A DNA stretch of 43,905 nt from assembly GCA_022567475.1 (NCBI GenBank), contig JADFGZ010000002.1, positions 1 through 43,905 of the forward strand, given 5' to 3'. The translations under genes and the position numbers were made by a program. The notes beneath the pieces were generated by a model. That model ran no database searches, had not been told where the DNA came from, and saw nothing but the letters and a program-made list of their open reading frames with translations. This document shows, one piece after another, positions 1 to 43,905 of this stretch. The stretch's first letter is position 1; each line of letters opens with the position of its first letter. The DNA is from Acidobacteriota bacterium (GTDB lineage: Bacteria > Acidobacteriota > Terriglobia > 2-12-FULL-54-10).

Positions 1-1
1 A

Positions 2-586
2 GTGTCCTGCATCGACATCGGCTGCCACGAGGGCTTCTACTCGATAGCAATGGCCAGGAAGGGGATCAAGCGGGTGGTCGGGGTCGATGTGCGGGAGAGC
101 AATCTGCAGAAGGCGCGGTTCGTGGCCGAGGCCCTCGGGTTTCCGCAAATCTCCTTCCGGCAAGGCAACTGCGAGCGGCTGTCGGTGGAAGAGACCGGCC
201 AATACGACCTGACCCTTTTTCTGGGCGTGCTCTATCACCTGGAGAACCCGATGCTCTGCCTGCGGAACGTCAGCGCCATGACCAAGGAGCTTTGTATCGT
301 CGAGACGCAGGTGATCGACGAGGTGGAGGGCGAGACCGAATGGGGCGCGAGGGAGTGGACGCGGCCCTACCAGGGCGTGCTCGCGGCGGTCGATGAGTCC
401 GACGAGTTCTACGCCGACATCGCCGAGACGGGCGGCACCCCGCTGGCCCTGTGTCCTTCGCCGAAGGCGCTCGAGTTTATGCTGAAGCAGGCAGGTTTCC
501 GTAGGACCGAGATTGTGCCGCCTCCGCCCGGCGCCTACGAACAGCACCAGCGCGGCAAGCGCGTCGTCTGCGCCGCGTATAAGTGA
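2..586 (+). CDS. SAM-dependent class I methyltransferase (5' end probably truncated by the window)
   Basis: ORF with CIDIGCHEGFYSIAMA (motif I), GVDVRESNLQKA and DLTLFLGVLYHLENP; starts at the window edge. Confidence 0.8.
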   Translation: MSCIDIGCHEGFYSIAMARKGIKRVVGVDVRESNLQKARFVAEALGFPQISFRQGNCERLSVEETGQYDLTLFLGVLYHLENPMLCLRNVSAMTKELCIVETQVIDEVEGETEWGAREWTRPYQGVLAAVDESDEFYADIAETGGTPLALCPSPKALEFMLKQAGFRRTEIVPPPPGAYEQHQRGKRVVCAAYK

Positions 587-588
587 GG

Positions 589-670
589 ACGGTAAGAATC
601 CGGTGCAGCTTCAAAAAAACGGACACCCTTCCGGTTAAAAACAAATCCACTTGGAAGCGCGTCCATTTAA
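589..670. repeat. Terminator-bearing ~82-bp repeat, copy 1
   Basis: acggtaagaatccggtgcagcttcaaaaaaacggacacccttccggttaaaaacaaatccacttggaagcgcgtccatttaa closely matches 1711-1792 in direct orientation. Confidence 0.9.
613..664 (-). terminator. Intrinsic terminator for the ODP/MBL gene
   Basis: Minus strand: GGACGCGCTTCC...GGAAGGGTGTCC stem followed by G then T7. Confidence 0.7.
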
Positions 671-1401
671 GGCTCTTGATCCAGAATGCCCGCCAGCTCG
701 CGCAGCAACGCGGCGCCGTCACCGCGATAAGCGCTCCCATGCTGACAGGCAAGCGTGGTGGGCTTCAGCGCGGCTAACCGTTCCAGAATCGTTCTTGTGT
801 TGGTCGCGTGTGCGTAGTAATCCATGGCCTTGCGCATGCCTTCGCTGGCCGACAGGACTTCCGATTCAGTCAACGGCGGCGTGTCCGCACCAGGCTGCGT
901 GAATAGATCGCCGCAGAGCAGCGTTTGGGAGCTTTTGTCAAACAACACGCCGCAGTCCCAGCCGTGTGGCACGTGAGGTGTGTAGATCCATTGCAGCGTC
1001 TTACTGCCAATAGAGAACTCTTCGCCATCGGCCAAGCCGCGCGGCGGCCTGTCGGCTTGGTCCTCCAGTGACGTCAGCACGCCGACCTGGCTGGCAAACG
1101 GCACCGCCAGCGGGGCAGCGGCAAGAAACTCATTCATCGCACCCGATTCGTCGCCCTCAAAGTGCGAGTAACCGACATGACGGATGCTCTTGAGTGGAAC
1201 CACCTTCGAGATGGCTTCGGAGACGAAGGGAAACCATCGTCGCCACCCCGTGTGGAACACCACCGGTTCGTCGTCGACAATCAGGTATTGACTGAGGTTA
1301 AAACCTCCGGGGATGGCGTCTACGCGCAGCGGCGTATTGATGCGATAGATACCCGCCGCGACTTCGTCAATCCTTGTTCCAGTATGTGAGTTCGTAATCA
1401 T
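667..1401 (-). CDS. MBL-fold protein of the oxygen-binding di-iron (ODP / flavodiiron beta-lactamase domain) type
   Basis: Start chosen at MITNSHTGTRIDE (ATG at 1401) behind GGAGG; HFEGDE (HxExD), PHVPHGWD, CGDLF and QHGSAY match the FprA/ODP diiron ligand set. Confidence 0.8.
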   Translation of the reverse strand: MITNSHTGTRIDEVAAGIYRINTPLRVDAIPGGFNLSQYLIVDDEPVVFHTGWRRWFPFVSEAISKVVPLKSIRHVGYSHFEGDESGAMNEFLAAAPLAVPFASQVGVLTSLEDQADRPPRGLADGEEFSIGSKTLQWIYTPHVPHGWDCGVLFDKSSQTLLCGDLFTQPGADTPPLTESEVLSASEGMRKAMDYYAHATNTRTILERLAALKPTTLACQHGSAYRGDGAALLRELAGILDQEP

Positions 1402-1710
1402 GTATGCGTCCTCCTTCGGCCTGGGGTGGTACACCTCGCTCTTGCCCTCAGCCGATAAGCACAAGGCTTTCGTAAGAGTCCAATCGAGTTCCGGCAGATA
1501 AGGGCATTGAGGCGTCGAACGATTGTACCCTATTGATGTGTGGCGCACGCCGGATTCCACCTGGGAATCGGGCTGATCAGAATGTGGTCTGTCGACTTCG
1601 CGGGCCGAGGTTGGTTGTGGGAAGGCGGTTCGGGTTCAATTGCGGTCGGATGACGGCGGACTCGGAAACGATGCGCCGCAGTTCTATCCCATCACAGTGG
1701 TTGAGAAAAT

Positions 1711-1792
1711 ACGGTAAGATTCCGGTGCAGGTTCAAAAAAAAGGACGCCCTTCCGGTGAAAAACAAATCCACTCGGAAGTGCGTCCGCTTTA
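1711..1792. repeat. Terminator-bearing ~82-bp repeat, copy 2
   Basis: Direct copy of 589-670 with about nine differences. Confidence 0.9.
1735..1786 (-). terminator. Intrinsic terminator for the BoxB-like/ferredoxin operon
   Basis: Minus strand: GGACGCACTTCCG-loop-CGGAAGGGCGTCC (12/13 pairing) followed by T8. Confidence 0.8.
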
Positions 1793-1833
1793 ATACTCTA
1801 TCTCTAAAGGCTCCAGCTCTAACGGAGAAGTTC

Positions 1834-2169
1834 CTAGAAAATCCCGGCGTCCAGCAACTGGTAGATCATCCCCTCCAGGACCTTGTCCACCTTGCCGGTC
1901 AGCGGCGTGACGGTCTCCCCCTGTTTCAGGTGTTTCTCCACAATTTCGTCGGCGTCTTTTTCCTGGACGCCTCCGTACCACACCTTGTCCGGGTAGACGA
2001 CCACGTGGGGACCTTCGTGGCAGCTGCCGAAGCACATGTAGGAGCGCAACTCCACGTCGCCGCAACCGTCCTCTTGGAGGTGATTCTGGATCCGGTCCAT
2101 CACCTTTCCGGCCCCGCGAGCCCGGCAATCGACGTTCATGCAGACGAAAACGTATCGCTTGTCAGCCAA
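1834..2169 (-). CDS. Thioredoxin-like [2Fe-2S] ferredoxin
   Basis: FVCMNVDCRARGA ... SYMCFGSCHEGPHVVVYPDKVWYGGV, typical of the thioredoxin-like 2Fe-2S ferredoxin family. Confidence 0.85.
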   Translation of the reverse strand: MADKRYVFVCMNVDCRARGAGKVMDRIQNHLQEDGCGDVELRSYMCFGSCHEGPHVVVYPDKVWYGGVQEKDADEIVEKHLKQGETVTPLTGKVDKVLEGMIYQLLDAGIF

Positions 2170-2190
2170 GAAACCACCTCTGCTGGAAAC

Positions 2191-3315
2191 CTACATTTTC
2201 TGTTTAGGGTCTATAATCCAGCCCTTTTCTTTCTCCATGCCGATCAAGAAATCGTCGTCGGCGTCGGTCGGAAGGACCTCTTGCAGGTGCTTCTCATACG
2301 CTTCCTGCGAGAGCAGCTCGCCGGTCACGCTGTAGGTCTTGCCGGCGTATTCCCCAATGCTTCTGCGGAACTTCTCGTCGGGCATCCGCAGCTTCGGCTG
2401 GTCCGCAGGGATGTTCTTGTTGAGCGAGTCCACGATAGCGCCCACCTCTTTCAAGTACTGGGAGCGGGACAGCTCATTCAACTTGTCCATATTGGGCCCA
2501 TCGTCAAACAGATGCTCGTCGTAGCGGCCTTTCAATCCCCACTCATAGGCCCAGTGCGCCGAGGAGGACCCGTCCTGGCCGAACAGGTCGGCGCCGGTCG
2601 AGAGCCACTTGTCGAAGTACTTCTGGATAAGGGAAATGGGAATCTTTCCGGCTTTCACGATGCGCATCAGGCCCGTATTGCCGGTCAGCATGTGGAAGGC
2701 TTCCTCCTGCAGCATGGGGCGCACGCTGCGGGCCAGCGGAGCAAAGGCGCTGCGGCTGAGCATGTTGAGCTGGTACTTGCCGTCGCGATCGATAAAATCC
2801 GTGTAGGTGAAGAAATCCAGCCAGCAACGGACCGGTTCATTGAAGGCGCCGAGCAGGCGCGAGTGGGCCGAGGCCCGCCGCTCCAGCAGCCTCTGGGCTT
2901 GCTTTTTACCCGAGTCCCCAAAGTGGGTCACCAGCAGGTAGGCCATCTGCCATCCATGCCGCATCTCTTCCCGGTTGACCCGGATCATGCTTTCCAGGTC
3001 ATACTGGGTCGGGGCCCTTTCGAGCAGGTTCTTCTGCTGCTCGACCGAGGCAAACTCGGTGTCCCCTTGGAACTCGATCAGGTGCGCCAGGGAGTCGCGA
3101 ATCCGCTGGTCCGGGACGTCGAGCAACCTCTCCCATTTCGGGTTGCCGGCATAGTGCCCGAACTCAATCTCGTCGCTCTCGAGCTCTCCCAGCTTCGTCT
3201 CAAATACATAATCCTCGCCGATCAGCTTGGTCGGATAACCGATGTCGTCGCGCCACTGGTGAAAAACATCCACCCAGTCATCAAAATTGCGCAGCCTGGG
3301 TCCCTTAACTGCCAT
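2191..3315 (-). CDS. BoxB-like (benzoyl-CoA epoxidase beta subunit / PaaA-like) ferritin-fold diiron oxygenase
   Basis: FQGDTEFASVEQQ, NREEMRHGWQMAYLLVTHFGD, LLGAFNEP, IDRDGKYQL, QEEAFHM resemble BoxB motifs; two ExxH diiron motifs. Confidence 0.8.
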   Translation of the reverse strand: MAVKGPRLRNFDDWVDVFHQWRDDIGYPTKLIGEDYVFETKLGELESDEIEFGHYAGNPKWERLLDVPDQRIRDSLAHLIEFQGDTEFASVEQQKNLLERAPTQYDLESMIRVNREEMRHGWQMAYLLVTHFGDSGKKQAQRLLERRASAHSRLLGAFNEPVRCWLDFFTYTDFIDRDGKYQLNMLSRSAFAPLARSVRPMLQEEAFHMLTGNTGLMRIVKAGKIPISLIQKYFDKWLSTGADLFGQDGSSSAHWAYEWGLKGRYDEHLFDDGPNMDKLNELSRSQYLKEVGAIVDSLNKNIPADQPKLRMPDEKFRRSIGEYAGKTYSVTGELLSQEAYEKHLQEVLPTDADDDFLIGMEKEKGWIIDPKQKM

Positions 3316-3441
3316 TGCCTTACTCCTTACCCGGGCTACACCCGGCGTCTTTGTTGAAATAGTCGATGATTATCGCTCGCCTAAAATTCGCTTCTCTCCG
3401 GCTGGAACCTTCCTGCACTGCCAGCCGTCCTCCAAGTTTGC

Positions 3442-3470
3442 ATTTTATTGCTCTTTTATTTTTTTTGCAA
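3442..3470 (-). promoter_or_regulatory. Sigma70-like promoter for the BoxB-like/ferredoxin operon
   Basis: Minus strand TTGCAA-N17-TAAAAT about 125 nt upstream of the start codon. Confidence 0.5.
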
Positions 3471-3599
3471 GAGAAATATAATGCATATCGGAAGGTCCTG
3501 TGGACGAGCACGAAACCGACGGGTTTCTGGAAACCAGGGTCCGGCGAATCCGCAGCCTGCGGATAAAGGCCGGCAGAAATTAACGCCAGCGCCGCCGGT

Positions 3600-4454
3600 T
3601 TACCGCTGCGGAAAGCGAGAGGCCTCGGGGAAATTTCCGGCTTCGAGCGCATATTTCCCCCGCCGATTGTTCCATCGAATCCTCAGCAGGTCCATAAACA
3701 TGCGCGCGCTGTCCCGCAGCATGTGCACCGTGCTGCCCTCGCAATGCGCCCAGTGGACGGGAACCTCCAGAACGCGATACCCGAATTTCCGCGCCAGGTA
3801 GAGAACCTCCACGTCAAACCCGAAGCCGGAAATCCTCTGGCGGGCGAAGATGGTTTCGGCGGCCTGCCGGCGGAAGGCCTTGAAGCCGCACTGCGTGTCC
3901 CTGAAATTGAGCCCTGCGATGCTGCGGGTCCAGAAATTGAACAGCCTTCCGGCAGCTTCCCGAATGCGGGACTGGCGCTGGCTGATCCACTCCGGACGCA
4001 GCCCGCGGGAGCCAAAAGCGACGTCGTAACCGTTCTTCAGAGGTTCGAGCAGCCGTTCCGCCTCCGCGATGGGGGCGGAGAGGTCGGCATCGGTGAACAG
4101 GATGTATTCCCCGCGCGCGTTCAGCATGCCGTTGCGCACGGCTGCCCCTTTCCCGAAGTTTGTGGGATGCCGCAGCAAGCGCACCTCCGGCGATTCCCGG
4201 CAGACGCGCTGGACCAGTTCAGCCGTATCGTCGGTGGAGCCATCATCCACCACCAGCACCTCAAAAGCTTCCGAACGCGACTGCAAAAGGTTGAGCACCG
4301 CCTGCAACGTGGCGGGAAGCCGGGCGGATTCGTTGTGAGCCGGGATCACCACGCTGAGAACAACCTCCGAAGAGCGTCCCGGCGCGCTGGTGGAGCCGGC
4401 TGCTGCCGCGCCCGGTTGCTCCTGATGATTTAGATGATTCAAGCGTTCTCCCAT
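3600..4454 (-). CDS. Glycosyltransferase family 2, dolichyl-phosphate glucosyltransferase-like
   Basis: VVIPAHNESARLPATL, VVDDGSTDDT, FTDADLSAPI, QCGFKAFRR; start chosen at MGERLNHLNH overlapping the pcm 3' end. Confidence 0.85.
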   Translation of the reverse strand: MGERLNHLNHQEQPGAAAAGSTSAPGRSSEVVLSVVIPAHNESARLPATLQAVLNLLQSRSEAFEVLVVDDGSTDDTAELVQRVCRESPEVRLLRHPTNFGKGAAVRNGMLNARGEYILFTDADLSAPIAEAERLLEPLKNGYDVAFGSRGLRPEWISQRQSRIREAAGRLFNFWTRSIAGLNFRDTQCGFKAFRRQAAETIFARQRISGFGFDVEVLYLARKFGYRVLEVPVHWAHCEGSTVHMLRDSARMFMDLLRIRWNNRRGKYALEAGNFPEASRFPQR

Positions 4455-5164
4455 CCGTGCCTTCCCTTTAACGGAACGAAGCGGCAGTGCCCCAGGACGC
4501 GGGACACCGGCTTCCCCTGGCATTTGCGGACCTGCCGGAACTCCTGTTGATCGAGGCTTCCCACGGGAATCACCAGGCGGCCGCCTTCCACCAGTTGTTC
4601 GAGGAAGCAGTCCGGAACCCGGGGCGCTGCCGCGGCCACCAGGATGCCATCGTAAGGCGCCGCCGGAGGATATCCCTCGCTGCCATCGCCATGGAGCAAG
4701 ACGACCGTATCACCACCGGTTACACCCAGGCGCTCCAGACGCTCCCCGGCCAAACGAAACAGCTCCGGATCGCGCTCCATGGTGTAAACGCGCGCTGCCA
4801 AACGGGCGAGGATCGCCGCCTGATACCCGGAGCCGGTGCCGACCTCGAGCACGCGCTCGGTTCCCCTCAGCTCCAGGGCCTCCGTCATGGCGGCCACCAT
4901 GTAAGGCTGCGAGATGGTCTGCCCCTGGCCGATGGAGACGGGATGGTCTTCGTAGGCTATCCGTCTGTGCTCGGACGGCACGTATTCGTGCCGGGGGACC
5001 TCGCCCATGGCCTGCAACACCCGCTCATCACGAATCCTGCGGCGGCGGAGTTGCCGGGCGACCATTGCCTGGCGTTGCTCCGCCGCCCACTCCAGCGTAG
5101 GAGCAAAGCTGGCCGCCTTGCCTCCATTGCCCTTCGCTGGCCGGATGGAGGAGAAAAACTTCAT
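4439..5164 (-). CDS. pcm: Protein-L-isoaspartate O-methyltransferase
   Basis: ISQPYMVAAMTEAL, VLEVGTGSGYQAAILA, GGRLVIPVG. Confidence 0.93.
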   Translation of the reverse strand: MKFFSSIRPAKGNGGKAASFAPTLEWAAEQRQAMVARQLRRRRIRDERVLQAMGEVPRHEYVPSEHRRIAYEDHPVSIGQGQTISQPYMVAAMTEALELRGTERVLEVGTGSGYQAAILARLAARVYTMERDPELFRLAGERLERLGVTGGDTVVLLHGDGSEGYPPAAPYDGILVAAAAPRVPDCFLEQLVEGGRLVIPVGSLDQQEFRQVRKCQGKPVSRVLGHCRFVPLKGRHGWENA

Positions 5165-5326
5165 CGCTGAAAAGTTTACTCCAAACGGGGGGAAGTTTTC
5201 TCCAAACCGGCGGCTATGGTCACAGAGGGACGGGAGAAAATCAGAAGACAGCAGCCGGAGTTCCTAACCCGCCGCATTCGGCAATTGGGAACCCCTGCCG
5301 CCTGATTCCGCGATGCCGAATTCCGT

Positions 5327-5332
5327 TATAAT
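5327..5332 (+). promoter_or_regulatory. -10 element (TATAAT) directly upstream of the ThiF-like GTG start
   Basis: ccgtTATAATggttctGTGgcatca. Confidence 0.45.
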
Positions 5333-5338
5333 GGTTCT

Positions 5339-6361
5339 GTGGCATCAGAGAACCTGGAAAGATATTCCCGGCAGGTCTTGTATCGCGGCATCGGCGAGGC
5401 GGGCCAGCGGAAGCTATTAGCCTCGCGGGTTGCCATCGTAGGATGCGGGGCGCTCGGCAGCCATCAGGCCTCCCTGCTGGTCCGCGCCGGCGTGGGAGAG
5501 ATGGTCCTCATCGACCGCGACTACGTGGAGGAGAGCAACCTGCAACGCCAGACGCTTTTCGAAGAACGCGATGCTGCCGAATGCCTCCCCAAGGCGGTGG
5601 CGGCGGAAGCTCACCTGAAACGAGCCAACTCCGGCGTCAAGGTGCAAGGCATCGTGGCCGACCTGACGGCGGAGAACGCAACCGAACTTCTGCAAGGGAT
5701 CGACGTGCTGCTCGACGGCACCGACAACTTTGAGACGCGCTACCTGTTAAACGACCTCAGCCTGCAAAACGGCGTGCCCTGGGTCTATGGCGCGGCTGTC
5801 GGCAGCTACGGCGTGACGCTGACCATCGTTCCGGGCCACGGCCCGTGCCTCGCCTGCCTGTTTCCAGAGCCGCCCTCCGGGATGCAGGCCACATGCGACA
5901 CCGACGGAATTCTCTGCTCTGCCGCCTCCGCCGTTGCTTCCCTTCAGGTGGCCGAGGCTTTGAAGCTGCTGGTTGGCGACCGTGCCGCCCTGCACGGCAA
6001 GCTGATCTCGTTCGACGTCTGGGAGAACAGCTTCCAGGCCGTTGACCCCGGCCCGCCCGCGGAGGGTTGCCGCGCATGCCAGCGGAAGGACTTCGTCTAC
6101 CTCGCCGGGAGCGGCTCGCCTCATATCACGCTGTGCGGCCGCAACTCGGTGCAGATCCATGAACGCAAGCGGCCCCTGGATTTTGCGGAGCTTGAGAGAA
6201 AGCTGAAGCCGCACGGCGCGGTGCGCTTCAATCCCTATGTCTTCCAATTCTCACTCGCCCCGTATGAGATGACGATCTTCCCCGACGGCCGGGCTATTAT
6301 TAAAGGCACCACCGACACGGGAATCGCGCGCAGCCTTTATGCCCGCTATATCGGCAGTTGA
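5339..6361 (+). CDS. ThiF/MoeB/HesA family E1-like adenylyltransferase
   Basis: RYSRQVLYRGIGEAGQRKL, VAIVGCGALGSHQASLL, DRDYVEESNLQRQ, DGTDNFETRYLLND; CxxC pairs. Confidence 0.9.
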   Translation: MASENLERYSRQVLYRGIGEAGQRKLLASRVAIVGCGALGSHQASLLVRAGVGEMVLIDRDYVEESNLQRQTLFEERDAAECLPKAVAAEAHLKRANSGVKVQGIVADLTAENATELLQGIDVLLDGTDNFETRYLLNDLSLQNGVPWVYGAAVGSYGVTLTIVPGHGPCLACLFPEPPSGMQATCDTDGILCSAASAVASLQVAEALKLLVGDRAALHGKLISFDVWENSFQAVDPGPPAEGCRACQRKDFVYLAGSGSPHITLCGRNSVQIHERKRPLDFAELERKLKPHGAVRFNPYVFQFSLAPYEMTIFPDGRAIIKGTTDTGIARSLYARYIGS

Positions 6362-6432
6362 GCAAGCTCTCTGGGGCGGGCCCGATCGCGCTACACATGC
6401 CGGCGGCGGCCCTCGGTATATCGGAGCATGAA

Positions 6433-7317
6433 ATGTTAGTCACCTTGCAAAAAAAACGGCCCGACTGGCTCCGGACCAAGTTTCCCGGCGGCCCCAACTA
6501 TCACGAGTTGAAGGTTCTGAAGAACCGCCTTCGCCTCCACACGGTCTGCGAGAGCGCGCGCTGCCCCAACATCGGCGAATGCTGGGAGCAACGCACCGCC
6601 ACGTTTATGATCCTGGGAGACGTCTGCACGCGCCGTTGCGGCTTCTGCGCGGTGCCGAAAGGCGCTCCGCTGCCGGTGGACGACCAGGAGCCGGAGCGGG
6701 TGGCGCAGGCGGTGGACCATCTCGGCCTGCAATACGCCGTGGTGACCTCGGTCAACCGGGACGACCGCAAAGACGGCGGCGCAGAATTTTTTGCCCGGAC
6801 CATCCTGGCGATCCGCCGCATCCGGCCCGAGTGCAAAGTAGAGGTGCTGATCCCGGACTTCCAAGGCTCGCGCCCGGCGCTGGAGACGGTGCTCGCGGCG
6901 CGTCCCGACGTGCTCAGCCATAATATGGAGACCGTTCCGCGACTCTACCGGCAGGTGCGCCCGGGAGCGCGCTACGAGCAATCCCTCAACCTGCTCCGCA
7001 GCGTGGGGGAAATCGACCCGCGCATCATCGCCAAGTCCGGAATGATGCTGGGCCTGGGAGAGGAACCGCACGAAGTGCTGGCCGCCATGCGCGACCTCCG
7101 CGACCACGATTGCCGCATACTCACCCTGGGCCAATACCTGCGGCCTACGGTCAACCACCTCCCCATCATCCGTTACTATCCCCCCGAGGAGTTTGCGGAG
7201 TTGAAACGCGAAGGGGAACGGATGGGCTTCCGGCACGTGGAGGCCGGACCGCTGGTCCGCAGCTCCTATCACGCCCGCAACCAACTGGATGCCGCAGGCG
7301 AAACTCTGCCGGCCTAG
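6433..7317 (+). CDS. lipA: Lipoyl synthase (radical SAM)
   Basis: CESARCPNIGECWEQRTATFMILGDVCTRRCGFCAVPKG; start ATG at 6433 preferred over 6358. Confidence 0.95.
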   Translation: MLVTLQKKRPDWLRTKFPGGPNYHELKVLKNRLRLHTVCESARCPNIGECWEQRTATFMILGDVCTRRCGFCAVPKGAPLPVDDQEPERVAQAVDHLGLQYAVVTSVNRDDRKDGGAEFFARTILAIRRIRPECKVEVLIPDFQGSRPALETVLAARPDVLSHNMETVPRLYRQVRPGARYEQSLNLLRSVGEIDPRIIAKSGMMLGLGEEPHEVLAAMRDLRDHDCRILTLGQYLRPTVNHLPIIRYYPPEEFAELKREGERMGFRHVEAGPLVRSSYHARNQLDAAGETLPA

Positions 7318-7498
7318 AAGTGCATGCCGGAAATATAAACCGGATCACGGAGAAGGCCTTCCGACAGCTTTGCCCAGCCATTGGCGGGGTCTTCACTTCC
7401 TCTTGGACCATGCTCTGCTTTACAGCCCCAGGGGCTTGTTGTAATATCGGGCGTTAGCCTGCCGGGGGTGGCCCCTATTGGAGCCGGCCACAGAAATC

Positions 7499-8179
7499 AT
7501 GTCCAGGACGGAAAGCCAGCTTCGCCGCCAGATCGCCGAGGTTGGCAGGTGGCTGCACCAGAAGAACTTCCTGGCCGCCACGGACGGCAACATCTCGGCG
7601 CGCTTGCAGGACGGGCGGGTTCTGGTGACCCCGGCGAACGCCAGCAAGGGGATGCTCCGTCCCCAGGACATGGTTTTGGTCGATATGCAGGGGAACAAGA
7701 TTGCAGGCCGGGGGAACGCTTCCTCCGAGCTGCCCATGCACCTGCTGATCTACCACCGGCGTCCTGATGTCGGTGGGATCGTCCACGCCCATCCGCCCGC
7801 GGCCACCGGCTACGCCGTGGCGGGAATTGCACTGGACAAAGCCGTCCTTCCAGAGGTGGTGGTTTCGCTGGGACGCGTGCCCCTCGCGCGGTACGCAACG
7901 CCCGGCAGCCCTGCGCTTAACAAGGCGCTCCGGAACTTGGTTTCCCAATACAACGCCATCCTCCTGGCCAATCACGGCGTGGTCACCTTCGGGAAAGACC
8001 TGCTTCGGGCGTTCTTCCACATGGAGACCGTGGAACAGTTTGCCCGCATCTCGCTGGTTGCGAAATTATTGGGAAGGCAGGCGCTGCTCTCCAAACAGGA
8101 GGCGGAGAAACTGCGGGCCCTCCGGCCCCCGCATAAGAAAAGCCGCCAGCGGCCGCAAAGCCGGGACAGGAAGCCCTGA
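7499..8179 (+). CDS. Class II aldolase/adducin family protein (L-fuculose-phosphate aldolase-like)
   Basis: DGNISARL, SSELPMHLLIYHRRPDVGGIVHAHPPAATGYAV, ILLANHGVVTFGKDL. Confidence 0.9.
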   Translation: MSRTESQLRRQIAEVGRWLHQKNFLAATDGNISARLQDGRVLVTPANASKGMLRPQDMVLVDMQGNKIAGRGNASSELPMHLLIYHRRPDVGGIVHAHPPAATGYAVAGIALDKAVLPEVVVSLGRVPLARYATPGSPALNKALRNLVSQYNAILLANHGVVTFGKDLLRAFFHMETVEQFARISLVAKLLGRQALLSKQEAEKLRALRPPHKKSRQRPQSRDRKP

Positions 8180-8249
8180 AAAGCAGAGCCCTGCAAAACA
8201 GAGACAAAACTCCGCTGCGGTCGAGCGGCGGAATCAGATTTTAGAGAGG

Positions 8250-9248
8250 ATGGAACAGCTTAAAGATATGTCAACAGGATTAAAGAAGATTTTCGGAGAA
8301 TCGGAGCGGATTGTCGTGCTTGCCGCCGACCACAGATATTTCGGCGTCGTCGCCGGCCTGGAAAAACCCGGCGAGGTGCTTTCCCCGCTCCTCGATTATG
8401 TGGACGTGCTGATGACCGATCCCGGCGTTCTGCGCCATGCGTTCAAAGGCAGAGTGAACCTGCCGGTGATGCTGCGCGCCTCCGGATGCTCCACCACCAT
8501 GAACGTCCCCGTGCCCGGCTATCTCCAGGAGCCAGCCAAGCTCGCCTACCAGCAACGCACCGGCAAGGATTTCGACAAGGCCTACCAGGAATACAAAGCA
8601 AAAATAGACTCCGGAACGGCCACGGGCGAAGATTTTGACGAGTTCCAGCTTCTCGACAGCGTCGTGAACGTTCCCGACACCATCGCCAATGAAAGGCTGA
8701 TCCTGCAGGCCGAAGACGTGCAAAAAGAAGGGGGGGCGGGCGCCGCCGTCTCGGTTTACTTGAAGACGGAACACCAGTCGCAGACGCTCGACAATCTGGC
8801 CAGCATGTCGCGCGCGGCCCGGAAGATCGATCTTCCCATACTCGGCGTTGTGGCCGTGGGAACCGCGCTGGGATATCTGGAGAAAGACTCCGACTTCCTG
8901 ACGCGGGCCGGAGCCATCCTGGTGGCGCACGGCGCCGACATCATCAAGACCTATAATTGCGGAAAGGGGTTTGAGCGGGTGATCGAGGCCGCCGGCGTTC
9001 CCGTCATCGTGGCAGGCGGCAAGATGCCCAAGGGCGTGGATGAAACCAAAGACAGCCTGGAGCTGGCCTACGACTCCATCCAGAAAGGCGCCAAGGGGAT
9101 CGACTTCGGGCGGCGCGTTTGGAGACACAAGCAGCCGGTAGCCATGATACGGGCGTTGCGGGCGGTGATCCATGACGGCATGCAACCCAAGGAAGCCTAT
9201 CAATTGTTTCAGGAGTTGAAGAGGAGTAAAAAGGGGAGCAAAGGATGA
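8250..9248 (+). CDS. DhnA/LsrF-type class I aldolase
   Basis: IVVLAADHRYFG, DIIKTYNCGKGFERVIEAAGVPVIVAGGK, DFGRRVWRHKQPVAMIRAL; ATG at 8250 chosen because the upstream ORF extension overlaps the aldolase. Confidence 0.85.
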   Translation: MEQLKDMSTGLKKIFGESERIVVLAADHRYFGVVAGLEKPGEVLSPLLDYVDVLMTDPGVLRHAFKGRVNLPVMLRASGCSTTMNVPVPGYLQEPAKLAYQQRTGKDFDKAYQEYKAKIDSGTATGEDFDEFQLLDSVVNVPDTIANERLILQAEDVQKEGGAGAAVSVYLKTEHQSQTLDNLASMSRAARKIDLPILGVVAVGTALGYLEKDSDFLTRAGAILVAHGADIIKTYNCGKGFERVIEAAGVPVIVAGGKMPKGVDETKDSLELAYDSIQKGAKGIDFGRRVWRHKQPVAMIRALRAVIHDGMQPKEAYQLFQELKRSKKGSKG

Positions 9249-10276
9249 CCATTCCTGAGACGATGAAGCTCGGCCTGTACTTCAGCAACGAGGACGTGCA
9301 GGTGGAGCAAAGGCCGGTGCCCGAAATCGGCCAGAACGAGGTCCTGGTGGAGGTCGCCGCATGCGGCATCTGCGGCAGCGACACCATGCGGTGGTATCGC
9401 GAGCCGGGCACGCGGGAGAAAGGCGGCATCAATACGGGGCATGAAATCGCAGGCCGCATCGTTCAGGCGGGCGAGTCGGTCCGCAATTTCAAAACCGGCG
9501 ACCGGGTCGTCGTCTCCCACCATTTCCCCTGCCTGCAATGCGTCCCGTGCCAGGACGGAAACGAGACGGCATGCGAGGAAATGCACCGGAAGCACATCGA
9601 GCCGGGCGGCTTTTCGCAATACGTCCGGCTCTTTGATCCATGCATCGAGAAAGGATTGTTTGCTCTGCCCGACAGCATGACCTTCGAGCAGGGCTCCTTT
9701 GTCGAGCCGCTCGCCTGCGTTGTGCGCGGCGTGCGAAAGACCGCTCCGATTGAATCCCGCACCGTGCTGGTGCTGGGAAGCGGCCTGGCGGGCTTGCTCC
9801 ACATCAAGCTGGCCCGCGCGCTCGGCGCCGGCAGAATTTACGCCGTCGATACCAACCAAAAACGGCTGGAGGCTGCCTCACAAAACGGCGCGGATGAAAT
9901 GATTTGCGCTACGGACAAACTGCCGCGCGCCGACCGCGTTTTTGTCTGCACCGGATCGCAAAAGGCCGCAGAAAGCGCGCTCGATTGCGTGAACCTCGGC
10001 GGGCACATCCTGTTTTTTGCCGCCGACGGCCCGGATAAAAAACTGCTGATCCCGCTGACCAAATTCTGGACCACGCAGCCTTCCCTCAGCTTCAGCTATG
10101 GAGCCGCGCCGCGCGACATGAAGGAAGCGATGGAGCTGATTCGCAGCGGAAAGGTCACCGTCGATGGCTTGGTCACACACCGGTTCGGAATCGATCAAAT
10201 CGCCCAGGCGTTCGACCTGGTGGCGAATCCCAGGGATAATTCTCTGAAGGTGATTATCGAACCGAACCGGCGGTGA
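9245..10276 (+). CDS. Zinc-binding medium-chain alcohol/sorbitol dehydrogenase
   Basis: CGICGSDTMRW, GHEIAGRI, VLGSGLAGLLHIKLA; ATGA overlap with the upstream CDS. Confidence 0.9.
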   Translation: MTIPETMKLGLYFSNEDVQVEQRPVPEIGQNEVLVEVAACGICGSDTMRWYREPGTREKGGINTGHEIAGRIVQAGESVRNFKTGDRVVVSHHFPCLQCVPCQDGNETACEEMHRKHIEPGGFSQYVRLFDPCIEKGLFALPDSMTFEQGSFVEPLACVVRGVRKTAPIESRTVLVLGSGLAGLLHIKLARALGAGRIYAVDTNQKRLEAASQNGADEMICATDKLPRADRVFVCTGSQKAAESALDCVNLGGHILFFAADGPDKKLLIPLTKFWTTQPSLSFSYGAAPRDMKEAMELIRSGKVTVDGLVTHRFGIDQIAQAFDLVANPRDNSLKVIIEPNRR

Positions 10277-11133
10277 CACCGCCTGCATCGCCGCCGAAGA
10301 TTTCACCAAATTCCATATCTCTTTCCGATTTTCTGTTCCCGCTAGAGAGGGATCACTTGCGGTACAACATCGTGACGCTCCAAGAAAAGCCGGAGCTAGC
10401 AGAACAAATCCTGCTCCTAAATCGCGCCGCATGGCCAAAGTTTTTGCTCCATGCTAATACTCTTCACTGGAATTCCCTTTACACGACTTTCACCGAATTT
10501 CAACTTGTGCTTTGCGATTTGTACGGTAACGTCATCGCTGTCGGACACACGATTCCACTTGTCTGGGACGGGAACCCGGCGAGCCTTCCTATGAACTTCG
10601 ACGATCTCTTGGAGCGGGCGATCATCTGCCACCAGCGCGGGCACAACGCTACTACACTGTCGGCGCTCGGGGCTGTCGTCGCACCAAGCCACCGAAGGCA
10701 AGGGCTCAGCGGCGCAATCCTGCGCGAGATGATAAAGCTTGCAACCCAACGCCGCCTCAATGACCTAATTGCCCCCGTTCGCCCCACCATGAAAGATCAA
10801 TATCCGCTAATCCCCATCGAACGCTACGTCGAATGGAAACGGCCGGATGGTTCGCCCTTCGATTTCTGGCTCCGCGTTCACTGGAGATTGGGCGGCGTCC
10901 AATTGCAGGTTGCTCCGGAGGCGATGCGCGTACAGGGCAGCGTGGCAGAATGGGAGGAGTGGACCGGAATGGAGTTTCCGGAGAGCGGCCGGTACGTGGT
11001 CCCCGGCGCTCTACAGCCCGTCTCCATTGACCGGGATAAGGACTGTGGCCTCTACTGCGACCCCAACGTTTGGGTGCGACATCCGATCTCCAAAATCGAT
11101 ACAGGAAATCCCAACACCCAGGCAGAACGGTAA
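10273..11133 (+). CDS. GNAT-like N-acetyltransferase-fold protein of unknown substrate
   Basis: GAVVAPSHRRQGLSGAILREMIKLA resembles the acetyl-CoA binding loop; GTGA overlap with the upstream CDS. Confidence 0.6.
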   Translation: MTPPASPPKISPNSISLSDFLFPLERDHLRYNIVTLQEKPELAEQILLLNRAAWPKFLLHANTLHWNSLYTTFTEFQLVLCDLYGNVIAVGHTIPLVWDGNPASLPMNFDDLLERAIICHQRGHNATTLSALGAVVAPSHRRQGLSGAILREMIKLATQRRLNDLIAPVRPTMKDQYPLIPIERYVEWKRPDGSPFDFWLRVHWRLGGVQLQVAPEAMRVQGSVAEWEEWTGMEFPESGRYVVPGALQPVSIDRDKDCGLYCDPNVWVRHPISKIDTGNPNTQAER

Positions 11134-11157
11134 GCAAAGGGCCTCGTACCGTCAGGC

Positions 11158-12726
11158 TTACAGCCTTCGTTCAACGGCGGGAAAATTTTCCCAGACTTTA
11201 ACGCCGCAGAAATGGCTGCCCTCGGTGCAGACCGGGTAAGCGTTGCCTTTCCGCACCACGCAGGGAGGTCCGATGTAGCGGGCCAGGCGGGGATGCACAC
11301 GGCGCACCTGCTCCAACTCTTCCATCGAAGCCCGGTAGATCTCCTCCTGAGCGTTGAAGCAGGTCCGCATGGTCCATTTGTGGATCAGGTGCAGCAGGCT
11401 GCCGCTTTCCACCATCCGGACGCTGACGGCGTTGGGAAGAACATAGATCGCCACCGACGGCGGCACGCCCAGCTCCAGCAGCCGGTTCTTGGCGCTCCAT
11501 GCTTCCTCCATCGCCTGCTGGTAGATTCCCTCCACCTCCGGGTTTCCAGCGATCAGGCCGGGAGTGATGTAGTCCGGCTCCGGACAGTCGGTGGCCGCGA
11601 GCAGCGGGCGCGAGGCAGGCACCATCCGGTGCCGCTGGTCTTGGGAGTCCGCCGTGTGGCTTAGTTTCTTGAGGAAGGTGTAGGAGACGTGATGCAGTGC
11701 CCGCATCATGGGCGAGTGGACGGCCAAGTCCAGCGTCTCGAGGCGATACCGGTTGTGCGCCGGATTCAGCAACTGTTCGAGCGCCTGATCGTCGTCCATC
11801 TGCCGTTGACTCAAGCCCAGCAGGTAGCGGAAGGAGCGCGCCACGATTGACTCCGCATCGGGCGAAGCCGAGATCATCCGCGAGGTCATATTGCCCAGCT
11901 CGCGGTCAAATTCCCGGCGTGCCTGGGCGGCCTCGGAAGCTCCGGCGCCGGCAACGAGCCGGGTCTCGGGAATTTGCTCCTCCTCCAGGGGACCGTCTCC
12001 GATGCGCTCAAAAAACTGCGGGTCAATTTCTTTTACCCGTTCCACCATCTGGTCGATGACCATGCCGGTCTCATAGGGGGTGTCCCCGGAGTTGCGCATC
12101 CGGTAGAGCCGGTGCAGAACCACGCCCGAGAGGGTGTGAACCATCGAAGTAAAAGCGGCGACCGGCAGAACGTAACGGGCCACCTCGATGGCTTTTTTCT
12201 CCACCTGCCGGTCAATGCGCTGGCGGCGTTTTTCCGCGCTCTGCGGGCCGATCTTCCACACCTCGTAGAGCGCCTCCCGCGTGCGTCCGGCAAGCTTCCC
12301 GGAGAGCAAACGGTAAAACTCCCAGGCACGCTCCACGGCGCGCATGTACACGCCCTGCGCCTCCCTGGCCAGGGGCGGAATAAAGGCCCGCGCCTGGTCC
12401 AGGCGCACGTAGCGCTGGCTGGACTGCTCCGAGTTATAAAACGGATGGCTGTGCAGAAAGTTCCACACAAACTGGCGGGAGACGTTCTCCAGGCCGAACT
12501 CGAAGTGGGCGTGCTGAAAGACGGTGTGGTGGCCGCCGTTGAAGGTGGCGGAGCCGATGGTGAGGCGCTGTTTCTCGGTGATCTCATCCGGCGAGATCAC
12601 CCGGGTTGAATAGCAACTCCGCGCCGCGGCGATGGCGGAATCAAAAGGCCGGTCCAAGTAGTTTCGCAGCGTGACCCGGGGCTCGGTCGTCACCACAAAC
12701 TGCCGCGCCGCGTTCGCAACATCCAT
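11158..12726 (-). CDS. Tandem ThyX-domain protein (FAD-dependent thymidylate synthase family)
   Basis: N half: GHHTVFQHAHFEFGLENVSRQFVWNF...NSEQSSQRYVR; C half: QRHRMVPASRPLL...LLHLIHKWTMRTCFNAQEEIYR. Confidence 0.75.
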   Translation of the reverse strand: MDVANAARQFVVTTEPRVTLRNYLDRPFDSAIAAARSCYSTRVISPDEITEKQRLTIGSATFNGGHHTVFQHAHFEFGLENVSRQFVWNFLHSHPFYNSEQSSQRYVRLDQARAFIPPLAREAQGVYMRAVERAWEFYRLLSGKLAGRTREALYEVWKIGPQSAEKRRQRIDRQVEKKAIEVARYVLPVAAFTSMVHTLSGVVLHRLYRMRNSGDTPYETGMVIDQMVERVKEIDPQFFERIGDGPLEEEQIPETRLVAGAGASEAAQARREFDRELGNMTSRMISASPDAESIVARSFRYLLGLSQRQMDDDQALEQLLNPAHNRYRLETLDLAVHSPMMRALHHVSYTFLKKLSHTADSQDQRHRMVPASRPLLAATDCPEPDYITPGLIAGNPEVEGIYQQAMEEAWSAKNRLLELGVPPSVAIYVLPNAVSVRMVESGSLLHLIHKWTMRTCFNAQEEIYRASMEELEQVRRVHPRLARYIGPPCVVRKGNAYPVCTEGSHFCGVKVWENFPAVERRL

Positions 12727-12797
12727 GGCGTGATTCTACCCGATGCGCAGGAACAAAAAAAGGGGAGGATTCGTGAGGGAGAAATTCTTGCAGGCGT

Positions 12798-13052
12798 CTA
12801 GGAAGCCGTTTCCGCCACGACAGTGGTCTCTTTCCCGGCGCCCGTGCTCCGCTTGCTGCCATACTTCCTGTTGAAACGCTCCACCCGGCCGGCGGTGTCC
12901 ACCAACCGCTGCTTGCCGGTAAAGAACGGATGACAGTTGGAACAAATCTCCAGGCGGAGGTCCCCCTGGCGCGTGGAACGGGTCTTGAAGGTGTTCCCGC
13001 AGGCGCAGGAGACTGACACTTCATAGTATTCCGGATGGATGTCGCTTTTCAT
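12798..13052 (-). CDS. rpmE: 50S ribosomal protein L31
   Basis: [27 protein letters not shown]...[29 protein letters not shown]. Confidence 0.95.
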
Positions 13053-13288
13053 CGTCTTCCTTATCTTCCTGTGTGCACTAACCTTTATGCACTAACGTGG
13101 CAAGTAGTATACAGCATTTGATCTCGCGCCCGCAATTGCGAATCGCGGAATTTGGGCAACTCCTCCACCGTAAAACTGACCTGTAAAAAAACCCGCCTCG
13201 AAGAGACTAAAGTCACTGCGCTCGTATCCAGGAGGCGTTAGTTTTGGGACGGAAGAAGTTTTACTACCTTTTAAGGAGGCCAAGCAAA

Positions 13289-14035
13289 ATGCCCACTACA
13301 CGTGAAACCATCGGCAACGAAACCCTCGTCAGCGCGATCGTACGGTCGTATCCCGCCTCGGTCCGCGTCTTTCAAGAATATGGAATAGACTTCTGCTGCG
13401 GAGGAAGCAAACCGCTTTCGGAAGCTTGCCGGGAGAAGGACGTTTCCATCGACCGGTTGCTGGCTGACGTAGAGAAAGCCCGGCGGCCGCCCGAAGGCGC
13501 CGGGACCCGCGACTGGAACGCGGGGCCCCTGGGTGAATTGATCGATCATATCCTGGATACACATCACGCCTATCTCAGGACGGAGTTGCCTCGCCTGGCA
13601 CGGATGCTTGCCCAGGTGATCGAGAAGCATGGCGAAAAGCATTCAGAATCTCTTCCCGCCCTGGATGAGACCTATACAGGACTCAAGAAGGAGCTGACCG
13701 ACCACATGTGGAAGGAAGAAAACGTGCTTTTTCCTCTTGTCAAGGAGCTCGAACGGACCCAAAGCTCCGGCTCGGGCGCAGGGCCGCAGAGAATGCCGGT
13801 GAGCGCCCCCATTATGGTCATGGAACAGGAGCACGAGGCGGCGGCGGCCGCCATGCGCAAGATGCGTCGCCTGACCGGGGACTACACACCGCCCGAGGAC
13901 GCCTGCAACACCTACCGGGCGCTTCTCGATGGCCTCCAGCGGTTCGAGGCGGATACTCACCAGCACATTCACCTGGAGAACAACATCCTGTTCCCGAAGG
14001 CCATCGAGCTGCAAGAATCGCTCTCCGGCCCGTAG
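13289..14035 (+). CDS. Iron-sulfur cluster repair di-iron protein (RIC/YtfE/ScdA family)
   Basis: YPASVRVFQEYGIDFCCGGSKPLSEAC plus hemerythrin-like His/Glu motifs (HILDTHHAYL, MEQEHEAA, HLENNILFPKA); GGAGG RBS. Confidence 0.92.
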   Translation: MPTTRETIGNETLVSAIVRSYPASVRVFQEYGIDFCCGGSKPLSEACREKDVSIDRLLADVEKARRPPEGAGTRDWNAGPLGELIDHILDTHHAYLRTELPRLARMLAQVIEKHGEKHSESLPALDETYTGLKKELTDHMWKEENVLFPLVKELERTQSSGSGAGPQRMPVSAPIMVMEQEHEAAAAAMRKMRRLTGDYTPPEDACNTYRALLDGLQRFEADTHQHIHLENNILFPKAIELQESLSGP

Positions 14036-14115
14036 GCATTCTGTCCGACACACGAGGCGGTACGGTGAAACAACGGTGGAACAGCGGAGATGAGCGGTTA
14101 CGGAAAACCCGGAAG

Positions 14116-14145
14116 TTGACGCCTTCACCGGGCGGCCACTATAAT
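14116..14145 (+). promoter_or_regulatory. Sigma70-like promoter for lysS
   Basis: TTGACG-N18-TATAAT. Confidence 0.6.
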
Positions 14146-14280
14146 CTGGTTTTTCAAACCAATCCGCTGTTTCCACCGGGCCTCCATTGCAAGCACACAA
14201 ACTGCAAGGGCAGGCCAGCACAGAGGGAGCCGCTTCCGAGCCTCTCCCACCAGCAGGAAAACACCGGCAAGGAAATAATG

Positions 14281-14417
14281 GGAAGTGGGTCAGTTTCCGT
14301 TCGGCACGGCGTCACAGGATTTGTCAGGGCACGGTTATGACGGAGCCCCCAGCGCGCCGCTGTCAGCGTGCTGGGGTGTCTTGAACCGTTCCCTGACGTT
14401 GAAACTGACCCACTACC
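14281..14417. mobile_element. MITE-like non-autonomous palindromic element (137 bp)
   Basis: TIRs GGAAGTGGGTCAGTTTC / GGTAGTGGGTCAGTTTC (16/17); 8-bp direct duplication AAATAATG at 14273-14280 and 14418-14425; nested inverted repeats 14323-14336/14384-14397 and 14347-14357/14366-14376. Confidence 0.85.
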
Positions 14418-14432
14418 AAATAATGGTGCAGC

Positions 14433-15971
14433 TTGTCCTTTGACCTCGAGCTTTTCGAACAACGCCGCCAGAAGCTGCAACAGATTGAAGCTTTGGGCCA
14501 CGAGGCCTATCCCCACCGTTTTGCCTACACCCACACCCTGGAGCAGATCACCGCTGCCTATTCGGAAAAGACCGCCGAAGAGTTGACGAGCGAGAAACCC
14601 TCGGTGCGCATCTGCGGGCGAATGCAATCCATCCGCGGACACGGCAAGGCCGGCTTCGCCGACTTGGTCCAGGGCGGCCAGCGGCTGCAAATCTACGTTC
14701 GCAAGGATGCGCTGGGCGACAACGGCTTTGCGCTCTACCGGCTGCTGGACCTGGGGGACTTGGTCGGCGCAGAGGGTTATTTGTTTCGCACCAAAACCGG
14801 GGAACTCTCTCTCCACGCTACCACCGTGTCGCTGCTGGCCAAGGCGATGCTGCCCCTGCCGGAAAAATGGCACGGGCTGCAGGACGTAGAGGCACGCTAC
14901 CGCCAGCGCTATCTGGACCTGATTGCCAACCCGGAGGTGCGGCGCGTTTTTGCAGCACGGAGCCGTCTGGTGCGGGCGTTGCGGGAAGCCCTGGAGCGGC
15001 GCGGCTACATGGAGGTGGAGACGCCCATGATGCAGCCGATGGCCGGCGGAGCCACGGCGCATCCCTTCCGCACCCATCACAACGCCTTGAACCTGGACCT
15101 CTACCTGCGCATCGCGCCGGAGCTTTATTTGAAGCGCCTGGTGGTGGGAGGCTTCGACCGCGTCTATGAAATCAACCGGAACTTCCGCAATGAAGGAATC
15201 TCCACGCAGCACAACCCGGAGTTCACCATGCTGGAGTTCTATCAGGCCTACAGCGACTACAACGACCTGATGGAGATGACCGAGAAACTGCTGCCGGAGG
15301 TGGCCGAGGCGACCTGCGGGACGACCACCCTCAGCTACGGCGAGCACACCATCGACCTGTCGCGATTCTCCCGTTTCACCCTGCGGGAGGCCATCCGGGA
15401 GTTCTGGCCGGAAGAATCATCCCGGCCAACTCTGGAAGACTTCTCCGACCCGCAGCGGACCGGTGCGGCCATCGAGGCATGGAACCGTCTGCAAGGAGAG
15501 CATGACCGCCTCGTCATTCCGGCGGGCACATCGCAGGGGGCCACGCTGGCGCATCTGTTTGAAACCGTCTGCGAGCGAAAGCTGATCCAGCCGACGCTGA
15601 TCTATGAATTCCCCGTGGAGGTTTCGCCGCTCGCCAAAAGCAAGAAGGATGAGCCGGGATGGGTGGAGCGCTTTGAGCTCTTCGTGGCGGGGATGGAGAT
15701 CGCCAACGCCTACAGCGAGCTGAACGATCCGGAGGAGCAGCGGCGGCGCTTTGAATTGCAGGCCGCGCTGAAAGAGAAGGGCGACCGGGAAGCCCATGTA
15801 ATGGATGAAGACTACATCCGCTGCCTCAGCTACGGCATGCCGCCCACGGCCGGGGAAGGAATCGGGATCGACCGCCTGGTGATGATCCTGACCGGCTCCC
15901 GCTCCATCCGCGACGTGATCCTGTTCCCTTTGTTGCGACCCGAAAGCTCGCCGGCTCCGGCGGCGGAGTGA
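14433..15971 (+). CDS. lysS: Class II lysyl-tRNA synthetase (TTG start as given by the ORF)
   Basis: [65 protein letters not shown]. Confidence 0.95.
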
Positions 15972-16079
15972 ACCGGGCGGCGGGAACCTCTCCGAAGCGC
16001 CTGCCTTGCAAAATCTTTCCCGGGCGAACCATTCCAGGCATCCCCAAAAATCTCATACGAACACCGATCATCCGGCTTC

Positions 16080-16094
16080 TTGCCTTAAAATAGG
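16080..16094 (+). promoter_or_regulatory. Putative promoter element TTGCCTTAAAATAGG
   Basis: Nearly identical element at 17357-17371 upstream of the next gene; both about 30-45 nt from the start codon. Confidence 0.35.
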
Positions 16095-16138
16095 GCAGGC
16101 GGAAAATCCAACTCAATGCCTGTGCCGCGGGGTGAATC

Positions 16139-17176
16139 ATGTCCGTTGATTGGGATGATTATCTGAATACTCCAGCAGGCTCCTACTGCGAGTGTCACCG
16201 GCAATGCCAGGATTGCTTCCAGCACGAGCTGAAAAATTTGCAACGCATCATTCAGCACAGAAAGCCGCAAGTCGTCGCCTGCCTGGGCGCCGGCGTGCTG
16301 AACGACATTCCCTACCGGACGCTGGTCCTCTCCGGCGCGACCGTCCATTTGGTGGACTGGCTGCCCGGCTCGCTCGAAAGCGGGATCGATCAATCCATTA
16401 TGACCAGCGACGAAGCCGGGGAGCCGCAATGCGTTTACTGCGATCAGCAGGTAAGCTGCCCGGAGGCCTACTGCGCCGGATATCGCAAAGCGAAGACGCT
16501 GCCTGCGCCTGTTTGCGACGCCTTCGTGCCCCTTCCGGGTAACCCTCTCCGTTGTGCCGCGTTCCGCAGCAGCGAGCGTCCCACGCTTCACTGCGAAGAC
16601 GTCACCTCAGGCTACGGTTCCGCATTCGCTCGCGGCGTGCTGGACCAACTGCGGGGCGTCCGTTCCTGGAGGCAGGCCTTCGGAAGGGGAAAAGCTTTGG
16701 CCGAGCGGGTCAGAGGACGGCACACGCCCCTCAACATTCCCGCTGGCAGCGCGCAATTGGTGACCTCCTCGCTGCTGTTGTCCCAATTTGAACACGAACC
16801 TTACGATTATTTTTCCCGCCGAGCCGCCGATCTGCTGGGCCCGCCGAAGGAAGCGGAAGAAAAGAGTCTTTCGCCGATGATGGATAAGCTGCGGACGACG
16901 CTGCTGCTGAATCAAGTCGAGGGGCACTGCGAAGCCATCAAGCGAATCCTGCATCCAGAGGGTTTGTGTTATATGTCGTTCGAGATGTTTCACTACGGCA
17001 CACCCAACGGCCGGTGGTTTCTGATCAACGCAATGCACCGGGCTATGGAAGTCGTGGGAAATCACTTTCATTTTAATTTCAACCTCCTGGAGGACCGGGA
17101 TCTCGCTACCCGCTTCGAGGTCGGCGGCACCCCCTCGATTGTGTTTCATTTCATCCTGGAGCCGAAAGAGGCCTAG
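16139..17176 (+). CDS. Uncharacterised protein, methyltransferase-like Rossmann core with Cys-rich motifs
   Basis: VVACLGAGVLNDIPYR...ATVHLVDWLPGS; Cys clusters CECHRQCQDC and CVYCDQQVSCPEAYC. Confidence 0.6.
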   Translation: MSVDWDDYLNTPAGSYCECHRQCQDCFQHELKNLQRIIQHRKPQVVACLGAGVLNDIPYRTLVLSGATVHLVDWLPGSLESGIDQSIMTSDEAGEPQCVYCDQQVSCPEAYCAGYRKAKTLPAPVCDAFVPLPGNPLRCAAFRSSERPTLHCEDVTSGYGSAFARGVLDQLRGVRSWRQAFGRGKALAERVRGRHTPLNIPAGSAQLVTSSLLLSQFEHEPYDYFSRRAADLLGPPKEAEEKSLSPMMDKLRTTLLLNQVEGHCEAIKRILHPEGLCYMSFEMFHYGTPNGRWFLINAMHRAMEVVGNHFHFNFNLLEDRDLATRFEVGGTPSIVFHFILEPKEA

Positions 17177-17356
17177 CCCACGCCTAGGACAAAAAGCCTG
17201 TTCATTAGAACCCCTCTTCCATGGCCTGCGCCGTAACACCCGCAACGCTTTCCTCCGGGACTAAATCGCCCCTGCTAAGCCCGGGACAATCCGTTGATGA
17301 CAATCTTTGTTCACCTCATGGACTTCCAGCAAAAGAGAAGGCTCGTCGTTCAGCTT

Positions 17357-17371
17357 TTGCCCTAAAATAGG
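17357..17371 (+). promoter_or_regulatory. Putative promoter element TTGCCCTAAAATAGG
   Basis: Matches 16080-16094 at 14 of 15 positions. Confidence 0.35.
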
Positions 17372-17401
17372 ATTGGAGAAAAAATCCCTTCGATCCGATG
17401 A

Positions 17402-18655
17402 ATGAATAGAGAGGAAAGCTTGGGTTTTGAATTTTTTGTGGCCCTGCGCTACCTCCGCGCCAGGCGGAAGATTGCGGTCATTTCCGTAATCACCGCAGTC
17501 TCCATGCTGGGCATCGCCGCCGGGGTCATGTCCCTGGTGGTCGCGCTGGCCGTCACCAACGGGCTGCGGCAAGAATGGCAGGGACGGCTGCTGGGCGCCA
17601 CCGCCCATGTGAGCCTGCAAAGGGTCGAGGGCAACGGAATCCGCCAGTGGCGGCCGCTGCTGCAGAAGCTTTCCGGCACGCCCGGGGTGGTGGCTTCCGC
17701 TCCGGCCTTGTACGGAACGGTGCTGGCATCGCGGGCCAACCGCTCCAGCCAGATGATCTTGAAAGGAGTGGACCCGGAGGTGGAGTCGCAAGTGGGCACT
17801 CTGTTAGGCAGCGTCCGGGAAGGATCGGCGGAGGCGTTGAACGCTCCGGCGGAGCCCGGCAGTCAGCCGCCTGTGGTGATTGGAAAACGCATGGCGGACT
17901 CGCTCGGCGCTTCCCCCGGGGACAGCATCTTGCTGACCAGCCCGCAGGGGCACCTGACGCCCTTCGGCATGGTTCCACGGTACCGTCACTTTGAAGTTGT
18001 GGGAGTGTTCGATTCCGGCTTCTATGAATTTGACTCCAGTTGGGCTTTCACCAACCTAAAGGAGGCTCAGCAAGTGCTGGGGCTGGACGATGTGATCTCG
18101 GTGATGGAGTTCAAAATCGCGGATATTTATCAGGCTCCGGCGGTGGCGGAAACGCTTCGGCGCATGGCCGGCAACGGGTTTTTCGGCAGCCACTGGATGG
18201 AGCAAAACCGGGCCCTGTTCAGCGCCTTGAAGCTGGAGAAAACCGTGGCGGTCATCGTCATCGGATTGATTGTCTTCGTGGCGGCTTTGAACATCCTGAT
18301 CGCTTTGGTGATGATGGTGATGGAAAAATACCGGGACATCGCCATCCTGGTTTCCATGGGCGCGCAACGGAAGCAGATTCGCAATATCTTTCTGCTCCAG
18401 GGCATGATGATCGGCGCGGCCGGAACCGCGCTGGGTTTGGCCGGGGGGTATCTGCTCTCCTGGCTGGGCAGCCGCTATCATCTGATCCCGCTCGACCCGA
18501 ATATCTATGACATCAGTTACCTGCCTTTCGATGCTAGAATCGTGGACGGAGTTTGGGTGGCGGGGGTGGCCCTGTTGATCAGCTTTTTGGCCACGCTCTA
18601 CCCGGCGCGCAACGCCACTTCCATCGCTCCGGCGGAGGCTCTGCGTTATGAATGA
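17402..18655 (+). CDS. Lipoprotein-releasing ABC transporter permease (LolC/LolE, FtsX family)
   Basis: FFVALRYLRARRKIAVISVITAVSMLGIAAGVMSL...LIALVMMVMEKYRDIAILVSMGA...LYPARNATSIAPAEALRYE. Confidence 0.93.
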   Translation: MNREESLGFEFFVALRYLRARRKIAVISVITAVSMLGIAAGVMSLVVALAVTNGLRQEWQGRLLGATAHVSLQRVEGNGIRQWRPLLQKLSGTPGVVASAPALYGTVLASRANRSSQMILKGVDPEVESQVGTLLGSVREGSAEALNAPAEPGSQPPVVIGKRMADSLGASPGDSILLTSPQGHLTPFGMVPRYRHFEVVGVFDSGFYEFDSSWAFTNLKEAQQVLGLDDVISVMEFKIADIYQAPAVAETLRRMAGNGFFGSHWMEQNRALFSALKLEKTVAVIVIGLIVFVAALNILIALVMMVMEKYRDIAILVSMGAQRKQIRNIFLLQGMMIGAAGTALGLAGGYLLSWLGSRYHLIPLDPNIYDISYLPFDARIVDGVWVAGVALLISFLATLYPARNATSIAPAEALRYE

Positions 18656-18748
18656 TTTCGTCCTTGCCCTCGCCGGATGGAATTCTTCGCAGCGCTCCGC
18701 AGATGCCGAGGCTGGAATGCAAGACGGGAAAATGGATCGGGTGGAGGC

Positions 18749-19519
18749 ATGACCCGGACCCGGCAGAAAGGCGGAAACGTTTCCACGGGAACCGGCATCC
18801 AAGAAGTTGAGCAAACTGCGAAATTGAGCACACTGTTACGAGCCGAAAACCTGACGAAAGCGTTCCGCTCCGGAAAGTCGGATTTGATGGTTTTGGAGAA
18901 CCTGCAGTTGGAGGTAGAGGCCGGCGAAATGGTGGCCATCGTAGGAGAGTCCGGCAGCGGAAAAAGCACGCTGCTGCACATCCTGGGCGCGCTGGACAAG
19001 CCATCTGCCGGTGAGGTATACTTCGATGGAAAGCAGTACTCGGAGCTTTCCGAGAACGAATTGGGAAGCTTGCGAAACCACAATTTTGGTTTCGTATGGC
19101 AGTTGCGCTCCCTGCTGCTGGAGTTCACGGCGCGCGAAAACGTCGCCATGCCGTTGCGGATTCGGGGCGTGGAGAGCAAAGAGGCTGCGGAACGCGCTGA
19201 AGGATGGCTGGAACGCGTGGGTTTGAAAGACCGGGCAACCCACCGTGCCGGAGAGCTTTCCGGAGGCGAGCAGCAACGCGCCGTTTTAGCCCGGGCGCTG
19301 GTGGGTGAGCCGAAAGTGCTGATGGCCGACGAACCGACCGGCAACCTGGATGCAAGAACCGGTGAAATGACCATGCAATTACTGGGAAGCTTGCATCAGG
19401 AATTCCATATGACGACGGTGCTGGTCACGCACAACATGGGCTTTGCCCGGCGTTGTGACCGGGTGTTGAGGCTGGAAAACGGCAGGCTGGAAGCCGTTTC
19501 CTTTTCCGAAACGATCTGA
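18749..19519 (+). CDS. lolD: Lipoprotein-releasing ABC transporter ATP-binding protein
   Basis: GESGSGKSTLLHILGALDKPSAGEV, LSGGEQQRAVLARALVGEPKVLMADEPTGNLD; ATG at 18749 chosen. Confidence 0.92.
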   Translation: MTRTRQKGGNVSTGTGIQEVEQTAKLSTLLRAENLTKAFRSGKSDLMVLENLQLEVEAGEMVAIVGESGSGKSTLLHILGALDKPSAGEVYFDGKQYSELSENELGSLRNHNFGFVWQLRSLLLEFTARENVAMPLRIRGVESKEAAERAEGWLERVGLKDRATHRAGELSGGEQQRAVLARALVGEPKVLMADEPTGNLDARTGEMTMQLLGSLHQEFHMTTVLVTHNMGFARRCDRVLRLENGRLEAVSFSETI

Positions 19520-19564
19520 TCCCCCGGCCAGCCTCGGAACGGCTGGCACAGTAGGAAAGGTCAC

Positions 19565-22009
19565 ATGTTCGAACGGTACACGGAAAAAGCCAGACGCGTA
19601 ATATTTTTTGCCCGCTACGAGGCCAGCCAGTTCGGCAGCCCGTACATCGAGTCCGAGCACCTGCTTCTGGGCCTGTTGCGCGAGGACAAGTCGCTGACCA
19701 ACCGGTTCCTGCGCTCTCACGCTTCCATCGAATCCATCCGCAAACAGATCGAGGGACACACCACCATCCGGGAAAAGGTTTCCACCTCCGTGGACCTTCC
19801 CCTGAGCCATGAGAGCAAGCGGATTCTGGCATACGCCGCCGAAGAAGCCGAGCGGCTTTCCCACCGCCACATCGGCACCGAGCATCTGCTGCTCGGCCTG
19901 CTGCGCGAAGAGAAATGCTTCGCAGCCGAGATATTGCGCGAGCGCGGCTTGCGCCTTTCCACCATCCGGGAGGAACTGGTCCGCTCGCAGTCGGAGAAAG
20001 TTTCCACCTCGCGTCCCAAAGAAAGCTCCTTGCTGGCCGAGTTCAGCCGTGACCTGACGCAGGCCGCGATGGACAACGTTCTGGATCCGCTCGTCGGCCG
20101 GGAGAATGAGCTGGAGCGGATGGTTCAGATTTTGTGCCGCCGCACCAAGAACAACCCCGTGCTGATCGGCGAGCCCGGAGTGGGAAAGACCGCCATTGTG
20201 GAAGGGCTGGCGCAGCGGATTGCCGACGGCGAGGTGCCTTCGTTCCTTGCCGAAAAGCGCATCCTGGCGCTCGACCTCTCCTTGATTGTGGCCGGCACAA
20301 AATACCGGGGGCAGTTCGAAGAGCGGTTGAAGACCATCATGAAGGAGTTGATGGAGAACGCCAACGCCATCATCTTCATCGACGAATTGCACACGCTGGT
20401 GGGCGCAGGCTCCGCCGAGGGGTCGCTCGACGCCGCCAATATCCTGAAGCCTGCCCTCTCGCGGGGCGAAATTCAGTGCATCGGCGCCACCACACCGGCC
20501 GAGTTCCGCAAATCCATCGAAAAAGACCGCTCTCTCGAGCGGCGATTCCAGACGATTAAAGTCCCGCCGCCGACCGAAGAGGAAGCCGTCACCATCCTGT
20601 TTGGCATCAAGGACCGCTACGAAAAATTCCACGCGGTCACTTATACCGACGAGGCTCTGCACGCCTCCGTTTACAACTCCAACCGGTACATCCCGGACCG
20701 CTTCCTGCCGGATAAGGCCATCGACCTGATTGACGAGGCCGGAGCGAGGGTGAAGCTGCGCCAAACCACTCTGCCGGATGAGCTGGTCGACATTCAGAAG
20801 CGCATCAAGTTCATTGTCCACCGGATGGAGAACGCCATCGCCAGCCACGAATTTGAGAAGGCGCGTTTTTACAGCGATGAAGAGCGCAAGGAACGGGAAA
20901 ACCTGCGGGCCCTGCGCGAGAAATACCAACTGGATGAATCCTCCAGCGGCACCGTGGGCAAAGAGGATATCGAGGACGTGGTAGCCCGGTGGACGGGAAT
21001 CCCGGTCACCGCCCTCAAGGAAGAGGAGTTGACCAAGCTGCTGCGCATTGAGGAGGAACTCCACAAGCGCGTCATCAGCCAGGAAAAGGCGATCTCGGCG
21101 CTGGCCCGCGCGGTCCGGCGTGCCCGCGCCGGTTTGAAGAATCCGGCGCGCCCGGTCGGCTCGTTCCTGTTTCTGGGTCCGACCGGCGTGGGAAAAACAG
21201 AGGTCGCACGGTCTCTGGCCAAATTCCTCTTCGGAACCGAAAAGGCTTTGATCCGCTTCGACATGTCCGAGTACATGGAAAAGCACGCCGTCTCCAAGCT
21301 GATCGGGTCTCCTCCGGGATACATCGGCTACGAGGAAGGCGGCCAGTTAACGGAACGGGTGAAGCGCACCCCGTATTCCATCATCCTGCTGGATGAAATC
21401 GAGAAGGCTCATCCGGATATTTACAGCATCCTGTTGCAGGTTTACGAGGACGGCCAGCTCACCGACGGGCTGGGCAACACGGTGGATTTCAAGAACACGA
21501 TTATCATCATGACCTCCAATATCGGCGCCCGCTTCCTGGAAAAGCGGAGCCAGATGGGCTTCCAGCCGCCGTCTCCGGAAAGCATGTCGGCCCAGATGGA
21601 GGAGTTGGTGCGGGCCGAAGTCAAACGGGTCTTCAATCCGGAATTCCTCAACCGCCTGGACGAGATCATTCTGTTCAGTTCCTTGACGGATGAGGACCTG
21701 ATCCAGGTGATTCAGTTGATGGTGAGCCAGATCAATGAAAGCCTGGCTAACAAAGAGATCAGCATCACGCTTTCCCCGCAGGCTGAGCGGTGGATTCTGG
21801 AAAAGACCTGCCAGGACCGCTCCTACGGGGCAAGACCCCTGCGGCGCGCCCTGCAAAGGTACATTGAAGATCCACTGTCGGAAGCGTTGATTCAGGGTGT
21901 CCTCACGCGCCCGGCTTTCCTGGAAATCTTTCTGGAAGGCGAAGGGCTTTACTACCGTCCCGTGGACAGCACCGCGGAGCCTACACCCCTGTTCGTGACA
22001 CAGGTTTGA
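19565..22009 (+). CDS. clpC: ATP-dependent Clp protease ATP-binding subunit (ClpC-type)
   Basis: Double Clp_N repeats, [38 protein letters not shown]-like segment [27 protein letters not shown]. Confidence 0.93.
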
Positions 22010-22010
22010 G

Positions 22011-22092
22011 GCGACAACGCCGGATCAGCGGCCTGGACCGGAGGCCCGGACCGGTAGTCCGAACGGTGGCATGTTGTCGCGGCCTTTTCTTT
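22011..22092 (+). terminator. Candidate clpC terminator hairpin
   Basis: Perfect 8-bp arms GCGACAAC/GTTGTCGC (22011-22018/22073-22080) followed by ggccTTTTCTTT. Confidence 0.4.
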
Positions 22093-22267
22093 CCTTCCAA
22101 GTTTTGCTATAAAAGCATAGGGAGATATGCTTGATCCCCGCAACCAAATGGTGGAGTGGGGGTTTATTTTATAGGAATGGCAGGGGTCCATTACGCCCAG
22201 GGCAGGCGGTGATTTTTTTTCGCTGACGGGTTCCCTGCGGCGGGCTACTGGCATCTTATCTTTTGTT

Positions 22268-25096
22268 ATGAACCGGTTCTTCCCCCATCGGCAATGGCTG
22301 CTTTCGCGGGCTGTCCTGTTTTTGATTCTGCTGCTGAGTCTCCAGGCCGGCGGTGCCCTGGCCCAGACTGAATCCGGAGAAGTGATTGAGGACGTTCTCT
22401 TCCGGGGCAACCGGCGTGTGCCCACCGCCACGATGCGCGTCCGCATCTTCACCAAACCCGGCGATCCCTACAATGTCAACGCTCTCCGCCGGGACTTCAT
22501 GGCTTTGTACAACACCGGTTTTTTTGACGACATCGTGCTCCGGGTCGAGGACGGGGCCGAGGGAAAGATCGTCATCTTCGAGGTCACGGAGAAACCCATG
22601 ATCCGCAGCATCGAATACAAGGGCAACAACTCCGTGACGCACTCGGACATCCTGGACCGTTTCAAAGAACGGAGGGTCGGGCTGACCGTAGAGAGCCGCT
22701 TTGACCCCACCCGCATCAAGCGCGCCGAAGTTGTCCTGAAACAACTGCTGGCGGAACGAGGCCGCCAGTACGCCACCGTCACAGTCGATACGAAAACCAT
22801 TCCGCCTTCCTCGGTGGCTTTGACGTTCACCATCGACGAAGGGCCCAAGGTGAAAATCGGCAGGATCGATTTTGAGGGCAATACGGTGCTTTCCCGCCGG
22901 AAGCTGGTCCGCGCCATGAGGAACTCCCGGCCCATCGGAATTCCCCACAGCTTCATCCTGGAAAGCCTGTTCAGCAAAACATACGACCGGAACAAGCTGG
23001 ATGAGGATATGGAAGGGCTGCGGGCGGCCTATCAAAACGAAGGCTACTTCCGGGTTCTGGTCAACGATCCGATGGTGGAAACCCGTGAAACGCCGGCAAA
23101 ACGGGGCGTGCCCATCCCCGTTCTCAACATGCTGCCGATTCCGGGCATCAAGCGAAGCAAACCAGGACGCAAGGTGGATATCACCGTTCCGCTGGTCGAG
23201 GGAGAGCGCTACACGCTGGGAGAGATGACCTTCGAGGGCGTGGAAGTGTTCACCCAACCGGAGAGGGTGCTCCGCCCGATGTTCACCATGGAACAAGGGG
23301 ATATGTTTGACGTTTCCAAAATTCGCGAAGGCCTGGAAAGCATGCGCAAGCTCTACGGGGAGTTCGGTTACATCAACTTCGTGGCCAGTCCCGAAACTTT
23401 GATTGATGACGTGAACCGCGAGATTGACATGGTGTTCAACGTCGAGGAGGACAAGCAATTCCTGGTGCGCCGGATCGACTTTACGGGAAACACCACCACC
23501 CGCGACAAGGTCATCCGGAGGGAATTGATGCTGACCGAAGGTTCCATGTTCAACAGCCGTCTGTGGGAGCTGAGCCTTTTGCGGCTGAATCAGCTGGACT
23601 ACTTTGAAAAGCTGGAGCCGGCCGATTCGGACGTGCAGCCCGACAACCGCACCGGAACCGTGGACCTTCACCTGGCCGTCAAGGAGAAGGGAAAGAACGC
23701 CATCGGTTTTACCGGAGGCGTGAGCGGGCTGTCGGGAAGCTTTGTGGGTTTCAGCTACCAGACCAACAACTTTATGGGGCTGGGTGAAACCCTTACTTTT
23801 AACGCGCAGTTTGGCAGCTTGGAGCGCAATCTGCTGCTGGGGCTCACCCACCCCTATGCATTCGACCGTCCTCTCCAGGTCGGCTTCACGCTATTCTCCC
23901 GCCGCTTTAACTTCGACGAAGCCCAGCAGGCGTCTATCTTCTCCGGCCAGGACGTACGGCCCATCTTTGCCTTGCTGGGGAACGATAACATCCAGAGGTA
24001 TCGCCAGACCAGCGTCGGCTTCACCTCCTTCGCCAGCTATCCGCTGCGCAACCGTTTTTCCCGCGTGGGACTGACCTACAGCTACGACTCCAGCAGCATC
24101 ACCACCTTCAGCGAGGCTTCCCGGCGGCTGTTTGAGGATATCAACTTCAATGGAATAGGCGGGGCCAATTCGTTGGAGGGGATTCGCACCAGCAAAATTA
24201 TCCCCACCTTTACCTACAACACGGTCGATCACCCGATAACCCCGTCGCGCGGCAAGAGTTTCTTTGCCAGCCTGGAGCTGGCGGGACTCGGCGGCAACGT
24301 CCGCACGTACCGGCCTACCGTCGACTTCAAATGGTTTCGTCCCATGTCGGAGGGATTCCGGCCACGGGTCTTCGCCATGCACCTGCTCGGTTCCACTATG
24401 AGCGGTTATGGAGGGCGCGTGCTTCCGCCCTTTACGCGCTTCTATACCGGCGGGGAAACCGACATTCGCGGCTTTGACTTTTTTACGATCAGCCCGGTCG
24501 CCTTCATTCCCGACATCGCCGCAGTGCCTGTCCTCAACACCGATGGCACGCCACGAACCACCACCAGCTTGGATCAACTGGGCCTGGAAAACCAGGCGAC
24601 GCAAACCATGCTGGTCCCCGTGAACCGGACGACCTTCCCCGGCGGCGACACCAAACTCGTTGCGAACTTCGAGTACCGCATCCCGTTGTTCGGCCCGGTC
24701 TCGCTGGCTCCCTTTCTGGACGCTGGCTATAACATCGCCTGGAGGCGGTCGCAATTGTCGCTGACCGACCGGCGACTGGCAGAACTGCAAAGCCAGTTCC
24801 CCAGCACCGATTTCAAACAACGATTGGACCTGGCGGCGGACACCAACAATCAGTTGAGAGCCTCGACGGGGATCGAACTGCAGGTGATCCTGCCGGTTGT
24901 GAACGCCCCCTTCCGAATCTACTGGGCCCGCAATATATCCCGGCTCACAACGTTTATATTCCCCACGCCCCTGGTGGAGCGCGCCTTCTTCCCCAATGAA
25001 GCCAGCTTCACCAACGCTGTGAACGCTTTCGGCACGCCGCTTCCTTTTAACGAACCTAAAAGCACCTTCCGCTTTACCGTCGGCCGCACCTTCTAG
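22268..25096 (+). CDS. bamA: Outer membrane protein assembly factor BamA
   Basis: Signal peptide, POTRA repeats (VIEDVLFRGNRRVPTATMRVRI...) and a C-terminal barrel ending in FTVGRTF. Confidence 0.93.
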   Translation: MNRFFPHRQWLLSRAVLFLILLLSLQAGGALAQTESGEVIEDVLFRGNRRVPTATMRVRIFTKPGDPYNVNALRRDFMALYNTGFFDDIVLRVEDGAEGKIVIFEVTEKPMIRSIEYKGNNSVTHSDILDRFKERRVGLTVESRFDPTRIKRAEVVLKQLLAERGRQYATVTVDTKTIPPSSVALTFTIDEGPKVKIGRIDFEGNTVLSRRKLVRAMRNSRPIGIPHSFILESLFSKTYDRNKLDEDMEGLRAAYQNEGYFRVLVNDPMVETRETPAKRGVPIPVLNMLPIPGIKRSKPGRKVDITVPLVEGERYTLGEMTFEGVEVFTQPERVLRPMFTMEQGDMFDVSKIREGLESMRKLYGEFGYINFVASPETLIDDVNREIDMVFNVEEDKQFLVRRIDFTGNTTTRDKVIRRELMLTEGSMFNSRLWELSLLRLNQLDYFEKLEPADSDVQPDNRTGTVDLHLAVKEKGKNAIGFTGGVSGLSGSFVGFSYQTNNFMGLGETLTFNAQFGSLERNLLLGLTHPYAFDRPLQVGFTLFSRRFNFDEAQQASIFSGQDVRPIFALLGNDNIQRYRQTSVGFTSFASYPLRNRFSRVGLTYSYDSSSITTFSEASRRLFEDINFNGIGGANSLEGIRTSKIIPTFTYNTVDHPITPSRGKSFFASLELAGLGGNVRTYRPTVDFKWFRPMSEGFRPRVFAMHLLGSTMSGYGGRVLPPFTRFYTGGETDIRGFDFFTISPVAFIPDIAAVPVLNTDGTPRTTTSLDQLGLENQATQTMLVPVNRTTFPGGDTKLVANFEYRIPLFGPVSLAPFLDAGYNIAWRRSQLSLTDRRLAELQSQFPSTDFKQRLDLAADTNNQLRASTGIELQVILPVVNAPFRIYWARNISRLTTFIFPTPLVERAFFPNEASFTNAVNAFGTPLPFNEPKSTFRFTVGRTF

Positions 25097-25154
25097 ATCG
25101 TTTTCAGGGTTGGTGTAAAGATAGGTTGTTGGTGAATCCATCCGAGCCGCGAGA

Positions 25155-25275
25155 GCCTGCCCCGAGCCAAGTCGAGGGGTGAGGGAGCGGACAATCCAGC
25201 CTTGCTTGCCCGCTTGGGGTTTGGTGTCCGCTTGCTGATCCCTCGGCTTTTCCCTCGGCTTCGCTCGGGACAGGC
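25155..25275. repeat. Inverted pair of a GCCTGYCCCGAGCSAAGYCGAGGGR repeat in a convergent intergenic region
   Basis: 25155-25179 and the reverse complement of 25251-25275 match at 21/25; an extra TCCCTCGGCTT at 25239. Confidence 0.7.
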
Positions 25276-25290
25276 GCGCGCGGCCCTAGA

Positions 25291-26298
25291 CTATACAGCG
25301 CTATGACGTTGCTTCTGGCTGGATTGGTTTGGTCCGTTGGCCGCCGTCTGAATCTGCACCAGACCCTTGGCAATCGTATGTTGGACACCCTCGGGCAGGT
25401 CCTGTTGCCGGTGAGGGGAACAGGAAAGATCCGCGTAGTCATCTCCCACGGGACAGACCTCCATGCAGCGCATGCAACCCGTAAAAGCCCCCTGCCGCAA
25501 GATGGCCATGTTATGCCAAATCTTGCGGGTGGTGGAGCTGAAGATTTTTCCTTGCAGTTGCTCGGCGGTCTGGGACTGCAACAGCGCTTTGAGATGCTCC
25601 ACATAGAAAAAAACTCCGGCAGGCTGTGAGCTGCGGGCGCAGGCGCGTCTATCGAGTCCCCGGTATTGCGAGAGCGGCGCACCCTGGAGGGCCTCGCGTG
25701 GAATAGCTTGCTCCGGACAGATCGCAGCACAGCGCCCGCATTCTTCCAGACCCGGGCAAAGCTCTTCTTTTACCGGTTCATCTGCCAGTTCATTCAGCAG
25801 GTCATCCGTTCCGGGCTTCCAGTCGGTCATCATCCCGGCCAGGAAAACGCGCGGGCCGAACTGCGGCGTCAAAAGCATCTGGTTGAGCCCGAGCGTGCCC
25901 AGTCCCGCCTCCACCGCAGCCAGCCGTAAAAAAGTGGAGCTCTGGCCGGCCGGCGTGTTGTCCTCCGGGAAAGTGGTTTTGAAGTCCAACAGCAGGGAAG
26001 GAACCGTCACCGCCAGGTAGTCCGCTCCCTCCAGCCAATAGCCCAACTCGCCCACGGCTTCCTCCAGGCTGCGATGAATGAGTCCCGCATTCTGTTGCTG
26101 GTGGATGGTGCGCGACCGCGCGCCCGCAACACCTCGGGGAATTTTCTTGCCGAAAACCAGAAACGTATCCAGGAACTCGCTCATGCGCGAAGGCCGCATC
26201 TGCGCCGGCAGCTTGTGATCGAGCCTTTGGCGGGTGGTGACCCCGGTCAAATCAATCCCCAGCTCCCGGGCCTTCGTGACCAGCTCCTGCCGCTCCAC
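25291..26298 (-). CDS. 4Fe-4S double-cluster protein related to RdhA/QueG, paralog 3
   Basis: FGPRVFLAGMMTD, CGRCAAICPEQAIP, GCMRCMEVCPVG. Confidence 0.75.
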   Translation of the reverse strand: MERQELVTKARELGIDLTGVTTRQRLDHKLPAQMRPSRMSEFLDTFLVFGKKIPRGVAGARSRTIHQQQNAGLIHRSLEEAVGELGYWLEGADYLAVTVPSLLLDFKTTFPEDNTPAGQSSTFLRLAAVEAGLGTLGLNQMLLTPQFGPRVFLAGMMTDWKPGTDDLLNELADEPVKEELCPGLEECGRCAAICPEQAIPREALQGAPLSQYRGLDRRACARSSQPAGVFFYVEHLKALLQSQTAEQLQGKIFSSTTRKIWHNMAILRQGAFTGCMRCMEVCPVGDDYADLSCSPHRQQDLPEGVQHTIAKGLVQIQTAANGPNQSSQKQRHSAV

Positions 26299-26301
26299 GC
26301 G

Positions 26302-27333
26302 TTACTCCTTTCCCGGCTGGGGGACCGGTTTCTGGCGGGTTGCTGAAAACTCCAGCACGTCCACAAAATCCTTGTCCCGTTCGTAATTCGATTGGCGCTC
26401 GGCGGGCGGGCCCAGGTAGATCATCGTGACCAGCTTCTCCGTGAACTTCCGGCGTATTTGTCCCGGAGGAATGTCAAACTTTCGGTACGGAATTTTGATG
26501 ATCTTGCGAAAGTCCTTTGCGCCCGGCGGGCAGACGTAAAAACACTCGAAGCAAGCGGCGAAGGCGCCCTCCTTGTTGTTGACCGACTGCCAGAAGTCTT
26601 GCCAATACGTGTTGGCCATCATCTTCTCGATCTCCACCGGCGGATCAGCCTTGATGAGCTTCTCGATGTTCAGATAGAGCGGCTTGATCCCGATGCGTTC
26701 CGCTCCCGAGGCGCAATTGCGCTTGTTGAGGTTGCGGTATTCGGTGATGTGCGCGCCGCGCCGGGCTTCCAGCGGGATAGCCTGGGTGGGACAGATCACG
26801 GCACAGCGGCCGCAACTCATCCCCGGACAGAGATGCTTGTCGGGCGGCAACGGCGAATCAGGCGGCAACTCCAGATCGGTCATCACCACCCCGATGTAAA
26901 CCCGCGGACCGTAATCGGGGGTCAAGAAATTCAACTCCAAACCCACCGTCCCAATCCCGGCCTGTTCGGCCACCCACTTGAAGTCGAGCGGCCCGGCAGG
27001 GCTTCGTTGCAACTCCATATCGGCCGACTCCGGCGGAATGGGAATCCCCACATATCCCCGGCTCTCCAGCCACTCCACCAGGTCAAACGAAATCCGTTCG
27101 ATGTGGTCGATGGCCAGGTGGGAATTCATGGATTGCAAGGGCAGGTCCCGCGTGGCAAACGATCCGGTCAGCATGTGCTTGACAAAAACCAGCAGGCTGC
27201 CCATGCCTTCGCAAACCATAGAAGGTTTCTGGAGGTTCGGCACCAACTTCTCATAGGCTTCCGCCGAAACCACTCCCAGCGAATCCGCGCCGATTGCAGC
27301 GGCATACTGTTTCAATTCTTCCTTGAGTTCCAC
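26302..27333 (-). CDS. 4Fe-4S double-cluster protein related to RdhA/QueG, paralog 2
   Basis: YGPRVYIGVVMTDLEL, CPGMSCGRCAVICPTQAIP, ACFECFYVCPPGA. Confidence 0.75.
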   Translation of the reverse strand: MELKEELKQYAAAIGADSLGVVSAEAYEKLVPNLQKPSMVCEGMGSLLVFVKHMLTGSFATRDLPLQSMNSHLAIDHIERISFDLVEWLESRGYVGIPIPPESADMELQRSPAGPLDFKWVAEQAGIGTVGLELNFLTPDYGPRVYIGVVMTDLELPPDSPLPPDKHLCPGMSCGRCAVICPTQAIPLEARRGAHITEYRNLNKRNCASGAERIGIKPLYLNIEKLIKADPPVEIEKMMANTYWQDFWQSVNNKEGAFAACFECFYVCPPGAKDFRKIIKIPYRKFDIPPGQIRRKFTEKLVTMIYLGPPAERQSNYERDKDFVDVLEFSATRQKPVPQPGKE

Positions 27334-27351
27334 TGAGTTCCCTTCCCCGCG

Positions 27352-28329
27352 CTATTGTTTGCGGCTTTTCTGAGACGGTGCATGCTCGATCTGGACGAAG
27401 CCGTCTGCCACGGAGCGGCTTACCCCGCCGGGCAAATCCTGCTGGCGGTGAGGAGACCGCTGCACCCGTTCGTAGTCCTCGCCCGCCGGGCAGACCTGAA
27501 CGCATTCGGCGCACCCCGTGAAAGCGCCTTCCTTCACCATGATCATCGTTTGCCACAGCTCCCCGGTGGTCCGCTGTTTGACGGCGTTCCACAGAGCCTC
27601 GGCGCCCCCGGTTCGCTTTCCAAAAACCTGCTCCAGGTGCGAGAGGAAGGTGGACGCTCCGTAAGGTTGAGCGCTCCGCGCACAGGCCGTGGCGTCCAGC
27701 CGGCGGACCTGGGCCAGCGATGCCCCGAGCGGGGCCCGGCGCGGGATAGCATCCTCCGGACAAACAGCCGCGCAGCGGCCACACTCTTCAAGGCCCGGAC
27801 ACAATTCCTGGTCGAGAGGAGCATCCGGCTCCCATTCCTGGTCTGCCAGGACGCCGCCCAGGAACATTCGCGGCCCATATTCGGGCGTCAATACCATTTG
27901 GTTGAGCCCCCATGTCCCCATCCCGGAGGCCACGGCAGCGGCGCGCAGGACCCGTGAGCCTTGCCCCGCCGGGCAAAGGCCGGTGCTGTCGTCCTGATCG
28001 AAATCGATGCTCAGCGAGGAGAGGACCATAGCCCTGGCCCCCCGCCTCTCCAGATGATCCACCAGACGCATGCAGCTCTCGTCGATTCGCTTGAGGATTC
28101 TTCCGGCCCAAAACTGTTTGGTGCCCAGGTGGCGCGCCCACCCAATTCCCGCAGGTGACTTCATGGCCACGACAACCAGCGTGCGCAACTCTTCGGAAAT
28201 GCGGGAAGGATGCTGGGACGCCGGCAGTTCCTCAGCCAGGCTGGCGACCGAGCAAACACGGATTAACGGAAACCCCAGGCTTCCCGCAACCTGCTTCAAC
28301 TGTTCCTTGCTGAGTACCGTCTCCGGCAC
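27352..28329 (-). CDS. 4Fe-4S double-cluster protein related to RdhA/QueG, paralog 1
   Basis: YGPRMFLGGVLADQEW, CGRCAAVCPEDAIP, GCAECVQVCPAG. Confidence 0.75.
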   Translation of the reverse strand: MPETVLSKEQLKQVAGSLGFPLIRVCSVASLAEELPASQHPSRISEELRTLVVVAMKSPAGIGWARHLGTKQFWAGRILKRIDESCMRLVDHLERRGARAMVLSSLSIDFDQDDSTGLCPAGQGSRVLRAAAVASGMGTWGLNQMVLTPEYGPRMFLGGVLADQEWEPDAPLDQELCPGLEECGRCAAVCPEDAIPRRAPLGASLAQVRRLDATACARSAQPYGASTFLSHLEQVFGKRTGGAEALWNAVKQRTTGELWQTMIMVKEGAFTGCAECVQVCPAGEDYERVQRSPHRQQDLPGGVSRSVADGFVQIEHAPSQKSRKQ

Positions 28330-28602
28330 AATTCCCCTGCTGAATCCCTATGGCATCGCTGCGCTGTTCTGAGAGAAAACCGAATAAGGCGCGCTGCGGC
28401 CTTTTCAATTTTCTATTCTAGCATCGCCGCGTAGCAATACATATGCCGGCGCACGCGCGGACGGTGTGTTCAGTCCACGGGGAAGACCTGCCCAGATGAA
28501 CGATGAACGCGGCGACGGTCGCTCTGGCCTGCCGAGATCACTGCTTGTTTATGCAAAATATGCAAGGAGGACGCTACACCGGGGCGCTCAACACGAATTG
28601 TA

Positions 28603-31518
<2,916 letters not shown>

Positions 31519-31533
31519 GCGTATATCCTGATG

Positions 31534-31589
31534 TTCGTAACATGTTTGGAACCATCTTCGTAACGATGTTCGTAACGAAGGTCAGTAAC
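31534..31589. promoter_or_regulatory. Cluster of TTCGTAAC repeats upstream of the kinase start codon
   Basis: TTCGTAAC at 31534, 31557 and 31569; TCAGTAAC at 31582. Confidence 0.45.
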
Positions 31590-31736
31590 AAGGTCCCACC
31601 CGGACCTATCCAACAACCCCAGGCTACCTACTCCCCTCTACATTTATTCGACATTTAGCAGCAAAAGTTGAGCATATCTCGCGTGGCAGAATACCCGAGA
31701 TTCAGCACGCGCTGCCCGCCGGCAGCCAACCGTCGG

Positions 31737-31765
31737 TTGACAATCCTATTTTCGGTCGATAGGAT
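31737..31765 (+). promoter_or_regulatory. Sigma70-like promoter with embedded perfect inverted repeat
   Basis: TTGACA-N17-TAGGAT; ATCCTAT (31743-31749) / ATAGGAT (31759-31765) lies in the spacer and -10. Confidence 0.6.
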
Positions 31766-31809
31766 GAATACATTCTTTTTCAGGTTCGGCCGCAGGGGGG
31801 AGTGAGAGG

Positions 31810-33141
31810 TTGACCACAGAATCGGAATTTTCTTATCTTCACACCATCTATATGTCTATTGTTCAGAAGGAAATGGGGCATCCTGCGCCTCTTCCGGAGC
31901 AGGTGCAGGAGGTTCTGAACAAGACCGATTCCGCCTCCCCTTCCCAACCCGTGAGCGAACCGGGGCAGCAATGGCTCGGGCTGCTGGACATGGCGGTCCA
32001 GCCGCAACCTCTGCGCAGTTACCTGAAAGAGCATGATGTTGGCGAGCCGGCGCTGCAGGCGATGATCCGGTTTTTGGTTGCCAAGAAATCTCACTCGCAG
32101 GCCGACCGCGACAAAGTGGACTGGCTGGTGACCCACCTGTTCAAAGTGCGCGAGGAACAGAGCAATAACCTCACCGGCTGGGTCAAGTCCGCGATGGAGG
32201 ATATCCTGAAAGGAATCGACTTCTCGCCGCTGAGCGCGGATGCCCAGGCGTCGATGGCGGAGATCCCCGCCTTGCTGGACGAGGTGAGATACTTTGAAAG
32301 TTTCAGCCAGATCACCGATTCCCGCATCATCCAGCGGGGCCGGGAGCTGAAGAATCAGTTTGGAGAGGAATTTTTTCACCCGGATGTATTGACCCCGATT
32401 GTCAATTACAACCTCTTGTTCGGGAAAATCTTTCACGCGATGCTGCAAGAGACCATGCAGAAGGTCCACGATTTGGCCCGCAGCCAGCCGAACAGCAACA
32501 CCCCCGACGCCGCCGAATTGCTCCGCAGCGATTACCGCTCTACAGCCGACGCCTTCCGCCAGTTGACGGAACTGGGCCGGGAGCAGGAGTCAAAGAAAAC
32601 GGCGGCGAATGCTCGGGCCGGCTCGGCTCAGACGGATTCCGGCAAGTCTGCCGTCGAATGGGAACGGCAGATGAAGAACCTGGGCGTGGATCCCGCCATC
32701 CAGGCCGCACACCTCAGAAACCGGATGCAAGAGCTTACCGTGCGGCTTCGGGCCAAGCAAACCGTAACCTCCATCCCGATGTTTGGGAGGCCGCTGGCCC
32801 TCAACGACTGGGAATCGAGCGCCTTCCGAACCGAATATGCGGAATCGGAGCAGACGTTCCGGGTGGAATTCGCTCGCAGCCTGTGTCACACCATCAGCAT
32901 CATTTCTCGCGTTCAGGAGGAACTGAACTCTTACCGCGAGAAGAAAAATACGGAATACCTGTGGAAGAAACACTACGACGCGCTGCTCTATCTGCTGTAC
33001 GAAGGACGGCGGCACAAGGATACTTTGGCGCGGCTTTCCTCCGTCAGCCAGCAGAAAGGCTTGCTGGAAAAATCCAAGCAGTTGCTCTTGACCGCCGAAA
33101 AACTGGAAACCACCTTGTCTGAGGTGGCGGCCATCTTTTAG
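31810..33141 (+). CDS. Uncharacterised, mostly helical protein
   Basis: Long single-frame ORF in an operon-like position before guaB; TTG start; no family recognised. Confidence 0.7.
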
Positions 33142-33187
33142 GAGTTTGCGAGTGAAATTGACGCCGTTCTCCAGCCCGATTACAATG

Positions 33188-34678
33188 GACTCACTCAGCG
33201 GGAATGAGCAATCCATGGGAGGCATATCTTTTCTGGAAGGTTTGACGTTCGACGATCTCCTGCTGCTTCCGGGCCGGTCCGAGGTCTTGCCGGCCGACGT
33301 GGACACCTGCACCTCGCTGACCCGCAACATCCAGTTGAAAATCCCGATTCTGAGCGCGGCGATGGACACCGTGACCGAATCCCGCTTGGCCATCGCCATC
33401 GCCCAGCAAGGAGGCCTCGGCTTCATCCACCGGAATATGTCCATCGAACAGCAGGTTCTGGAAGTGGACAAAGTGAAGCGCAGCGAAAGCGGAATGATTG
33501 TGGACCCGGTGACCATGTCTCCCGAGAACAAAATCGCGGAAGCTTTGGACGTCATGCGCCGCTATAAGATTTCCGGTGTTCCCATCACAAAGAACCGGAA
33601 ATTGGTGGGCATCCTGACCAACCGCGATCTCCGGTTTGAGACCCGGCTGGAGTTGCCCATCGGCGAGGTGATGACCAAGGACAAGCTGTTTACGGCCCCC
33701 GTCGGAACGACGCTGGAAGAAGCCGAGCTGCTGCTGCAAAAACACAGGGTGGAAAAGCTTCCCGTGGTGGATCAGGAGAACAACCTTTGCGGGCTGATCA
33801 CCGTGAAGGATATTCAGAAAAAGCGCCGGTATCCCTTTGCCGCCAAGGACGAAAAAGGCCGCCTGCGCGTAGGCGCGGCGCTCGGAGCAACCGGGGATTT
33901 CCTGGAGCGCGCGCAGGAGTTGGCGCGAGCCAAGGTGGACCTTTTGGCGGTGGACACGGCGCACGCCCACTCCGTCCGCGTCCTGGAAGCCGTTCGGGTT
34001 TTGCGGAAAGCGCTTCCGCAAGTGGACTTGGTGGCCGGAAACGTGGCCACCTTCGAGGGCGCCTGCGAGTTGGTCCGCCTGGATGTGGACGCCATCAAAG
34101 TGGGGATTGGGCCCGGCTCCATCTGCACTACGCGCGTGGTGACCGGCGCCGGAGTTCCGCAGATTACCGCCATTGTCGAATGCCGCCGGGCTTTGCGGGA
34201 CACCGGGGTTCCGCTGATTGCCGACGGCGGCATCAAATACTCCGGCGACGTCACGAAAGCGCTCGCCACCGGCGCCAGCACAGTGATGATCGGCAATCTG
34301 CTTGCCGGGTGCGACGAAAGCCCGGGCGAATTCGTCTTGTACCAGGGACGCACGTTCAAGGCATACCGCGGAATGGGTTCCATAGGAGCGATGGGGTCCG
34401 GCGGATCGGACCGCTACAGCCAGGAAAACCAGACCCGCCCCGACAAACTGATTCCGGAGGGAATTGAAGGAAGAGTTCCCTACAAAGGGCCTCTGGAGGC
34501 CATGGTGCTGCAATTAGTAGGAGGCTTGAAATCCGGAATGGGTTATTGCGGCGCCGCTAATCTGGAAGAATTGCAATCCAAGGCCCGCTTTGTTCGCGTC
34601 TCTTCTGCCGGGCTGCGCGAAGGGCACGTGCACGACGTGATCATCACAAAGGAAGCCCCCAACTACCGCCTCGAGTAA
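33188..34678 (+). CDS. guaB: Inosine-5'-monophosphate dehydrogenase
   Basis: [17 protein letters not shown], tandem CBS region, [20 protein letters not shown]; the exact start could be later (33215). Confidence 0.95.
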
Positions 34679-34721
34679 TCCCGCCAGACTCGCTGATACA
34701 CTGATGGTCTTCTCTCCTGCT

Positions 34722-34878
34722 GGGGGAAACTGCATCCAGAAGCAGCTACAGCATTTCCCCCGGACGTGTAGAGTTCCGGCAGCCACGGTGCGCCAGCGTC
34801 CCCGCTGGACCATTGGGCCGCCAGAGCCTGCCGAGGGGATGGCGGCGCTACATTCTATGTATCAACAGGGGGAAATGC
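34722..34878. repeat. REP-like cluster of palindromes between convergent guaB and rplQ
   Basis: GCATTTCCCCC (34751-34761) / GGGGGAAATGC (34868-34878); hairpins CCAGCG/CGCTGG and GCCGCCA/TGGCGGC; a third GGGGGAAACTGC at 34722. Confidence 0.6.
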
Positions 34879-34943
34879 GCTAAATTCTGCGTTGTTTCAG
34901 GGAAAGGATTCAGGGAAGAGGGGGTAAGTCAGGCGGGCTACGG

Positions 34944-35348
34944 TCAGGCTTTTTCTTTCTTTTTCTTTTTCGCAGGAGCTTTTTCTTTGAGTTCGCTGCC
35001 GACCAGTTCCACCAGCGCCATGTCGGCGCCGTCGCCGGCTCGCCAACCCACGCGGGTGATCCGCACATAACCGCCATTCTGCTGGGCGAAACGGGCCGAA
35101 AGACTGTCAAACAATTTTTTCACAGAGACCGGAGTCATCAGGAAAGCAGCCGCCTGGCGGCGCGCATGGAGCGACTCCGCCTTGCCCAGCGTAATCATCT
35201 TCTCAGCAAGCGGACGCAGCGCCTTGGCCTTGACCACCGTGGTCACGATGCGTTCCCGCTCAAGCAATGAAGTCACCAGATTGCGCAACAAAGCCTTGCG
35301 ATGGCTCGTGTTTCTTCCCAGTTTCCATCCTGCCTTGAGATGTCGCAT
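34944..35348 (-). CDS. rplQ: 50S ribosomal protein L17
   Basis: [29 protein letters not shown]. Confidence 0.96.
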
Positions 35349-35467
35349 CCTCAGCCCTTCCTGCCCGCTATCCTGAACCGTCCGCTCGCTCCCGCCAACA
35401 TCCTGCGCCCTCTCTGCGCTGCCAAACCCGCAGGAACCCTCCGGCCCGGGCGGGGAGACCGGCCTGC

Positions 35468-36466
35468 CTATTGCTCGGAAACCGGTGAAGCCGGAATCAG
35501 GAACCCTTTTTCGTCCAATTTCATTCCCAACCCCAGGCCCATCGTATGCAGAATCTCCTTGATCTCGTTCAGCGATTTGCGGCCAAAATTCTTGGTTCGC
35601 AACATCTCCGATTCCGATTTCTGGACCAGTTCCCCGATGGTCTGAATGCTGGCGTTCTTCAAACAGTTATAGGAGCGCACCGACAGCTCCAACTCTTCCA
35701 CCGAGCGGTTCAAATTCTCATTGTGAATCTCAAGACTTTTCTCCGCCACTTCCTCGAAGTCTACGGGTTTCTCTTCAAAGTTGATGAAGATCGCCATATG
35801 GTCCTTCATCAGCTTGGCGCCCAGCCCGACGGCATCCTGCGGGGAAATAGTCCCATTCGTCCAAACCTTCAAGATCAGCTTGTCGTAATCGGTCATCTGA
35901 CCCAGGCGGGCCGCCTCCACCTGATAATTGACCTTGCGCACCGGCGAATGAACCGAGTCGACGGGGATATAGCCGATGGCCAGGTCCTCATCAAAATTTT
36001 TGTCCGCGCTGACGTAGCCCCGGCCATGCCGGAGGCGCATCTCCATTTGCAGCCGGCCGCCGTCGCCGACGGTTGCCAGGTATACGTCCGGGTTCAGGAT
36101 CTCCACGTCCCCATCGGCCTGAATCTGGGAGGAGAGGATGCGACCGGGCTTATCTCCCGTCAGCGTGATGGTCTTGGGGCCTTCCCCATTCAACCGGAAC
36201 GGCACTTGTTTCAGGTTGAGAATAATATCGGTGGCGTCTTCCACCACTCCGGGAATCGATGAAAACTCGTGCAGGACTCCTTCGATCTTGACGGCAGTGA
36301 TCGCCGCGCCTTCAATCGACGACAACAACACGCGACGAAGAGCGTTTCCAATCGTGGTGCCGAATCCGCGCTCAAACGGCTGGGCGGAAAATTCGCCGAA
36401 ATCGGCAGTCAAGGTTTCCAAACTGCAAGCCAAACGCTTTGGTTTCTGAAAACCCTTCCATAACAT
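35468..36466 (-). CDS. rpoA: RNA polymerase alpha subunit
   Basis: FEQP-like N-terminus, [37 protein letters not shown]. Confidence 0.96.
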
Positions 36467-36546
36467 CGCTTTCCTCCAAAATGACCGAGCAGCGTAGCGT
36501 CTGCGGCGGGTCCTGCTGCCTCAGGCGTACGGGGGGTGCCGATTCT

Positions 36547-37176
36547 CTATTTAGAATAAAGTTCTACAATCATTTGTTCCTGGACCGGGAGCGCAATATC
36601 CTGCCGCTGCGGGAGGGCCAGTATCTTGGCCTTCAGGTTTTCCCTGTCCACGTCGATCCATGCGGGGACGGATTGGTGCGCCGTCGATTCACGGTTGGCC
36701 AGCAGGCAAGGATTCTCCCGGCTTTTCGAACGCACTTCCACGGCATCGCCCGGCTTCACCAAATACGAAGGGATCGTCACCTTCCGGCCGTTTACCTGGA
36801 AATGGCCGTGTCGCACGCTCTGCCGCGCTTGCGCCCGGGAAACTCCCAGGCCCATCCGGTAGACGACGTTGTCGAGCCTGCGCTCCAGAAATTGCAGCAG
36901 CAATTCTCCGGTGATTCCTTTGCGGACGGCCGCTTTTTCAAAGTAACGGCGAAACTGCTTCTCCAGGACTCCGTAGATCCGCCGCACCTTCTGTTTTTCC
37001 CGGAGCTGCAAGCCGTAGCCGAGCATCCGGGGCCGGCGGCGTTTTCCGTGCTGGCCCGGGGGGAAGTTGCGCCGGTCGATGGCGCACTTGTCCGTGTGAC
37101 ACCGCTCTCCCTTGAGAAACAACTTCTCGCCCTCGCGCCGGCATAGCCGGCACACCGCACCTCGATATCTAGCCAA
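36547..37176 (-). CDS. rpsD: 30S ribosomal protein S4 (Cys-containing form)
   Basis: [32 protein letters not shown]...[17 protein letters not shown]. Confidence 0.96.
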
Positions 37177-37275
37177 TCTTCCTCCTCAACCGGTCAGCCT
37201 GAATCAAACCGAATCGCTCCAAGAAACTCTTTCTCCCAAAGCAGGCGTGCCTGCCGCCAGCACCGTTTCGCCCTC

Positions 37276-37683
37276 TTATACGCGCCTCTTCTTCGGAGGA
37301 CGGCAACCGTTGTGCGGAATGGGCGTCACATCCTTGATGCCTTTGACCTCCAAACCCACCACCGCGAGCGCGCGGATGGCGGACTCCCGCCCCGAACCGG
37401 GGCCTTTCACCCGGACCTCGACGCTCCGCATGCCGTGGTCGCGGGCGCTATTGGCCGCGTGCTGGGCGGCCTGTTGGGCGGCAAACGGAGTTCCCTTCCG
37501 GGACCCTCGAAAGCCCAGCGACCCTGCGCTCGACCAAGAAATCACGTTTCCATTCAGATCAGAGATCGTAACCACCGTATTGTTAAAGGTGGCCTGGATG
37601 TGCACGATCCCGCTGGAAATGTGCTTCTTCTCTCGCTTCTTAAAAGCTTTCTTTTTCCCCTGCTTTCCGGGTGCCTTTGCCAT
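37276..37683 (-). CDS. rpsK: 30S ribosomal protein S11
   Basis: [46 protein letters not shown]. Confidence 0.96.
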
Positions 37684-37765
37684 CTATCCTCTGATCCTCC
37701 AAAAACCGCGCGGTTTCGCAACGTTGTCCGCCCGGAGATTCTCAACTTCTCCTCACGGTTGTGCC

Positions 37766-38152
37766 CTAGGTTTTCGCCGCAGACTTCTTCTTAATCGCGA
37801 TCGTTCCTTTTCGCGGCCCCTTGCGGGTTCGGGCGTTGGTGTGGGTCCGTTGGCCGCGGACAGGCAAATTGCGGCGATGGCGCAGGCCCCGGTAGGAGCC
37901 GACCTCGATCAACCGGCGGATATTCATGGAAATTTCCTTCCGCAGATCTCCCTCGATGGCGCCTTCCTCTTCCAAAATCTTCCGGATCCGGCCTACCTCA
38001 TCCTCGGTCAAATCCCGCACTTTCGTATCCGGATTGATATCCGCTCTCCGTAAAATCGAATTGGACCGTGCCCGGCCAATCCCGTAGATATAGGTCAGGC
38101 CGATCTCAGACCGCTTGGAGGGGGGTAAATCCACTCCGGCTATGCGTGCCAT
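37766..38152 (-). CDS. rpsM: 30S ribosomal protein S13
   Basis: [34 protein letters not shown]. Confidence 0.96.
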
Positions 38153-38246
38153 TTTTCCTCCTGGGAGCCGCGCAGCAGCCTGACGCCGGCCTGCCGCCGC
38201 TCTCCCGCGCTGCCTGTTTCTTTCCCGGCGAAAAGCAAATTCACCT

Positions 38247-38360
38247 TCATCCCTGGCGTTGTTTGTGCTTCAAGTTCACACAGATCACCCGAACCACCCT
38301 CTTGCGGCGGATGATCTTGCACTTGGCGCAAATTTTTTTAACCGATGCTCGTACTTTCAT
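38247..38360 (-). CDS. rpmJ: 50S ribosomal protein L36
   Basis: [37 protein letters not shown], starting at an internal ATG of the listed ORF. Confidence 0.94.
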
Positions 38361-38440
38361 GCCCAGATTCTTCCTGCCTTGCCGGCGGCATCCGCGCAAA
38401 ATGCGTATTCTGTTTCCAGCGCGGCTCGCCGGGGCGGCCC

Positions 38441-39190
38441 TCAGGGTTTCGTCAGGATCCACGGGCCGTTGCTGGTCACGACGACGCAGTGTTCAAAGTG
38501 CGCCGAATAGCTGCCGTCTTCGGTCACGGCAGTCCACTTGTCTTCCAATACCCGCGCTTCCGCTTTTCCCGCGTTCACCATGGGCTCAATCGCCAGCACC
38601 ATTCCCTCTTTCAAGCGCGGTCCGCGGCCTGGAGTTCCATAGTTGGGCACCTTCGGATCCTCATGGAGACGGCTGCCGATCCCATGTCCCACAAAGTCGC
38701 GCACCACCGAGTAACCGTGAGGCTCCACGTATTGCTGCACCGCGGCCGAAACATCGCCTAAATGCACATCCGGCCGGACATGATCGATTGCCTCATACAG
38801 AGACTCTTCGGTCACACGCAGCAGTTTTTCCAATTCCGGCGAAATGGTTCCCACGGGCACCGTTACGGCCGAGTCGCTGTAGTAGCCTTCCGTCTTGACC
38901 CCCACGTCGATCTTCACGATGTCCCCTTCTTTCAAAATCCTTTGGGGGGAAGGGATTCCGTGCACGATTTCATTGTTGATGGAGGTGCACAAGATGCAAG
39001 GATAGTTATACAGTCCCTTAAAAGCCGGCTCCACCGCATGTTCGGCGAGCTTTTCCTCGGCCAGCTTCTCCAAATCATAGGTGGAAATTCCCGGCGCGAC
39101 CCGTGCGCGCAATTCATCCAAAAGCTCCCACACGAACACCCCTCCCCGGCGCATCTTTTCCAGCTCCAGCGGTGACTTGCAAATAATCAT
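38441..39190 (-). CDS. map: Type I methionine aminopeptidase
   Basis: [48 protein letters not shown]. Confidence 0.95.
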
Positions 39191-39867
39191 GAAGCGTTCA
39201 AAATGCGATGGATCGCTCCCGTGATCCTTCCCGGGGCTTGGTCCGCATCCACCTCATAGAAACGGCCTTCGTTTCTGTAAAAAGCGATCAGCGGCGCCGT
39301 TTGGGTTTCGTAAGCGGAAAGGCGCTCGCGAATTGCCGCCTCGCGGTCATCCGGCCTCTGCTGCAGGGAAGCTCCATCCGCGTCGCAAATACCTGGTTGG
39401 GCGGGAGGTTGCAAACTCAGGTTATAAATCCGGTTGCACACCGGGCAGATTCTTCGGCCTGAGAGACGTTCAACCACAGTATTATAACCCAGGCGCAAAT
39501 GGATCACAACCGGAGCTCCGGACCCCTTCTGCTTTAGAATTCCCTTGAGCGCCTCTGCCTGGGCTAATGTTCGGGGATAGCCGTCTAGAAGGAATCCTCT
39601 GCCGCAATCGTCCCGGCTGATCCGCTCCTGGACCATCTCGTTCACCACGTCATCGCCCACCAGCCCCCCCGAATCCATTGTGGCCTTGGCCTTCAATCCC
39701 AGAGGCGTTTTCCTCTCCGCGTTTTCCCGGAACATATCTCCCGTGGAGATGTGCGGGACCCCCAACTGTTTTACAATTTCCCTGGCCTGCGTTCCCTTCC
39801 CGGCTCCCGGAGGGCCCAGAAAAACCAAAGGACCCGGAGACGAGTCGGATCTCTTCTGCCGTACCAT
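39187..39867 (-). CDS. adk: Adenylate kinase (Cys-containing LID)
   Basis: FLGPPGAGKGTQA, FLLDGYPRTLAQAEAL, CPVCNRIYN...CDAD. Confidence 0.95.
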   Translation of the reverse strand: MVRQKRSDSSPGPLVFLGPPGAGKGTQAREIVKQLGVPHISTGDMFRENAERKTPLGLKAKATMDSGGLVGDDVVNEMVQERISRDDCGRGFLLDGYPRTLAQAEALKGILKQKGSGAPVVIHLRLGYNTVVERLSGRRICPVCNRIYNLSLQPPAQPGICDADGASLQQRPDDREAAIRERLSAYETQTAPLIAFYRNEGRFYEVDADQAPGRITGAIHRILNAS

Positions 39868-40012
39868 GAGATCTCATTTCCCGGAGGCGACAATCCCGGG
39901 TGAATCACTCGGGACCGCCCGGAGGTTAGGCGCATCGCGCGCGTTTTCCCTAACCCACCACTACCAACTCATCCGCAGTATTGCCTTCCGGAAAGCCACC
40001 CCGAGGCTCCCC

Positions 40013-40456
40013 TCAGGAAGCAATCACCTCTGCCCGCCCTCCGGCCTTGGTGATCTTTTCCCTGGCCGCCCGGCTGAAAAAATGAGCCGAGACGCTGATC
40101 TTGCCTTTCAAATCCCCCTCGCCCAGCACCTTGAGACCGGCGTAGAGTTTTTTGATTATCCCGCGCTGCAACAGAATCTCGGGAGAAACTTCCTTTTCCG
40201 CCAAGGGAGCGATCTGCTTCAGATTCACAATGGCAAAACGCTTCCTGAAAATATTCCGAAACCCCCGCTTGGGCAGCCGCCGCTGCAAGGGCATCTGCCC
40301 GCCCTCGAAACCGCGTTTCCTGTGGCTCCCCGAGCGGGAACGCTGCCCCTTGTGCCCGCGGGCGGAGGTTTTGCCGTGCCCGCTGCCCATACCCCGGCCT
40401 ACACGCTTGCGAGCGTGCGTTTGTCCGCGCGGCACTGACAGCGAACTCAAATTCAT
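40013..40456 (-). CDS. rplO: 50S ribosomal protein L15
   Basis: RKRVGRGMGSGHGKTSARGHKGQRSRSG. Confidence 0.95.
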   Translation of the reverse strand: MNLSSLSVPRGQTHARKRVGRGMGSGHGKTSARGHKGQRSRSGSHRKRGFEGGQMPLQRRLPKRGFRNIFRKRFAIVNLKQIAPLAEKEVSPEILLQRGIIKKLYAGLKVLGEGDLKGKISVSAHFFSRAAREKITKAGGRAEVIAS

Positions 40457-40477
40457 CCGATCCTCCCCAAAACCCTA

Positions 40478-40669
40478 CTACTCCACAATCCGAACCAGGT
40501 GGGACACTTTGAAAATCATCCCCCGAATGGAGTCATCGTCGGGCCGCTCGACCACCTGCTGAAGCTTCCGGAAGCCCAATCCGCGCAGCACCAGTTTCTG
40601 TTTCTTGGGAAACCCGATCCCGCTGCGCACCCATTGGATACGGATTGTTTTCGTTTGCTTTTTGGCCAT
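40478..40669 (-). CDS. rpmD: 50S ribosomal protein L30
   Basis: IRIQWVRSGIGFPKKQKLVLRGLGFRKLQQVVERPDD. Confidence 0.93.
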   Translation of the reverse strand: MAKKQTKTIRIQWVRSGIGFPKKQKLVLRGLGFRKLQQVVERPDDDSIRGMIFKVSHLVRIVE

Positions 40670-40895
40670 CCGTTATCTCCCGCGTCCATCTCCCACAGCA
40701 ACCTTCGGCACCCTGTCTCTCACACCTTGTCGCCGCTGACGCTGCTCAGTTTGCCCGAATTTGGGACCCTAGTTTAAGACCCGGGTCTGGGCTTGGCTCG
40801 GGCCCGAGCGGCAATCATGCCCGTGCAGCCATCCCGCCGTCATCAGCCCTGCCTGACAGGCGACTCAGGCTCACATCCCGGAGGAAGACGCCGGG

Positions 40896-41411
40896 CTAGC
40901 GTTCTTGTGCCGGGCGCTCTTGCGACCCGGACGGCGAGCTGGCCGCCGGCTTGCGCGCCCGGAGCTCCATGAGACCTACCATGGTGGCCTTGACAACGTT
41001 GTGCGGGTTGGTCGTACCCAGCGACTTCGTAAAAACATTTTGAATCCCGGCTGACTGCAGCACGGCCCGCACGGGGCCGCCGGCTATTACCCCGGTCCCC
41101 TCCGGAGCCGGTTTCAAGAGCACGGCGCCGGCGCCGAAGTGACCCACGACTTGATGGGGAATGGTGGTGTTGAACAGATTAATTTTCTTCAAGTTCTTCT
41201 TCGCAACCTCGATCCCCTTCCGAATCGCAGACGGAACGTCTTTGGCTTTCCCCATTCCGATGCCCACAATCCCCTGATCCGGGTCGCCGACCACCACCAG
41301 CGCGCTAAAACTCATGTTCTTGCCGCCCTTGACGACCTTGGTCACCCGGTTGATGGAAACCACCTGGTCTTTCAGTTGGAGAGTGGCCGGGTCAATCCGT
41401 TTGCTTTCCAA
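40896..41411 (-). CDS. rpsE: 30S ribosomal protein S5
   Basis: [43 protein letters not shown]. Confidence 0.96.
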
Positions 41412-41421
41412 ACTTCCTCCC

Positions 41422-41784
41422 TTAAAATTTCAGTCCGGCTTCCCGGGCGGCATCCGCCAGAGCCTTCACGCGGCCATGGTAACGATACCCGGCCCGGTCA
41501 AAAGCCACCTGGGTAATCCCCTTCTCGACGGCCCGTCCGGCGATCAATTTTCCCGTTTCGCGGGCAGCTGCAATATTTCCGCCGTCCTTCAGCGGAAAAC
41601 CTTTCTCTGCAGAACTGGCAGCGGCCAAGGTGCAACCCCTTCTGTCGTCGATGATCTGAACATAAACGTGCTTGAGCGAACGGAAGACATTCAAGCGGGG
41701 CCGCGCAACTGTCCCCCCGATTTTTTTTCGGATCTTGCGATGAATTTTCTTCCGCGCTTCGTTCCGTCGAACTTGCGTGAACAT
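41422..41784 (-). CDS. rplR: 50S ribosomal protein L18
   Basis: [31 protein letters not shown]...[26 protein letters not shown]. Confidence 0.95.
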
Positions 41785-41818
41785 AATCTAAAACCTGCTC
41801 CGCAGCAGCCCGGGCGGG

Positions 41819-42364
41819 TTATTTCGCGCTGGCGCTAGCCCCGGTCTTGCCTACCTTCTTGCGCAGCACCTCGCCCGCATACCGAATGCCCTTGTTTTTG
41901 TATGGGTCCGGCTTCCTGAGGGAACGGATATCGGCGGCGACCTGTCCCACTTTCTGCTTGTCAATGCCGTTCACAGAAAGCCGGGTTTGCCGCTCCACCG
42001 AAACCTGAATCCCTTCCGGAATCGGAAATTCAACGGGGTGGGAGTATCCCAGGGCGAACAGCAGCATTTTGTCCTTCAACTCAGCCCGGTAGCCGATGCC
42101 CACAATCTCCAAATCCTTCTGAAAACCTTTCGTCACCCCCGTCACGGAGTTGGCCAGCAGGCTGCGGATCAGCCCGTGCTTGGCGGCAAAGGAGTCATTC
42201 CGCCGAAGCGTGACTAATTGATTGTCGTGTTTCTCCACATGGATTCCATCGGGCAGGTTCAGGACGAGCTTTCCTTTAGGACCCTTCACCTCGACGGCAC
42301 GCTCCGCAATGCTCACCTGCACATCGGGCAGCAACGGAATCGGTTTCCTTCCAATACGCGACAT
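41819..42364 (-). CDS. rplF: 50S ribosomal protein L6
   Basis: MSRIGRKPIPLLPDVQVSI...RKPDPYKNKGIRYAGEVLRKKVGKTG. Confidence 0.96.
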   Translation of the reverse strand: MSRIGRKPIPLLPDVQVSIAERAVEVKGPKGKLVLNLPDGIHVEKHDNQLVTLRRNDSFAAKHGLIRSLLANSVTGVTKGFQKDLEIVGIGYRAELKDKMLLFALGYSHPVEFPIPEGIQVSVERQTRLSVNGIDKQKVGQVAADIRSLRKPDPYKNKGIRYAGEVLRKKVGKTGASASAK

Positions 42365-42428
42365 CGAAAAACCCCTCGGTATGATCGGCCTGTGCAGCAG
42401 CCGCCGTTCCGCATCCGCGGCAGCGGCG

Positions 42429-42827
42429 CTACCAAACCTCTAACAAAACCTCGCCGCCCACGCCTGCTTTGCGCGCCCGTTTCCCGGTCATCACTCCCTT
42501 GGGAGTGGTAAGAATCGAATTACCCAGCCCGCCCAGAACGGCGTGGATCTCCGAACGAGAAGCGTAGACTCTCCGTCCGGGGCGTGAAATCCGCACCAGG
42601 GTGGAGATCGCCGGCCCCTGGCCGGCGGAATATTTCAAACCAATCCGCAACGTCTTCTTGCGGTTCTCCTCCACCACCTTGTAGCTGGAGAGATAACCTT
42701 CCTCTTTCAGAACCCGGGCAACCTCCGCCTTCAAACGCGAGGACGGCATTCCCACCCTCGGGTGACGGCTTCGGATCGCGTTGCGGATCCGGGTCAGCAT
42801 GTCGGCAATTGGGTCCGTAGTATTCAT
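42429..42827 (-). CDS. rpsH: 30S ribosomal protein S8
   Basis: [13 protein letters not shown]...[10 protein letters not shown]...STPKGVMT-like [28 protein letters not shown]. Confidence 0.96.
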
Positions 42828-42865
42828 AAATGCTCTCGCCTGTACCGGCTATTCTCCGGCAGAGA

Positions 42866-43051
42866 TCACCAACTCGATTTGCGGACGCCCGGTATTTCGC
42901 CCTGCAGCGCCAGCGACCGAAAACACAACCGGCAGATCCCAAACTTCCGCAAAAAGGCGCGCGGCCGTCCGCACAGCTTGCAGCGGTTGTGCTGGCGAAC
43001 CGCAAACTTCGGCTTCTTGCGAGCCTTCGCGATGCTCGATGTTCGTGCCAT
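42866..43051 (-). CDS. rpsN: 30S ribosomal protein S14 (type Z, zinc-binding)
   Basis: [43 protein letters not shown]. Confidence 0.95.
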
Positions 43052-43082
43052 TATTTCCTATTCTCTCTCCGCCGGCCCGGCT

Positions 43083-43622
43083 TCAAGGCCGGAACGGAAC
43101 TCCGAGATAGCGCAGCAGCGACCGCGCCTCCTGGTCGGATTTCGCGCCCGTCACGAGCGTAATGTTCATTCCCCGGATCTTGTCCACCTTGGAGTAATCG
43201 ATTTCCGGAAAGATCAACTGATCCCGGATTCCAATGGTGTAGTTTCCCCGCCCGTCAAACGCCTTGGTGGAAAGACCCCGGAAGTCCCTGACACGGGGCA
43301 GCACGATATTGAGCAGGCGGTCCAGGAACTCATACATCCGCCGGCCCCGCAGCGTGACCGAGCAACCGATGGGCACGCCCTGCCGCAGCTTGAAGGCTGC
43401 AATCGACTTCCGGGCCCGGTTCACAATCGGTTTCTGCCCGGTAATGCGGGTCAAATCCTGCGTGGCCCCGTCGAGCAGCTTGATGTTCTGCGTAGCTTCG
43501 CCCACACCTATATTCACTACAACCTTTCGCAACTTCGGGATGGCCATCGGGTTGGGGTATGCGAACTCCTTTTGCATGGCGGGTGCAATTTCTTTCCGGT
43601 ATCTTTCAAGCAGTCGGCTCAT
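43083..43622 (-). CDS. rplE: 50S ribosomal protein L5
   Basis: [14 protein letters not shown]...[36 protein letters not shown]. Confidence 0.96.
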
Positions 43623-43663
43623 GAAATTTCCTTAGCGATCTCCTCTAGGCTGCCCGCTTCCCA

Positions 43664-43905
43664 TCATTGGTCCAGCGTATTGCCGCATTTCCGGCAGGTC
43701 CGAACCTTCTTCCCGTCCGGCAATTTCTGCAAGCGGACGCGGACGGGGCCGCAAGAGGGGCAAAGCAGCATCACATTGGAACGATGGATCGGCGTTTCCC
43801 GCTCCACGATGCCTCCCTTGACGTTCTTCTGCGGATTCGGACGCGTGTGGCGCTTTACCACTTGAACGTGCTCCACCAGAACCCGGTTGCGGGCCAGGTC
43901 CAGGC
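43664..43905 (-). CDS. rplX: 50S ribosomal protein L24 (5' end beyond the window)
   Basis: [42 protein letters not shown]; the frame stays open to the window edge. Confidence 0.92.

Follow-up and report, generated by a model that had tools for sequence, protein, structure and literature searches.

The lysS Leader and the Inserted Element

The window (the whole 43,905-nucleotide stretch analyzed here, contig JADFGZ010000002.1 of an Acidobacteriota metagenome-assembled genome, or MAG, of 4.17 Mb in 432 contigs, 83% complete) carries lysS, the gene for lysyl-tRNA synthetase, at 14433–15971 on the + strand, with a TTG start at 14433, as taken from the list of open reading frames (ORFs) and from orthologues in six relatives that are 66–78% identical. 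Upstream lies a sigma-70-like promoter, TTGACG-18-TATAAT (14116–14145, + strand; 11/12 match, 0.1 expected), and four relatives have these hexamers ahead of lysS, with the −10 box alone in a fifth. Between this promoter and the start codon is an insertion that parts a Shine-Dalgarno-like AAGGA (14269–14273, + strand, from the sequence and a scan for anti-SD pairing) from lysS.

The inserted element is 137 bp long (14281–14417) and is flanked on both sides by AAATAATG (14273–14280 and 14418–14425, no strand assigned), an exact 8-bp direct repeat, such that the span of 14273–14425 given in the first-pass annotation comprises the element and both target duplications. Its terminal inverted repeats, GGAAGTGGGTCAGTTTC (14281–14297, + strand) and the reverse complement of GAAACTGACCCACTACC (14401–14417), agree at 16 of 17 positions; the right repeat reads GGTAGTGGGTCAGTTTC on the − strand. 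Two further inverted pairs are nested inside, one of 14 bp (GTCAGGGCACGGTT and AACCGTTCCCTGAC) and the other an 11-bp hairpin (CCCCAGCGCGC and GCGTGCTGGGG), each with one mismatch, and the ORF list and translations hold no transposase ORF within the 137 bp. All of these features had been listed in the first-pass annotation, and all are confirmed here. The RNA strand of the element folds to −75.1 kcal mol–1, compared to −49.0 ± 3.8 kcal mol–1 for dinucleotide shuffles (z = −6.9). Positions 14281–14417 are a real miniature inverted-repeat transposable element (MITE), and the pattern is far beyond chance.

Copies in the Same Genome and across the Phylum

An assembly search of the window genome gave 27 matches to the ends or core of the element, with the same ends present in at least 12 more full or partial copies; the exact 31-base left-end pattern had no match in a collection of genome contigs. 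When the nine two-ended copies are aligned, the left 42 bp (the left outer module, 14281–14322 on the + strand in the window) and the right 17–20 bp are constant, while the center is variable. Each well-preserved copy has its own, different 8-bp duplication: those on contigs C174, C360 and C288 are perfect (TCCGAATT, GGAAAAGC and TGCCGAAC), the flank pair GACTTTTC/GATTTTTC is likewise seen, and a second copy on C174 matches at 7/8 positions, with the remaining copies having decayed flanks and several imperfect duplications. The first-pass annotation had suggested looking for further copies, taking a complete lack of them, together with relatives sharing the leader and no empty-site allele, as a refutation; many were found in this genome and in the class, and the recurrence of the ends with duplications of their own supports its reading of a non-autonomous transposable element in the lysS leader.

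Among related genomes, the end pattern GTAGTGGGTCAGTTTC (≤2 mismatches) is commoner than its reversed control in all genomes of the family except G001. Of 299 genomes in the class, 68 contain the exact 19-mer GGTAGTGGGTCAGTTTSAA, the family consensus of the terminal repeat, and the reversed control has zero matches there; elsewhere in the phylum, it is present in 9 of the 264 genomes taken from the other classes. Almost every record with the inner core of the element is an Acidobacteria/Terriglobia MAG, which assigns the organism to Acidobacteriota. Pairing of ends first gave a set of 54 end-pairs, of which 32 have 8-bp flanks matching at ≥7/8 positions, a level reached in only 0.035% of 2862 control comparisons between mismatched flanks. 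A larger census across the phylum, in which elements were chosen for flanks matching at ≥7/8 (the number 54 in both sets is a coincidence), holds 54 distinct same-ended elements, 35 with an exact 8-bp duplication and in sizes of 67–347 bp (33 elements), 651–1544 bp (7) and 1852–3970 bp (14).

The Nested Interior

The 14-bp nested pair forms a palindrome, P (GTCAGGGCACGGTT..AACCGTGCCCTGAC), with its left arm at 14323–14336 and its right arm at 14384–14397 (both + strand), as defined from the sequence, a survey of P and the alignment of genomic copies. P is an independent Acidobacteriota repeat, widespread without the outer ends, just as the outer ends occur without P in elements of 68 bp. At one locus (L113), a pair of P copies encloses a 171-residue protein that scores 111 bits against the NCBIfam model for REP-associated tyrosine transposases, or RAYTs (REP_Tyr_transpos, cut-off 80). 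In total, four RAYT genes in three genera are bounded by inverted P (GTCAGGGCACGGTTTYAACCGTGCC) or close variants (L258, which is the L113 locus itself, L259, L260 and L264/L270). Judged by sequence, P is the palindrome of a RAYT element, because close RAYT homologues in three genera sit between inverted copies of it. The window genome itself gave no RAYT match. When a GTAG/CGTC tag was sought beside the palindrome, many P copies were found to start with CGTCAGGG and others with TTGTCAGGG. We also note a P–P pair with a RAYT remnant on G004:C62, and a contig labeled Verrucomicrobiia (L119; JAICXV010000331.1, 1791–1857 and 2094–2116) on which a 68-bp MITE and P are both present, reflecting either misbinning or transfer between phyla.

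Within the element at lysS, hairpin B (14337–14383, + strand) interrupts P, and 44 bp of it (14338–14381) match a third repeat at 98%; several free copies of this repeat are found in the genome. The nested inverted repeats reported in the first-pass annotation as part of the transposon signature are thus present, not as part of insertion sequence (IS) ends but as a captured RAYT-associated palindrome and a third-repeat fragment. The split P is common to three two-ended copies (the window, C360 and C174), each with a different duplication, and the splitting of P therefore presumably preceded their transposition. Elsewhere in the genome, the third repeat is a dispersed hairpin, GGGGTCCCCAGCGCGCCGCTGTCAGCGTGCTGGGGTGTCTC, often with the 3′ tag GGTCGCGGCTCGGATT (G000:C53, C363, C417, C329, C55 and C359).

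An IS1-like Parent Transposase

Twelve of the 14 long census elements (1852–3970 bp) bear a transposase alignable over at least 240 residues. A thirteenth transposase-bearing element, L210, is intact but lacks a duplication; it carries the GTTTCAA variant of the window's right end, and its ends are identical to the right terminal repeat of the window plus two inner bases. Two of these transposases were tested against profile models, scoring 31.3 and 33.2 bits with Pfam DDE_Tnp_IS1 (above the cut-off of 24.1) and 58.2 and 56.6 bits with NCBIfam IS1, where the equivalog cut-off of 100 bits is not reached, for which reason we call the family IS1-like, which is safer than IS1. On C372 of the window genome, a transposase remnant of 152 residues with 68% identity sits immediately within such an end; a search of this MAG (83% complete, 432 contigs) gave no intact transposase accompanied by the precise GTTTC end variant. 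The parent IS family, which the first-pass annotation had considered not determinable by eye, is IS1-like, as established through the transposase-bearing elements with the same ends.

IS1-family ends begin GGNNNTG. The ends of the present family fit this pattern, with the consensus GGTAGTG, and the 8-bp duplication lies within the 8–9 bp of the IS1 family. ISAba3, a member of that family, has the terminal repeat GGTGGTGTTTCAAAAAGTATGCTG and 8-bp duplications (PMC6382973), and is thus like the elements described here in its GGTRGTG end start and duplication length, with the Pfam domain above cut-off and the NCBIfam IS1 model matched weakly as further points of agreement with the family. In contrast to the IS1 family, the transposase here has about 280 residues, obtains 58 of the 100 bits needed for NCBIfam IS1, and is, in the elements found, always accompanied by at least 1 kb of other DNA.

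An IS21 parent, hinted at by GTGGGTCAGTTTC and a size of 2.5 kb, was ruled out since the transposase found is IS1-like. A local transposase on C18 was also rejected as the parent, as it has different ends (GGTGCTTCCGCAA) and adjoins a truncated MITE copy without evident duplication. This locus (L240, G000:C18, 1213–2490) is a second IS1-like element, and has probably been rearranged, as no 8-bp duplication is seen.

Proposed Origin and Alternative Explanations

Taking these observations together, we are highly confident that a non-autonomous mini-transposon (MITE) belonging to an IS1-like family has inserted between the lysS promoter and start codon. The ends, duplications, multiple copies, parent transposase class and nested parts are seen directly in the genomes, and they suggest that an IS1-like DDE transposase would act in trans on the consensus ends GGTAGTGGGTCAGTTTSAA, making 8-bp target duplications. 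An ancestral short MITE of this lineage may have carried the RAYT-associated palindrome at its center, which in one sub-family would then have been split by the 44-bp hairpin fragment of the third repeat. Copies would have transposed subsequently, one of them entering AAATAATG between the lysS promoter and start codon; the order of these nesting and transposition events is our reconstruction.

In agreement with an insertion, the ends of the element are absent from the 350 bp before lysS in all six relatives. The first-pass annotation had proposed finding the empty site in a close relative, and this comparison stands in part: the six family-level relatives lack the ends in their lysS leaders, while the exact empty-site allele, which would read GGCAAGGAAATAATGGTGCAGC, was not found in our collection, where no genome of the same genus was encountered. 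Only the absence of the ends is visible in the family-level relatives, because they are too diverged in the leader for an empty site to be demonstrated.

An extension of the MITE reading is that the insertion down-tunes or conditions the synthesis of LysRS, by moving the Shine-Dalgarno-like site and placing a hairpin 15 nt upstream of the start codon, which we consider rather unlikely. Counted from the −10 box as far as the TTG, the leader measures 287 nt, compared to 142 nt when the element and one duplication are subtracted and to 25–92 nt in relatives, AAGGA is displaced, and there is a precedent in Microcystis, where IS1-like insertions upstream of genes lower their expression (PMC11448079). 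However, the occupied and joined alleles fold in the same way around the start codon, and their pairing to the anti-SD no farther than 25 nt from the start is nearly equal (−5.2 kcal mol–1 for the occupied allele and −5.4 kcal mol–1 for the joined one), so that no effect on expression can be claimed from sequence alone. The longer leader, strong hairpin and displaced Shine-Dalgarno-like site would appear to be, at most, tolerated. A six-codon ORF (ATGGTGCAGCTTGTCCTTTGA, 14423–14443) runs across the lysS TTG start in another frame, and was kept despite the insertion because its ATG lies in the duplicated target.

Since the central palindrome is the same as the one that flanks RAYT genes, the whole element could instead be a RAYT/REPIN-type REP array moved by a tyrosine transposase rather than a MITE of a DDE transposase. 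However, target duplications are not expected of RAYT elements, given their IS200/IS605-type transposition, and the 8-bp duplications are precise here; moreover, the outer ends occur without P, both in the 68-bp elements and on IS1-like transposons, and P occurs without the outer ends, making this explanation highly improbable. There is similarly very little chance that the element is a structured regulatory RNA leader of lysS (a riboswitch, T-box-like leader or attenuator) that merely resembles a MITE, since, despite the strong hairpin directly 5′ of lysS and 3′ of its promoter, the element's sequence recurs at unrelated loci between different flanks, Rfam gives no matching family even at E ≤ 1, there is no terminator-like site, the lysS leaders of six relatives lack the element, and the exact 8-bp duplication would be left unexplained; a riboswitch or attenuator origin is refuted by the lack of an Rfam match and a terminator.

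Relation to Known Mobile Elements and Gene Cassettes

The MITE in the lysS leader resembles the bacterial MITEs RUP, NEMIS, Nezha and MITEAba12 in its size class of 70–300 bp, inverted ends and target duplications (PMC3733652, PMC10969869, PMC6382973), and also in having no coding capacity, an intergenic location and a fold as RNA. It differs from them in its IS1-like parent and in the captured RAYT palindrome and third-repeat fragment inside. REP/RAYT elements, including tyrosine transposases flanked by terminal inverted repeats, have already been reported in Acidobacteria (PMC3733652), and in three genera of the family, REP_Tyr_transpos genes are likewise enclosed by inverted copies of P; in the window, by contrast, P is a passenger within a DDE-type MITE.

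The lysS insertion is thus an ordinary MITE of modest interest, and it is the cassette behavior of its IS1-like family that is more interesting. Several related elements have the same ends and no full transposase, and carry genes: a 203-residue protein between exact duplications (L192, G141:C78, 1501–2172), an alpha/beta hydrolase (L303), a cupin (L055, duplication 6/8), an Mrr-type endonuclease with a PIN protein (L293), and a protein 27% identical to the proteasome-like passenger of L210 together with a second ORF (L209). With L327, these six elements have the IS1-like ends around complete genes, with most duplications matching at 7/8 or 8/8, and are candidate mobile gene cassettes in Acidobacteriota. 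Transposase-bearing copies also have passengers, namely, an SDH-type protease, a BRO-N protein and DUF5343.

Precedents in kind exist for mobile insertion cassettes and transporter ISs (ISsaga, PMC3129680; the qnrS2 cassette, PMC5444012). The former are matched here by same-ended relatives without transposase that carry whole genes (L192 and L303), and the latter by same-ended elements in which a transposase is accompanied by passengers. Unlike in these known systems, a single IS1-like family here spans MITE, cassette and passenger-bearing IS, while the window copy itself, unlike a mobile insertion cassette, carries no gene. A literature search covering few subscription journals found no paper describing this IS1-like family.

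It is conceivable, although we would place this at somewhat below even odds, that the family acts as a transposition platform distributed over Terriglobia as well as other Acidobacteriota, with a single 19-bp end pair that would move almost any interior, largely in trans, be it RAYT palindromes, hairpin repeats of other kinds, or cassettes of a single gene to which the end can contribute the final codons and the stop (Ser-Asn-TGA), akin to the interchangeable cassettes of integrons. The exact ends and duplication length are now given for an IS1-like family in a poorly studied phylum, and this one type of end delimits hairpins that are empty, repeats of foreign origin and cassettes with genes for hydrolase, cupin, restriction-type endonuclease, PIN and protease-like proteins, by which gene movement without a recognizable transposase becomes testable in Acidobacteriota. 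The MITE at lysS also advises caution, as strong leader hairpins, such as that at lysS, can be transposons instead of riboregulators.

Two minor observations concern the coding content near the ends. Read outward, the terminal repeat encodes ..Ser-Asn-TGA (L192, L199, L291, L294, L297, L330 and L332), so that the final codons and stop of cargo and transposase ORFs are often provided by the transposon end. Finally, a small basic passenger protein with the motif GG.KGG.ARA..LS...R..IA..AA.ARW and no Pfam match recurs in L212, L214 and L297, and the same protein adjoins an end in the window genome (L218, G000:C96).
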